Positions 1 to 64,000 of a stretch of DNA of 64,000 bases are shown here, piece after piece; position 1 is the stretch's first letter, and every line of letters begins with the position of its first letter. The stretch comes from Tridacna crocea (Eukaryota; Mollusca; Bivalvia; Cardiida; Cardiidae). Both the position numbers and the translations under genes were made by a program. The DNA lies in NCBI GenBank assembly GCA_943736015.1, contig OX031061.1:63618192-63682191 (forward strand), in the 5' to 3' direction. The notes beneath the pieces were generated by a model. The model was not told the origin of the DNA and ran no database searches. It saw nothing but the letters and a program-made list of their open reading frames with translations.

Positions 1-74
1 GTACTTTGTTGTAACAAATACCAAGTCGCCGTGGTATGGCAAAAATAAGTTTTAAAAGTGTTATAAAATATCAT

Positions 75-560
75 TCGTTCGGTCCGTTGGTTCGTACGTT
101 CGTTCGTATGTTCTTTCAATTGTCCGTGCGTTCGTTCGGTCGGTCCGTTCGTTTGTCGCTTCATTTGTTCGTCGGTTTGTTCGTTCATTTGCCTATTCCT
201 TCTTTTTTCGTGCTTGTATGCGTGAGTGCTTGCGTGCATTCGTCCCTTTGATCTATCCATCCAATTATTTATCCAATTATCCATTCATCCATCCATCAAT
301 CAATCAACCTACCAACCAACCCTCCAACCAGCCAACCAATCAACCAAATAATCAATCAATCAAACAACTAATCCATGCATCCATCGATCGATCGATGAAT
401 CAATTAATCAACCAGTCAATCAGTCAACCAACCAATCAATCACTCAACCAACCAATCAGTCAACCAACCAACCAATCAATCAATCAATCAATCAACCGAC
501 CAATCAACCAACCAGATAACCAATCAGTCAATCAACCAATCAATCGATTTTTCCATTCCT
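75..560. repeat. Degenerate tetranucleotide low-complexity tract
   Basis: Positions 75-240 are a degenerate CGTT/CGGT tract and 240-560 a CAAT/CAAC tract. Both are open in one frame (giving an NQP-rich peptide) only because a four-base period avoids stops. No coding signal. Confidence 0.85.
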
Positions 561-655
561 TCAAATGTTACCTTGCATTGCCGTTGGAGGAATATTAAAG
601 TACGAGTATACATCGATATGTAAGTGTTCAACTCTGTGATTACACAGGAGTATAA

Positions 656-870
656 ACTGTTTTATCACACATTTCTGACTTGTAACAACCCTAATACAAC
701 ATGTGTTTGAAAACATTGTGCGAAAAGGAGAAAATGCTGGTAAGCAGCATTTTCTCCTTTTCCTACAATGTTTTCTATCCTTTCTGATACAAATTCCATC
801 CTCTGAGAATCATTATATTTGTCACCTGTCAGTACTTTTGAATCTAGACCAGTTACAATTTTCTTATTTT
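656..870. repeat. Family A MITE, degenerate copy
   Basis: The central palindrome (about 709-775) is recognisable, with the usual AAAATGCTGG arm and its complement, but both terminal TTAA/CCC ends are eroded. SINE F begins at its right edge. Confidence 0.7.
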
Positions 871-871
871 C

Positions 872-1172
872 TAGAGCCTGTGTACCTCAGTCCATAGCTT
901 GCAGAGCGTGAGAAAAGGGGTCGTAGGTTCGATACCTGGCTCGGCCAAATTCTTTCCGAGGACTGACGATAGTCATTGCGACAGGTTTCATTCCTCTCCC
1001 ACCGCTGACCATTGTTACGATAATGGTTATGTGGGGGAAAGCAGCCAGTGGCTTGGAAAGAATATTGTACTGGTAAAAGAGACTCCAGGAAAGCTTGGAT
1101 AGGTGCACTGTGCGTCGCTATATAACTGGAATAATATTGAAAAACGGCGTTAAACACCATACAATAAATTGA
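872..1172 (+). mobile_element. SINE F, tRNA-derived (copy 1)
   Basis: A tRNA-like head with B-box GGTTCGATACC is followed by a body (TTTCCGAGGACTG, AAGCAGCCAGTGGCTTGGAA, TATAACTGGAATAATATTGA) and a tail of GTTAAACACCATACAAT. The same head-body-tail order recurs in seven further copies or fragments in the window, in both orientations. No protein is encoded. RNA polymerase III transcription and LINE-mediated retroposition are inferred from the class. Confidence 0.85.
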
Positions 1173-1211
1173 ATATGGACAGGTCAAAGGTCGTTTTCTT
1201 CGAGTAAAGAG

Positions 1212-1440
1212 TTAACCCTTTCCCAAACAGCAAATTTTGGACCAGACCAAATTGAAAGCATTTTGCAAATGGCAAATTAACAGTTGCTTGAAAGATGATT
1301 TTTCTATATGGCAGGGTAGAAAACATTGTGGGAAAAGGAGAAAATGCTGGTTACCAGCATTTTCTCCTTTTCCCACAATGTTTTCAGAAGGCTTCTATTC
1401 CTGACCCGTAAAAACCAGGGATTGTTTGGGAAAGGGTTAA
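1212..1440 (+). mobile_element. Family A MITE, complete (reference copy)
   Basis: A 229-bp element bounded by TTAA on both sides, with inverted ends CCCTTTCCCAAACA and TGTTTGGGAAAGGG. Between them lie a long arm containing GACCAAATTGAAAGCATTT, then a near-perfect palindrome (arms of 33 bases, one-base spacer, centre at CTGGTTACCAG), then a short arm. No open frame is shared among copies. TTAA flanks plus CCC...GGG termini are the signature of the piggyBac superfamily, so this is called a piggyBac-type MITE; the autonomous partner is not in the window. Plus orientation here means the long arm is on the left. Confidence 0.9.
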
Positions 1441-1601
1441 AAAAAAAAGTAAGACACATGTTCGAAAACCAAAAGTAATTGAAAATAATTCTCGTATCTT
1501 TGGGAAAATCATCCTGTCAAAGATTTTATCTATATAGACTGTGCGCTAAAAACCGCTGTTATATATTTAACTTCTTGTAGTATTACTATCCAAAGCTTTT
1601 A

Positions 1602-1805
1602 TTAACCTTTTAATTCTTTATTAAACCACAAAACTTTAGACTGGTCCAAATTGAAAGCAGTTGCAGACGACAAAATTAACGTAACTCAAAAGCTGAAATT
1701 TGATTCCAGCAGGTGTTACCAGCATTTTCTCCTTTTCCCACAATGTTTTCAGGAGGCTTCTTTCTCTTGGTCGAAAAAACCAGGGATTGTTTGGTAAAGG
1801 GTTAA
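1602..1805 (+). mobile_element. Family A MITE, left hairpin arm lost
   Basis: The long arm (ACTGGTCCAAATTGAAAGCA) and right hairpin arm are present, but the left 25 bases of the palindrome are missing. It ends at TTAA 1802-1805, which also starts the adjoining family B copy. Confidence 0.8.
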
Positions 1806-1935
1806 GTGTTTAAACCCATTAGGCCGCTAAACGCGACTCACTGACCTTTTGCGGACAGTGTAGATCAAGATCAGACTGCACAGAACGTGCAGTCTGATCT
1901 TAGATCTACACTGTCCGATTAGAAGGTTTGATTAA
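1802..1935. mobile_element. Family B foldback MITE
   Basis: Core palindrome at about 1853-1918: arms CAGTGTAGATCAAGATCAGA and TCTGATCTTAGATCTACACTG around GCACAGAACGTGC, preceded by GCTAAACGCGACTCACTGACC. Complete family B copies elsewhere (48745-48947) run between TTAA sites. Non-coding. Confidence 0.8.
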
Positions 1936-2184
1936 TTGATTGAATTAGAGGTTAAAATCACTTATACAGTGTAGGTCATAACACGGGGGTAAGTGTACCT
2001 CTGCATGTGTTTCCAGGCTTTTCTCACATTAGTACTGACACAGCTTTCCTTCCAAGTCACTTGAAAGGCAAACAATTGCTGGAGAGAAAGGTTGCCTCAA
2101 CCCTGTATCGAACTTACAACCACAAAGTCACGAGTCCAATATGGTAACCACCGAGATAACTCGGCTTGCTCGTATAAGAGAGTC

Positions 2185-2310
2185 ACGTGCATTTTACCTA
2201 GGTAACTAGAATATAAGAATCGGTCTTTTCACTGGTCGTAACCATGAAAAATCGAGTATTTCACTGATATTTCTCGATATCTACCGGAAAGCATAAAATA
2301 TCTATACTTG
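2185..2310 (+). repeat. Family E foldback repeat, 3' fragment
   Basis: Contains TTTACCTAGGTAACTAGAA, CACTGGTCGTAACC and ATTTCTCGATATC followed by GGAAAGCAT, as in the longer family E copies at 34950-35520 and 47500-47950. Confidence 0.65.
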
Positions 2311-2407
2311 TTTCAATCAGTATTTAACACAAAATTTTGATTATGGCATAAAACCGGAAAAGCCCAAAGTTTTTTTTTTAATCGCATAAAGAGCATTTGC
2401 ATACGAA

Positions 2408-2667
2408 GAATTCAATGCAGCTCCAAGTCAAAGATTTTGATTTTGATAGGATATGAATACATTGGGAGAAAAGAAGGGAATGCTGGTTATCAGCACATTT
2501 TTCTTTTCCCCACGTTGTTTCCGTAAGGCTTCCTCTTGAAATTCAATGCAGCTCCAAGTCAAAGATTTTGATTTTGAAAGGATATGAATACATTGGGAGA
2601 AAAGAAGGGAATGCTGGTTATCAGCACATTCTCTTTTTCCCACATTGTTTCCGAAAGGCTCCCTCTC
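2408..2667. repeat. Two-copy tandem duplication, about 130-bp unit
   Basis: ATTCAATGCAGCTCCAAGTC starts two adjacent near-identical units (about 2410 and 2540). Each holds a small palindrome (GGGAATGCTGGTTATCAGCAC) loosely like the family A core, so this may be a duplicated family A relative. Confidence 0.75.
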
Positions 2668-2876
2668 AAGGTTGCTCATATAAAAATAGACCGTGTTTCC
2701 CGTCAGTGTCGACCTTGGCCGTAGTACATCTCTAATTTCTCTTGTTGTCAGATGGTTTTCGATTACTGGGGTTTTATGAATGAAAATTAAAAGCTTTGAG
2801 AGTATAAGGATGATTTTTTTTTTGTATTTTTGTAAAAATTTTCGTCCCATAATCTGAAGGGCCACCTTAAAATTGG
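2668..2876 (-). mobile_element. Family I element, fragment
   Basis: Inverse match to 56986-57180: the terminus GGGCCACCTTAAAA, the GAGAAATTAGAG-like stretch and ACACGGTCTATTTTT (as complement) are shared. The complete copy has TTAAAGGTGG/CCACCTTTAA ends. Confidence 0.7.
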
Positions 2877-3178
2877 TCCTTGTAAATAGAATTATTGTAA
2901 TTGTCTTGTAGGAGAAGGACCGATTCTAAGTTAGTAGAACTTATGGTCCAACCCAAATTTCAATTTATATGAAATGAAATATGTTTAAACTAATTGGTCT
3001 TTCTTGAGACATCCAGAAAAATTTCTAAAAGAAAACACTTTATGATGTAGTTTCGACACAGATCAGCCTGCAACGACCACAGAGCATCTCTGTCTCATAC
3101 GTTTTAATATGCCTATACAGACAGTCTGTATTTGAAGTGAACATAATTACCATTAACCGCTAGGATGCTGATCTCGAT

Positions 3179-3403
3179 TTAACTCATTACCAAAAGACAA
3201 AATTTTAGGTTTGTCCAAATCGAAAGCATTTGTAGACAACAAAATAAAAGTGACTGAAAATTTGAAATTTGTTTTGAGAAGGGTAGTAAACATTGTGGGA
3301 AAAGGAGAAAATGCTGGTTACCAGCATTTTCTCCTTTTCTCACTATGTTTTCTAATGGCTTCTTAGGGGCGTCCAAAGTAGGGCTTGTGTGGTAATGGGT
3401 TAA
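3179..3403 (+). mobile_element. Family A MITE, complete
   Basis: TTAA at 3179-3182 and 3400-3403. Termini are of the CTCATTACC / GGTAATGGG subtype. The palindrome core is nearly perfect. Confidence 0.88.
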
Positions 3404-3412
3404 TATGTTTAT

Positions 3413-3725
3413 AAAGACAATGTAGACCAAGATCAGACTGCACTTAACTCTTGACCAAACGACAATTTTTCGGACTGGTCCAAATTTAAAACTATTTGCA
3501 GATAATAAATGTGATTAAAGAATTACAATAATAAACGTGACTGAAATTTTGAAATTTGTATTGGGAAGGATAGAAAAACATTGTGGGAGAGGAAGAAAAT
3601 ACTGCTTACCAGCATTTTCTCCTTTTCCCACAATGTTTTCTAAAGGCTTCTTTCTCAGGGTTGTTAAAAGTCGAGATTGTGTAGTAAAGAGTTAAAGTGC
3701 AGTCTGATCTTGGATCTACATTGTC
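3413..3725. mobile_element. Family B MITE split by a family A insertion
   Basis: The left arm (GATCAGACTGCAC, ending 3443) and right arm (GTGCAGTCTGATCTTGGATC, from about 3696) of one palindrome are separated by a complete family A element placed in the loop. Confidence 0.85.
3444..3695 (+). mobile_element. Family A MITE nested in family B loop
   Basis: TTAA 3444-3447 and 3692-3695 flank it. A small internal duplication near AATAATAAATGTGA makes it longer than the 229-bp norm. Its insertion is younger than the B element it splits. Confidence 0.88.
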
Positions 3726-4079
3726 CGAAACGGACAAACTATTGCTTCAGTTTTATTGAAAATGCTTTTGGCATCGTTTATCTTGTTTAACTATCTTCTT
3801 GGAATTTTAGCTACGTTTTTTAACACATTCTAATCATTATATCGCTGAATAGGAGAAATCAAAAACAACTTCAGTTTGAAGTATTATACTTATAATAAAA
3901 AATGCAATTGCGTGGTTGATTTTCTCTATAGTACGTAAGGAAAGCAGACAATGAATACAAAAGATCAGACACAACGTTTTGTTCATTCTGATCTTGATCG
4001 AAACATGCCACAAAGTCAACTATAGTTCTGAAGGACGTCATAACTCCCTCCATACCATCGGCGACGCCAAGACGCCAAA

Positions 4080-4155
4080 AGCTTTAGTGGATAGAACAGA
4101 TCAAGATCAGATTGCACAGACCACGCAGTCTAATCTCTGATTTACACTGCCCACT
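4080..4155. mobile_element. Family B core, diverged
   Basis: Arms AGATCAAGATCAGATTGCAC and GCAGTCTAATCTCTGATTTACA; the family B termini are not recognisable. Confidence 0.65.
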
Positions 4156-4280
4156 GCTTTATTGTTGATACATGGACGAACTGTTTCTTGATATTGCAGC
4201 AGAACGATATCTGTAGCTTTCGAGTAAAAATCAATTTATTTATTGAGTGATGAAAAGAATTAAGGATTTTGTTAAATAAA

Positions 4281-4513
4281 TTAAAACTCATTACCTAACG
4301 ACAACATTTTAGGTTAGTCCAAATCGAAAGCATTTGCAGACGACAAAATAAAAGTGACTGGAAATCCGAAATTTGTTTTGTGAAGGGTAGAAAACATTGT
4401 GGGAAAAGTAGAAAATGCTGGTTACCAGCATTTTCTCCTTTTCCCACAGTGTTTTCTAAACGCTTATTTCTCTGGGTCGTCAAAAGTAGGGATTGTGTAG
4501 TAAAATGGGTGAA
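4281..4513 (+). mobile_element. Family A MITE in Hedgehog intron 1
   Basis: Left end TTAAAACTCATTACC, right end GTAAAATGGGTGAA (TTAA mutated). On the gene strand its nearest edge is only about 27 bases downstream of the exon 1 splice donor. Confidence 0.85.
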
Positions 4514-4540
4514 TGCTGAAAACATATATAAACCACCTAC

Positions 4541-4849
4541 CTTAGACATTATCCGATCCGAACCGTCTCTTTCCTCATCACGGTATATAATATCAGTATT
4601 ATGATTCTCCACGAGATTTTTAAAACGAACATCCCCTCGTTTTATGGCTCCCTCCGCCTGCCCACTGGCCCCAAGGGTCTCTTCAGACAGCGGGGGTGAG
4701 TACTGTTTGTAGACCAAGGGAGATATTCTCCGTCGGGGTTGGTTTCGATTCTGTCGACGGCCCGGCCCACATTGTATAGATAATCCAGCACAACACAGAA
4801 TCACTACGGTCACAAGATATATAGTCTGGGGGTTGCTCGTAGAAACCAT
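4541..4849 (-). CDS. hh: Hedgehog signalling protein, exon 1 (N-terminal 103 codons)
   Basis: Secreted morphogen of the Hedgehog family, which is autoprocessed, cholesterol- and palmitate-modified and received by Patched. The ATG at 4849-4847 sits in a good context (GGCATGG) and opens a hydrophobic signal peptide (residues about 1-26, core IYLVTVVILCCAGL). It is followed by CGPG, whose cysteine is the palmitoylation site in the family. Next come a basic cluster (RRQNRNQPRRR, comparable to the heparin-binding motif), then SPLVYKQY, TLGASG, RFKNL, NTDIIYRDEE and SDRIMSK, in the order known from vertebrate Sonic and fly Hedgehog. The frame stays open past 4541, but the exon should end at AAG|GTAGGT (4541/4540), phase 0. 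From memory, human SHH exon 1 is also phase 0 and about 100 codons. Exon 2 and the intein-like Hog domain are not found and must lie beyond position 1. Partial gene, no visible damage. Confidence 0.94.
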
Positions 4850-6041
4850 GCCTTGATAAACTCTTCTAAGAGGGAGATTCCGAATATATTCTTTCTTTTT
4901 TAAATTCCTTTTTTTTTTTCCCTTCCTTTTTAATTCGGTAAGTAGTTATCCAGTTTTCACATCTCCTGTTTTTGATTTCCAAGCGATATGAGAGTCGATT
5001 GTTATTGAATCTAATTATTAAGTTTTGGAAATGGTCTTGTTTTAAGCATACTAAGTCAGTTATATAATTCTCTCCAAAACCGTTTTTCAGTAGCAAGCTT
5101 TGTCAATTCAGTTTACATCTTTATTATTTATTCCATTATATTTCAGTCGTATTAAGACACCACCAGAAATTGATTTCACTTTTTTGTTTCTATAATTTAA
5201 AACTTATTACATTTCTAATTTTCCATTATATTTCTCTCTCTTTCTATACACATCTTTAACAGTGTCTAAGATTTATTAAATCCATTTAAAATATTCAAAA
5301 TATTTATGTTTCAAAAAGGAAAATTAAAAAAGTGACTTTGTAAGCGTAGCCGTGTCTGTCCACTGCCCAATACTAAAGTAGTAAGTGATTGGAACATGTC
5401 GATATCTATATATATAAGATCAGTAACAGTCCGTCTGTTACTAATATAGTTCCTATCTATATCGACAAAAAAAAACCCACTTATAACTCTAGAGTGGCAG
5501 ACTTTTTAAACAAGTGATTGGCGGATGACAATTTCCATATTTCACAATTCCAAAAGGAGTTTCTTAGCCTAAGATATCCCCAATGATAGTTTTTAGACGA
5601 TAATTATCACATTTGGACAGAGATTTCTAACCCATCGCTCACGCTAAACGTCCATCAATTTTTTCCTCTAACCACAGTCTTTAACATTTTCAAGTGCTTC
5701 TCTAAAAAGAAAAAAAATAGAAGTCGATATCTGACCCTTTCGATGATGAATTGAAAGGGGTATCAATTAATGCAATACAGTCCAGTTCAACTGACCATCA
5801 AAGGATAGCTCCGCCCTCTTCGTGTTTCCTTCCCTTCTGATCTCGTGAACGTGGTTCGAAATCGAGTGCTATAAGCACACCTGTATAATCGACGTGAGTG
5901 GTTCTACCTAGGTTAGGCTCCGCCCATATTGATAAAATCAAATCACACCCCTTTCAGTAAACAGATATACCAATGAGTGGCGGACCATTTTCAGCTTGAA
6001 TCGGGGCTGTAAAATATACAAAAGTGAAAAGTTGTTACATG
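4850..6041 (-). promoter_or_regulatory. Upstream flank of hh: putative 5'UTR and promoter region
   Basis: AT-rich and free of the window's repeat families, so the largest clean interval near the gene. A TATATAA-like sequence on the minus strand near 5064-5057 is about 210 bases before the ATG, and AT runs occur at 5405-5425. No transcription start or enhancer can be fixed from sequence alone. The function is inferred from position only. Confidence 0.35.
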
Positions 6042-6286
6042 TTAACTCATTACCAAACGACAAAATTTTAGGTTTGTCCAAATCGAAGGCATTTGCAGAC
6101 GACAAAATAAATGTGACTGAAAATTTGGAATCTGTTTTGTGAAGGGCAGAAAACATTGTGGGAAAAGGAGAAAATGCTGGTTACCAGTATTTTCTCCTTT
6201 TCCCACAATTTTTTCTACAGGCTTCTTTCTCAGGGTCGTCAAAAGTAGGGATTGTGTGGTAATGGGATTGTGTGGTAATGGATTAA
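6042..6286 (+). mobile_element. Family A MITE with duplicated terminus
   Basis: TTAA 6042-6045 to 6283-6286. The last 16 bases (ATTGTGTGGTAATGG) are tandemly duplicated, which lengthens the right end. Confidence 0.87.
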
Positions 6287-6394
6287 ACGTATAGTTCTGT
6301 ACCCAAGTTGATAATTATGATTTTTTTCTTCTAATAGATTATTGTCGTTATTTAACCTTTCAGTACCTCGGGCGATGTCAATAGCATTCACAGT

Positions 6395-6562
6395 CGGTGC
6401 GGATCAAGATCAGACTGCACATCTACACCAATAGTTTAACCCTTTGGGCGCTAACATTGTCTTTAACGAACACACGGATTTTGCGGACAGCAGGGATCGA
6501 GATCAGACTGCACAGAACGTGCAGCCTGATCTTTGGTCTATACATACCGTTTCTCTAGACAA
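6395..6562. mobile_element. Family B: fragment plus fuller copy
   Basis: A half-copy at 6398-6425 (GATCAAGATCAGACTGCAC) is followed by a copy from the TTAA near 6438, with GGGCGCTAACA and the palindrome centred on GCACAGAACGTGC (6508-6525). Confidence 0.7.
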
Positions 6563-6654
6563 GCTAGTTAGGTGAAAATTTGTCTCAGTTTCACTGGATT
6601 GTATTTTTTTTTCTCATGTGTCAAAAGTGGTAGAGTTACATATTTGGCGCCAAA

Positions 6655-6740
6655 ATGTTTATTTATTTATTTTTCATTTATTAATTAATTAATCAATTCA
6701 TTCATTCATTTATTTATTTTTATTCATTTATTTATTAAAA
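6655..6740. repeat. ATTT/ATTC simple repeat
   Basis: Run of ATTTATTT, ATTAATTA and ATTCATTC units. Confidence 0.85.
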
Positions 6741-6796
6741 CTATCTTTTCATTCCCAGTAACACAGCAAAAACCCCTAACTAAAAGTAAAACAGAG

Positions 6797-7013
6797 TTAA
6801 CCTTTTACCAAACGATTCCTGGGAAAGAAGCCTTCTAAAAACGTTGTGGAAAAAGGAGCAAATGTTGGTAACCAGCATTTTCCCCTTTTTTCCCACGATG
6901 AATTCTACCCGTCCAAGTCCAAAATTTCAACTTTAAGTTAGATTCATTTTGTCGTCTGCAAATGCTTTCAATAATGGACAAGTCTAAAATTTTGTTGTTT
7001 GGTATAGAGTTAA
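6797..7013 (-). mobile_element. Family A MITE, complete but diverged
   Basis: TTAA 6797-6800 and 7010-7013, short arm on the left. The right hairpin arm has an extra T and reads CCCACGATG. Confidence 0.83.
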
Positions 7014-7120
7014 ACAATTTCCCCATACTCTATCTCTCTGTGATTGTATAAGGTCACAGCAGTAGCTCCTAAGCGGGGCAGGAGGTGGGGTCAGATCTTG
7101 AAAGGGTCATACCTCAGACC

Positions 7121-7349
7121 TTAACCCATTACCAAACAATCCCTGGTTTTTACTACCCTGAGATAGAAGCCTTTTGAAAACATTGTGGTAAAAGGAGAAA
7201 ATGCTGGTAACCAGCATTTTCTCCTTTTCCCACAATGTTTTCTACTCTTATAAACTCAAGTTTCAATTTTTGAGTCACATTTATTTTGTCGTCTGCAGAT
7301 GCTTTCAATTTGGACAAGATTAAAATTTTGTCGTTTGGTAAAGATTTAA
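7121..7349 (-). mobile_element. Family A MITE, first of a TTAA-linked chain
   Basis: TTAA 7121-7124 to 7346-7349. It starts a run of abutting elements (A, B, D, A) continuing to 8356. Confidence 0.88.
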
Positions 7350-7358
7350 AACACTGTT

Positions 7359-7566
7359 TTAACCCTAACCTGTTATATAACTAATATTAAATTTATTCGA
7401 TACTAATAACCCAAATATTGTTGTTTCAAATTTATGTTTTTAGGAATAATATCTCCTTATCGGACAGTGTAGATCAAAGATCAGACTGCATGTTCTGTGC
7501 AGTCTGATCTTGATCTACATTGTCCGCTAAAGGTCAGCCAGTCTCGCTTAGCAACCAAAGGTTTAA
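7359..7566. mobile_element. Family B MITE, near complete
   Basis: Begins TTAACCCTAACCTG (7359) and ends CAACCAAAGGTTTAA (7566). Palindrome at about 7462-7528. Its closing TTAA (7563-7566) is also the opening TTAA of the next D element. Confidence 0.83.
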
Positions 7567-8132
7567 GGAAGTAGACCCGTAACACTTCTAGTGCAGCATG
7601 GCATGAAATTTCTTGATAGTTGATAAATACGGATTTATACACATATAATACTTTTGCACATTTTTAACAGACCAGGGCCCGTATTCACCAATTATTCTTA
7701 AGAATGTTCTTTATCTATTTCTCCAAAATTTCCTACATCTGTAAGTAACACAACTTCTGATTGGCTAAACCATCTGGTTTAGCCAATCAGAAGTTGTGTT
7801 ACTTACAAATTTTGAAAACCTTGGAGAATAAGACTAAGAATATTCTCAAGAATAGTTGGTGAATACAGGCCCAGACATTCTTTTGATGTCTGTGTTGAAA
7901 TTATTTGTTGATACTTTTGTTAGTTTTCAGAAAAGGGAGGTAATTAGTATTTCCCTTTGTAATGAGAATATATTGGTTTTAGATTTATAAATGATAATTC
8001 TAGGAAGGACAAAAAGGAAAAAAGAGGCTCGGTTAAAGTAGTACAATAAGACTCATTTTTAATCATAGCAAATTTTGTAAGATAATATTATAGTGGAAAA
8101 AGCCGTTTTCTATTATGGGTCCACTACCTTAA
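7563..8132 (-). mobile_element. Family D MITE split by family K
   Basis: Starts TTAAGGAAGTAGACCCGTAA, ends GGGTCCACTACCTTAA. Shared markers are CACTTCTAGTGCAGCATG, GATACTTTTGTTAGTTTTC and GGGAGGTAATTAG. Family D ends (TTAAGGTAGTGGACCCG) also fit TTAA-specific insertion. Confidence 0.85.
7675..7871. mobile_element. Family K foldback MITE nested in D
   Basis: Palindrome from GGGCCCGTATTCACCAA to TTGGTGAATACAGGCCC with centre TTGGCTAAACCATCTGGTTT. A second copy lies at 21747-21950. Confidence 0.85.
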
Positions 8133-8356
8133 CCTATTACCAAACAATCCCTGGTTTATACGACCCAGAGGAAAAAGCCTTTTAAAAACATTGTGGGAAA
8201 AGGAGAAAATGCCGGTTACCAGCATTTTGTCTTTTTCCCACAACGTTTTCTTCTCTTCCAAAGTCAAGTTTCAAATTTTGAGTCACATTCATTTTATCGT
8301 CTGCAAATGCTTTCAATTTAGACCAGTCTAAAATTTTGTCGTTTGGAAGAGAGTTG
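8129..8356 (-). mobile_element. Family A MITE abutting family D
   Basis: Its left TTAA (8129-8132) is the right TTAA of the preceding D. The right end is eroded (GAGTTGAG). Confidence 0.84.
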
Positions 8357-8478
8357 AGCCATATAGAACCCAAAGGCAAATTTAGCCGAAGCAAAGATGA
8401 CTTAGATAAAGAGCAAGCGATAATGCTTGACCAGAAATGATTTCCAAATCTAACAGAAAATGACAAAGTTCTGTCTAT

Positions 8479-8707
8479 TTAACCCTGTACTCCATAGATA
8501 CTCATTTCTACACATTGCTTGTAGAAGCCTTTGGAAAACATTGTGGCAAAAGGTGAAATTGCTCGTGACGAGCAATTTCACCTTTTGCCACAATGTTTTC
8601 TACACTATCAAAAGGTGTCATATACACATAAAAAATGACTTCATCCTTGCTGTTATTTAGGGTCAGATAGAGAAACAATAGAAATGCCTTATGGGGTAAA
8701 GGGTTAA
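8479..8707 (+). mobile_element. Subfamily A2 MITE (reference copy)
   Basis: 229 bp, TTAACCCTGTACTCCATAGA to ATGGGGTAAAGGGTTAA. The palindrome has the same 33-base arm length as family A and the same outer 13 bases (GAAAACATTGTGG), but four inner bases are swapped to their complements in both arms. The flanking arms differ from A. Further copies: 44007, 45438, 56417. Confidence 0.87.
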
Positions 8708-8918
8708 AAAAAAAAACTTTATCTATTTTCTGCCAATCATATAAGGAATCATTGGCTTCTCAAATTATAACAGACGAGCTCACATAGCTCAGTTTAGTAG
8801 AGTGTAGTACTGGTGAACGTGATGATCTTACAAACATGAAAGTTCGCAACAAATACACAGCTGAAAAACAAACGGTATCTGGCGGGAAAATCGAACCAAT
8901 ATCCTTGTTTTTCGAGAT

Positions 8919-9147
8919 TTAACCCATTACCACACAATCCCTAGTTTTGACCCCCCGAGAAAGAAGTCTTTAGAAAACGTTGTGGGAAAAGGAGAAAATG
9001 CTGGTTACCACCATTTTCTCCTTTTCCCGCAAAGTTTTCTACCCTTCACAAAACAAACTTCAAATTTTCAGTCACTTTTATTTTGTCGTCTGGAAATGCT
9101 TTCGATTCGGACAAACCTAAAATTTTGCCGTTTGGTATCGAGTTTAA
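8919..9147 (-). mobile_element. Family A MITE nested in T-related LTR
   Basis: TTAA 8919-8922 to 9144-9147. It occupies the same host TTAA (next to AGACCAATACC) as the family A copy at 16547-16776, but in the opposite orientation relative to the LTR. Confidence 0.87.
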
Positions 9148-9193
9148 AGACCAATACCACTGAGCTAAAGAGAGGTCTCTCTAACGCATTTAT

Positions 9194-9557
9194 TTAAGGT
9201 AAGACCTGTGTAATGGAAAACACCTATTTCCACTAAAATATCATCCTGCAAAATTAGCTATAATTAAAAAATAAGTATTATTTAAGTACTTTCACCTTTT
9301 CATTTTTTCCATTTTTTCCTTCTTTGAATTATCATTTATAATTCTAAAACCACTATATTGTCAATTCAAAAAAAGATAATAATTACCTCCCTTTTCAGAA
9401 AATTAACAAAAGTATCAAAAATAATTTCAAGATAGACAGAAACGGAATTTCTGATCCGTTAGAAATGTGCAAAAATATTGTTTCTGCATAAATCCTTATT
9501 TATCCTTATTTATCAACCAATTAGATCCGGAAGTGCATTACACAGGTCTTACCTTAA
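9194..9557 (+). mobile_element. Family D MITE, complete, D-variant
   Basis: Ends TTAAGGTAAGACCTGTGTAA and TTACACAGGTCTTACCTTAA form a 20-base perfect inverted repeat. Also present at 32239-32610, defining a variant distinct from the GTAGTGGACCCG form. Confidence 0.87.
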
Positions 9558-9619
9558 CGCGATGTATTTAAGATCGAGACGAATTCATGCATGAAGAACT
9601 GGTCACCCGTAAAAAATGT

Positions 9620-9895
9620 TTCGATTTACTTAAGAGTGCAGGTTCGATTCCCAAGGCTGTCCTTCTAAAATAACTACCAGTGTTTCGGATGAAACGTTAA
9701 ACCGAAACCTAGGTCCCTGTGACAGTGCTATATACCGAGCACGCTCAAGAACCAGCCGTAACTTGGAATGGGTTTTGTCCTGTATCATACTATCTATTGT
9801 CGGAAGCGATCGAGTGCGTAAGTAATGGGCTAACATAGAGGGCCAAGATGGCCCTGGATAGCTCACCCGAATTCTTGAGAGGACCGTAGCAATTT
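9620..9895 (+). mobile_element. Putative second SINE type, fragment
   Basis: GCAGGTTCGATTCCCAAGGC resembles a B box, followed by GGATGAAACGTTAAACCGA, TGACAGTGCTATATACC and TCAAGAACCAGCC, wording typical of tRNA-SINE bodies. Single copy here, so the family is not delimited. Confidence 0.45.
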
Positions 9896-9904
9896 TCTTT
9901 TTTT

Positions 9905-10833
9905 TCCAAAATCTGATCAGCCTTTTCAGAAAAGAAGAATTTTTAAGAATTTCTTCATGTGAGTATAGTGTAAATAGCCCACAGCCATCAAAGCCATGCT
10001 TCTTGACGGATCAAAATTTCTTGAACACTTTTTGAAAAGGGTCAGCCAAGAAACATTTATGTGGAATTATTTCAAAATCTCTGTGATCAGCCGTTTCAGA
10101 GAAGAAGAATCCTAGTAGCCCCCATTCACCAGAGCCGTGTTTCTTGACGGATCAAAATTTCACGAACACTTTTTGAAAGGGTCAGCCAAGAAACATTTAT
10201 GTGGAATTATTTCAAAATCTGATCAGCGGTTTCAGAGAAGAAGAACTTTTAAGAATTTCTTCATGGCCATATAGAGCAAGTGGTCCCCATTCACCAGAGC
10301 CATGTATCTTGACGGATCAAAATTTCACGAACACTTTTTGAGAAGGGTCATCCAAGGAACATTTCTGTGAAATTATTTCAAAATCTGACGAGCGGTTTAA
10401 GAGTAGAAGAATTTATAAGAATTTCTTAATTTCTGTATTGTTCAAGTAGCCCCCAGTCACCAGAGCCATGTTTCATGACGGATCAAAATTTCACGAACAA
10501 TTTTTGAAAAGGGTCACATAAAGAACATCTCTATGAAATTATTTCAAAATCTGACCAGTGGTTTCAGAGGAGAAGATTTTTAAAGAATTTCTTAGAAAAT
10601 TCCATTTGGTTGCCATGGCAACCAGTTTTCCATGGAATCAAATTCTATGAACAACTTTTAAAGAAAACCTCCCAAGGAACATTCCAGCCAAGTTTGGTCC
10701 AAATTGGCCAAGCGGTTTAGGAGGAGTTGATGTTAAAAGAATTAGTTGACGACGCACGACGGACAACGCACGACGGACGGCGAACACCGGGTGATCCTAA
10801 AAGCTCCCCTTGAGCACGTTGTGCTCAGGTGAG
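9905..10833 (+). repeat. About 165-bp degenerate tandem array ending in a molluscan transposon-like terminus
   Basis: Five units, each with TTTCAGAGAAGAAGAA, CCAGAGCCATGT, CTTGACGGATCAAAATTTCA and TTATTTCAAAATCTGA (starts near 9910, 10080, 10219, 10385, 10550). The last continues into GGACGGCGAACACCGGGTGA and GAGCACGTTGTGCTCAGGTG, a terminus I know from many molluscan repeats. Non-autonomous element with amplified interior is the likely reading. Confidence 0.75.
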
Positions 10834-11324
10834 CTCAAAAGGGTATGCATTATAAAAACCAAAAGAGCACCATCAACAAGCATTCAAGCGATACCTGATG
10901 ATCGGAATCAAGAGACGCTTTATGAGACAAGTGGAAATAGGTTTGAAATGTTGCCATGCGTTCCCAAAACAATATCCGGACTCGACAAGACGTGCAGCAT
11001 TGCGGCGTACCAACTAATAAAACATCTTATAGACGGAACAACAATAAATAACGCCAAAAACTATCACCCGAAAATTAAACGGGCTTAGTCATAGGGAGAT
11101 TGAGTCTGTCAGAAGCGTAGGAATCAGGCAGAAAGTCTCCGCGGTCTATTCGTAAATATTTTTTCCCTGTAGTATGTTTTCGCGATTCGTTTTTATTGTT
11201 TTTTTTTTTGCTATATTTCTGTCGTTTAATTAGATAGAACTTGTGAATTCATAAAGATATCATAAAGATAGAGAGAGATTGTCTCGTAAAAATAATTGAG
11301 GTTTTTTCTGTCTGTCTACTAAAT
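10834..11324. other. Unassigned stretch
   Basis: No repeat family recognised. An open frame runs through 10810-11088 on the plus strand but begins inside the preceding repeat and resembles nothing I know. The rest is AT-rich spacer. Confidence 0.4.
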
Positions 11325-11470
11325 GACTGACTGACTAAATGACTGACCGGTCGCCTGATTGACCAAACCATTGAATCATTGATTGGTGGATGAACTGATT
11401 GACTGACCGTCTTACCGACACACCGACCGACAAAACATAGCTCGACCGAATGTGACTGACCGGCTGTGAC
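11325..11470. repeat. Degenerate CTGA/GACC tetranucleotide tract
   Basis: Repeated ACTGACTGA, GACCGACC and similar units. Confidence 0.8.
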
Positions 11471-11499
11471 CGACCTCTATGCCCCACGATAGACTTAAA

Positions 11500-11635
11500 T
11501 GGCCTGCGCCAATCGAAAAGGGGTATTCGAACATTTCGGTAAAGAGTCGTATCGGATCAGCCTGCGCTGTCCGCGCAGGCTAATCCGAGACGGCACTTTA
11601 CGACTAGATTTGTACACAACAGAAAAATACATTTG
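11500..11635. mobile_element. Family C foldback, half element
   Basis: AAAAGGGGTATTCGAACATTT then palindrome CGGATCAGCCTGCGC / GCGCAGGCTAATCCG (about 11550-11600). Two-palindrome versions are at 25363 and 56118. Confidence 0.75.
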
Positions 11636-11637
11636 AC

Positions 11638-11760
11638 CAGTGAGTGAGTGAGTGGCTGAGTGACTGAGTAAGCAAGTGGGTGACTGAGTAAGTAAGTGGG
11701 TGAGTGAGTAAGTGGGTGAGTGAGTGAGTGAGTGGGTGGGCGAGTGAGTGAGTGATAAAG
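11638..11760. repeat. GAGT/GGGT tetranucleotide minisatellite
   Basis: Runs of GAGTGAGT with GGGT and AAGT variants; a G homopolymer follows at about 11807-11818. Confidence 0.9.
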
Positions 11761-11929
11761 TTAAAAACAAATTAGGTGGTTGGTAGGGTTTTAAGGTCGA
11801 TGGTGAGGGGGGGGGGGTCGTATTGTCAATTGGTTGGTGGGTCAGTCGGTAGGACAGTCAACAATGGTCCAATTTAGTCCTCAGTGCCCTAACGTTCATA
11901 ATATATAACGTAAATATCTCAACAAAGCG

Positions 11930-11990
11930 AACTATGTAGATCCCAGCTTTCATGCAGTCTGATCTTACTCTACAACGATCCGAAAGTGTA
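11930..11990. mobile_element. Family B core fragment
   Basis: TATGTAGATCCCAGC and TGCAGTCTGATCTTACTCTA; left arm mostly lost. Confidence 0.5.
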
Positions 11991-12387
11991 TCTACATCTG
12001 GCCTCAGTAACGTTATATAGCGAGTCTGTACAATGAAAAAAAAAAATCCGAATATTCGCCCAGCGTAATTTGACGGTAATTGAAGAGTTCGCAGTAACGT
12101 GTTATAAACTCGAATCTGCACCACTCTAGTACGGTAATGGATCGCAGCAGGTTTCTAATTGGTTTTGTGGTATTAAAAATGATAGACTTGTTTCATGGCC
12201 TCTTGAAAAATCAGAAAATTCCGGGGGAAAATTAATTTGCATCCATCTTTTTTTTTTTTATATATATATGTATAATTTAATCATGCTCTATAAAAAGGGG
12301 GCGTAATGCAACAGCAAACAAAATAATCGATCCACGTCAACTGGAGCTGTTTATGCAGGTTGACGTACAGTACATTGAAACTCTTTT

Positions 12388-12608
12388 TTAAAACTCATTA
12401 CCAAAAGACAATATTGAAGGCTTGTCCAAATCGAAAGCATTTTGCAGACGACAAAATAAAAGTTACTGAAGTATGAAATTTGTTTTGTGAAGGGTAGAAA
12501 ACATTGTGGAAAAAGGAGAAAATGCTGGTTACCAGCATTTTCTCCTTTTCCCACGATGTTATTCTTTCTCAGGGCCGTCAAAAGTAGGGATTGTGTGGTA
12601 ATGGGTTA
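12388..12608 (+). mobile_element. Family A MITE, complete
   Basis: TTAAAACTCATTACC to GGTAATGGGTTAA (12605-12608). The hairpin's right outer arm is slightly shortened (CACGATGTTATTC). Confidence 0.85.
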
Positions 12609-12884
12609 ACTATATAAATTTGATTTTTTCAGTATTTTGGAAAGAAAATTCATAAAATATGCAACCGTTCCCCATCCTCCCATTTCACACGTGGCATTGA
12701 TTTACATTTAAACTTATATATACACGTTTGTTGCCAGTTGGTTCTTAGACCTTCTGGCTTTAGAAATTAATAAAACTAGAGCTATCACTAAACGTGGTTA
12801 TACCCCTACCACTTCCTTGTCACAAAAACAAAGTCTTTGTTACAGAATGCAGAAAGGTTTAGTACAAAAGTAAGAGTTGAAAAA

Positions 12885-13113
12885 AGTTCAAGGGGAGATA
12901 ATTCCGTAACAAATCGCAGCAGCGTCATGAAAATCGCACATGCACAACTTTATATAAAGGAACACTATGTGTAAATTTGAGTTCAGTACGTGAAAAACTG
13001 TAGGAGTATTTCTCCGGACAAATTTGTGTCTACGGACGGACGGACAGATAGACAGACAGCCATGGCGATTCAAGTATATCCCCCTCCACTACGTTGTGGG
13101 GTTATAATAAGAT
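12885..13113 (+). mobile_element. Dispersed molluscan-type repeat, single copy here
   Basis: Starts near AGGGGAGATAATTCCGTAAC and closes with GGACGGACGGACAGATAGAC then CCCTCCACTACGTTGTGGGG. This start-tail combination is familiar from bivalve interspersed repeats; the exact family is not identifiable by eye. Confidence 0.5.
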
Positions 13114-13607
13114 AAACTTAAGTAATGAATATGTGTAGTTCTACTTTCATAATGAAGCTCTCAGGAGCCTTACTCTGTTATAAGCTTAAACATGTGACCT
13201 GTCACGCAAAAACATCTTCGCAAGCCAAGGCTGACGATTCACTACGTTACTCTACCCTTGGCGGATCGAGCTTGATTTTTACATTCACCCGATACGCTTT
13301 TTCATTGGATGCAGCCAGCTCTAGCTACAACGAATGAAATCGCTCGTAGCATTTCATCTTTGATAAAAATAGAACAAGGTCGTTACCTTTCGAATGGAAG
13401 GTAAACATGGAAACCCACGTGGATGTCTGCTAATAGCTTCATGTGTATTCGTAAGCGGTATGTAAAACGATATTTCATTTGTTTTTAGAAATATGATGTA
13501 AAGGGGGGTAATAACCAGCATCCAATAGAGGGCGCATCGCAGGAATCTCGAAATCGGGCTCAATCAGCTAAGGTAAGATCCACGTAGTGATCGTAAACTT
13601 GGCTCGC
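13114..13607. other. Unassigned stretch
   Basis: Apparently single-copy within the window. The short frames at 13125-13337 (+) and 13354-13563 (-) have no recognisable product. Confidence 0.4.
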
Positions 13608-13865
13608 GAAGATGTGCGAAAAGGGACTATCTGGGAATTCCGCTTTTCAATTAGACGAAATCAGATCAACAATAGTGAAGATCAATTTAAGCTGATAGCT
13701 CAAAAATGATTGTATAACAAGGTAGAATATCAGTTTTCATACAGAAAATATCATAAAGGCGAAAAGTGTCAACCCTAGTCAGACTGCGCAATTGCGCAGT
13801 CTGACCAGGGTTGATCCTTTTTGCAGTACCCAGAAGGTCTCTTTTAGCATGACAGGTCGCATATT
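13608..13865 (+). mobile_element. Family H foldback MITE, diverged
   Basis: GCGAAAAGGGACTATCTGGGAATTC on the left, palindrome GTCAGACTGCGC / GCGCAGTCTGACC at 13780-13806, right end CAGAAGGTCTCTTTTAGC. Better copies at 32936 and 33831 show GTGACCCATCACGCAAAAAG termini. Confidence 0.75.
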
Positions 13866-14273
13866 TATTTTATATCGATTGAGAAACAAGTTTTTACAAC
13901 TTATACGAATCTCGCTCAGTTCTGCTTTCTGGAGACTAGACTACACCAGTGCTCTCGCCGAATATGTGGGCCAATTAAAAAATCCCAAAGTTGACATCCT
14001 CTTCAATGTATCGAACCTTCAGGTCACGAGGCCGACGAACTATTTAACAACTACGGACACCATTGGTTTACACCATTTGTTTACATTGTTTTCAAGAAAA
14101 CTTGAAATTTTCCTTCAACATTTTGTAAATGGTGGCTATAGTTTTGTCATGAACAAGCGCAATACTATACCCACACATGTACATGTACCTGTAATGTTTA
14201 GTCCCAGATTACACTAGTAAATGAGAAATATAGTCAAGAAAAGTTTTCCTGATATACCAAGTATGGTAACACT

Positions 14274-14502
14274 CTAAACCTTTACCATAAAATGACACAT
14301 TTTAACGACACTGGGAAAGAAGCCTTTTGAAAACTTTTGGGGGAAGAGGAGAAAATGCTGGTAACCAGCATTTTCTCCTTTTTCTCAAAATGTTTTCCAC
14401 GCCATCAAAAAATGATTGCACTGTTTGAGCCACATTGAAATTGTCATCTGCAAATGCTTTCAATTTGGACAAGGTTTAAATGTCGTCGTTAAATCGAGTT
14501 AA
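14274..14502 (-). mobile_element. Family A MITE, degenerate
   Basis: Left end CTAAACCTTTACCATAAAAT, right end GAGTTAA (14499-14502). The hairpin is recognisable, with GGGGGAAGAGGAG and CCTTTTTCTCAAAA arms. Confidence 0.75.
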
Positions 14503-14989
14503 TAAATAAGTTTTAGTATAACCATGACATATCCACCTGAAATAAATCCAAGATCAACATAGAATGACAAAAAAAGTAAGCAATTTTAATCGTGTCAAAA
14601 ACTAGCAAAGATTTGGGTTCAAATTTTACGTTTTTGATTTTTAAGAATGGGAGAAAAGAAGGAAACTAAAGAATGCACGCGAGATTGCAAATCTAAACAA
14701 TGCCTCGGTCGATTTAGTTAACACAAAAGTAGAATGAACGGCAAGGACGATATCATCTAGACCAACATAAAATTCTCATGACAGCTTTCTCGATAAACAC
14801 CGACTTGGGGCAGAAAAGTTTCAATAGACCTGCCTTAGAGAAAACAATGCTTTTATACTTTGTTACTTTTTTCTACGTTTACCCTTTCTCTAGTCGTCTT
14901 GGTGACTGTTCAGTAAGAACGCTTGTAGGCATTCGGCATACCTCGGGTGAAACGGTGGCCAAGCCCCTCGGCTGTATTAGGAAGCTTGT
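14503..14989. other. Unassigned stretch
   Basis: AT-rich, no family recognised. Confidence 0.35.
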
Positions 14990-15333
14990 CATCATTATCT
15001 CCCGCTAGATGGCATTCTATAAATACATATCTATCTAGTTTGGGCATTCTAGGTACAGAACCGGTCTACGTTTCTAACAGTCGTTACTTTGCATTTCAAA
15101 CTAAAGTAAACGTTTACTCAATAAACGTTACCTGGCGCGATTCTTTCCGCTCTGATCGGTAGGTTAGAGAAATCTGGAGCTAAAACAGGCCTTATTTCAC
15201 CTCAAACATATTGACAAAAGCCATTTTTCCACTGCTAATTTAAAGCACGTAATACGATTCCCTCAAAAAAGAGGGAAGTGATGCGTCATAGCAAACAGGT
15301 CGAATCTTCGAAAAATATGACGTGTGCAGACAA
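14990..15333 (+). repeat. Family U dispersed repeat (copy 1)
   Basis: Inverted counterpart of 18062-18393: TATCTCCCGCTAGATG, ATACATATCTATCTA, AACGTTACCTGG, and at the far end CAGGTCGAATCTTCGAA and ATGACGT appear in the same order in both. Non-coding; type undetermined. Confidence 0.7.
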
Positions 15334-16069
15334 CGAGCTTAATATACACTTTTGCCGGAAGTACCCCGCTTTAGGCTTAAAATCGTAACACTCCACACAG
15401 AAAGCAAGCATTAGTAACAGTTTCCGAGGGAATCTTTCCAAATACATTTCCGATTACAAAAAGTTTAACTATTATTTTCAAACTCAGTCAATCAACTACG
15501 TTTGCGTTTTTCAGCTATAGGTTACTTTTTTACGTGGCCTTTGTTGCCGTTGCTATTTGATTTAGAGGGCGCCGCCATGTTTAAGATTGTGTGACTGGCG
15601 GTATTTCAAAATAGAAACCCCTCTGACACAGAAGAGGTTAGATGTAGGTACGGAATTGGCCGAGTTATGACGAGTAACAAGGTTAGATGTAGGTATGGCA
15701 TCTGCCGTGTATTGACGAATGGGTCATATTGATAACGCGGCACGCCTGGCTACACTGGTGATGACGTCACAGGTATGCCATTGGACAGAAATGCGTTCGC
15801 TAGATTTTCAAGACAGGGAAGACGGGTTCATCTTACATATATCAATAGGTTTTTTCGTCGTTTTGTCACATAGAACTATATTTCTGGGTAGAAATGATGA
15901 CTCCTCTAAAAATTCTATCAAAATTCGTGTTGTTGCACTACGATTTGTCAAACTTAGCGACCGATGAGTTATTAAAAAGAAAGCATTCTTTGACAACCAG
16001 TCATAGAAGATAGAGAGTTTCCATTTAACAATCTTTATGCAAGTTTAGATGAAATTATACAAGTACATC
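15334..16069. other. Unassigned stretch with short direct repeats
   Basis: GGTTAGATGTAGGTA occurs twice (about 15637 and 15680) and one CRE octamer TGACGTCA sits at 15762-15769. The open frame at 15719-15967 has no recognisable product. Confidence 0.35.
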
Positions 16070-16097
16070 TTATTACAGGAGAATACTCCTTCATGCA

Positions 16098-16481
16098 TTT
16101 ACGGTAGTGGACCCGTAATAGAAAACAGCTATTTCCACCTTGATATTATCCCACAAAATTTGCTATCTTTAAAAATTAGTATTATTGTACTACTTTAACC
16201 TGGACACTTCCCCCCCCTTTTTTTTTTTTTATTTCCTTCTTAGAATTATCATTCACAAATCTAAAACCAATACACTGTCATTACAAAGGGAGATAATAAT
16301 TACCTCCCTTTCCTGGAAAGTAACAAAAGTATCAACAGATACTTTCAAGATAGAAATCAAAGGAATTTCTGGTCGGTTAAAAATGTGCAAAGGTATTATA
16401 TCTTTATAAATCCGTATTAATCAACTATCAAGATATTTTACTCAATGTTGCACTAGAAGTGTTACGGGTCTACTGCCTTAA
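16098..16481 (+). mobile_element. Family D MITE nested in T-related LTR
   Basis: From TTTACGGTAGTGGACCCGTAA to GTTACGGGTCTACTGCCTTAA. Contains AAAGGGAGATAATAATTACC. Confidence 0.86.
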
Positions 16482-16546
16482 ATACAATACCTAACAACTG
16501 GGTTAGGAAGATATCTCTTTAGCTCAGTGGTTATGGTATTGGTCTT

Positions 16547-16776
16547 TTAACCCATTACCACACAATCCCTACTTTTGACGCCTCTGAGAAAGAAGCCTTT
16601 TGAAAACACTGTGGGAAAAAGGAGAAAATGCTGGTAACCAGCATTTTCTCCTTTTCCCACAGTGTTTTCTACCCTTCCCAGAACAAATTTCAAATTTTCA
16701 GTCACTTCTATTTTGTCATCTGCAAATGCTTTCAATTTGGACCAGTCTAAAATATTGTCGTTTGGTAATGGGTTAA
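16547..16776 (-). mobile_element. Family A MITE, C-variant hairpin, flanked by 72-bp duplication
   Basis: TTAA 16547-16550 and 16773-16776. Hairpin outer arms read CACTGTGGG and CCCACAGTG, a paired change relative to CATTGTGGG/CCCACAATG. Confidence 0.9.
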
Positions 16777-17061
16777 ATATAATACCTAACAACTGGGTTA
16801 GGGAAATATCTCTTTAGCTCAGTGGTTATGGTATTGGTCTTTTAAACCTCGAAAAAGAAAAAAAGATCTTGTCCGCATGGGCTCGAATCCCGCAACATGC
16901 AGTTTATTTTTGCAGCTACGCATTTGCTGCGAACTTTTATATTCGTAAGCGTCTTGATTCATAAAACTCCAGTGCCAATACAGTTTTAATCCTTGGTGAG
17001 AGGTTAAAGTATATAATCTAATCGCTCTAATCTTTTATAACAACGAAGGTAAATTTTCGTT

Positions 17062-17140
17062 GCTTGCATGGACAGCGAAGATCAAGATCAGACTGCACGG
17101 GACGTGCAGTCTGATCTTGGATCTTTCCTGTCCGTTATTT
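17062..17140. mobile_element. Family B core
   Basis: TGGACAGCGAAGATCAAGAT... palindrome around GCACGGGACGTGC, closing with TTTCCTGTCCG. Termini unclear. Confidence 0.75.
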
Positions 17141-17231
17141 ACTGGAATGTTCTAGCCAAAACTGACCATGAAATTCAAATATATGACTGGTGCTCTATCT
17201 GGAAAAGGTACCTTTTATTTATGCAACACTC

Positions 17232-17460
17232 TTAACCCCTTCCCAAACAGCAACTTTTGGACCAGACCAGATAGAAAGCATTTTGCAGATGACAAATTAA
17301 CAGTTGCTAAAAAGATGTTTTTTCTATATGATAGGATAGAAAACATTGTGGGAAAAGGAGAAAATGCTGGTTACCAGCATTTTCTCCTTTTCCCACAATG
17401 TTTTCAAAAGGCTTCTATTCCTGACCCGTAAAAACCAGGGATTGTTTGGGAAAGGGTTAA
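17232..17460 (+). mobile_element. Family A MITE, complete; sister of 1212-1440
   Basis: TTAA 17232-17235 and 17457-17460, with CCCAAACAGCAACTTTTGGACC as in the first copy. The two share a CAGTTGCT interior, marking a distinct subfamily. Confidence 0.9.
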
Positions 17461-17814
17461 GGTTAAATACCACTTGACTAAACTCTTCTAAAATCAGATG
17501 TGATCCTGACCTTTAACTTTCTAAATAAATGAAACAAGAAAATATTGATGCATAACATCAATGGCGCCGCAAATCAGTTGTGTCTGATATAAGGCACATT
17601 ACAGCATTTCAAATTGACCAAAGTAAATTTATGTAGAATTCGGTGAGAAATGAACTGAAAAGTCCTAACCAATCCTTAGAATGCAACTTAAATTTTAAAA
17701 AATGATAATGGTAAGACACAATCATAGCGATTCTTCGGCTAAATTTAACATAATTTCAATTGGAGCTATTTACAAAAGCAGTTGTCATTCGAAATAGTGT
17801 TAATTAGATTCCAA
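17461..17814. other. Unassigned stretch
   Basis: AT-rich, no family recognised. Confidence 0.35.
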
Positions 17815-17985
17815 ATTACCAAACTGATATTAAAAGCTGGGTCTGAAACGACCAAAGTGGATACGAAATGATCGAAGTGAGTACGAAATGACTAAAATAA
17901 AAAGTATAGGTGGGAACCAAATTACCAACATTGTACGAAATGGCCCAGGTACGAAATAACCTAGTTACGAAATGACTTGAAGCCG
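17815..17985. repeat. Degenerate TACGAAATGACC repeat
   Basis: Five or more variants of TACGAAATGA(C/T) within 150 bases, a type of short tandem sequence I associate with bivalve genomes. Confidence 0.65.
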
Positions 17986-18061
17986 AGTAAACAATATGGC
18001 TGCCTCCACAGGTACTTCTCCAAACCAAATAAAAATATAGTGCCGCCGCGTTGTCTGCGCA

Positions 18062-18393
18062 TGTCATATTCTTCGAAGATTCGACCTGTCTTATACGTAT
18101 GACGTATCACCCATTCCCCAATACTTGGAGAAAAGTAGGGCTTATACCGAAGCTAAACCCAAGCCTGTAGGAACTGTTTTAATAAATGGACGGTACATAG
18201 GTTACCTGCTAGCTGATCATAACTGAATGAATCGCACCAGGTAGCGTTTTACTGGCTAAACGTTTATTTTATTTTGAAATTCAAAGTAAAGGTTGTTGTT
18301 TTGAAAAAATAGTCCGCTTCTGTACCCAGAATAGCCACATTAGATAGATGTGTATTTGTAGAATGACATCTAGCGGGAGATAATGGTATTTTT
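18062..18393 (-). repeat. Family U dispersed repeat (copy 2, inverted)
   Basis: Complementary order to 14990-15333, ending ATCTAGCGGGAGATAATGG. Confidence 0.7.
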
Positions 18394-18412
18394 AGGATGA
18401 ACTATGTCTTAA

Positions 18413-18630
18413 TCGGACAGTGTAGATCCAAGATCAGACTGCACGTTCCTTTTCTGGAAACTAACAAAAGTATCAACGGATAATTTGAAAACCGACATCA
18501 AAGGAAGTTCTGCTCGATTAGTAAATGTGCAAAAATATGAAATTGGTATGAATCCTTCTTTCCTAACAAATAAGAAATTTTATTCCATGTTGCACTAGAA
18601 GTGTTATGATGGTAATACATGTACCTTAAA
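18413..18630. mobile_element. Family B / family D junction (chimera)
   Basis: The left half of B (CGGACAGTGTAGATCCAAGATC...GCACGTTC) joins directly, inside the palindrome, to the D interior (TTTTCTGGAAACTAACAAAAG) and runs to the D end (TGTACCTTAAA). The D element lacks its first half. Confidence 0.7.
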
Positions 18631-18646
18631 CTCTAAATAGACATAT

Positions 18647-18732
18647 GGTCTGTTTACTTCAAAAACCTCGTAACTACAGATTGAAACAAGTTATAGTTAC
18701 GAGGTTTTTGACGTAAACCGAAGATATACTTA
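18647..18732. mobile_element. Family L short foldback
   Basis: Arms AAAAACCTCGTAACTACAG and TATAGTTACGAGGTTTTTG, with GTTTAC/GTAAAC outside. About 85 bp. Copies at 46020 and 50160. Confidence 0.8.
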
Positions 18733-19236
18733 GCAGGTAAAGGTGTTGAGTTTTGAGCATTCAATTTTTACTCCAAGTTCAATACAGTGTCAAAAAAAAT
18801 GACAGATTTGATTACAGTCGGGTGAAAAGGGTAACGTTCCTTAACGAAAGATAAACCTGTATTAATTAGCGTTTTTAATACGCATAAACCATGGCCTTGC
18901 AAAAGGGGGCTTAGTGCATTTCTGTAATACATGGTAGCAAGCAAGTTATGGTATTAAAACAAGGTCAATAACATCCGTTTTGTATAAGAAAAAACCGCCT
19001 GAATCATGCGGTACAATGGTCCTTTGACACGCAGAAAAATGACCAATAGCGAAAAGATTCGGTCCAGGTCAGCCTGCGCGTATTGCAGATAAATTAAGCC
19101 CCCTTTTCACAGAGCAAAGTTCGTATGTAACCTTTGTAATACATGTACTCTTTAACAATGAACCCTTGAATGCCATACAGAACTTAGGCTGGTTTTGAGG
19201 GAGAATGTAAATTTAGATTAGACTGTGCAAACTGTT
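18733..19236. other. Mostly unassigned, with repeat remnants
   Basis: Contains ATTCGGTCCAGGTCAGCCTGCGCG near 19058, similar to 20195-20250 and 37215-37245, so a further dispersed repeat is likely but not delimited. Confidence 0.35.
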
Positions 19237-19350
19237 ATTGTTCATCATTATCATTATTATTATTACTATTATTATTATTATTATTATTATTATCATCATC
19301 AGTAGTAGTAGTAGTAGTATCATTGTTATCATCATCATCATTATTATCTT
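19237..19350. repeat. ATT/AGT/ATC trinucleotide repeat
   Basis: (TTA)n grading into (GTA)n and (TCA)n. Open frames across it are low-complexity. Confidence 0.9.
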
Positions 19351-19371
19351 TCTTATCTTAACATTAACATT

Positions 19372-19832
19372 TTATTTCATGCTTTCCGGTAGGATATCGA
19401 GAAATAGCAGTGAAAATATTTTTTGATCTTTCACTGGTACCACCAGTGAAAATACCGATTTTCACGTTTTTGTTGCCTAGGTAAATTGCGCGTACCTGAC
19501 AACCAGATGGGAAATACGACGTCATTTACCTTAGATTTCTCGCGCATGACGTAATATTGCAATGCGTTGCTATGTGGAGGGGTACGCCACAGGGAATAAC
19601 GGAAAAGAACTGTACTGAATTTTGATAAAACTCCTCCCAGGAAGGGTTAAAAGCATGAAATAAATAGAATATTTGTTTTTTTTTTGGGGGATGAAAGATC
19701 GAATTTATTTCATCTCGTGAACACCATCGGTAATATGCGCCACTCGTGAAAATATTACCGATGGTGTCCACTCGATGAAATAAATTTCGATCTTTCACCG
19801 AAAAAAAACAAAACAAATATCCTCTATATCAT
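19372..19832 (-). mobile_element. Family E foldback element
   Basis: CATGCTTTCCGGTAGGATATC..., a middle with ACGCCACAGGGAATAACGG and CTCCTCCCAGGAAGGGTTAA, then a long palindrome CACCATCGGTAATAT / ATATTACCGATGGTG (19722-19767) with GAAATAAATTTCGATC outside. A 450-bp palindrome-ended element, non-coding. Confidence 0.8.
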
Positions 19833-20261
19833 GACCTTTATTGTTATATTTATATCATATTTATCATTACTACTACTATTTTTATCTTGATTTTTATTTT
19901 TGCTCTCATCGGTGTTATTATTATTATTATTATTAATCAATTGAAAGGAAATCGCTGAATGATAAACAATAGCGACAGCTTGTATTAGGCAATCGCTTGG
20001 AAAAAAAAAGAAATAAACATAAACTCCATTTTCTGGCAAAATTGGGCTTAGTGCGTCTCTCTGATGCATGATACCAAATAAATCATCCCATATAATAACC
20101 ACAGATCCGTAAAATGCATTCAACCTAGAAACTGACTTAACCATGAGGTAAACTGGTCCTTTGACAGCCCCAAAAATATGGAGGCAGCGAAAACGATTCG
20201 ACTCAGATCATCCTGCACGGACAGCGCAGGCTGATCTAGATCGATACTCTGTGCAGATGCA

Positions 20262-20640
20262 TTAAGGTAGTGGACCCGTGATAGAAAAGGGCTATTTCCA
20301 CTGTGATATTATCCTACAGAATTTGTATGATTAAAATTGCATATTATTGTACTACTTTAACTGAGCCTCTTTTTTCCTTTTTATCCTTCTTAGAATTATC
20401 ATTTATAAATCTAAAATCACCATATTCTCATTACAAAGGGAGATAATAATAAATACCCCCCCCCCCCTTTTCTAGAAACTAACAAAAGTATCAACAGATA
20501 ATTTCAAAGCAGACATCAAAGGAATTTTTGGTCAGTTAAAAATGTGCAAAAGTATTATATCTGTATAAATCCATATTCATCAACTATCAGGAAATTTTAT
20601 TCCATACTGCACTAGAAGTGTTACGGGTCTACGACCTTAA
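20262..20640 (+). mobile_element. Family D MITE, complete
   Basis: TTAAGGTAGTGGACCCGTGA to GGGTCTACGACCTTAA. The left flank CTGTGCAGATGCA matches the complement of the right flank of the D copy at 57897-58266. A C homopolymer lies at about 20457-20467. Confidence 0.88.
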
Positions 20641-20933
20641 GCCCAGTTATCACAGGACATGGCTGATAGAGTTGTCTATGCGAAATCACCAAAGAGTACA
20701 AAAATTCTACGAACTCGAACAGAAATCAGAGTTTTCCTAATTTTGTTATCGACAGATTTTATTGAACACTGTAACATCGCAGGTACAAAGCCCTAGAGAA
20801 ATTCTCGTCTTCCTTGCACAATCTTTATTCTCTGTCTGAATTTCAAAAAAAAAAGGTCTTCGGAAACAAAAATCGTACCATGCGCATGGACAGTTTTTAA
20901 AATATTAACAGTACAGTTTCATTGATTAATGCG

Positions 20934-21003
20934 GTATCGAACAGTGTAGTTCAAGATCAGACTGCACGGAAGTGCAGTCTGATCTTGATCTACTCTGTTC
21001 GTA
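20934..21003. mobile_element. Family B core
   Basis: Palindrome GATCAGACTGCACGGAAGTG / CAGTCTGATCTTGATCTAC. Confidence 0.75.
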
Positions 21004-21159
21004 AAAGGGCAATAACCGATCAAGATTTGTAGGAGACGGGTTAAACTGTAGAGTTTCGCAAGAACGTAAAGAAAATTTTCGGGCAAAAAATAATGAAACA
21101 CTCAAAATGATTGTCCCATGATGACGTCGAATAACGAGAATTACTAGGTGAATTATATA

Positions 21160-21225
21160 CTATAAATCTAAGATCAGACTGTACGTATTTGAGCCGTCTG
21201 ATCTTGAACGTACATTGTCAGCAAA
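21160..21225. mobile_element. Family B core, diverged
   Basis: TCTAAGATCAGACTGTACG and CCGTCTGATCTTGAACGTAC. Confidence 0.6.
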
Positions 21226-21257
21226 TTCAACTATAACTTGTTTATACAGTCACTGTA

Positions 21258-21375
21258 AGAGTTAACCATTAAGTCCGTAAGCGCGACTGATTCACTTTTT
21301 GCCGACAGTTTAGATCAAGATCAGACTGCACAGAATGTGCAGTCTGATCTTAGATCCACACTGTCGGATAAGACG
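21258..21375. mobile_element. Family B MITE, left end present
   Basis: GTTAACCATTAAGTCCGTAAGCGCGACTG then palindrome around GCACAGAATGTGC to CACTGTCGG. Confidence 0.78.
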
Positions 21376-21746
21376 AAAATGTTCCCCAAAATATATTTTC
21401 TAAAATATTTTCAAAAATAGCAATATTAGGTTATTTACTATCGAACCGAAATTTTCGTTTTTAGTTATTTAGCAGAGATAAGGATGAAGATTTATCTCTG
21501 CTAGTCTACAGACAGCAGATGGGAGAAGAGAGATAATTCGTCCTCGCTCAATTATTTCTCGTCTAGACGGCTTCGTCATCAATTTGTACGGAAAGTTCAG
21601 ACACGTAGTTCTAACACCTCAGTAGACTATATTTTTTTTCTCTCTCGCTCGCTCCAGGAAACGTATTGTGTTGTCCTTCGTCCACGATATGTCCTCTGTC
21701 TGCTGTCGTTAGAGGCGAGAACAAGCTGACTTCTTTACAAGAGCTG
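21376..21746. other. Unassigned stretch
   Basis: No repeat family recognised. The minus-strand frame at 21611-21796 runs into family K and is not supported as a gene. Confidence 0.35.
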
Positions 21747-21950
21747 GGCCTATATTCACCAACCATGCTTGAGAATATTCTTAGTCTATTCTCCAAGGTT
21801 TTCTAAATTTGTAAGCAACACAACTTCTGATTGGCTAAACCATTCGGTTTAGCCAATCAGAAGTTGTGTTTCTTACAAATGTAGAAAATTCTGAAGAATA
21901 AGACAAAGAACGTTCTTAAGAATGGTTGGTGAATACAGACCAAAGAGGTC
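21747..21950. mobile_element. Family K foldback MITE
   Basis: TGGGCCTATATTCACCAACC to GGTTGGTGAATACAGACC, centre GGCTAAACCATTCGGTTTAG. Arms of about 95 bases. Confidence 0.85.
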
Positions 21951-22362
21951 AGCATCATTGTTTTCAAATAGTTTATTGGCTTTTAATTTCAATATAATTT
22001 GGTACATGTAGACAAACAAGCCGCCGCGTAGAAACCTCATATGTTTTACATGACGGTTATTTGACCTTCTTGTCGCGTTTTCAAGTCGCGTGATCTTGTC
22101 CGGTGGTCTTCTTTCTCTTTAACGAAATTCTATTTTTTTCCTCTGCTCAGATTTATTTACTTAATGAAAAATTACAACTATTTCGAACGTCATCTGAAGC
22201 CACGGCAAATTAATTTTACAAATATTTTCTGACATTCGCCATATAAAAATAAACCACGTCTATTTCCTGTTTCGGTTTTTTTTATTTCGATTTATTTACA
22301 AAACCATGACGAAACGGACAGTGTATCGGAACAATTTCGCAGGAAAAATGGATTGCTTAATG
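21951..22362. other. Unassigned stretch
   Basis: No repeat family or plausible gene recognised. Confidence 0.35.
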
Positions 22363-22655
22363 TATGGCTTTTGACGCCGTTTTCAACACTATTTCCGTTC
22401 TATCGCGCCGACCAATGCACATGCATTCCTGGAGGCTCCTTTAAAAGTACTCCGCTTAATTTTCTTTCCAAGCCACTGGCTGCTTTCCCGCTTAACAATT
22501 ATTGATACACTGGACAGCGGTGGGAGAGGAATGAATCCTGTCGCAATGAATATCATCAATCCTCGGAAAGAAATTGGCCGAGCCAGGGATCGAGCTCAGG
22601 ACCCCCTGTTCTCAAGTCCTGCACGCTATCAACTGAGCTACCGGTGCTCGGCCCT
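22363..22655 (-). mobile_element. SINE F (copy 2)
   Basis: On the minus strand: A-box GTAGCTCAGTTGATAGCGTG, B-box-like GCTCGATCCCTGGCTCGG, body and CAAAAGCC end. A C/A homopolymer tract (22681-22709) follows 25 bases later. Confidence 0.86.
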
Positions 22656-22792
22656 CACCCCCCTTTCCCTCTCCCTCCCTACCCCCCCCCCCCCCCCAAA
22701 AAAAAAAATGAAAACAAACTTCCTTTGAAATAGCAAAATACGACCTTACTATCGGCTTGCAAATTTCATATCACTTGTTCAACAGGACAGGA

Positions 22793-23022
22793 ATCAACTC
22801 TTTACCAAACGACAAAATTTTGGACTGTTCGAAATTGAAAACATTTGCAGACGACAAAATAAACGTGACTCAAATACTGCAATTTATTTTGGAAAGTATA
22901 GAAAATATTGTGGGAAATGGAGAAAATGCTGGTTACCAGCATTTTCTCCTTTTCCCACAATGTTTTCCAGGATGCTTTTTCTCAGGGTCGTTAAAAGTCT
23001 GGATTGTGTGGTAGAGAATTAA
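22793..23022 (+). mobile_element. Family A MITE
   Basis: TCAACTCTTTACCAAACGAC to GTAGAGAATTAA (23019-23022). Left TTAA mutated to TCAA. Confidence 0.85.
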
Positions 23023-23219
23023 GGACAAACGGTAAAGTGTGCTATACAGTATATAATTATAGTGGGGGTTAGGTATAATAATACTTAAAACGATCAGTCT
23101 GCATAAAAAAGTTCGTTGGTCGTAAATCAAGGTTTAACTAGTCTGGATTAAGTTAAGTGTGTAAGACTAAATACTGTGTTTTTTATCGTCTAAAACCCTT
23201 CAGCGAACAATCAAGTCTT

Positions 23220-23690
23220 TTAACTCTTTACCAAACGACAAAATTTTAGACTTTGTCCAAATTGAAAGTATTTGCATACGACAAAATAAACGTAACTCAT
23301 TGATTGAAACATGACTTTAAACGAGTAGAAAAGGAGAAAATCTGGTTGCCATTTTATTTAATTTTTGACTGGTCCAAATTGAAAGCACTTGCAGACGACA
23401 AAATAAAAATGACACAAAAATTCAAACCTGACTTTAGATGAGTAGAAAATATTGTGGGGAAAGGAGAAAATGCTGGTTACCAGCATTTTCACCTTTTCCC
23501 ACAATATTTTCATAAGGCTTATATTCCTCATGAGAAAATAAATATGATTCAAAAATTGAAACTTGACTTTAGAAAAGTAGAAAATATTGTGGGCAAAGGA
23601 ACGAAATGCTGTTTACCAGCATTTTCTCCTTTTCCCACAATGTTTTCAGAATGGGTCGTAAAAACCAGTGATTGTTTGGGAAAGTGTTAA
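23220..23690 (+). mobile_element. Family A multimer with three hairpin cores
   Basis: One left end (23220) and one right end (23687-23690) enclose three successive partial interiors. The long-arm segment (ACAAAATAAA...ATTGAAAC) repeats and cores occur near 23330, 23443-23509 and 23579-23646, the first missing most of its right arm. The middle core has paired arm changes (AATATTG/CAATATT). Confidence 0.8.
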
Positions 23691-23852
23691 AGGGGCCTAT
23701 TTTGGGTTTAAATCGTTAGTCAAAATTTCTTGCAAAATACTGTTACAACACAATTAGATGATTTATTTTTCCTTGCAGTCATATACAATGTACAGTTACA
23801 TTCAACAAAAAAATTAGTTTTGGGGGTTTAAAGATTACGACCTCTAACTTAT

Positions 23853-24366
23853 TGGTAAATTTCGTGTAATAGCGACGTTTTCGTAAAGACTATTCGGCCA
23901 ATCTCGGCAGTTTCCGTCTATCAATATGAGAGTTACGGGGCCTTGGACACACTAACTCATCGGTAAGTGTCGTTTAACATGGACGTTTTCGTAAAGACTA
24001 TTGGGCCAATCTCGGCAGCTTCCGTCTTGTAATATGAGAGTTACGGGGCCTTGGACTCACTAACTCATCGGTAAGTGTCGTGTAACATGGACGTTTTCGT
24101 AAGACTATTCGGCCAATCTCGGCAGTTTCTGTCTATTTATATGAGAGTTACGCCGCCTTTGACCCACTAACTCATCGGTTAAGTGTCGTTTAACATGGAC
24201 GTTCTCGTAAAGACTATTAGGCCAATCTCGGCAGTTTCCGTCTATTAATATGAGAGTTACGGGGCCATGGACCCACTATCTCAACGGTAAGTGTCGTGTA
24301 ATATCGACGTTTTCGTAAAGACTATTCGGCCAATCTCGGCAGTTTCCGTCTTGTAATATGAGAGAC
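23853..24366. repeat. Five-copy tandem repeat, about 108-bp unit
   Basis: Units begin near 23853, 23962, 24070, 24177 and 24286 and share GACGTTTTCGTAAAGACTAT, GGCCAATCTCGGCAG and TATGAGAGTTACG. No short-repeat/spacer alternation, so not CRISPR; satellite-like. The last unit is truncated at GAGAGACAAG. Confidence 0.92.
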
Positions 24367-24529
24367 AAGTGCTGTGGATCGTAAATTAACAAAATAGTCG
24401 TTATGCTGTCGGTAACTCCGTCTATTTTCAAAACGACAGATATGACGTCATCAAACTGATTTGAAAGCGATTTCTCGTATACAACATGTTTTATTTAAGA
24501 AATAATGTTCGTTTTTTCATGTTATATCG

Positions 24530-24592
24530 TTCAATAAACCACAGTTGTGAATTATGAGGCACAATAAATAATCCACGAGGGCGATAGCGGAC
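24530..24592. repeat. Family M fragment
   Basis: ATAAACCACAGTTGTGAATTATGAGGCACAATAAATAATCCACGAGGGCGATAG, one half of the M palindrome found in full at 41351-41520. Confidence 0.75.
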
Positions 24593-24713
24593 AATGTTAA
24601 TCTAGGATATACACTTGGGCACGGATTTAAGCCCCGATTAACTTATTAATGAAGGGTATATAAAAAAAACCAGGGTGCAAAAACCTTCAAGAGTATGGTT
24701 TGTGATGTAATAT

Positions 24714-25028
24714 GTAACTCATTACCAAACGACAAAATTTTACATTTGTCCAGATCGAAAACATTTGCAGACGACAAAATGAAAGTGACTGAAAAAATGA
24801 CATTTGTTTTGTGAAGAACTATAGAAAACATTGTGGGAAAAGGAGAAAATGCTGGTTACCAGCATTTTCTCCTTTTCCCACAATGTTTTCTGAAGGCTTC
24901 TTTCTCAGGGTCGTCAAAAATAGGGATAAATAAGTAGTGTATGTATATCAAAGATCAGACCGGACTGGCCGATCTTGAATCCACACTTTCAGATATCTTT
25001 AAGTATATTTTGCTTGGTAATGGGTTAA
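24714..25028 (+). mobile_element. Family A MITE interrupted near its right end
   Basis: After GTCGTCAAAAATAGGGAT the element is broken by about 90 bases containing a family B-like core (AAGATCAGACCGG / GGCCGATCTTGAATCC), then resumes at TTGGTAATGGGTTAA (25025-25028). Confidence 0.78.
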
Positions 25029-25362
25029 AGATTTTTTTCTTTTTTTGTATTGACTTATTGATCGAACTCGAGTTTAGCACCGTTTTAACAGCTCAAGTCA
25101 TATCATGGCGGTCAGTTCAGCTACGCAAGTTTCCTAGCTTTTTTTTTTATACCAGTAATGATACACCTTCTTTTCCTATCCACTGACTTCTTTTCTCATT
25201 TGCATCATAAGTGACAGACCAAAAAATCAGCGCCAAGAAAGTTTGCTTCAACCGAGTTTCGAACCCATAGCCACCAGGTCATGCGGCGGATAATCTTACC
25301 CCAAAGCTCGAATGAAAGGTTAAATCATCGGTTTATATACGGCCTAAAATACATTAAAAGGA

Positions 25363-25602
25363 GCATTCGAAAAATTTGCGTAAAGTGTCGTCTCGGATCA
25401 GCCCGCGCAATCTGCGCCGGCTGATCCGAAACGACACTTTACGCTGTTATGTAATTTTCTGTTTTGCGTAAGTGTACTGTAGCACAAAATCTAATGTAGT
25501 TGTAAAGTGCCGACTCAGATTAGCCTGCGCAGACTGTGCAGGCTGATCCGAGACGACACGTTACGCACTTGTCCGAATGTCCCTTTCCGCGTGTTTCAAG
25601 CC
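25363..25602. mobile_element. Family C foldback with two palindromes
   Basis: Two palindromes (25393-25443 and 25503-25566) with CGGATCAGCC / GGCTGATCCG arms, joined by TTTTCTGTTTTGCGTAAG and ending CCGAATGTCCCTTTCCGCGTG. Confidence 0.83.
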
Positions 25603-25758
25603 ATAGGTAATACAGTTACGATTGATGTTATATGCGAGTATAACAGAGAGTCACCGACAGTTTGTGCTATTTGCTCCTTTTCCCACATTATTTCTTTCAA
25701 TTCAATCAAAAGTGGGACACTTCAGAAATCAGTACCTTAATTTCGCACGGCCAAGAAA

Positions 25759-25993
25759 TAACTCATAACTAAACGCCCAACTCCTTAACCTATTCAAATT
25801 GAATATTTGCAGACGACAAAATACATGTAAATATTGATAAAAAAATGATACATTTTATTCAAACGGAAGAAAACATTGTGGGAAAAGGAGAAAATGATGG
25901 TATTACCAGCATTTCTCCTTTTTCCACAATGTTTTCAAAAGTCTTCTTTAGCAGAATTGTTAAAACTCAGCATCGTTTGGTATACAGAGTTAA
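25759..25993 (+). mobile_element. Family A MITE, degenerate
   Basis: AACTCATAACTAAACG to GTATACAGAGTTAA; the hairpin has an extra base (GATGGTATTACCAGC). Confidence 0.75.
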
Positions 25994-26256
25994 ATAGCGG
26001 TTTCTGACGATTTTCGACACAATTCGCTTCCTCACTTCGCGTGACATTTCATCGTAAATCTGACCTCGTTAGTCTCGTAGATTATTTCGGTTAGAAGAAC
26101 TAAACGGAGGCATTCGAAATCAATTTGAAGATAAAGTTTTCGCTAAATGACCGCCGCGATCTTTTTCTTCGGTTTTTGACTGTTAAATAATAGTTTGTGT
26201 TAAATTTACAGTTTCGCAAATTACCACGGTGCATTTACCTTTTAGGAAGAAGGTCA

Positions 26257-26715
26257 CATGACGCTTTTACCAAACGACAAAATTTTGGACTCGATGAAAT
26301 TCAAAGGATTTGCAGACGAAAAAATAAATGTAGTTCAAATTGTTATTTATTTTTTTGATAAGTTGAAAAAAACATTGTGGGAAAAGGAGAAAATGCTGGT
26401 TACCAGCATTTTCTCCTTTTTCCACAATGTTTTCAAGAGCTTTCTAGTTCCGAGTCGTTTAACCCTTTACCATACAATGACGACTTTTGACGACCCTGAG
26501 GTAGAAGCCTTTAGAAAACATTGTGGGATAAGGAGAAAATGCTGGTAACACCAGCATTTTCTCCTTTTCCCAGAATGTTTTATTCCCTTCTCAAAATCAA
26601 ATTTCATTTCTTCAGTCACATTTATGTTGTCGTCTGCAAATGCTGTCAGTTTGGACCGGTCTATAAATTTGTCGTTTGGTAAAAAGTTAAACTAAGGATT
26701 GTGTTGCAAAGAACT
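26257..26715 (+). mobile_element. Family A MITE hosting another family A MITE
   Basis: Left part 26257-26458 (ACGCTTTTACCAAACGAC..., hairpin, CCGAGTCGT); right part 26691-26715 (ACTAAGGATTGTGTTGCAAAG). They are separated at a TTAA by the next entry. Confidence 0.8.
26459..26690 (-). mobile_element. Family A MITE nested in family A
   Basis: TTAA 26459-26462 and 26687-26690, complete, opposite orientation to its host copy. Confidence 0.87.
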
Positions 26716-26852
26716 GAAAGTTATTTTATCGTTTGAGGTAATGATATTTATGACTTTAATCTTGCACATCGCCCTGACTGATTTGTTCGCTGTGGGATTA
26801 ATACAAAAAATATTAATCCTTGTGTAAAAAAAATTAACGTGCCGCACTCATA

Positions 26853-27059
26853 GTTAACCCTTTCCCAAACAAGCCCTGGTTTTTACGTGTCTGCAGTAAA
26901 AGTCTTTTGAAAACACTGTGGGAAAAGGAGAAATTGCTCGTACAGTGTTTTTTACCCTTTTTTAGAACTTTCTGGCATTTTCTCCAAATTCTAAAATTGT
27001 CGTCTGCAAACTCTTTTGGTTTGGAAGAGTCCAAAATTTGTCGTTTGGGAAAGGGTTAA
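26853..27059 (-). mobile_element. Family A MITE, hairpin collapsed
   Basis: TTAACCCTTTCCCAAACAAG to TTGGGAAAGGGTTAA. Most of the right hairpin arm is deleted (GAGAAATTGCTCGTACAGTG). Confidence 0.82.
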
Positions 27060-27135
27060 AGATAGTCCTTTAGTCAGTGCATGATTCACTCAAATACATT
27101 TTTTTTTTCTTGTTGTCATCAATTAAAAATTTGAG

Positions 27136-27464
27136 CTAAGCACCGGAAGCTCCGTCGGTATGCGTGCAGCACTTGATAACATGGGGTCCATGGTTCGATC
27201 CCTGACTCCGAACCCCTGGCTCGGCCAATTTCTTTCCGAGGATTGATGACAGTCACTGTGACAAGATTCATTTCTCTCCCACTGCTTACCATTGTTTCGA
27301 TTATGATCATGTGGGAAAGCAGCCAGTGGCTTGGAAAAAAAATTGTGTGAGAACTATATAGTATAACAGAAACTCCAGGAACGCATGGATAGGTGCACTG
27401 GCCGCCGTGATATAACTGAAGTAATGTTGAATACGGCGTTAAACACACATAATCAATCAATCAA
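27136..27464 (+). mobile_element. SINE F (copy 3, longest)
   Basis: Head AGCACCGGAAGCTCCGTCGG..., B-box GGTTCGATCCCTGAC, complete body, and tail GTTAAACACACATAATCAATCAATCAATTAA, showing the (AATC)n tail. A family A element is inserted at the TTAA ending that tail. Confidence 0.88.
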
Positions 27465-27693
27465 TTAACCCATTACCACACAATCCCTACTTTTGACGCC
27501 CCTGAGAAAGAAGCCCTTTGAAAACACTGTGGGAAAAGGAGAAAATGCTGGTAACCAGCATTTTCTCCTTTTCCCGCAGTGTTTTCTACCTTTCCAAGAA
27601 CAAAATTCAATTTTTCAGTCACATTTATTTTGTCGTCTGCAAATGCTTTCAATTTCAACCAGTCTAAAATTTTGTCGTGTGATAAAGGGTTAA
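27465..27693 (-). mobile_element. Family A MITE at SINE tail
   Basis: TTAA 27465-27468 and 27690-27693, C-variant hairpin (CACTGTGGG / CCCGCAGTG). Confidence 0.88.
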
Positions 27694-27744
27694 AGATTTG
27701 AATGAATTATTATGGTGTTATGTTTTATACAATTTAACCCCTAA

Positions 27745-27805
27745 ACGCTAACAATTGTGAAATCTGTTACAGTGGAATGTGCAGATCAAGATCAGACTAT
27801 GCATC
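27745..27805. mobile_element. Family B left half
   Basis: CCCCTAAACGCTAACA ... GTGCAGATCAAGATCAGACT, cut by the family A element that follows. Confidence 0.65.
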
Positions 27806-27999
27806 TTAACCCTTTCCCAAACAATCCCTGGTTTTTACGGTCCTGAAAAAGTAGCCTTTTGAAAACATTGCGGGAAAAAGGAGAAAATGCTGGTTCCCTG
27901 CTGGGAAGAAACATTCAATTTTCGATTTACGTTTATTTTGTCGTCTGTAAATGCTTTCAATTTTTGCTTTCTTTTGTCGTTTGGTAGTGAATTCATTAA
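27806..27999 (-). mobile_element. Family A MITE, hairpin half lost
   Basis: TTAACCCTTTCCCAAACAATC to a weak TTAA at 27996-27999; only the left hairpin arm remains. Confidence 0.75.
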
Positions 28000-28015
28000 A
28001 AACAGGACAAAAGGT

Positions 28016-28245
28016 TTAACTCTTTTCCAAACGACAAAATTTTAGACTGGTTGAAATTGAAAACAAATGCAGGCGACAAAATAAACGCAGCTTAGAAATT
28101 AAAATTTGTTTCCAGCAGGGTAGAAAACATTAGGGGAAACAAGAGAAAAATGCTAGTTGTTAGTATTTCTCCTTGTCCCACAATATTTTCATAACCCTTT
28201 TATCTCAGGGTCGGTAAAACCCAGAATTGTTCGGTAAACGGTTAA
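28016..28245 (+). mobile_element. Family A MITE, first of a triple array
   Basis: TTAACTCTTTTCCAAACGAC to TCGGTAAACGGTTAA. Hairpin diverged (AACATTAGGGGAAAC). Confidence 0.82.
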
Positions 28246-28475
28246 CCAATTACCTAAGAATCCCTATTTTTTACGACCCTGAGAAAGAAGTCGTTTGAAA
28301 ACATTGTGGGAAAAGGAGAAAATGCTGATAACCAGCATTTTCTCCTTTTCCCACAATTTTTTCTACCCTTCACAAAACAAATTTAAAATTTTCAGTCACT
28401 ATTGTCACTGTTGTCGACTGCAACCGCTTTCGATTTGGACAAGCCAAAAATTTTGTCGTTTGGTAATGAGTTTAC
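28242..28475 (-). mobile_element. Family A MITE, second of array
   Basis: Uses TTAA 28242-28245 as its left border, shared with the preceding copy; right border TTTA 28472-28475. Confidence 0.85.
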
Positions 28476-28692
28476 TCTTCACCAAACGACAAAATTGTAA
28501 ACTGCCCCAAATTGAAAGCATTTGCAGACTACAAAATAAAGGTGACTGAAAAAAATTAGTTGTGAAGGGCGGAAAAAATTGTGGGAAAAGGAGAAAATGC
28601 TGTTACCAACACTTTGTCCTTTTCCCACAATGTTTTCAAAAGGCTTCTTTCTCTTGGTAGTCAAAAGTCGGGGTTTTGTGGTAATAAGTCAA
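28472..28692 (+). mobile_element. Family A MITE, third of array
   Basis: TTTACTCTTCACCAAACGAC to TGGTAATAAGTCAA. Orientations across the array are +, -, +. Confidence 0.82.
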
Positions 28693-28872
28693 GGACCCTG
28701 TCGATTAAGTCAAAGGGCGCCCGTATATTTCCTTTTCACACCACAGTTCGGTTATCGGTCCATCCGCAGCCAGTCAGTGGGACGCTGTTCGTATATTCCC
28801 ACGTAAATCTATAGAGGTTATATCGGGTCGCGGTTTGTTACAGTTCGCCTTCTGGTCATTGATCCTTTTTTT

Positions 28873-28980
28873 TAACCCTTTACGGTAGCAAAGACCTTTG
28901 CGGACGGCACAGATCAAGATCAGACTGCACAGCACGTGCAGTCTGATCTTAGATCCATGCCGTCCGCTGGTACAGTTTAG
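28873..28980. mobile_element. Family B MITE with paired arm changes
   Basis: TTAACCCTTTACGGTAGCA then GCGGACGGCACAGATC ... GATCCATGCCGTCCGC: the outer arms differ from consensus on both sides. Confidence 0.78.
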
Positions 28981-29227
28981 CTTTCAGAATAAAGAAAAAA
29001 ATCTTTGTAAGTTTCAATGGGTTGTAACGTTATTTAGAGCTGTCCAAAGAGGTCGGAATTATTTCTTTGGCGTAGAAAGTTTTAGAGATACGACTTAATT
29101 TCTTATTGGCCTTATTATAACTACAGACATACTAGTTATTATACGATTGATTTCTTTTTATTAGTTTTTATTTAAATGATACATTATTAAAGTAACCGTA
29201 AAGGCCTATTGTAAACAAAGCGGGTGT

Positions 29228-29455
29228 TTAATCCTTTACCACACAATGATGACCTTTGACCACCCTTGAAAAGAGGCCTTTTGAAAACATTGTGGGAAAA
29301 GGAGAAAATGCTGGTAACCAGCATTTTCTCCTTTTCCCATGATGTTTCCCACCTTTCCTAAAACAAATTTCAAATATTCATTCACTTTTATTTAATCGTC
29401 TGCAAATGCTCTCGATTTGGACATACCAAAAATATTGTCGTTTTGTGAAGAGATA
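29228..29455 (-). mobile_element. Family A MITE
   Basis: TTAATCCTTTACCACACAATG to TTTTGTGAAGAGATAA; the hairpin right arm reads CCCATGATG. Confidence 0.84.
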
Positions 29456-30176
29456 AAGCAATTTTAAAAAGTAAATTTGTTGGTCGAAATTTCCATATAA
29501 AGCCATTACCGGACCAATGAAAATAATCAACACTTATCAATGAGAGCAAAGTATCCCATGTTATATACGAAGTGTAACGTAAGTCAAAATATATTTGGTG
29601 AACAACGTTGCGATAGAGAGAGCATCGAGATGACACGGCACCCATCGCGTCAGTACGCCGTCATTTACGTCACTTGAACTCCATACGAACACAGATACGC
29701 CAAAGGAACGCCACAGAAACGTCGTAGATACGCCGCGTGTTTAATTTAGAACAAATTACGCCTTAAATCTTGGCGTTTGACCTGCGTTAACATTTTTTGC
29801 ATATGCTACTGATACGTAACGGTGAGAGAGCAGTATAACAACTCTAGTATAATGTTTTTCAATTCAAGGGAACCGTACAGTGTGTACACGTCACTCTAAA
29901 CATTACCTGCTCTGTTTCTGCTCGTAACAAGATATAAACACCTAGTGTACTTACCAATACGTCTGACATCTCTATAGATATTGTGTGATTCTATATTAGG
30001 GTATTCGTACGGACCATACAAACTTTTCAGAGACCCGGGGTATCAAGTTCAATTGATTAACTCGATTATAGCTAATTTATGCGACCTTTCTTCGCCTAAA
30101 TGGTCAAAATCAGATGGGCTGCCTGCCATTCTGTAATCAACGCACTTATTGAGGGCATACCATACCTCTTTTCTGC
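29456..30176. other. Unassigned stretch
   Basis: Includes a run of similar short phrases (GATACGCC, AACGCCACAG, CGTCGTAGATACGCC; 29640-29735) but no repeat family or convincing coding frame. Confidence 0.35.
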
Positions 30177-30404
30177 TTAACCCATTACCACATGAGAAAA
30201 CTTTAGACTGGTCCAAATTGAAAGCATTTGCAGACGACAAAATAAAGTGGACTGAAAAATTGAAATTTGTTCTGGGAAGGGTAGAAAACATTGTGGGAAA
30301 AGGAGAAAATGCTGGTTACCAGCATTTTCTCCTTTTCCCACAGTGTTTTCAAAGGCTTCTTTCTCGGGGGCGTCAAAAGTAGGGATTGTGTGGTAATGGG
30401 TTAA
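30177..30404 (+). mobile_element. Family A MITE, complete
   Basis: TTAACCCATTACCACATGAG to GTGGTAATGGGTTAA. Only one hairpin arm carries the C variant (CATTGTGGG / CCCACAGTG), so a single unpaired change. Confidence 0.89.
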
Positions 30405-31069
30405 TTAGTACTGCGGATTAGTTTAGAAAACAGTTGGAAATAAAGGATATTTCTCGTAAAGAGCAATTTCTGCATTTTTTTCGGTGTTTTAAATAATTCT
30501 CTACATTTAAATTATACCTGTCTCTAATTCAAGTTTTGGTTCTAAGTCATAAGTTTATTTTGTAAAGGGGTAAAAAATACCAGAACGGTTGCAGTAACTT
30601 TCAAGAAATACTCTTTAGATCAGAGATCGAAGTCACCTGAGGGCGAAAAGGTGTAAAATCTTTTTGTTTTAATCACAATGACTCATCAGACCTCACGTCA
30701 AATCTTCGGCAGACAGAACTTCGGTATTGGTTTATGTTTACATGTCGGGTTTAAATCGACTCGGAAAAAGCCCCCGTTCGGTAAAGAGTTAATAAGAAAT
30801 TACATGACAAGACTTTCTGTTCACTATCTTATATTTGCTTCCAAAAAATACAGGATTCTCTGAGGTATAAAACCTGGACAGAAAATGCAATGGTCTACCT
30901 ACAGTGCCTTCTCACGTTCCAGCTATTAGGATTTTTAAAGCGCGAGACGGAACAGGAAATAAAAACAGCCAATAAAATCTATCGTACCGTGATTAACAGG
31001 CTGTTGTAAAGTCGGCTGTGATTGGCATGTTTAGACATACCAACTGAAAATAAAACGTCCAAATAGCAT
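30405..31069. other. Unassigned stretch
   Basis: No repeat family or plausible gene recognised. Confidence 0.35.
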
Positions 31070-31523
31070 TCTTACGAACAGAGTCCGTAACAAAGAAACA
31101 AATGAACGAATGCATGGCAAAAATAAGGGAACGGACTGGATTCGCACCCTAGAACGCCCAGACGAAAGGCCCGCACCTTAACCAATGAGCCAAAGAACTA
31201 TCTCTCTGGGTCAATTGTCAGGTATTGTATTTAGATCAGGACGAAGCCATGCACAAAGTGGTTTCCCGTCACGCTCTCTTAATGTCATCACTTATTGATG
31301 ACTCAAAGCCTTATTAGGCAGAAAGTCCGTTTTTGGACAACAAATGGGATTAATGACTCAATGGCCAATCCCGGACGACCCCCACCCCCATCTTACGAAC
31401 AAATTCCGTTACAAAGAAACAAACTAACAAATGCACGGCAGAAATAAGGAACCGGGCAAGATTCGAACTCTAGAACACTTGGACGAAAGGCCAATTACTC
31501 AACCACTGAACTGAAGAGGTATC
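31070..31523 (-). mobile_element. TRIM family T, copy 1, one LTR truncated
   Basis: On the minus strand: truncated 5' LTR (31523-31391), PBS region disturbed by inserted C/A bases (31368-31390), internal segment (GGCCATTGAGTC... to the PPT side), 3' LTR (31272-31070) ending CGTAAG. Both LTRs keep a B-box-like complement (GGATTCGCACCC; AAGATTCGAACTC) and an A-box-like region. Older and more diverged than the copy at 46481. Confidence 0.78.
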
Positions 31524-31574
31524 TGATTAGCTCAGTGGTAACCTGGTTTCAAAATCCTTCTCTTTCAGGGGTTT

Positions 31575-31802
31575 TTAATACATTACCACGCAATCCCTAC
31601 TTTTGACGCCCCTGAGAAAGAAGCCTTTTGAAAACACTGTGGGAAAAGGAGAAAATGCTGGTAACCAGCATTTTCTCCTTTTCCCACAGTGTTTTCTACC
31701 CTTCCCAGAACAAATTTCTATTTTCAGTCACCTTTATTTTGTTGTCTGCAAATGCTTTCAATTTGGACAAGTCTAAACCTTTCTCGTGTGGTAATGGGTT
31801 AA
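31575..31802 (-). mobile_element. Family A MITE
   Basis: TTAATACATTACCACGC to GTAATGGGTTAA (31799-31802). C-variant hairpin on both arms. Confidence 0.87.
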
Positions 31803-32029
31803 CCCATTATCACACAATCCCTACTTTTGACGACCCTGAGAAAGACGCCTGTAGAAAATATTGTTGGAAAAGGAGAAAATGCTGGTAACCAGCATTTTCT
31901 CCTTTTCCCACAATGCCTTCTGCTCCTCACAAAACAAATTTCAAAATTTTCAGTCACTCTTATTTTGTCGTCTGCAAATGCTTTTCGATTTAGACAAGCC
32001 TTAAAAATTGTCATTTGGTAATGAGTTAA
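31799..32029 (-). mobile_element. Family A MITE sharing TTAA with previous
   Basis: TTAACCCATTATCACAC to GGTAATGAGTTAA. The following 27 bases (AGTGATCATTGTGTGGTAAAGGGTTAA) are the right end of yet another plus-oriented copy. Confidence 0.86.
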
Positions 32030-32154
32030 AGTGATCATTGTGTGGTAAAGGGTTAACAGAATCAATATCAACCCTTATCATGCGAAATAAAATGAATCAA
32101 ACTTTGAAACCGAAAATAAAAACTCGACAATTGCTATTTTCAACTTATCATTTG

Positions 32155-32218
32155 AGAAAAAATATCTCCTTATCGGACAGTGTAGATCAAAGATCAGACT
32201 GCACGTTTTGGTCATTTG
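32155..32218. mobile_element. Family B left half
   Basis: ATATCTCCTTATCGGACAGTGTAGATCAAAGATCAGACTGCACG, then unrelated sequence. Confidence 0.7.
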
Positions 32219-32238
32219 TTAGACACAAAAAGAAATAT

Positions 32239-32610
32239 TTAAGGTAAGACCTGTGTAATGGAAAACAGCTATTTCCACGAAAATATCATCCTGCAAAGTT
32301 AGCTATAATTAAAAATGAGTATTATTGAACTACTTTCACCTTTTCATTTTTTCCAATTTTTCCTTCTTTGAATTATCATTTATAAATCTAAAACCGCTAT
32401 AGTCTCAATTGAATAAAAAGATAATAATTACCTCCCTTTTTAAAAAAACAATCAAAAGTATCAAAAAATAATTTCAAGGTAGACATAAACGGAATTTCTA
32501 ATCCGTTAGAAATGTGCAAAAATATTATTTCTGCATAAATCCTTATTTATCCTTATTTTACAACCAATTAGAATTTTCACCGGAAGTGCATTACACAGGT
32601 CTTACCTTAA
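32239..32610 (+). mobile_element. Family D MITE, D-variant, complete
   Basis: TTAAGGTAAGACCTGTGTAA / TTACACAGGTCTTACCTTAA ends; outside, AAATAT on the left and ATATTT on the right. Confidence 0.89.
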
Positions 32611-32675
32611 ATATTTCATGGACCCATCATAACGCAGTGCCTTGCTGTGTATTTGTAACAGATCACCTAGATGCA

Positions 32676-32904
32676 TTAATCCTTTACCATACAATTCCGA
32701 TATTTGATGCTCCTGGGAAAGAAGCCTTTTGAAAAACATTGCGGGAAAAGAAGAAAATGCTGGTAACCAGCATTTACTTCTTTTCCCACAACGTTTTCTT
32801 CTATATCAAAGCATTATTACACCATTTGAGCCATACTGCAATTGTCGTCTGCATTGGTTTCAATTTGGACATGGCTAAAAACTTGTTGTCTGGTAAAGGG
32901 TTAA
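32676..32904 (-). mobile_element. Family A MITE, diverged subfamily
   Basis: TTAATCCTTTACCATAC to CTGGTAAAGGGTTAA. Hairpin AAGAAGAAAATGC / GCATTTACTTCTT. The ATTTGAGCCATACTGCAATTG interior is shared with 14274 and 43860. Confidence 0.85.
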
Positions 32905-32935
32905 AAACCCTTTTGCCATCGCACCGTCCAGACGT

Positions 32936-33208
32936 ATGTGACCCATCACGCAAAAAGGGACCATCTGGGAATTCTGTGAATCAATTAGATGAAAACAGAT
33001 TAACGACAGTGCAGGTCAGTTTAAATTGATAATTCAAAATACATGTAGATTGTATTTTAAGGTACAATGACCACTTTTCATATAGAAAACGTCATTTAAG
33101 CGAAAAGTGTCAACCCTGGTCAGCCTGTGCAATTCACGCAGTCTGACTAGGGTGGACACTTTTTGCAGTTCCCAGAAGGTCCTTTATAGTGTGATGGGTC
33201 ACATATGT
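32936..33208 (+). mobile_element. Family H foldback MITE, complete
   Basis: TGTGACCCATCACGCAAAAAG at the left, GTGATGGGTCACATA at the right. The palindrome TGTCAACCCTGGTCAGCC / CTGACTAGGGTGGACAC is next to the right end. Confidence 0.85.
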
Positions 33209-33343
33209 AAAATTGGAGAATCTTCCATTTTGAAAAGATACAAAAATACTAAATCACGCTTTTTTAGATACCAGTACAATTTTGTCATAAACAACATGAT
33301 GATTATATAATTATCATGATACGGGTTTATTTATTGACTTGGT

Positions 33344-33549
33344 GTAACTCTTTACTAAACGACAAAATCTAGGACTTGCCCAAAATGAGAGCACTGTACA
33401 TGTACTTACCGACGACAAAGAAAATATGAATCAAAGATGGAACACCGTTTTGGGAATGGCAACGTTTATTTCCTCCTTTTCCCACAAAGTTTCAATTAAA
33501 CTCTCTTTTACGGTCGTTGCGACACAGGGATTATTTGTAAAAGGGGCAA
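33344..33549 (+). mobile_element. Family A MITE, hairpin half lost
   Basis: GTAACTCTTTACTAAACGAC ... TTTTCCCACAAAGTTTC ... GGATTATTTGTAAAAGG. Confidence 0.65.
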
Positions 33550-33830
33550 TGCAAAGAGGCACGTGTCACATATTCGCGGTTAGACTATCCTACTGCAATG
33601 ATACAAACTACTTCCGGTTTTATTCATGTCATGTCTATGAGGCGAAATTTACGAGCAAGTACTCAAATTGATATACAAAAAAATGCACTTGCGTAAATCA
33701 AAGTTTTACAATGGCATTTACTCGTAGTATCAGTTCGATACGGTTCCATACTGGACTAATTATCATTATTATCAGATGTCCTGATAAAGGGAGGTAATCC
33801 TTTTTTCTGTATATCGTCTTGACCCTTAGG

Positions 33831-34094
33831 GTGTGAGACCCGTTACGCAAAAAGGGACCTTCTGGGAACTGCGAAAAGTGTCAATTCTGGTCAGACTGCG
33901 CCAATTGCGCAGTCTGACCAGGGTTGACACTTTTCGCTTTTATGATATTTTCTGTATGAAAAGTGGTCATTCTACTTTGTTATACAATTTTTGAACTATC
34001 AACTTAAACTGACCTATACAATCGTTTGTTCTGTTTTCATATAACTGATGTACAGAATTCCCAGATGATCCCTTTTTACGTGTCGGGTCACATT
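33831..34094 (-). mobile_element. Family H foldback MITE, inverted
   Basis: GAGACCCGTTACGCAAAAAGG ... palindrome GTCAGACTGCGCCAATTGCGCAGTCTGAC (in halves) ... CCTTTTTACGTGTCGGGTCAC. Confidence 0.84.
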
Positions 34095-34175
34095 TTATAT
34101 TTATTCAAGATACACGGTCAAAATGAGTACAACTGTACAGGTTTTTTTTTTACTAAAATGTCTCAGCACAGCAGA

Positions 34176-34384
34176 GAGTATTTCGAACCCCAGCTCGCCA
34201 AATTTCTTTCCAAAAGTTCATGACAGTCATTGAGACAGAATTGATTCCTCTCTCACTGCTGACTATCGTTTTGAATATGGTTATGTGGGAAAGCAGCCAG
34301 TGGCTTGGCAAGAATATTGTGCGGAGTACGAGTGAAAGGAAATCTAGGAAAGCATGGATAGGTGCAGTGGCCGCTGCGATATAG
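34176..34384 (+). mobile_element. SINE F (copy 4, head missing)
   Basis: Begins at the B-box-like TTTCGAACCCCAGCTCG; body GGAAAGCAGCCAGTGGCTTG; ends CGCTGCGATATAGC. Confidence 0.8.
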
Positions 34385-34530
34385 CCGGATCGAAACTTTT
34401 TGCTTTCGGTTATTTTCTGCTTGTCCGAGAACAAATCTATCTCATGATTGAGTCAGTTGTAAGACATTTTATTTTGTTGATCTAAAATTATTGTTCAGAC
34501 TTCTTGTCCCAATTTTAATCAATAGACCTT

Positions 34531-34762
34531 TTAACTCATTACCACACGAGAAAATTTTAGACTGGTCCAAATTGAAAGCATTTGCAGTCGACAAAAGAAA
34601 GGTGACTGTAAAATTGAAATTTGTTCTGGACAGGGTAGAAAACACTGTGGGAAAAGGAGAAAATGCTGGTTACCAGCATTTTCTCCTTTTCCCACAGTGT
34701 TTTCAAAAGGCTTCTTTCTCAGGGGCGTCAAAAGTAGGGATTGTGTACTAGTAATGGGTTAA
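34531..34762 (+). mobile_element. Family A MITE, C-variant hairpin
   Basis: TTAACTCATTACCACACGAG to AGTAATGGGTTAA (34759-34762), with a small ACTA duplication near the right end. Confidence 0.89.
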
Positions 34763-34949
34763 GGTATAAATAATTATTATTATCATTATAATGAAAACTA
34801 AAAACATAATTAATTATAATTGATTTCAAGTACCATACCGCATCTTGGGACCCTAATGTTTATAGAGACGAGATTACAAAGATAGTAAGCGCCGTTTTGG
34901 TCCTGATTTTGGAGTTCGAGTAAAGTCATGTAGTAAGACGATGAAAAAG

Positions 34950-35520
34950 AGAATATAGAGGATATTTCTCTTTTTTTTTGGTGAAAGATCGAGTGAACAC
35001 CATCGGTAATATTTTCACCGAAGAGAAAAAACAAATATTTCATTTATTTCATGCGTTTAACCCTTTCTGGGAGGAGCTTTATCAAACTCCAGTACAATTT
35101 TTTTTTTTTTCAGTTATTCCCCGTGGCGTACCCCCTCCGCATAGCAACGCATTACAATATTACGTCAAGCGCGAGAAATGTAAGGTAAATGACGTCGTAT
35201 TTCCATCTGGTTGTGAAGTCAAGTGCAATTTACCTAGGTAACTAGAAAATAAAAATCGGTATTTTTACTAGTCGTACCTGTAGAATATTGAAAAATATCT
35301 TCACAGCTATTTCTCGATATCCTACAGGAAAGCATGAAATAAATTCGTTTATTTTGGTGAAAGATCGAAATTTATTTCATCAAGCGAATATCATCGGTAA
35401 TATTTTCACGAGTGGCGCAGCAGCCACTTGTAAAAATATCACCGATGATGTTCACTTGATGAAATAAATTTCGATTTTTCCCGAAAAAAAAATATATATT
35501 CTATTCATTTCATGCTTGTA
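34950..35520 (+). mobile_element. Family E foldback element, longest copy
   Basis: GAGGATATTTCTCTTT, GGTGAAAGATCGA, a shortened first palindrome, the middle (GGGAGGAGCTTTATCAAA, AATGACGTCGTATTTCC, TTTACCTAGGTAACTAGAAA), then a second palindrome GCGAATATCATCGGTAATAT / ATATCACCGATGATGTTCAC (35393-35455). Complete architecture: palindrome, middle, palindrome. Confidence 0.8.
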
Positions 35521-35546
35521 ACCCCATTGTCATCAACTAGATCTAG

Positions 35547-35632
35547 CATTTTCACCTTTTCCCACTATGTTTCTAAAAGTTTTTTTCCACAACAAGGTTG
35601 ATTAAATTCGAGATTGTTTGGTAAAGTTTTAA
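35547..35632 (+). mobile_element. Family A right half
   Basis: CATTTTCACCTTTTCCCACT to TTTGGTAAAGTTTTAA. Confidence 0.65.
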
Positions 35633-35743
35633 AACGGATAACAGAATTTGATAAATTTCAAGACTTCACCTGTGCAACTATTACCAGATATTACGTCTCA
35701 TAAACCTCAAAAAAATGCGATAAAAATATCATCTACGAATTTG

Positions 35744-35988
35744 TTAACCCTTTACGTTACAATTTCAAATCTAAACGGACCTATGAAAGAAAGATGACTT
35801 TTAAAAACATTGTGGGAAAAGGAGAAAATGCTGGTAACCAGCATTTTCTCGTTTTCCCACAATGTTTTTTTTTTTTCTATCCTTTTTTAACTCAAATTCC
35901 ATTTTTTTGAATCAGACTTTATTTTTCGTATGCCATGATTTTTCATTCAGACAACATTTAGGCTTTGTCGTTTTGGTAAAGAGTTTAA
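35744..35988 (-). mobile_element. Family A MITE
   Basis: TTAACCCTTTACGTTAC to TTTTGGTAAAGAGTTTAA, with a T homopolymer expansion beside the hairpin. Confidence 0.83.
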
Positions 35989-36067
35989 ATTCAATATTAA
36001 TTTTAGTAGAGTGCTCGATCTGATACTGTAAGGGCCGTTCTGTTTACATGGTTTATGGCGGGGCTCT

Positions 36068-36268
36068 AGAAAAACTCTTTACAAAGAGACAAAACTTTTT
36101 AGCGTGTACCAAATTGAGAGCATTTCCAGACGACAAGTTTAGAGTGACTCAAATGATGAAAATTGTCTACGAAAGGGTATGAAATATTGTTGAAAAAGGT
36201 GAAAATGTTGCTTATTACCATTTTCGCCTATTCGCACGAGGTTTTTAATAGTCGCCTTTCTAAGTGTC
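36068..36268 (+). mobile_element. Family A MITE, degenerate, cut by family D
   Basis: ACTCTTTACAAAGAGACAAAAC ... GAAATATTGTTGAAAAAGG ... CTTTCTAAGTGTC, then the D element starts. Confidence 0.65.
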
Positions 36269-36654
36269 TTAAGGTAGTGGACCCGTAATAGAAAACAGCT
36301 ATTTCCGCTATGATATTGTCCTATAAAATTAGCTATGATCAAAAATGGGTATTATTGTACTAGATCTACTTTAACCGAGACACTTTTTCACTTTTTTCCT
36401 TCTTAGAATTATCCTTTATAAATCTAAAACCACTGTATTCTCATTACAAATGGAGATAAAAATTACCTCCCTTTACTGAAAACTAACAAAGGTATCAAAC
36501 AGGTAATTTCAAGATAGACACCAACAGAATTTCTGGTAGGATAAAAATATGCAAAAGTAGATCTATTATATCTGTATAAAACCTTATTGTTCAACTATCA
36601 AAAATATATTTTATTCCATGTTGCAATAAAAGTGTTATGGACCTATTGCCTTAA
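36269..36654 (+). mobile_element. Family D MITE, complete
   Basis: TTAAGGTAGTGGACCCGTAA to TTATGGACCTATTGCCTTAA. Confidence 0.88.
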
Positions 36655-36689
36655 AACCAATGGATTGATCTGGAAAATGGGTCTTAAAA

Positions 36690-36935
36690 TGGGTTCAATA
36701 ACCCATGTTGTGAGTTATGAGGCTCAATAAAGAAACCACTCGGGTAACATTTCGGGTTATTGATAACAAAAAATTTTGGTTAATAAGTTTCCTAAACTAA
36801 AAGTAAAAATACATATACGCAGAAAAAGAAAAGATTGTCTATCTGCTTATTGCCCTCATGGATTATTCATTGTGCCTCATAACTCACAACCATGGTTTAT
36901 TGAACAATAAACCACAATAGAAAGAAGATTATTTC
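36690..36935. mobile_element. Family M palindrome with expanded centre
   Basis: GTTGTGAGTTATGAGGCTCA on the left and TGCCTCATAACTCACAACC on the right, closing with GAAAGAAGATTATTTCTT. The centre (about 90 bases) differs from other M copies. Confidence 0.77.
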
Positions 36936-37036
36936 TTGACTACACTGCACGTTCTGTGCAATCTGATCTTAATCTACACTGTCCGCAAAAGGTCAGATAG
37001 TCGCTCTTAGCAGCAAAAGACTTGAAACAGAAAGAT
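36936..37036. mobile_element. Family B right half
   Basis: GCACGTTCTGTGCAATCTGAT, CACTGTCCGCAAAAGGTCAG, CGCTCTTAGCAGCAAAAGAC. Confidence 0.72.
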
Positions 37037-37438
37037 TACGGCCGTATTATGTGTTCATGGCGATGATTTATTGAAGGGATATAGTTGTAATATCGAATAT
37101 GAGTTTTACACGTTATACTGCCTACAACACGCGAAAAAGGGGCATTCGGACATTATAAACCAGCCTTCTGATATTTGGACGTTACTGAGACTTTAAATGC
37201 GTGTGCGAAAAGTAACGACCCAGATCAGCCTACGCGGACCTGGATCAAAACTTTCCGCTAACGGTCAATTTTCTGTATGTCCAAGGACCAGGCTAACCGG
37301 TGATTAAGTTGGTTGTTTTTGAAAAAAAAAAGGCTATTATAGACTCATAACATAATGTGAAGGCTTCCTTTGTATATCGTATCTCGAAAATGCATAAGGC
37401 CCCTTTTTACCAAAGCGTGCCTCGAATAGATTTATTCC
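37037..37438. other. Mostly unassigned, with a repeat remnant
   Basis: GAAAAAGGGGCATTCGGACAT (37136) and AACGACCCAGATCAGCCTACGCGG (37212) resemble family C words but the element is not intact. Confidence 0.35.
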
Positions 37439-37667
37439 TTAACACTTTACCAAACGACAAAATTCTAGACTGGTCCAAATTGAAAGCATCTGCAGTCGTC
37501 AATATAAAAGTGACTGTAAATTTGAAATTTGTTTTGTGAAGTACGGAAAACATTGTGGGAAAAGAAGAAAATGCTGGTTACCAGCATTTTCTCCTTTTCC
37601 CACAATGTTTTCGAAAGGCTTCTTTCCCAAAGTCGTTTAAAGTTGGGATTGTCTGGTAAAGAGATAA
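37439..37667 (+). mobile_element. Family A MITE
   Basis: TTAACACTTTACCAAACGAC to CTGGTAAAGAGATAA. Confidence 0.86.
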
Positions 37668-37801
37668 AGAGAAGGAAACACTGGTTGCCAGTTGAGGTCA
37701 AGCTACCCCAGGTAAAAAAACAAGGTCACGATAACACGTAACACTTTTGTTTACACTTATATTTTTAATATCAGGGTCAAGAATGCATGTATCTTTAATA
37801 G

Positions 37802-38028
37802 TTAACCCTTTTCCATACGACAAAATTTTAGACTGGTCCAAATAGAAAACACTTGCAGACAACAAAATAAAGATAACAAAATAAACATAACTCAAAAATT
37901 GAAATTTGTTTCCAGCAGGAGAGAAAACACTGGGAAAAGGGAAAAAAATATGGTTACCAGCATTTTCTCCTTTTCTCACAGTGTTTTCAAAAGGCTTCTA
38001 TCTCATGGAGTGTTTTGTAAGGAGTTAA
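37802..38028 (+). mobile_element. Family A MITE, diverged
   Basis: TTAACCCTTTTCCATACGAC to TTTTGTAAGGAGTTAA; a short duplication of ACAAAATAAA(G/C)AT(A) lies in the long arm. Confidence 0.82.
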
Positions 38029-38049
38029 ATAAAGGATAATCAACCTAAA

Positions 38050-38145
38050 TGCTGCTAACCAGCATTTCTCCTTTTCTCACAATGTTTTCAAAAGGCTTCT
38101 TTCTCAGGATCGTAAGACCCAGGCATTGCTTGGTAAAAAGTTTAA
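38050..38145 (+). mobile_element. Family A right half
   Basis: AATGCTGCTAACCAGCATTTC to TTGGTAAAAAGTTTAA. It follows the previous copy directly. Confidence 0.7.
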
Positions 38146-38814
38146 TAGAGGACAATTAACCTGTTATGTGTGATGTGAAAAAAAAAACCTGTTTCTAGAA
38201 TGGGATATGATGCGGTTTGAAAAAAGATTCCAACGTCTGAAAAAACGTATATATGAAACTTTAAAACGTTAAAGGCCCAGTAAAAGCAAAAAACCATAGC
38301 AGGTGTCTAAAATATAGTCAAATTTATATCATACCATTTAAAATTATGAAAAATATTGTGGACAGAAAGTCTGTTATCGGTCAATATGTTAATCGCTGGC
38401 AGAAAAAAAAAAAGACTTTTAAAGTCAGCCAAAAAAGTAAACAAAAAGACAGCTACCTGGCAGGTTATAAGATACTTTTGAAATTAATTTCTCTGTCAGC
38501 ATGTAAAACTTGGACCGACCGCACAATGACAGATTGTTACCTTCACAAAAATTTGCATACTTTTAAATGGTATGGTATAAATCCAGATGTATTCAAACAA
38601 GCAATTTGTTTACTTTTGGATTTTATTGTTACTTTCAACAGCAACAAAAAGGAAAAAAAAACTAAAAACAGTTAAAGTACTTTAATGTTAATTTATTATG
38701 GATCGAAAAATGTTCAGTCAAAATTAACATCCCTCCATCTTTTCTTTTGAAGGGACCTATTTATTTTTATGTGGTAAATCAAAATTTCTAGTAAAATACC
38801 AGATAAACAGATCC
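38146..38814. other. Unassigned stretch with one 109-codon frame
   Basis: A plus frame at 38346-38675 is lysine-rich at both ends and unlike any family I recognise; AT-richness alone could produce it. Confidence 0.3.
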
Positions 38815-39235
38815 TCAATATTTATTTCATGCTTTCCGGTAGGATATCGAGAAATAACAAAGAAAATATTTTTCAATATTACACGGGTACGTCCAGTGAA
38901 AATACCGATTTTCATGTTCTTATTGCCTAAGTAAATTGCGCGTGCCTCACAACCAGATGGAAATATGACGTCATTTACCTTACATTTCTAGCTCTTGAGG
39001 TAATATTGTAATGCATTGCTATGCAGGAGGGGTACGCCACGGGGAATAACGGGAAAGAACTATACTTGATTTTGATAAAGCTCCTCCCAGAAATGGTTAA
39101 AGGCATGAAATAAATAGAATATTGTTTTTTTCGACTGCACCACTCGTGAAAATATTACCGATGGTGTTCACTCGTTGAAATAAATTTCGATCTTTCACCA
39201 AAAAGAATATCTATACTCTATATATTTTTTTGCAA
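38815..39235 (-). mobile_element. Family E foldback element, one palindrome reduced
   Basis: TTTCATGCTTTCCGGTAGGA, ATATGACGTCATTTACC (contains a CRE octamer), GGGGTACGCCACGGGGAATA, then half palindrome GTGAAAATATTACCGATGG and GATCTTTCACC. Confidence 0.77.
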
Positions 39236-39379
39236 TCGTATAGAGAATGTGACACGCTTACCACGGCAGAAAGGTGCAATTTGGACATTTAAATAACGGG
39301 AACAGGAAACTCCGTCTTTTTCATTACATCAGATATGACGTCATCGAGCTGATATAAATACCAATCCTTGTAAATAGAC

Positions 39380-39500
39380 GCGTGCTATTGACCATGGTAC
39401 AATCCCACAAGTCTTTGCGAAACTCTGGCATGAAATCTAAAAATACTGTGAGAGACCACGTAGCCCAAAGAGGAATACCATCAAAAATATTTTTTTCATA
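39380..39500 (+). repeat. Family I-like fragment
   Basis: GAAATCTAAAAATACTGTGAG ... CACGTAGCCCAAAGAGGAATACCATCAA parallels 57325-57395. Borders not found. Confidence 0.45.
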
Positions 39501-39659
39501 CTTTTGTCCTTCTTTTTCCATGCTTATTTGCCAGCTGCTGCCTTACTACATTCAGTACATGTATTTTTTTTTTCTTTAAATTTGGTAAGGTTATAAAAAT
39601 GTGATTAGCTCCCTTTAAAATCTGATTCTTAATTAACTTAAATGTAATGAAACATCGGG

Positions 39660-39875
39660 TTAACCCCTTAACTTGCTAAAAAGGGGAAATGAAATTTTTA
39701 AACCGATAGTAAACCCCCAAATTTTACTATTTCAAATGTATATTTTGCGAGAAAAAAAACTATACCATTATCGGACAGTGTAGATCCAAGATCAGACTGC
39801 ACGTTCTGTGCAGTCTGATCTTGATCTACACTGTCCGCAAAAGGTCAGTAAGTCGTTTTCAGCAACCTAAGGGTT
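39660..39875. mobile_element. Family B MITE, near complete
   Basis: TTAACCCCTTAACTTGCTAA ... palindrome 39772-39838 ... CAGCAACCTAAGGGTTAG. Confidence 0.84.
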
Positions 39876-40314
39876 AGAAATAACGTCTTAGGCAATCAGG
39901 AAACAACCCAAAAACAACCTCATACCGCCGGGGGTTTTATATTTGGGGGGCGTTTCAGTCATTATAAAGGTATTTGTTTTACGAGCGTTACTGCCTCAGC
40001 CTTTTATTTTGCGCGCGGTTTTTACGACATCTATAATTTACCTGCCTGTGCGCTAGTGTTTATTTCACCTTTTCCTCCATGCAAACGCCATGTTTTATGC
40101 ATCTACAGTGTGACTTTTTTGTAAAAAATATGTAATAAAAGTAGAAATTACTAGAACTTAGCAATTTTTCCGGTTGTCACATTTTTTCTCTGTGATCTTT
40201 TTGATACTTTCTTTATAAAATTTTCTGAAACTAATTTAGGTTCCAATTAAAACAGAACAATATTACAAATAGTGCCATGGATTTAGCTATAATCCAAAGC
40301 AGGGATGGCTTAAG
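39876..40314. other. Unassigned stretch
   Basis: No repeat family or coding signal recognised. Confidence 0.35.
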
Positions 40315-40640
40315 AAGCTTCAGCGGAATGTGTAGATCAGGATCAGACTGCACAAGGCCAGCAGTCTAATTGGTAATCTTAATCTTATTTTGACCAATGA
40401 TATTTTGGTCCAAACTCAATCAAACCGAGACTGTACCATGGTCCTTTCCAACTACGCAAATCCAATCCAATACATAATTCTACATAAGTTAGAATATTTT
40501 AAGCCTATAGTTAAACTCCAATAAACGCAACATCTAAGTTCTATTTGTCGCTAAAATCTCATCTTCACGGACAGTATAGAATCAAGATCAGACTGCATGT
40601 TACGTGCAGTCTGATCTTGATTCTATACTGTCCGCAAAAG
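40315..40640. mobile_element. Two family B copies
   Basis: A fragment at 40325-40370 (GATCAGGATCAGACTGCAC) and a core at 40572-40635 whose arms both changed to TATAGAATC / GATTCTATA while still pairing. Confidence 0.72.
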
Positions 40641-41134
40641 ACCATTACAACCTTGGAGTTAAGACTATACCAGCAGGGAAAAAGGTTATAGTGGAAACAT
40701 CACTTTGTACAAGGTTTATGAGGCGAAATACGCGCACTGATGGCTTATGGTTTGTTTATTTGCTTCTCGCTTGTTTCCCGTCTGATGTCATTCCGCTTCA
40801 TTTAACCTTTGTATTTATCATTTTTTTCCGCGCCTCGTGAAATTGTTGTGAAAGTATGGAAAACACATTCTGACACATGTAAGTAGCGCTAATGAAATTT
40901 CGCTACATAAAACGCAATTCTTATTTCACAGGCTTCTTATTAAACAAAGCGTCTAAACGTTGTTTTAAAGCCCAGAGCGCAGCCCAAAATAAACAAGGCT
41001 GGAGTTGAAATACATTCTAATTTAAATTCTAACATGACATGTAAATCCAGCACTATAAACAGAGTAAAAAAAAGAAAGCGTGGTAAAAACAAGAAATAAT
41101 CTTTTTATCGTGTTTTATCGTTCAATCGTGGTTT
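40641..41134. other. Unassigned stretch
   Basis: No family recognised until family M words begin near 41120. Confidence 0.35.
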
Positions 41135-42965
41135 ATGGTTTATTCTAACATGACACGCGACTTTGGCTCTATAAACACAGTGCAAGGAAAACGTGGTAAA
41201 ATCTACGACAATCCATGTAGAGTGACGTCATCCTATATCGAGTGACGTCATTCAATGAGTTATTCAATGGAACATTATCTTCATCCGCATTTTTACTCTA
41301 AGTTTGAACTTGCTTTCCTTTCACTGAGAATTGGCCATGTTAGAATCGAAATAATCTTCTTTCTATCGTGGTATATCGTTCAATAAACCACGTTGTGAGT
41401 TATGAGGCGCAATGAATAACCCACTCGGGCTATCACCCTCGTGGATTATTTATTGTGCCTCATAACTCACAACTGTGGTTTATTGAACGATATACCACGA
41501 TAGAAAGAAGATTATTTCTTAATTCTAACATGACACGTGACTTTGGCCCTATAAACACAGTGCAAGGAAAACGTGGTAAAATCTGCGACAATCCATGTAG
41601 AGTGACGTCATCCGATATCGAGTGACGTCATTCAATGAGTGAGTTATTCAATGGAACATAATCTTCATCCGCGTTTTTACTCTTAGTTTGAACTTGTTTT
41701 ACCTTTCATTAAGAATTGGACATGTTAGAATCGAAATAATCTTCTTTCTATCGTGGTATATCGTTCAATAAACCACGTTGTGAGTTATGAGGCGCAATGA
41801 ATAACCCACTCGGGCTATCGCCCTCGTGGATTATTTATTGTGCCTCATAACTCACAACTGTGGTTTATTGAACGATATACCACGATAGAAAGAAGATTAT
41901 TTCTTAAATAAGCCACGGTTGTGAGTTATGAGGCACAATAAATAATCCACGACAGCGATAGCCCGAGTGGTTTACTCATTGTGTCCCATAACTCACAACG
42001 TGGTTTGTTGAACCATAAACCACGATAGAAAGAAGAATATTTCGATTCTAACATGGCCAATTCTTAATGAAAGGAAAACAAGTTCAAACTAAGAGTAAAA
42101 ACGCGGATGAAGTTCTGATTGAATAACTCACTCATTGAATGACGTCACTCGATACAGAATGACGCCGCTCTATTATGGATTGTCGCAGATCTTACCACGC
42201 TTTCCTTGCACTGTGCTTATAGAGCCGAATTCGCGTGTGATGTTAGAATCTACGTATTTCTATGTAGAGTGACTTCAATCTATGTAGTGTAGTGTCATTC
42301 GGTATAGAGTAAGTAAGTTATTCAATGGAATATAATCTGCATCCAACTTTTTACTCTAAGCATGAATTTGTTTTCCTTTCGTGGAGAGTTGATCATGTTA
42401 GAATCGAAATAAGCTTCTTCCTTTCGTGGTTTATCGTTCATTCTAACATGACACGCGACTTTGGCTCTATAAACACAGTGCAAAGAAACGTGGTAAAATC
42501 TGCGACAACCCATCTAGAGTGACGTCATCCTATATCGAGTGACGTCATTCAATGAGTTATTCAATGGAACATACTCTACATCCGCGTTTTTACTCTTAGT
42601 TTGAACGTGTTTTCCTGTAATTAAGAATTGGCCATGTTAGAATCGAAATAATCTTCTTTCTATCGTGGTATATCGTTCAATAAACCACGTTGTGAGTTAT
42701 GAGGCGCAATGAATAACCGACTCGGGCTATCGCCCTCGTGGATTATTTATTGTGCCTCATAACTCACAACTGTGGTTTATTGAACGATATAGCTACCACG
42801 ATAGAAAGAAGATAATTTCCTAATTAAACCACGTTGTGAGTTATGAGTCGCAATGAATAAATCACTCGGGCTATCGCTCTCGTGAATTATCTTTTGTGCC
42901 TCATAACTCAAGACCGTGGTTTATTGAACGATAAACCACGATAGAAAGAAGATTATTTTTTAATC
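41135..42965. repeat. Family M nested palindrome cluster
   Basis: Two modules alternate. Module 1 (about 170 bp palindrome) has TCTATCGTGGTATATCG, GTTGTGAGTTATGAGGC, CTCGGGCTATC, and their complements, at 41351-41520, 41731-41906 and 42645-42820, plus half copies 41907-42042 and 42821-42962. Module 2 (about 230 bp) runs from TTCTAACATGACACG through GTGCAAGGAAAACGTGG to AGAATTGGCCATGTTAG, at 41140, 41521, 42245 and 42440 in plus and 42040-42250 inverted. The whole is a complex of inverted and direct repeats. Seven perfect TGACGTCA octamers lie inside module 2. Confidence 0.87.
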
Positions 42966-43099
42966 ATGTCATTTAAGAAAAGAATTTAATGTCAGGATGA
43001 CATACAGGATCTGACGTTAGCTGGCGTTTGAGATGTTTTTTAAAATAAGTCTATGGAAATTAATTAATTCATAATGCAATCCTGTAATATATATATAGG

Positions 43100-43180
43100 A
43101 TACTTGTTTTTTTTTACGGTGAAATACCGCAATTCATTTCATCGAGTGAACATCATCGGTAATATTTTCACGCGTCCTCC
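43100..43180 (+). repeat. Family E fragment
   Basis: TTTTTTACGGTGAAATACCG, ATTTCATCGAGTGAACATC, TCGGTAATATTTTCACG. Confidence 0.65.
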
Positions 43181-43251
43181 CTCCTTTAATCTCTAAATTA
43201 TCTCGACTCGGTCAGTCACACAAATATAACGATAACTTGTGCCTTTTTTCC

Positions 43252-43490
43252 TTAACCCTTTACCGCGTGGCAAAAATTTTAGACCTATCCAATTTGAGAG
43301 CATTTTGTAGCAGACAATTAATTTCACAATGGATAAAATTGCGCAATTTTGTTTTGATGATGGGGTAGAAAACTTTGTGGGAAAAGGAGAAAATGCTGGT
43401 TACCAGCATTTTTTCCTATTCCCACAATGCTATCAAAAAGTCTTTTTCTTCAGAGTCGTCAAAAGTCGTCATTGTGTTGGAAAAGGCTAT
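43252..43490 (+). mobile_element. Family A MITE, right end worn
   Basis: TTAACCCTTTACCGCGTGGC, hairpin 43367-43433, ending GTCATTGTGTTGGAAAAGG. Confidence 0.78.
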
Positions 43491-43499
43491 TTATGTATC

Positions 43500-43682
43500 G
43501 AAAATCTGCAATACTCAACCTAATGAAAACCATTTGCAGTCGACTAATAGCATGGGGTCTTAATAATGGGATTTGACTTGGAAATGGTGGAAAACGTCGA
43601 GCAAAAAAGGAAAAGAAACAGATTAGCAGCTTCTTCTGCTTTTTTCCAGAATGTTTTCAGAAGCCCTCTTTATTTGGAAAGT
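43500..43682 (+). repeat. Family A remnant, strongly diverged
   Basis: CCATTTGCAGTCGACTAATAG, GGTGGAAAACGTCGAGC, TTTTTTCCAGAATGTTTTC. Confidence 0.5.
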
Positions 43683-43953
43683 TTAACCCTTTCCCAAACA
43701 GTCCCTGGTTTTTACGGGTCTGGAATAGTAGCCTTTTGAAAACATTGTGGGAAAAGGAGAAAATGCTGGTAACCAGCATTTTATCCTTTTCCCATAATGT
43801 TTTCAAAAGGCTTCTTCAACAGGGGTGTTTGAAGTCTGGATTGTGTGGTAAAGGGTTAAAAAAATGCACAATTTGAGCCACATTGAAATTGTCGTCTGCA
43901 AATGCTTTGAATTTGGACAAGGCTAAAGTTTTGTCGTCTGGTAAAGGAATGAA
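43683..43953 (-). mobile_element. Family A rearranged copy
   Basis: Left end and hairpin of a minus copy are followed by a short-arm right end (TTGTGTGGTAAAGGGTTAA, 43856-43859), so both sides are short arms; the displaced long arm (TTGTCGTCTGCAAATGC ... CTGGTAAAGG) follows at 43860-43953. Confidence 0.75.
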
Positions 43954-44006
43954 GGGTAAATTACTCATAAGCACCTAAAGGCACTGACGTTCTAGATGAT
44001 TTCAGA

Positions 44007-44235
44007 GTAACCCTTTACCCCATAAGGTATTTCTATGGTATCTCTAATTGACCCTAAATAACAGCAAGAATGAAGGCGTTTCTTCTGTGTATATGACACC
44101 TTTTGATAGTGTAGAAAACATTGTGGCAAAAGGTGAAATTGCTCGTCACGAGCAATTTCACCTTTTGCCACAATGTTTTCCAAAGGCTCCTACAAGCAAT
44201 GCGTAGAAATGTGTATCTATGGAGTAAAGGGTTAA
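44007..44235 (-). mobile_element. Subfamily A2 MITE, complete
   Basis: GTAACCCTTTACCCCATAAGG to ATGGAGTAAAGGGTTAA; hairpin GGTGAAATTGCTCGTCACGAG. Opposite orientation to 8479. Confidence 0.88.
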
Positions 44236-44589
44236 ATTACCCCCCCCCTCTTTCTCATAAAACATAGGAGATACAAGTCACCAATTGTGTTTGCATGTTT
44301 CCTGGTGTTTTAATGCTGTTTATAACATTTTTTGTCACCATTTAGTTATATTATGGTGCTATTTCACACCAAAAAAAGAAAAAAAAAACAGGGGGGGGGA
44401 CTCAAAAAAGTACAAAGCTGTAAAACTACGCCTTGACCACGAACAGTTCAATCACGAACTATGTTGACCGAAATGGCACGTATGTGTCACGATGAAATAA
44501 AACGAACAGCTCTCCCAGTCTGAGTAATATCCAATGAATATTGAATTGTAAGTTCTAAGGAAAATTGGCAATCTACATATAGATATATA
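44236..44589. other. Unassigned stretch
   Basis: Contains C and G homopolymers; no family recognised. Confidence 0.35.
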
Positions 44590-44760
44590 GGATCTGACAT
44601 GAGTTGGTTTTTTAGATAAAATTTATTAAATGAGTCTACAAAAATGTTATTAAGCGAGCCGTAGGCGAACTTAATAACATTTTTTGTGGACGAGATTAAT
44701 AATTTTTTACCTCAAAAACCAACGAGAGCTCAGATTCTTTTTATCACATTACTGATTAAC
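44590..44760. mobile_element. Family N foldback
   Basis: Stem AATGTTATTAAG / CTTAATAACATT around GCGAGCCGTAGGCGAA (44644-44682), with outer TTGGTTTTTTAG / CTCAAAAACCAA. About 170 bp; single copy here. Confidence 0.7.
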
Positions 44761-45129
44761 AAGAATTATGGTCCAAAATGTGTTAAACCAGGGGCATACA
44801 TGTACATGTACCATATGTAGTAAAATTTACATGAAGCCTCTGCACTTACTTTGACAGGTACATTACGAACGGAAATAGTTCCGAAGAAACTTGCATAATA
44901 TTGATTTTTGTTGGAGTCTTTAAATTAACAACTTTATCATGACAAGAACTTTGACCGCTAATTTCCTTCAGAAACCTAGGTCAGCAATGTTTTAGAAATG
45001 AAGCGTATAATTACAAAGTGTTGACCAAATACAGCACTATTTTCTTATCTCACATATGTGTGAGACAAGAAAATTCGTAATGCCTGCATCACATTGAAAA
45101 CAAGGAGAGTTATGTGATAAAACACTATA
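44761..45129. other. Unassigned stretch
   Basis: No repeat family or coding signal recognised. Confidence 0.35.
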
Positions 45130-45300
45130 CATAGAGGATATGAGTTTTTTTCTTTCCGTGTAAGATCGAAATTTATTTCATCGAGATACTCTTAACACCA
45201 TAATTATTATAAAGTATAGAACATTACCGATGATGTTCACTCGATGAAATAAATCTCGATCTTTCACCGATAAAAACAAACAAATAGCCACTATGTATTG
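45130..45300. mobile_element. Family E palindrome unit, diverged centre
   Basis: GATCGAAATTTATTTCATCG / CGATGAAATAAATCTCGATC arms with a centre that has lost one GGTAATAT arm. Confidence 0.75.
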
Positions 45301-45437
45301 TGTTATCTACATGAAGATTGTCAATTTTCCTTTTGAATTTCTCGCTGATAACTTGTGAAGACCTGTGAGAATGTCATATGACCAATAACATGTTGTGTTG
45401 AATGAGAACAGGTACGATGACGTCATTTCTGGTCTCA

Positions 45438-45666
45438 TTTACCCTTTACTCCATAGATACTCATTTCTACACATTGCTTGTAGAAGCCTTTGGAAAACAT
45501 TGTGGCAAAAGGTGAAATTGCTCATGACGAGCAATTTCACCTTTTGTCACAATGTTTTCTATACTATCAAACGGTGTCATATACCCCTAAAAAACGGCTT
45601 CGTCCTTGCTGTAATTTAGGGTCAATTAGAGATACCATAGAAATGCCTTATGGGGTAAAGGGTTAA
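45438..45666 (+). mobile_element. Subfamily A2 MITE, complete
   Basis: TTTACCCTTTACTCCATAG to ATGGGGTAAAGGGTTAA; hairpin GGTGAAATTGCTCATGACGAG. Confidence 0.88.
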
Positions 45667-46019
45667 AAGCTGGCGAAATTTCCGACGGCAAAACCTTTAT
45701 TTAAACGCCACAGTTGCATTTTGTTGCAGAATGTAACCGCCAGATTCCTTTACGCTTGCAAAGTAAATAATGAAAGTATTTTGTAATATTTTCAGTGTTT
45801 TTCCATGCAGTCGTGATTGACGGCAAAACACAAACAAACGACATAAGTCGCTTTAAAAAACAAAAAACATCATTTCGAGTGCCTATTTCTGAAACTATCT
45901 TTGAATACCGACCCTCTGGTCTACGGGTAATGTTTTGGTTACTTTGAATGGCTGCCTAGTATACAGATTTTACTGCGTGCGAAATGATGTTTTTGTGTCT
46001 AATTTTCGGTACTTTACTG
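45667..46019. other. Unassigned stretch
   Basis: No repeat family or coding signal recognised. Confidence 0.35.
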
Positions 46020-46122
46020 TTGTTGAAAACATATATCGTCGGTTTACTTAAAAAACTTCGTAACTACAGCTTGTTTCAAGCTGTAGTTACGAGGTTTTTG
46101 AAGTAAACCCACGATATCAAAA
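46020..46122. mobile_element. Family L short foldback
   Basis: TATCGTCGGTTTACTT ... CTACAGCTTGTTTCAAGCTGTAG (in halves) ... AAGTAAACCCACGATA. Stem of about 40 bases. Confidence 0.82.
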
Positions 46123-46169
46123 GAGCATCTGCCAACAGCTTCCTTTGTCACTGTCTTAAGTATGATTAG

Positions 46170-46250
46170 CTCTTTGCCAGATGACATTGCAATTCAGAAT
46201 TGTCCAAATTGAAAACATTTACATTCAACAGATTAAATTTGGCCCAAAAA
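46170..46250 (+). repeat. Family A left fragment
   Basis: CTCTTTGCCAGATGACATTG, GTCCAAATTGAAAACATTT; cut by family H. Confidence 0.55.
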
Positions 46251-46480
46251 TATATACGTGTGACCCATCACGCAAAAAGGGACCATCTGGGAAGTCTGTA
46301 TATCAATTAGATGAAAACAGATAACGATAGTGCAAGTCAGTGTAAGTTGATAATTCAAGAATGATTGTATAACAAAGTACAGTTGACCACTTTTCATACA
46401 GAAAATGTCATTAAAGCGAAAAGTATCAACCCTGGTCAGCATGCACAATTCGATTCGCGCAGTCTGACCAGAGTTGATAC

Positions 46481-46686
46481 TCTTACGAACGAAGTCCGTA
46501 ACAAAGAAACAAATGAATAAATGCATGGCAGAAATAAGGGTCGGAGCGGGATTCGAACTCCGAACTCCCGGACGCAAAGCCAATACCCTAACCACTGAGC
46601 CAAAGAGATATCTCTCTGACGCAGTAGCCAGGTATTGTATTTAAATCGGGAGTATGCCATGCAGGAAGGAGTGGTCTCCCGTAACA
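46481..46686 (-). repeat. TRIM T 3' LTR
   Basis: 206 bases. Differs from the 5' LTR by G/A at 46491 and by G/A at the base before TCGGAGCGGG. Confidence 0.92.
46540..46615 (-). ncRNA. tRNA-like segment with A and B boxes in TRIM LTR
   Basis: On the minus strand the LTR reads TTTGGCTCAGTGGTTAGGG (A-box-like, consensus TRGCNNAGTGG), then TATTGGCTTTGCGTCCGGG, then GGAGTTCGAATCCCGC (B-box-like, consensus GGTTCGANTCC). Spacing suits an RNA polymerase III type 2 promoter. There is no matching 5' acceptor strand and the T stem is imperfect, so it is a tRNA-derived segment and not a working tRNA gene. The same segment is present in the other LTR (about 46862-46937). Confidence 0.7.
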
Positions 46687-46784
46687 CACCCCCTCTTAAA
46701 GTCATCATTTATTGATGACTCAAAGCCTTATTAGGCAGGAAGTCCGATTTTGGACAACAAATGGGATTAATGGCTCAATGGCCA

Positions 46785-46802
46785 ATCCCGGACGAGCCCC
46801 CA
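46785..46802 (-). other. TRIM T primer-binding site (tRNA-Pro)
   Basis: Minus strand TGGGGGCTCGTCCGGGAT directly abuts the 5' LTR. It is the same 18 bases as the tRNA-Pro PBS known from murine leukaemia virus and equals the PBS at 60924-60941. Confidence 0.9.
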
Positions 46803-47008
46803 TCTTACGAACAAAGTCCGTAACAAAGAAACAAATGAATAAATGCATGGCAGAAATAAGGATCGGAGCGGGATTCGAACTCCGAACTCCCGGACGCAAA
46901 GCCAATACCCTAACCACTGAGCCAAAGAGATATCTCTCTGACGCAGTAGCCAGGTATTGTATTTAAATCGGGAGTATGCCATGCAGGAAGGAGTGGTCTC
47001 CCGTAACA
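46803..47008 (-). repeat. TRIM T 5' LTR
   Basis: 206 bases, starting TGTTACGGGAGACCACTCC on the minus strand, with the same tRNA-like segment as the 3' LTR. Confidence 0.92.
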
Positions 47009-47066
47009 ATACTTTTTGCAGTTCCCAGAAGGTCCCTTTTTTGCTCGATAGGTCACTTTTATTTTG

Positions 47067-47499
47067 GAAAACGGCAAAAAATATTGAGGTGACCTGAATT
47101 GATACTATTATGCAGATGCATTGAGCCGCCATTTTACATGAGTCAGATATTTGTGCAGCAATAGGTTAAAACTTTGTAGCTTCAATCTTGTGGTCATTTC
47201 CAATGACTGAAAACCCCTGTTCTAAATCATGTTTCATAAAAAGGAAGCTGCAGCGAAGGTTGGCTGGTATTAGCGCTTTCAACCCCCTCCCACCCCCGCC
47301 CCTTGTTTTTGCGGGGGAAGGGGTGTTATTCGGTACCCACTAAATAGCCAAATAATCACTTTCTTTTGCTTTCATATGCACTAAAAGAGTCTTGTTTTCA
47401 GGTGAGCAATGTGTTTACCCACATCCACCACCACCTCCACCCCCTGCTTTGCTAACTCCCTACTTTGCAAACACCGATAGTCACAACGTTATTTATGTA
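47067..47499. other. Unassigned stretch
   Basis: C-rich runs (CCCCTCCCACCCCCGCCCC near 47284, CCACCACCTCCACCCCC near 47428); no family recognised. Confidence 0.35.
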
Positions 47500-47950
47500 T
47501 AAATAGAGGATATTTGATATGTTTTTTCGGTGGAAGATCAAAATTTATTTCATCGATTGAGCATCATGGTAATATTTTCACGAGTGGCGCAACCACGAGT
47601 GAAAATATTAGCGATGGTGTTCACGAGATGTGTAACTATTTTATTTATCTCATACTTTTAACCCTGTCTGGGAGAAAGTTTATCAAAATCCAGTACAGTT
47701 CTTTTAAGTTACTCCCCTTGGCGTTCCCCTTCCTCAAAGCAACACATTACAATGTTACGTCAAGCGCGAGAAATGTAAGGTAAATGACGTCATATTTTAA
47801 TCTGGTTGTGAGCCATGCGCATTTTACCTAGCTAACTGAAATATAAAAATAGGTTTCTTCACTGGTCGTAACCATGAAATATCGAAAAATATTTCACCGA
47901 TATTTTTCGATAACCTACAGGAAAGTATGAAATAAATGCATTTATCTGAT
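47500..47950 (+). mobile_element. Family E foldback element
   Basis: GAGGATATTTGATATG, palindrome CATCATGGTAATATTTTCAC / GTGAAAATATTAGCGATGGTG, middle with CTTGGCGTTCCCCTTCC, AATGACGTCATATTT, then TTTACCTAGCTAACTG and CTACAGGAAAG. Confidence 0.8.
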
Positions 47951-48584
47951 CGGAATAAAAGTAAATAAACTGTACCACAATAATGGAAGAAAAAATGTGA
48001 ACAACGATTTGACCATTACTTCGTGTACAAGACATTTCTCGCTTTCCTCCTCTTTAAGTAAGACTAAACACGACTGGACTTTTTTTGCCCAATTTGTCGT
48101 TTTTCAGTTCACTTCCAATGGAGCTGTAACATGATGAAAGCGTATTTTAGACTTCATCTGTATTGATACCGTTTAGTTTGGTGCACAACTGCGTTTCTAA
48201 TCAAGAAAATGTGGAATCTTGATTAACATTTCGGCATTCAGACTCTGAACCTGGGGCCGGGTACGTTATAGTAAAATATTTCCTGGAAAACCCATTCATT
48301 TATCAGAAATAACTTATGTAACGGTTTTGCTTCAGCCATGTTCCCCTTTTTTTACGTGTTCTGGTTGGATATTTCCCCCATCCTGTCAATCAATCCAGAG
48401 ATTGTCCCGAATTACCCCCAAGAGAATGAATATCAATAAAGTAGATTATTTTATCAATTAAGGTTTTCCTCCCCTGAAGCTTCTGGTCAACATGGTATAA
48501 ATATATATTCTTTTTTTGTTTTGTTTTTGGATTATTGAGAATTTATAGTGATTCAATAACTCTAAACCCCCCTTTATACCGCCC
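47951..48584. other. Unassigned stretch
   Basis: No repeat family or coding signal recognised. Confidence 0.35.
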
Positions 48585-48748
48585 AGAACTTCTTTTAATG
48601 TCTATCAAAAAGTTTTTTTTATACCTCTATAGCTTTTCGTACAGGGAGGTAACAATAATCTCCCTTTAAATTTAGGATATAGTGATTTTAATGATTTTAG
48701 AATTGAAAAGATAATTTTGTGGAGGTAAAACCTCTAAAAGTGGCTCAG
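48585..48748. repeat. Family D-like remnant
   Basis: AACTTCTTTTAATGTCTATC, GGGAGGTAACAATAATCTCCC and TTTTAGAATTG echo family D but the ends are absent. Confidence 0.45.
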
Positions 48749-48947
48749 TTAAACCTCATCCTGCTGAATATCTAAAACTAATTTTTCAATTCGATATTAA
48801 AAAACCAAATATTTTTCTTTAAGAATCGTGTTTTGGGGAATAATATCTCCTTCTCGGACAGTGTAGATCAAAGATCAGACTGCACGTTCTGTGCAGTCTG
48901 ATCTTGATCTACATTGTCCGCAAAAGGTCAGCAGCTAAAGGGTTAAG
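48745..48947. mobile_element. Family B MITE, complete
   Basis: AGTTAAACCTCATCCTGCTGA ... palindrome 48855-48920 ... GTCAGCAGCTAAAGGGTTAA. TTAA at both borders. Confidence 0.87.
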
Positions 48948-49025
48948 ATGCTACAATAGTGAGGATTTTTAAGAGTAAAATTACTGTGGAAATAAATGTT
49001 CCACTTCAGGGTAGGGATGCCTTAA

Positions 49026-49490
49026 GTTTAAATAGCCCTGTATCAAACAATCCCGAATTTTAACGACAACAAGGGAGAAGCCCTTTGAAAACATTGTGGG
49101 AAACGGCGAAAATGCTGGTTTACCAGCATTTTCTCCTTTTCCCACAATGTTTTCTACTCTTTAACTCTTTACCAAACGACAAAGTTTTGGACTGGACGAA
49201 GTTCAAAGCATATGCAGACAGCAAATTAAGTCTTGCTAATATGATGATTTCTGACTTTGATAGGCTGGAAAATATTATTGAAAAATGAGAAATTGCTGGT
49301 TACCAGCATATTCTCCTTTTCTCACAATGTTTTCTATAGGCTTCTTTCTCATGGTTGTTAAAAATCGGGATTGTATGGTGAAGAGTTAAAAGACAAGTAC
49401 CATCTCTTTAAATCTTAAAAATATGGTCGTCTACAGATCGTTCCAAATTGCACGGCTCTGTGTTTTTGTTTCATGGTAAAGAGTTACAAA
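49026..49490 (-). mobile_element. Family A MITE split by another family A
   Basis: Left part CCCTGTATCAAACAATCC to CAATGTTTTCTACTC (49026-49160); right part AAATATGGTCGTCTACAGA to TTCATGGTAAAGAGTTAC (49390-49490). Confidence 0.77.
49161..49389 (+). mobile_element. Family A MITE nested in family A
   Basis: TTAA 49161-49164 and 49386-49389; the hairpin left arm is damaged (GAAAATATTATTGAAAAATG). Confidence 0.85.
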
Positions 49491-50047
49491 CAAACAGACG
49501 ATAGTCTGTTAATCCAACATCTTACTGCAAGTTCCATGTAGTCTGATCTTAATCTACACGCCGTGAGCAAATTCTCATATTCTAACCTGTGGCATTGAAA
49601 TGCTTTACTATACTCAAGTTTATTTATGCAAAAAGGCCACCGGCCCATAATGCAAACAACAAACTTTCATATATCCATCTGTGAAACCAATATACATGTC
49701 AAGTACCTTTTTGGAGAATGTAATATTGCTGACCATATTACATCCCTTCAAAATTATGTTGTTGATTTTAAGTTAATTTAAATGTTAATTTAAGTTTCTT
49801 TTGACATTATATTCAAAAGTCTTTCTCTTGACGACGGTTTGGCATAAAGTATAATTTTTTTTTTCATATCTTATTGACTTCATGCCGGACAAGAACCCCC
49901 AGTTGTCACGATCGGCAGTCCAAACAGAGTTCAAGGGTCGTACTCACCAACTGTTCAAAATTGCATTCCGAATCTAAATTTATGTTTAGAACGCAAAGCA
50001 TTTTCTGATTGGCTAAACCATTTAGAGGGATCGAATCCCTCTTGACT
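49491..50047. other. Unassigned stretch with B and K remnants
   Basis: TGTAGTCTGATCTTAATCTACAC (49534) is family B; GTACTCACCAACTG ... TGATTGGCTAAACCATTTAG (49939-50023) is half of family K. Confidence 0.5.
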
Positions 50048-50159
50048 TCATCGTCTGGTAAAGGGTTAGCCCTATAACAAAACAGTTCTAACCGGCAGGA
50101 TGGCTTATGAAAACTTATAGTAACCATTATCTTATCCTTTTCCCACAATGTTTTTACCC
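50048..50159. repeat. Two abutting family A remnants
   Basis: TTCATCGTCTGGTAAAGGGTTA, then GCCCTATAACAAAACAG ... TTATCCTTTTCCCACAATG. Confidence 0.55.
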
Positions 50160-50252
50160 TAACATAGAACATACCGTCGGTGTGCTTCCGAAACCTCGTA
50201 ACTACGGCTTGTAACAAGCTGTAGTTACGAGGTTTTGGAAGCACACCGACTA
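50160..50252. mobile_element. Family L short foldback
   Basis: CCGTCGGTGTGCTTCCGAAACC / GGTTTTGGAAGCACACCGAC arms: paired changes relative to the GGTTTAC...GTAAACC arms of the other two copies. Confidence 0.82.
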
Positions 50253-50708
50253 TACACTTATTGTGTACTTTATGGCGGTAGTGTGCCTTTAAAATATGAG
50301 CGTTGGTTTTGGCAGCTTTTTTAAAAGGTGGCACTCGTTATTAATTAATCTATCTTTTTTTATTTATTTTCAATAGTTTTCTAGTTTAAAACACATAAAA
50401 CCTAATTCAACAATCCAATAAAAACTAAACCTTTCCATTCCCACTCGGAACTCCTCACGTAAAAATTATCCAATACAAGACTACAACGCATTTACTTCTG
50501 GCAATAGAAATCTATTTTTAGACGCACCTTCTACAACATCATCTGTTTTTATTTGAATTTTTAGCATTTTAGAAATACTAATGTCTGGGTACAATTTTCG
50601 TCTTTTTTTTTTAATATATAATTATTTATTTCATGCTGCTTTTTTTAATCTAGGTATCTGGCTTCTTTTCATTAGACAACTGGGCACTTATATGATCTAT
50701 TTTTTCAG
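50253..50708. other. Unassigned stretch
   Basis: AT-rich; the stretch leading into 50709 ends in a pyrimidine-rich TATTTTTTCAG. Confidence 0.35.
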
Positions 50709-50832
50709 AGAATCAAGGTCACGCTTAGACTCTTCAGACGATCTTATGTCAACACTCAATGTTTCTGATGAATTGGTTCAAACTGATTCTAAATCGCAAT
50801 ATGCAGATCGCTGGCTGACTGAAAATACGTAG
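50709..50832 (+). CDS. Possible terminal exon, unidentified protein
   Basis: A sequence like a splice acceptor (CTATTTTTTCAG|AG) precedes an open stretch encoding about 40 residues, rich in Ser, Asp and Leu (ESRSRLDSSDDL, VSDELVQTDSKS, QYADRWLTENT), ending at TAG 50830-50832. Composition is more protein-like than the shadow frames elsewhere, but no family is recognised, no partner exon is visible and AT-rich DNA can mimic an acceptor. A family E unit starts directly after the stop. Speculative. Confidence 0.2.
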
Positions 50833-50960
50833 AAGATATTTGTTTTTTTTACGGTGAAAGATCGAAATTTATTTCATCTCGTGAACATCATCGGTAATAT
50901 TTTGACAAGTGGCTGCGCCACTCGTGAAAATATTACCGATGATGTTCACGAGATGCACAT
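50833..50960 (+). mobile_element. Family E palindrome unit
   Basis: ACGGTGAAAGATCGAAATTT, GTGAACATCATCGGTAATAT / ATATTACCGATGATGTTCAC around TGGCTGCGCCA. Confidence 0.82.
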
Positions 50961-50961
50961 G

Positions 50962-51112
50962 CACCTCTGATGCATGTTGGAAAAGTAGTCAGTGGAGTTG
51001 GAAAAGAAGTTGTGTCAGTACTGGTGTGAGAAAGCCAGGAAACACATGGATGCATCACTGACCGTCATGATATGACCTAAGCTGTAAAAATAGTATTAAA
51101 CTCCAATACAAA
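50962..51112 (+). mobile_element. SINE F (copy 5, 3' half)
   Basis: GTCAGTGGAGTTGGAAAAGA, CCAGGAAACACATGGATGC, CGTCATGATATGACC, TATTAAACTCCAATACA. Confidence 0.65.
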
Positions 51113-51125
51113 CCAATTCAAACCA

Positions 51126-51195
51126 AAACTGGACAATGCAGATTCAAGATCGGACTGCACATTCTGTGCAGTGGGAACTTGATCTACATCATCCA
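51126..51195. mobile_element. Family B core, diverged
   Basis: TGGACAATGCAGATTCAAGATCGGACTGCAC and GTGCAGTGGGAACTTGATCTAC (in part). Confidence 0.6.
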
Positions 51196-51418
51196 CCAAA
51201 TCACAAAACATAGGTGTTCGGCTGTCTCGCAGTAAAACTGTTTATTTTTTTTAAGGATTTAAATAAAGATTCATAGCTGTGTGCGGCAATCTTTCAGTTA
51301 CCAAGTACCATTTTTACTTTCGTCATATTTGAGTGATGGACGTATTGCGACTTTGACAAGGTGTGAAAGTTTAAAATGAGTAGAAATGTACCCACGATTT
51401 TTGTACTAGATGTCCCCG

Positions 51419-51525
51419 TTAACTCATTACTATGCGACATAATTTCAGACTTGTCAAATCTGGAGCATATTTAGACTAAACTGAAACGGTAGCTAAACTT
51501 GTGGAACTTGTCTCCAATACGGTTA
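51419..51525 (+). mobile_element. Family A left half
   Basis: TTAACTCATTACTATGCGAC to TTGTGGAACTTGTCTCC, then SINE F. Confidence 0.6.
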
Positions 51526-51829
51526 AGCCGAGTCCCGGTTACTCAGTTGTTAGCAGGCAGGACTTGAGAACAAGGGGGTCTTGGGTTTGATCCCCGGCTC
51601 TGCCTATTTCTTTCCGAGGACTAATGGTAGTCATGGCAACAGGATTCATTTCTCTCCCACCGCTGATCGTTGTTTTGATGATGACTATGTGGGAAAGCAG
51701 CTAGTGGCTTTGAAGAATATTGTGCCGAGCACTAGTAAAGGAAACTGCAGGAAGGTATAAATAGGTGCCACGATATAACAGAAATAATGTTGAAAACGGC
51801 GTTTAACACCATACACTCAATCAATCCAA
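51526..51829 (+). mobile_element. SINE F (copy 6, complete)
   Basis: A-box-like GGTTACTCAGTTGTTAGCAG, B-box-like GGGTTTGATCCCCGG, full body, tail ACGGCGTTTAACACCATACACTCAATCAATCC. Confidence 0.87.
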
Positions 51830-52067
51830 TACGTTTAAGAAAAGCACCTAATTATTATATAGATATGTACATGGATTTTACAGCGCTTTAAAATGTACTT
51901 AGCTACTTAGCTTCTTTATTCATTGAAAAAAACAACAACCTGCAGCTGAATAAATAATGAAATTCATCACCGACTTCATGTTTGTCATTAAAGGTGTATT
52001 TTGTAATTTAGAAACCCAAGGACAGTCTGACATCCTTTTTCTACGGGTACTAGTAAGTGATGATTTA

Positions 52068-52160
52068 AGAAATAATAATCTTCTTTCTATCGTGATTTAT
52101 CCATCAACAAACCACAATTGTGAGTTATAAGGAACAATAAATAATCCACGAGGGCGATAG
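52068..52160. repeat. Family M fragment
   Basis: AATAATAATCTTCTTTCTATCG, AACCACAATTGTGAGTTATA, ATAATCCACGAGGGCGATAG. Confidence 0.72.
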
Positions 52161-52625
52161 ACCGGGCATGATTCGAATTCTGGAACGCCAGAACAAAAGG
52201 CTAATACCTTCACCACGGAGCTAAAGAGATATCTGCCTAATGGAATTGTTAGGTATTAAATCGGGATGAAACCATGCATAAAGGAATGATCTCCCCTAAC
52301 ACACCCCCTATTAAAGTTTTCATTTAATGAGGACTCAAAGCCTTTTCAGACAGAAAGTCCGTTTTTAGACAACAAATGGGACTAATGGCTCGATGGCCAA
52401 TCCCGGACTAGCCCCCATCTTACGAACAAAACACGTAACAAAGAAGCAAATGAAAAAGTTCATGGCAGAAATACAAGGACCGGGTAGGATTCGAACCCTA
52501 GAACGCCCGGACAAAAGGCCAATACCTTAACAACTGAGCTACAGAGATATTTGCCCAAAGCAGTGGTTAGGTATTGTATTTAAATCGGGACGAAGCCATG
52601 CATGAAGGAGTGGTCTCCCGTAACA
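52161..52625 (-). mobile_element. TRIM family T, copy 3, 3' LTR truncated
   Basis: Minus strand: complete 5' LTR (52625-52418) with the clearest B-box of the window (GGGTTCGAATCC, 52488-52499) and an A-box region; PBS 52417-52400 with one mismatch to tRNA-Pro; internal region; PPT-like AATAGGGGGTG; 3' LTR from 52301, cut at about 52161 where family M sequence begins. Confidence 0.85.
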
Positions 52626-53237
52626 CTATTCTGTATCTTGCCTGTATACCATCTGCTCTATAATCTATCAAAGTTCAGTCATTTTCTAAGCAACAGTCAC
52701 TGTGTTTCTGTCTCCCCATCAGAGAGAGAACTATTTTATAGTTTCATCAAACTGTGATAATCTGGCAATCAACATACCTGTTTAATATACTGATTATTGC
52801 GGAGCCTTCAATGAACTATATCATTTCAGTTTTATCCCCCTAAATAAATATCGAGTTACGTTGAATCGGGTACACTCCGTCTGCCTCTCGGTATTGTGTT
52901 CCACCATCGTCATGTTTTGATTTAGATCTCGAATTCTCCCGCTTGATAAGTATGTCATTTCATGATTAACTTCCATTTTGTATCTTTATAAAAGACAGTA
53001 ATTGTCATGTACATAACGAGATTGCTAATTCGTTAAAAGGAACCGGTCTCGCCAGGCACAGTCTGTCAGTCTCCGAAACGATTTACGGATGTCTGTTAAA
53101 CACACTTGCAAGCTTCCACACGACCACGTTTATTTGCTAACCCCCATCGCAGCATTTGCGATTTCTTTGCAACAGTCGAGGATATATTTTCTTAACAAAA
53201 TAAGAAATCATTTTCACATTAGAGTCAACCATGGAAT
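52626..53237. other. Unassigned stretch
   Basis: No repeat recognised. The plus frame at 53089-53364 ends inside the next hairpin and is not supported. Confidence 0.35.
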
Positions 53238-53330
53238 CTACCACGAAAACATTGTGGCAATGAAGAAATTGCTCGTAAGAGCAATTTCTTCATTGCCACA
53301 ATATTTTCGAAAGTTCTTAGTTTCAGACAA
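53238..53330. mobile_element. Subfamily A3 hairpin
   Basis: GAAAACATTGTGGCAATGAA ... GAGCAATTTCTTCATTGCC: same outer arm as A and A2, third inner sequence, 30-base arms, spacer GTAA. No TTAA ends visible. Confidence 0.72.
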
Positions 53331-53723
53331 TCTCTACTCGACGTATATGCAAAGAAAAGGGTAAAAACGGCAGAGATGTTAATTTTGTTCATGTCGATTT
53401 CATTAAGGACCATCAAATGTTAATAACTTTGCTTGTCCGTATGAATTATTTTTAGGTGTTTAATCGAAATTCTGGATTTTTGCGTAGTTTTTCGGAAACA
53501 GCGCTAGGTTTTATTGGAAAGTGGTCAGAAATATACTGCTAACCGCAAGCCCTGTCTTAGATTTTGCTAATCTTTACTACGATCTTCATAAATGTTGTTA
53601 TTATTTTCCATTATGATCATCTCGGGTTTTTTTTTTTTCTATTTTTGTTTGTATATTTTTACTGTCAGAATTTATTTCAGATTTATGGAGCCCCGATAGG
53701 TATCATATGTCACATCTTTATTA

Positions 53724-54340
53724 CGTTAAAACGATATTCTTATTTGTTACAAGATTTTTTTTATATCGATCTTTTACTGCGTAAAAATGTACTAATAATT
53801 CGTTCAAGCGAAATTATAATTCGTTTTATCGAAACTCGGAATATTCGTTAGTTTTCGTTCGTCATGAGGTAAAAATAAAATTCTTATTTGTTAAAATGCC
53901 GTAAGGATTTTTTATATACATCTTTTACTGCGAGAAAATGAACTAATTATTTATTTAAACGAAATTATAATTCAGTTTACAGAAACTCGGAATATTCGTA
54001 AGTTTTCTTTCATCATTAAGTAAAAATAAAATTCTTATTTGTTTAAATGCAGAAAGGATTTTTTACATAGATCTTTTACTGCGAGAAAATGAACTAGTTA
54101 TTCGTTTAAACGAAATTATGAGTCGTTTTATCAAAACTCAGAATGTTCGTTAGTGTTCCTTCGTCATAAGATAATTGTAAAAAAGAAAATAGAAAATTAT
54201 TTCGTTCTATCGAAATAGGATTTGGTTTAAACGAATTTGTACCTTGTTAAAATGAATAAGTGATTCGTTAAAAAGAAAGTTTCGTAAAGAAGGATCGATA
54301 TGTCATTTTATCCAGTTAGTATTTCGTTTTATTGAAATTA
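53724..54340. repeat. Tandem repeat, about 147-bp unit
   Basis: Three and a half units starting near 53724, 53870, 54017 and 54170, sharing AATTCTTATTTGTT, ATCTTTTACTGCGAGAAAAT and GAAACTCGGAATATTCG. Confidence 0.85.
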
Positions 54341-54395
54341 CAGATATGTGACATAAAAGACATACGTGGTTCCGTGTAGACATATACATATCGTT

Positions 54396-54530
54396 TAACT
54401 CTTATCCTGCTAAATAATTCAAATGAAATTTTCAATTCGATATTAAAAACCCAAAAATTGTTATTTCAAAGGTATGTTGTAGGGAATAAAATCTTCAGAT
54501 CGGACAGCGTGGATCCAAGATCAGACTGCA
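54396..54530. mobile_element. Family B left half
   Basis: TTAACTCTTATCCTGCTAAA ... GATCGGACAGCGTGGATCC ... CAGACTGCAC, then unrelated sequence. Confidence 0.72.
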
Positions 54531-54549
54531 CAAGTGGTTGCAATGGTGG

Positions 54550-54660
54550 TAGTAATAGTATAAATAGATAGACAGATAGATAGATTTGATCGATTGATCA
54601 ATTGATTTGATTGGTCGATTGATCAACTGATTGATTTAATTATTGATTGACTGATCGATC
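54550..54660. repeat. GATA/GATT simple repeat
   Basis: GATAGACAGATAGATAG passing into GATTGATC-type units. Confidence 0.88.
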
Positions 54661-54671
54661 GATTGCTTCAG

Positions 54672-54967
54672 ATGTGTTTACGCCATTTTCAACATTATTT
54701 CATTTATATCGCGGCGGCCAGAGCACCAAGCTTTCCTAGACTTTCTTTTATAAGTATTCAACACAATATTCTTTCCAAGCCGGTGGCAGCTTTCCCACAT
54801 AACCATCATCGAAGCAATAATCTGCCGTGAAAAGGGAATGGATCCTGTTGCAATGACTAACATAAATTCCCGAAGACAAATTGACCGAGCCCGGGATCGA
54901 TCCAGCGAATGGCAGCGATCCCCTGACCTTGAGTCCTGTACGCTATCAACTGAGCTACCGGGGGTCG
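54672..54967 (-). mobile_element. SINE F (copy 7, complete)
   Basis: Minus strand GGTAGCTCAGTTGATAGCG (A-box), GGATCGATCCCGGGCTCGG (B-box), body, ending AATGGCGTAAACAC. An (AGT)n tract (54970-55005) lies beside its head. Confidence 0.88.
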
Positions 54968-55128
54968 GCTAGCAGCAGTAGTAGTAGTAGTAGTACTGAT
55001 AGTAATGATAGTGATGCTAATAATTATGAATATTATCTGTTTCCTTGCAAATATGATGATATCGATAAAAATCGTCATGGCGGACTCATTTCCGGGTGTA
55101 GGAAGATCAAAGATCCGGCAAACCACCC

Positions 55129-55366
55129 TAACTCTTTACCTTACAACCCACCATTTTTACCTCTACAATGAAGAAGAATGCTATTAAAAACATTGAGGGG
55201 AAAAAGGAGAAAATGCTGGTTACCAGCATTTTCTCCTTTTTCCCCTCAATGTTTTCTCCCCTTCTATGGCCAGATTTTATTCACTGAATCACATATTTAT
55301 TTTTTTTATCCATAGATCATTGGATTTTGAAAAGCGCAACTTTTTCGTCATTTTGTGAAGAGTAAA
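55129..55366 (-). mobile_element. Family A MITE with fully paired variant hairpin
   Basis: CTAACTCTTTACCTTACAAC to TTTTGTGAAGAGTAA. Arms read CATTGAGGGGAAAAAGG and CCTTTTTCCCCTCAATG, several changes from consensus, all matched across the stem. Confidence 0.85.
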
Positions 55367-55787
55367 ACTGACGGTGACAAACAAAAGTGAATGAAATTTA
55401 AATATGCTTATAAAATAACCAAATATTGTCCCAGTCGAATTAACATTTACCTGCTATATATACTTTGTACGACCAAACTTCTTAGATTTCATATATTTGC
55501 ATATCGGTATTCGTACGGCGACCTTCTTATAAGGGGATAGCCTTTAACTTCTTTCGTGCTATTTTGAAAACATTGGGATGAGTGAAAAATAATGATAGAA
55601 GCCAGTACTTTTTAAACAAGATTTGTTTGATTTTCATTGAAGACATTGTTTTTTTTTTAAAGGGAAAATAGTTTTGAAAACCTGGCATTTCTTTTTTTCA
55701 TCCAAGCTTACCCTACTATCCGTTTGAATTTCAAACATAAAGTTTAAATTTAAATCTAGTAATGCTAGTATTTTTCGATAAATTCAT
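55367..55787. other. Unassigned stretch
   Basis: Possible family A dregs near 55550 (GCTATTTTGAAAACATTGGG); otherwise nothing recognised. Confidence 0.35.
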
Positions 55788-56420
55788 TTAAGGTACCACC
55801 ATTCTGAACGCTTCTAGTGCAACAAGGAATAAAATTTCATATTGGTTGATAAATAAGGATTTATACTTATATAATACTTTGGCACATTTCTAACCGACTA
55901 AAAATTCCTTTGATGTCTATCTTAAAATTATTTGTTGATACTTTTCTTAGTTTCCTGAAAAGGGTGGTAATTATCATCTCCCTTTGTAATGAGAACATAG
56001 AGGTTTTAGATATATAAATGATGATCCTAAGAAAGAAAAAAAAAATTAGTAGCTCGGTAAAAGTAGCATAATGATAATCATTTTAAATCATAACAAATCG
56101 TGTAGGATAATGGAGTCCAACACACGAAAAGGTGCATTCGGACATTTGCGTAAAGTGTCGTCTCGGATTAGCCTGCGCAGTCCGCGCAGGCTAATCCGAG
56201 ACGGCACTTTACGACTACAGTAGATTTTGTGCTACAGTAGAGTTGCGTAAAACAGAAAATCACACAAAATCGGAAAGTGTCGTTTCGGATTAGCCTGCGC
56301 GGACTGCACACACTGATCAGAGACGACACTTTACGCAAATGTCCGAATGACCCTTTTCGCGTGTTGCACTCCATATTATAGTGGAAATAGCTGTTTTCCA
56401 TGAGGAGGATACTACCTTAA
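55788..56420 (-). mobile_element. Family D MITE split by family C
   Basis: TTAAGGTACCACCATTCTGA to GAGGATACTACCTTAA, interrupted at about 56112-56376. Confidence 0.84.
56118..56372. mobile_element. Family C MITE nested in D, complete
   Basis: Ends GGAGTCCAACACACGAAAAGG and CCTTTTCGCGTGTTGCACTCC in inverted orientation; two palindromes (56150-56215, 56275-56340). Confidence 0.86.
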
Positions 56421-56643
56421 CCCTTTACCCCATACGGCATTTAAATGGTATCTTTAATTGACCCTAAATAACAGCAAGGATGAAGCCGTTTCTTATGTGT
56501 ATATGACACCTTTTCATAGCATACAAAACTGTGACAAAAGGTGAAATTGCTCGTCATGAGCAGTTTCACCTTTTGCAACAATGTTTTCCAAAGGCTTCTA
56601 CAAGCAATGAGTAGATATGAGTATCTATGGAGTAAAGGGTTAA
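56417..56643 (-). mobile_element. Subfamily A2 MITE sharing TTAA with D
   Basis: TTAA 56417-56420 closes D and opens this copy; ends GAGTAAAGGGTTAA. The hairpin has lost a few outer bases (ACAAAACTGTGACAAAAGG). Confidence 0.86.
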
Positions 56644-56703
56644 GACAATTCTTCAACTATATATTATGAAAGGAGACAGTCTCGCAAAAAAAAATACTCT
56701 ACT

Positions 56704-56920
56704 ATGTCCTTCTACCAAACACTACGGTTTTGTAGACTTCCGGTGAATCTTTTGAAAACATTGTGGGAAAAAAAGAAAATGCTATTAACCAGCATTTTCT
56801 CCTTTTTCCACAATGTTTTCTTCCCTTTTGAAATAATTCAGTCCGTTTTGGTAACCTCGCATTTATGGTGTGTAAACGTTTTCGATTCGGACAAGTCTAG
56901 GTTTATGTCGTTTTCTCCAG
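56704..56920 (-). mobile_element. Family A MITE, degenerate
   Basis: CTACCAAACACTACGG ... hairpin 56754-56820 ... GTCTAGGTTTATGTCGTTTTC. Confidence 0.7.
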
Positions 56921-56985
56921 ACCTGTACCAGCATCCAATTATAGTTCTCTTGACTTGCTTAATATAATGTATCACGAACATATAT

Positions 56986-57500
56986 TAAAGGTGGCCCTTC
57001 AGATTTTGGGACTAAAAAAAAAATCAACCTAATACTCCCAAAGCCTTTTAATGTTCGTTCATACAACCGCAGCAGTCGAAAACCATCCGGCAACAAGAGA
57101 AATTAGGAATTTACTACGGCCAAGGTCGACACCGACGGGAAACACGGTCTATTTTTAACGCAGCAACTCGCTCATTTACATACCGGAAATACTCAGACGA
57201 AGCTTCAAAGATAGCGTCCGAAGAAGACATTATGGAAAATACTTACGTTTGTTATGTTATGGAATTTAAGTGTCGATAGTCACGTGCCAGTCACTTTACA
57301 TTCTCACGATGGTTTTTTGATTCCTAGCGCGAAATCTAAAAATACATTAAGAGGCTACGTAGCCTTTAAAGAGAACACCATCAATTTTTGGGGGGTAATT
57401 TTATAGTTTTTAATCATCGATGATTTGTATTCTTTTTTATATAAATTTCAGTGTGATATATATCGTGAGATGTGAAAAATCTAAAGACCCACCTTTAAAA
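56986..57500 (+). mobile_element. Family I element, complete
   Basis: Ends TTAAAGGTGGCCCTTCAGAT and GACCCACCTTTAA. 515 bp, no open frame of note; TTAA ends again. Confidence 0.72.
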
Positions 57501-57896
57501 CCCCTTTTCACAAAGTATGGCTAATTCGTTTTTGATGTGAGAGCCACCTAAAACTGTTTACACAGTCATGTTTTATTTTCACAATTTACTTTATATTAGC
57601 CAGGCCTCTTTTATGTCGCTCTTGATTCTCGTTTAAACATATAGAAATTTAACCGGTACACTAAGGAGTGTAAACTCTAGCACAAAAATAATAAAGGCAG
57701 AATGTTGATTTAAACATTGTTCCTTGTAATTGATCTTTTTCAAATCAAAAGTGACAGACAACCGCCCCATTCAGGAGGAAGAGTGGATCGACCTTAGGCT
57801 AGCTTTGTCAACGAGAATTTCAAGAGCAAAGGGAAGGATAATATTCTCATCAAATTTCAGTCAAAATATGTGATCTACGCTGTAGGAAAAGGGGGC
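57501..57896. other. Unassigned stretch
   Basis: No repeat family or coding signal recognised. Confidence 0.35.
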
Positions 57897-58266
57897 TTAA
57901 GGTTGTAGACCTGTAACACTTCTAGTGCAGCATGGAATCACATTCTTTTACAGATATAATACTTTTGCATATTTTTAACCTAACAGAAATATCTTTGGTG
58001 TCTATTTTGAAATTATCTGTTGATACTTTTGTTGGTTTTCAGAAAAGGGAGGTAATCATTATCTCCATTTTATAATGAAAATAAAGTGGTTTTAGATTTA
58101 TAAATGATATTTCTCGGAAGAAAAAGAGGTAAAAAGTGAGTATTATGGCACGACTTTGACCGAGCCACTTTTTACCTCTTTTTCATATTTTTTCTATAAT
58201 AGCAAATGTTGTATGATAATATCACAGTGGATATAGCTGTTTTCTATTACGGGTCCACTACCTTAA
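57897..58266 (-). mobile_element. Family D MITE, complete
   Basis: TTAAGGTTGTAGACCTGTAA to ACGGGTCCACTACCTTAA. Its right flank TGCATCTGCAAAAAGTGTCG is the complement of the left flank of the copy at 20262. Confidence 0.88.
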
Positions 58267-58683
58267 TGCATCTGCAAAAAGTGTCGATTTCGTGTCATGA
58301 GTCGATACGTTTTGCTTTTTCTGTAAATTTTCTGCATTTAAAAAAAAATGTGGATCAATAGCTATCTGACGACTTTGTATAATGCCTCACGCATATAGTT
58401 ACAATAAACCCCTTTTTTTCACGAACATGATTCATTTCTCTTTTCGTTAAATGGACAATGTCAGGAGCCATTCATAAAAATGATCAATGCTCGATCTAAC
58501 CTGACTGTTTGAATTGAACGTTTGACAGTTTTAATCAAACCGCAAGTACTTTCTTTTAATTAAAGAACTCTTTAATTTAATTATCAATTAATGTTTCCTT
58601 TCTTTTCTTTTTCTTTTTATGTAAAATATCTAACGTTCAATAACTGAATGCACTCCACAGGTGCCATTTTTTTTATGATTGTT
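58267..58683. other. Unassigned stretch
   Basis: The first 60 bases (GTGTCGATTTCGTG ... GTCGATACGTTTTGC) look like a worn palindromic repeat; the rest is AT-rich. Confidence 0.35.
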
Positions 58684-58862
58684 TGGTGTTTTTACTTAGT
58701 TTTTCAACGTTATTTCGGTTATATCTCGGCGGCCACTTCACCTATCAATGCTTTCCCGGAGTCTCTTTTTACCAGTACTCCGCGCAATTTTCTTTCGAAG
58801 CCACTGGCTGCTTTCCCACCTAACCATCATAGAGATGATGGTCAGCGGTGCGACAGGAATGC
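58684..58862 (-). mobile_element. SINE F (copy 8, head missing)
   Basis: TATATCTCGGCGGCCACTTC, AAGCCACTGGCTGCTTTCCC, CAGCGGTGCGACAGGAATG, then cut. Confidence 0.8.
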
Positions 58863-58890
58863 TTTTTTTCCCCAATATCGGGCTTTCCTT

Positions 58891-59118
58891 TTAACCCTTT
58901 ACCAAACAATCCTTGGTTTTACAACCCAGAGAAAGAAGCCTTTGGATAGCTTAACATTGTGGGAAAAGAAAGGCTGGTAACCAACATTTTCTCCTTTTCT
59001 CACAATGTTTTCAACCCTCCCAGAGAAAATTTAAATTTTTGAGTAAAATTAATTTTGTCGTCTGCAAATGCTTTTAATTTGGACCAGTCTAAAACTCTGT
59101 CGTTTGGTAAATGGTTAA
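58891..59118 (-). mobile_element. Family A MITE
   Basis: TTAACCCTTTACCAAACAAT to TTGGTAAATGGTTAA. The left hairpin arm lost several bases (GGGAAAAGAAAGGCTGG). Confidence 0.84.
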
Positions 59119-59174
59119 ATATAGTTTTCTTGTTTTAACTTCAATACATGTGATGATACATGTGAACTATCAAA

Positions 59175-59460
59175 TTTTCCTCTTTTTTTTTCTTCCCGCA
59201 ATGTTTACAAACACTTTCTTTCACAGGGTCTGGTAGAATTTTGGGATTGTTTTGGAACAGGTTCATCTTCAAATGTGGACAGAACGATAAATCGAATGTT
59301 TTTACGGATGACAAAATAAATGGGCTTCAAAATAAAAAAAAAACTTGCGTTTGAAAGGACAGAAAACGTGGAAAAAAAGAAAAAAAAATACAGATTACCT
59401 GCGATTTATCTATTTCCATCGCCCGCAATGTTTAAAAAATCCTTCTTTCCCAGGGTCCGG
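59175..59460 (+). repeat. Family A remnants, strongly diverged
   Basis: CCCGCAATGTTTACAAACAC ... CGGATGACAAAATAAATGGG ... GCCCGCAATGTTTAAAAAATC. Confidence 0.5.
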
Positions 59461-59663
59461 TTAACTTTTCCCAAAACGACCCTGAGATAGAAACCTGTAG
59501 AAAACATTGTCGAAAAAGGAGAAAATGCATTTTCTCCTTTTTCCACAATGTTTTCCACCCTACGGGAAATAAATTTCAATTTTTTAGTTAATTGTATTTT
59601 GTTTTCTGCAAGTACTTTCAAACTGGACCAGTCTAAAATTTTGTCGTTTAGGTAAAGGGTTAA
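59461..59663 (-). mobile_element. Family A MITE, shortened hairpin
   Basis: TTAACTTTTCCCAAAACGAC to GGTAAAGGGTTAA; the hairpin centre is reduced to GAAAATGCATTTTC. Confidence 0.83.
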
Positions 59664-59825
59664 GAAAGGGTTTAGGGTTTTATCGCAGTACATGCTTTTT
59701 GGCCAAATACGGGGATTAGACCCGTCTCGCCGAGCCGCTATTATTTCAAAACTTATTCCTTATTATCACCTTTATTGGTTTGAACCGCTCTTTATGATTG
59801 TCCCAAAGTCAACAAGTTTAAGCAA

Positions 59826-60070
59826 TTAGCCCTTTAACACACAATTTCGAGTTTTAACGATTTCTTAGAACGACGGCTTTTGAAAAACATTGAAGGAAAA
59901 GGAGAAAATGCTGGTCACAAGCATTTTCTCCTTTTTCCTACAATGTTTTTACTATTATTATTATAATAATTATTATTATTATTATTATTTCTTAGCTTAT
60001 TATCATCATTTTGAACATTTAATTTATACTCTGCCAAAATTTTGCATTAAGACGAGTCCAAAAAAAAGGT
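59826..60070 (-). mobile_element. Family A MITE with (TTA)n inside
   Basis: TTAGCCCTTTAACACAC ... hairpin 59882-59949 ... (TTA)n at 59950-59990 ... AGACGAGTCCAAAAAAAAGGTAA. Confidence 0.75.
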
Positions 60071-60189
60071 AAACAGCTAGTTAAGGCTTTATCTGCTAAA
60101 TAGATCAATTTCTGTCCCTTTCTTTTTTCGGCGTTAAAAAAAAACTTTTCGTCGAAAATTAGGTCACATTTTAATCAAAGCTAGGATTA

Positions 60190-60262
60190 AGTGAGCCAAC
60201 AGTGTGGTTTAAAGATCAAACTGCGCGTTCCGTGCAGTCTGATCTTGATCTACACCGAATAT
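60190..60262. mobile_element. Family B core, diverged
   Basis: CAGTGTGGTTTAAAGATCAAACTGC and GTGCAGTCTGATCTTGATC around GCGTTCC. Confidence 0.68.
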
Positions 60263-60297
60263 AAAACATTCAAATGCATCATAAGATAGTGAAAGAC

Positions 60298-60355
60298 TTA
60301 ATCCTTTACCAAACGACAAAATTTAGCCTGTTCCAAATTGAAAGTTTTTGCAGAA
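60298..60355 (+). mobile_element. Family A MITE cut by the LTR retrotransposon
   Basis: TTAATCCTTTACCAAACGAC to TGAAAGTTTTTGCAGA, then the LTR starts. The remainder should resume beyond the far LTR, outside the window. Confidence 0.82.
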
Positions 60356-60652
60356 TGTTATGTACATACCCAGTTATTCCTAGCTTTGTTCATGTATGTA
60401 TCTATTATTGAATGGTTTTCCCCTGTTGCTATTTTTAGAACTGGATTCTCTCTTGTGGAATATTGTGCTGGAAGTTTCCAGAACTTTTTTTACAATCTGA
60501 TTACTAGAAATTATGCAACTGATTTTAACATGAATTTTCTGGAAGTTTCTCTGTTATTATAGAAGGAAAAGCTTTTTTACATATCAGTGTTCACTAGTTA
60601 ATACATGATTGCCAGACTACAGTGGGGATTATTTTGTGTTTGTGTCATAATT

Positions 60653-60752
60653 AGTGCTTGGATTACATTCAGTTTGGATTCGGATCAGACTAGACTAAAG
60701 TGAGGATTACTTCGTGTGCTTGGATTACATTCAGTTTGGATCAGGATCAGAC
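60653..60752 (+). repeat. Direct repeat inside LTR
   Basis: GTGCTTGGATTACATTCAGT followed by TTGGAT(T/C)(C/A)GGATCAGACT occurs twice, about 61 bases apart (near 60655 and 60717). Duplicated upstream elements are common in LTR U3 regions; role here unknown. Confidence 0.8.
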
Positions 60753-60850
60753 TGGAATTAAGACTGGAATAATTTGTCTTTTGAATTTAACGTCTAAGGT
60801 ATTGTTTTGTACTATTGTAATATTGTCACTGTTTATTTGATATTTTTGTT

Positions 60851-60856
60851 AATAAA
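60851..60856 (+). terminator. Polyadenylation signal in LTR
   Basis: AATAAA 62 bases before the LTR end, in a T-rich context. A plausible signal for the R/U5 boundary. Confidence 0.6.
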
Positions 60857-60923
60857 TTCTGTTAATTGTTATCGTTTGTTGCTGGCTTCTACTTTCTAGT
60901 TACGCCTGACTCGTAACAGAAAT

Positions 60924-60941
60924 TGGGGGCTCGTCCGGGAT
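60924..60941 (+). other. Primer-binding site, tRNA-Pro
   Basis: TGGGGGCTCGTCCGGGAT, complementary to the 3' end of tRNA-Pro (the same 18 bases as in murine leukaemia virus). Five bases (GAAAT) separate it from the LTR. Confidence 0.9.
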
Positions 60942-61115
60942 TGGAAAATAGACTAACGCATTCGTTTTCCTTTTGGGATTAACCATCGATTGGAAAATAA
61001 GACATAGACGTTTGCTTTTCACAATTTGAATAAAAATCTAATACATCCTGTTAGTCAAAATTACTAATCAGTAATTATAATACAATTTTGTACTTGAATC
61101 CAGCAACAAACAAAC

Positions 61116-64000
61116 ATGTCTTTTGACTTAGATAAATTTACGGCTGAACCGTCTGTGGAGCTATTGAATTTAGGTAAAAAGACTGATTTGCTTAATCTTG
61201 CTAAACACTATGAATTGTCTGAAATAAAATCTTCAATGCGTAAACATGAAATTAGGAACATTTTGGTACAATATTTTGTTGATGAGGAGATTTTCAATGA
61301 AAATGCGCTTTCCCTGATAGTTGAAGTTCAGTCAGTTTCAAGTTCGAAAGAACTTGAATTAAAACTTCAGATCAGACAGTTAGAAATGGAAAGAGAAAGA
61401 GAGAGAGAAGAAAGAGAAATGGAAAGAGAAAGGGAGAGAGCTGAAAGAGAAAGGGAAAGACAGAGAGAAGAAAGAGAAGAGAGAGAGAAGGAGAGAGAAT
61501 TTCAATTAAGAATGAGGGAAATAGAAATGCAAGAAAGAGCAAATCAGCCGAAGCAAAAGATTGAATACAATTTCGATGTTACAAAACATATTAGGCTTGT
61601 TCCTCCATTTCAAGAAAAAGAAGTTGATAAATACTTCCTACACTTTGAAAAAGTTGCAGAAAACTTAAATTGGCCAAGAGAGCACTGGACTTTGCTTCTG
61701 CAAAGTGTTTTGATAGGCAAAGCTCGTGAAATTTATACACAACTAGGTGTTGAACAATGTCATCATTATGAGACTGTTAAAGAACTTATTCTCAAAGGTT
61801 ATGAGCTGGTCCCAGAAGCATATAGACAAAAATTTAGAAATTGTAAGAAAGATTCTAACCAGACTCATGTTGAATTTGCTAGAAACAAAGAACAGTTATT
61901 TGATAGATGGTGCTGTTCTAAGAAAATAGACCAAAATTATGATAAACTAAGACAACTTATGTTAGTTGAAGAATTCAAACGTTGTATTCAATTTGATGTT
62001 AAGACATTCTTAGACGAAAAACAAGTTGAAACTTTAGAAGAAGCAGCTCGTCTGGCTGATAATTACTACCTTACACATAAAGTTTCTTTTATTGCTAAAC
62101 CAAAACCTACTTCCTCACATCCCCAAAATAAATCTATGTCTGGTAATTCATCTGGCATGCCCAGTCAATCAAATACACCCAAACCCAATTCTACTAGTGA
62201 AACCAAAAGTCAATATCCCTTATCTCGACCCACTTGTAACTATTGTAAGAAACCTGGTCACCTTGTTTCTGAATGTTTGAAATTAAAAAGGAAGTTAGAA
62301 AGTGATGAAGCCAAACCAACAGGGCTCACCACTCTTAGGCCAAGGCCACAGTCTTCTACTAAAACCAATACAATTGACATAGTCACAAAACCCAAGTCTG
62401 ATTCTACTATGGAGATTTTTGAACCATTTATGTTGAATGGTTTTGTATCACTTTCAGGTGATAATTGCCCACCTACCCCTATTAAAATTCTAAGAGACAC
62501 AGGAGCTTCTCAATCTCTTATTTTGGCAGATATACTGCCTTTTTCTGAGAAGACTTCTTCCGGTACTAGTGTCCTTATTCAGGGTGTAGAGTGTGGAACT
62601 GTTAATATCCCTCTCCATCATGTTAATTTGTCATCAGATTTGGTTACTGGGCCTGTGGTTATTGGTATTAAACCTTCCTTACCATTTAAAGGTGTCCATT
62701 TACTGCTAGGCAATGACTTAGCTGGAGATAAGGTTGTGGTAAATCCACTTGTAACTGACACACCAAATATAGGTCAAACAGATGACCCTATCGAGCAGGA
62801 AATTCCTGACTTGTATCCTTCTTGTGCAGTTACCCGAGCTATGGCTAAAAAGGCCATTTTGAAAAACTCAAACTCTGACATTGACTTGACAGATACTTTT
62901 ATCGGTCAATATTTTAATAATGAGATTAAAAAGTCTCTTGATCCCAGTTTGTCTGATACTCAAACAGACTCGTCAATGTCTTGTCATTCACCACCAAGGT
63001 CTATTGACCAAGGTCACGACACGCTGTCAAAGTCACAGCTTATCCAGGAACAGCAAACTGATCCTGAGATTTCAAAATTAATTTTTAGGGCTTTACCTGA
63101 AGATGAAATTTCACAGGTCCCAATGTGTTACTATATAAAGCATGGGATTCTTATGAGAAAATGGCGACCATTTGATGTCCCAGCTGATGATGAATGGGCT
63201 GTTTACCACCAAATTGTGGTTCCAAAGTCATATCGTCATGAAATACTAAGTATAGCCCATGAAAGTCCTATGTCAGGTCATTTAGGTATAAACAAGACCT
63301 ATCACAAAATTATTACTCATTTTTATTGGCCTGGTCTCAAATCAGATGTCTCTAAATATTGTAAAACTTGCCATACATGTCAAATGGTAGGTAAGCCCAA
63401 CCAAACCATTCCCAAAGCTCAATTACAACCTATTCCTGCTTTTGATGAACCTTTCAGTAGGATACTTATAGATTGTGTTGGTCCTTTACCTCGAACCAAG
63501 TCAGGAAATGAGTATCTCTTAACAATTATGTGTACTTCTACACGTTTTCCTGAAGCTATTTCTTTAAGGAACATCAAAACAAAGTCCATAGTCAAAGCTC
63601 TTATAAAATTTTTCACATTTGTTGGTCTTCCAAAATCAGTTCAATCTGATCAAGGGTCAAATTTTATGTCTGGTATATTCCAACAGGTTATGCATGAATT
63701 AGGGATCAAGCAATACAGGTCATCCGCCTATCACCCTGAAAGTCAAGGTGCTTTAGAAAGATTTCACCAGACATTAAAAAATATGATAAGATCATATTGC
63801 TTTGACACTGAAAAAGATTGGGATGAGGGCATCCATTTGTTACTATTTGCAGTCAGAGAATCTGTAGAAGAATCTCTTGGTTTCAGTCCTTTTGAATTAG
63901 TTTTTGGCCATTCTGTTCGTGGACCTTTAAAACTTTTGAAAGAGAAATTTCTCTCAAATGATGAAACACCCTTGAATTTACTACAGTATGTTTCTGACTT
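61116..64000 (+). CDS. Gag-Pol polyprotein (Gmr1-like), partial at 3' end
   Basis: One frame, ATG at 61116 (first in-frame start after the leader), at least 961 codons without a stop. Residues about 77-143 are a highly charged ER/EE-rich coiled coil. About 150-320 form a capsid-like region whose end (from PEAYRQKFRN, residue 233, to EEAARLADNYY) resembles the SCAN domain. A zinc knuckle CNYCKKPGHLVSEC (C374, C377, H382, C387) ends Gag. Protease active site DTGAS is at 461-465, with LLLGNDLAG near 530. A linker with AVTRAMAKKA follows, then the integrase N-terminal zinc finger (H715, H722, C752, C755) and catalytic D786, D845, E881 (35 residues between the last two). No YXDD reverse transcriptase motif lies between protease and integrase. 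Gag and Pol are fused in one frame, so no frameshift is needed. Codon use is AT-rich like its surroundings. Confidence 0.92.
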   Translation, partial: MSFDLDKFTAEPSVELLNLGKKTDLLNLAKHYELSEIKSSMRKHEIRNILVQYFVDEEIFNENALSLIVEVQSVSSSKELELKLQIRQLEMEREREREEREMERERERAERERERQREEREEREKEREFQLRMREIEMQERANQPKQKIEYNFDVTKHIRLVPPFQEKEVDKYFLHFEKVAENLNWPREHWTLLLQSVLIGKAREIYTQLGVEQCHHYETVKELILKGYELVPEAYRQKFRNCKKDSNQTHVEFARNKEQLFDRWCCSKKIDQNYDKLRQLMLVEEFKRCIQFDVKTFLDEKQVETLEEAARLADNYYLTHKVSFIAKPKPTSSHPQNKSMSGNSSGMPSQSNTPKPNSTSETKSQYPLSRPTCNYCKKPGHLVSECLKLKRKLESDEAKPTGLTTLRPRPQSSTKTNTIDIVTKPKSDSTMEIFEPFMLNGFVSLSGDNCPPTPIKILRDTGASQSLILADILPFSEKTSSGTSVLIQGVECGTVNIPLHHVNLSSDLVTGPVVIGIKPSLPFKGVHLLLGNDLAGDKVVVNPLVTDTPNIGQTDDPIEQEIPDLYPSCAVTRAMAKKAILKNSNSDIDLTDTFIGQYFNNEIKKSLDPSLSDTQTDSSMSCHSPPRSIDQGHDTLSKSQLIQEQQTDPEISKLIFRALPEDEISQVPMCYYIKHGILMRKWRPFDVPADDEWAVYHQIVVPKSYRHEILSIAHESPMSGHLGINKTYHKIITHFYWPGLKSDVSKYCKTCHTCQMVGKPNQTIPKAQLQPIPAFDEPFSRILIDCVGPLPRTKSGNEYLLTIMCTSTRFPEAISLRNIKTKSIVKALIKFFTFVGLPKSVQSDQGSNFMSGIFQQVMHELGIKQYRSSAYHPESQGALERFHQTLKNMIRSYCFDTEKDWDEGIHLLLFAVRESVEESLGFSPFELVFGHSVRGPLKLLKEKFLSNDETPLNLLQYVSD

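Follow-up and report, generated by a model that had tools for sequence, protein, structure and literature searches.

A probable Helenus-type miniature LTR retrotransposon of the giant clam Tridacna crocea whose LTRs carry tRNA-like promoter motifs

Structure and insertion site of the element

The window analyzed here is a stretch of 64,000 nucleotides from contig OX031061.1 of the Tridacna crocea assembly GCA_943736015.1 (positions 63,618,192 to 63,682,191). At 46481..47008, on the minus strand, it contains a complete miniature LTR retrotransposon (TRIM) of 528 bp. Read along the minus strand, the order is 5' LTR, primer binding site (PBS), rest of the core, polypurine tract (PPT), and 3' LTR, and the target-site duplication (TSD) lies on both flanks. 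The features of the element and its immediate surroundings are as follows.

46481..47008, minus strand: probable Helenus-type TRIM, complete, 528 bp, with paired LTRs, PBS, PPT, and TSD
46803..47008, minus strand: 5' LTR, 206 bp, TGTTACG...CGTAAGA
46782..46802, minus strand: tRNA-Pro PBS (18-mer at 46785-46802) plus 3 more bases common to a nearby Gypsy element
46687..46697, minus strand: polypurine tract AAGAGGGGGTG, adjoining the 3' LTR
46481..46686, minus strand: 3' LTR, 206 bp, with 2 differences from the 5' LTR
46477..46480, no strand: left TSD, ATAC
47009..47012, no strand: right TSD, ATAC
46259..46480, no strand: older interspersed repeat with a palindrome, split by the TRIM and resuming at 47009 (empty-site alignment; copies near 13.6, 32.9, and 34.1 kb)

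The original prediction of a complete retroviral layout within 528 bases, comprising two LTRs, a PBS, a PPT, and a target duplication, was confirmed. The LTRs are 206-bp direct repeats (46481-46686 and 46803-47008) at an offset of 322, and they are 99% identical, the two differences that had been counted falling at 46491 and 46540. They enclose a core of 116 bp, and the PBS abuts the 5' LTR, as had been proposed, with a gap of 0 nt. The 18-mer of the PBS is a tRNA-Pro sequence that matches published tRNA-Pro primers and a murine leukaemia virus PBS; it is contained in primers that target the 3' end of human tRNA-Pro (PMC10993922, PMC12217144), and the same 18-mer is the tRNA-Pro PBS of the virus (PMC1769482). 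The TRIM is noncoding; the reading frames of at least 95 codons that lie over it (132 and 135 codons, stop to stop) extend into flanking DNA.

The TSD consists of the 4-bp sequence ATAC, as predicted, and the extra T that had been allowed for is not part of it. When the flanks are joined minus one ATAC, they align across the junction to three uninterrupted repeat copies in the window, from which they differ slightly at the insertion point itself. The alignment of the empty site with these three paralogous repeats shows that the element truly inserted here and duplicated 4 bp of its target. The window also holds a family of near-perfect palindromic repeats (46031-46120, 18643-18728, and 50171-50254), which we guess are probably MITEs; the copy at 46031 gave weak matches to miRNA families in Rfam, below the cutoff.

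Three further relatives of the element lie in the window.

31070..31524, minus strand: second TRIM copy, with truncation of one LTR; identity of about 80% in the LTRs and 93% in the core
52170..52625, minus strand: third TRIM copy, with truncation of one LTR; identity of 82% and 72% in the LTRs and 88% in the core
16459..16950, plus strand: related LTR of another subfamily, with a palindromic insert splitting it; limits set by eye

The copies at 31070 and 52170 are older than the copy at 46481. In the related tRNA-like LTR at 16459-16950, the promoter part is present twice, flanking the palindromic insert on either side.

Copies across the genome

The assembly that was searched comprises 1,048,827,098 bases in 31 contigs. 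Its mitochondrial contig (29,009 bp) codes for a COX1 that, among the 8,000 scored candidates with the most words in common, was 94% identical (over 86% of the query) to an entry named Tridacna derasa and 80% identical to the second, named Lymnocardiinae, in good agreement with the genus Tridacna. An exact 30-nt sequence spanning the LTR-PBS junction occurred 1,656 times, with 807 matches forward and 849 in reverse, against 0 for the reversed pattern used as a control. In a search with the LTR, the best 40 of 1,469 candidates were scored and gave 30 loci, which form a best-match and thus biased sample. Parts of 17 distinct full elements, the window copy included, accounted for 26 of these loci; the others were a single solo LTR flanked by a TSD and three loci with a one-sided core that lack a second LTR at the exact distance. 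An exact 4-bp TSD was present in 16 of the 17 best full copies and a 5-bp match in the other, and the LTR pair was identical in 10/17.

A second sample was taken in genome order and consisted of the 20 loci carrying the first 21 junctions listed, at which the PBS is present by selection. The original prediction would have failed had genome copies lacked paired LTRs, PBS, and PPT, which was not the case in the copies examined: paired LTRs and a core were found at 18 of the 20 loci, the other two having one truncated LTR (L063) and one partial LTR (L076), and the exact PPT-LTR junction was present in 17 of the 18 paired copies. The TSD was exact in 16 of these 18 (the exceptions being L065 and L075), and the LTR pair of one locus, L071, differed at 12 sites. 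With its more than 1,600 exact junctions, numerous identical LTR pairs, and 4-bp TSDs of varied sequence, this TRIM family shows recent movement by the integrase route. Two of the 18 loci (L077 and L078) are LTR-core-LTR-core-LTR arrays, in each of which a single 4-bp TSD encloses the whole array.

In another search, made with the older LTR at 31070, the best 40 of 1,974 candidates were scored. The 116-bp core used as a query gave no match in the genome, in a search that passes over very common words. The comparisons with older LTR copies given below use 39 copies of 79 to 95% identity, counted after the removal of identical copies and of matches that covered fewer than 190 positions of the LTR.

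Promoter motifs in the LTRs

In the sense orientation, the A box of each window LTR starts at LTR position 85 and the B box at 128, and a TATA-like sequence lies upstream.

46960..46967, minus strand: TATA-like TTTAAATA, 5' LTR, with its start 43 nt upstream of the A box; putative function
46914..46924, minus strand: A box TGGCTCAGTGG, 5' LTR (relaxed motif)
46871..46881, minus strand: B box AGTTCGAATCC, 5' LTR, starting 43 nt past the A-box start (relaxed motif)
46638..46645, minus strand: TATA-like TTTAAATA, 3' LTR copy
46592..46602, minus strand: A box, 3' LTR (relaxed motif)
46549..46559, minus strand: B box, 3' LTR (relaxed motif)

The claim that each LTR carries A- and B-box-like sequences in tRNA order stands by relaxed motifs, whereas the strict motifs TRGCNNARYNNGG and GGTTCGANNCC have no match in the element. 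With the relaxed motifs and a spacing of 30 to 95 nt, A+B pairs were found only in the two LTRs on both strands of the 64 kb and in 0/20 Markov simulations, statistics that are partly fitted to the sequence since the relaxed motifs were adopted after the strict ones had failed. The window A box reads TGGCT..T-GG, and the window B box, AGTTC, has one mismatch to the consensus GGTTC. The commonest B box among the 39 older LTR copies is of the GGTTC form and contains GGTTCGAATCC, and the window B box AGTTCGAATCC therefore looks derived.

The numbers of A- and B-box matches (relaxed motifs) equaled the number of LTRs in 18/18 paired genome-order copies, so that the tRNA-like part is not, in the copies examined, a chance SINE insertion confined to one of them. 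Among the 39 older LTR copies, an A box by the relaxed motif was present in 31 and a B box in 25. Variation per site in these copies was 0.035 and 0.042 in the two box stretches (0.038 together) versus 0.077 for the LTR as a whole. Among random 11-mer pairs, about 2.5% were as conserved as the A and B boxes, a slight underestimate because overlapping pairs that had been skipped were still counted in the denominator. The TATA-like TTTAAATA sits in another of the less variable blocks of the LTR.

The search for a tRNA cloverleaf gave 0 matches with ARAGORN in the whole window, no tRNA at an E value of ≤1 with Rfam over 46001-47500, and no cloverleaf at an E value of ≤10 with Rfam at three further loci (L001, L034, and L049). 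The related LTR near 16.8 kb gave a subthreshold tRNA match of 16.1 bits (cutoff, 29; E value, 2.1). Many other weak Rfam matches, mostly to miRNA families and all under the family cutoffs, were disregarded. The LTR also contains an imperfect palindrome (about 75%) at sense positions of about 50 to 106, corresponding to window positions 46903-46959 and 46581-46637, which has its center at AGAGATATCTCT and overlaps with the A box. A match to this palindrome is also given, on both strands, by the related LTR near 16.5 kb.

Absence of a Pol III stop from the sense strand

The sense strand of the LTR plus core comprises 322 unique nucleotides and contains 106 T residues, twelve TTT, and zero TTTT, the Pol III stop. 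In 3,000 dinucleotide-preserving shuffles of the LTR plus core, TTTT was absent from 0.5%. The corresponding values were 2.4% for the LTR alone and 41% for the core alone, and the signal thus lies mainly in the LTR, the core giving none. Of the 528-bp stretches that make up the window, 0.5% are free of TTTT and 0.3% are free of AAAA. In the full copies, which are close relatives and not independent tests, sense-strand TTTT was absent from 17/17 of the best-match sample (the window copy among them) and 18/18 of the genome-order sample, and at least one AAAA was present in 17/17 and 17/18, respectively. TTTT was present in 16 and AAAA in 3 of the 39 older LTR copies. The presence of TTTT or the loss of a box in these older copies can be explained by decay, yet it lends no support. 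As for polyadenylation signals, neither AATAAA nor ATTAAA is present on the LTR sense strand, and the sole match in the element, at its position 296, belongs to the core.

From the promoter motifs and the missing stop, we infer that the TRIM is transcribed by Pol III. The TATA-like box could serve Pol II instead.

A candidate helper element

The PBS 18-mer of the TRIM occurs exactly only twice in the window, and the second occurrence, at 60924, belongs to a larger element.

60356..64000, plus strand: candidate helper, a Gmr1-like Gypsy with a 5' LTR (60356-60918), PBS from 60924, gag, and integrase; continues past the window (to L062:4330)

The stretch common to the TRIM and this Gypsy at the PBS covers 21/21 nt. 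Their LTR ends are alike (TGTTACG...CGTAAGA in the TRIM and TGTTATG...CGTAACA in the Gypsy), and so are their PPTs (TTTAAGAGGGGGTG and TTTAAGGGGGGAAG); the gap between LTR and PBS is 5 nt in the Gypsy, and there is none in the TRIM. The Gypsy LTR contains 17 TTTT, one AATAAA, and no box match. Its exact LTR-PBS junction occurs 647 times in the genome. The copy at 60356 is young, its 563-bp LTR having 1 difference from the partner LTR beyond the window, and AGAA stands at both outer ends as a 4-bp TSD.

Pfam matches in the window were to SCAN (gag), Integrase_H2C2, and rve, and those beyond the window were to RVT_1 and RNase H; the integrase is thus ahead of the reverse transcriptase, and about 1.45 kb without a long open reading frame lies between the two frames. 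An integrase that precedes reverse transcriptase and RNase H is the order given for the Gmr1 clade (PMC8220671, PMC6238403), and SCAN has been described as homologous to Gmr1-like gag (PMC4592553). The Gypsy at 60356 resembles Gmr1 in having its integrase upstream of the reverse transcriptase and a SCAN-like gag, and its placement is by domain order and domains. We regard it as a good candidate for the helper of the TRIM but not a proven one, since the TRIM and Gypsy LTRs share short termini only and one tRNA-Pro Gypsy was compared.

Comparison with known TRIMs

An animal TRIM with a tRNA-like LTR had been expected to be an unreported parallel to Cassandra, but such elements were already described by Kojima in 2024 as Helenus (TRIMp3), TRIMs with tRNA-derived LTR sequence (PMC10886601). 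Helenus elements are noncoding, have two LTRs and a length of 311 to 1263 bp, and occur in fungi, six animal phyla, and a plant (Selaginella); their A box is TRGCY, YGG and their B box is GGTTC. Those of animals have 4-bp TSDs and are thought to be mobilized by Gypsy elements. Primers of the bivalve families include tRNA-Pro, Gypsy-13_CGi is a tRNA-Pro Gypsy, and the Helenus family LTR-11_DR has a high copy number and tandem arrays. The tRNA cloverleaf is recognizable in some families only, and the bivalve families in the table of that paper are from Pteriomorphia only. According to the same author, the Pol III function of Helenus is still without experimental validation (PMC10886601).

The giant-clam TRIM shares with Helenus its size, the A and B boxes in the LTRs, the PBS and PPT, the 4-bp TSD, and the tRNA-Pro PBS, a likeness that is drawn from the features described for Helenus. 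It also shows the Helenus feature of a PBS region held in common with an autonomous Gypsy (21/21 nt), and the window copy has no cloverleaf recognizable by ARAGORN or Rfam. The host is a heterodont, in contrast to the Pteriomorphia of the 2024 survey; Tridacna belongs to the Cardiidae within Imparidentia, outside Pteriomorphia (lineage of T. derasa).

The plant TRIM Cassandra has a Pol III-type promoter inside its LTRs, as the giant-clam TRIM has in the form of a motif. However, Cassandra is 5S derived, whereas the giant-clam element is tRNA-like, with no Rfam match to 5S rRNA at an E value of ≤1 over 46001-47500. The Cassandra transcript is said to end within the 5S part of the 3' LTR (introduction of PMC10886601), whereas the giant-clam TRIM has no TTTT on its sense strand. 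Among bivalve elements, biv-TRIM (Satovic 2019, PMC6934838) has repeats of 202 to 218 bp, a core of 77 to 80 bp, a PPT of GGGGAGA in most cases, and no canonical PBS identified, and the cardiid Cerastoderma edule is also among its hosts; the main text of that paper makes no use of the word "polymerase." The giant-clam TRIM is similar to biv-TRIM in host class and in the range of LTR length but differs in its 116-bp core, its PPT AAGAGGGGGTG, and its tRNA-Pro PBS.

Interpretation and proposed mechanism

The element is very probably a Helenus-type TRIM (TRIMp3), that is, a noncoding LTR retrotransposon with an internal tRNA-like Pol III promoter motif in its LTRs, for which a Pol III start, read-through, tRNA-Pro priming, and a Gypsy helper are the predicted steps of the cycle. 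It is less likely, though worth serious consideration, that the element is an ordinary Pol II TRIM carrying the A- and B-box-like sequence as a functionless passenger, a decayed SINE. Such an origin would account for the missing cloverleaf and the mismatch in the window B box, and the TATA-like TTTAAATA in a less variable LTR block would suit a Pol II promoter. However, a functionless passenger is at odds with box matches that equal the LTR count in all 18 paired sample copies and with boxes that vary less than the LTR as a whole, and the LTR sense strand, without AATAAA or ATTAAA, differs from the Gypsy LTR with its AATAAA and 17 TTTT.

A tRNA-derived SINE in chance tandem, rather than an LTR element, is very improbable. 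The A and B boxes, the short length, and the three LTR units in a row at 2/18 full loci are what a tandem SINE might show, but the conserved core between the repeats opens with a tRNA-Pro PBS and closes with a PPT, and 4-bp TSDs adjoin fixed LTR ends in nearly all copies, no A-rich tail being seen. More improbable still is a chance repeat, an assembly duplication, or a one-off SINE insertion in a single LTR, a reading with nothing found in its favor, given 1,656 exact junctions versus 0 for the reversed-pattern control, flanks and TSDs that differ among the copies examined, and an empty site matched by three paralogous repeats. The single SINE insertion, the tandem SINE, and the assembly artifact were accordingly rejected on the basis of the genome copies, the PBS/PPT core, the TSDs, and the empty site.

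Under the Helenus-type reading, we hypothesize that transcription by Pol III begins close to the TATA-like/A-box region in the 5' LTR and continues through the core, the read-through being suggested by the absence of a TTTT stop from the sense strand. The transcript would end past the promoter of the 3' LTR, probably at the first T-run of the flanking DNA. A tRNA-Pro molecule would then prime at the PBS, strong-stop DNA would transfer to the 3' LTR, and a tRNA-Pro-using Gypsy would supply the reverse transcriptase and integrase that finish the cycle, the best candidate seen being the Gmr1-like Gypsy at 60356.

A more comprehensive scheme, which we put forward tentatively and hold to be somewhat doubtful, joins these elements. 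The TRIM may run a retroviral-type cycle on Pol III read-through RNA from an LTR promoter without a terminator, with selection keeping TTTT off the sense strand, the RNA ending in flanking DNA, and strand transfer proceeding via an internal R region. It may be moved by the Gmr1-like Gypsy, whose Pol II LTR shares with it only the termini, PBS, and PPT, and its origin in bivalves may be older than, or separate from, that of the elements in Pteriomorphia.

Significance

The giant-clam TRIM extends the range of Helenus from the Pteriomorphia reported in 2024 (PMC10886601) to a heterodont bivalve. The literature on Helenus or TRIMp3 that we found from 2024 onward consists of that paper and a meeting report citing it, and the strings "TTTT," "termination," and "Gmr1" are absent from the main text of the paper (PMC10886601). 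The heterodont host, the absence of TTTT from the sense strand, and the candidate Gmr1-like Gypsy helper may be new. It is possible that tRNA-like LTRs of this kind are miscalled as SINEs in the repeat annotation of giant clams. The naming of Gmr1-like Gypsy provides a specific helper family for testing, and the identical LTR pairs together with the 1,656 junctions make the giant clam a practical system in which to test whether Pol III RNA feeds LTR retrotransposition.
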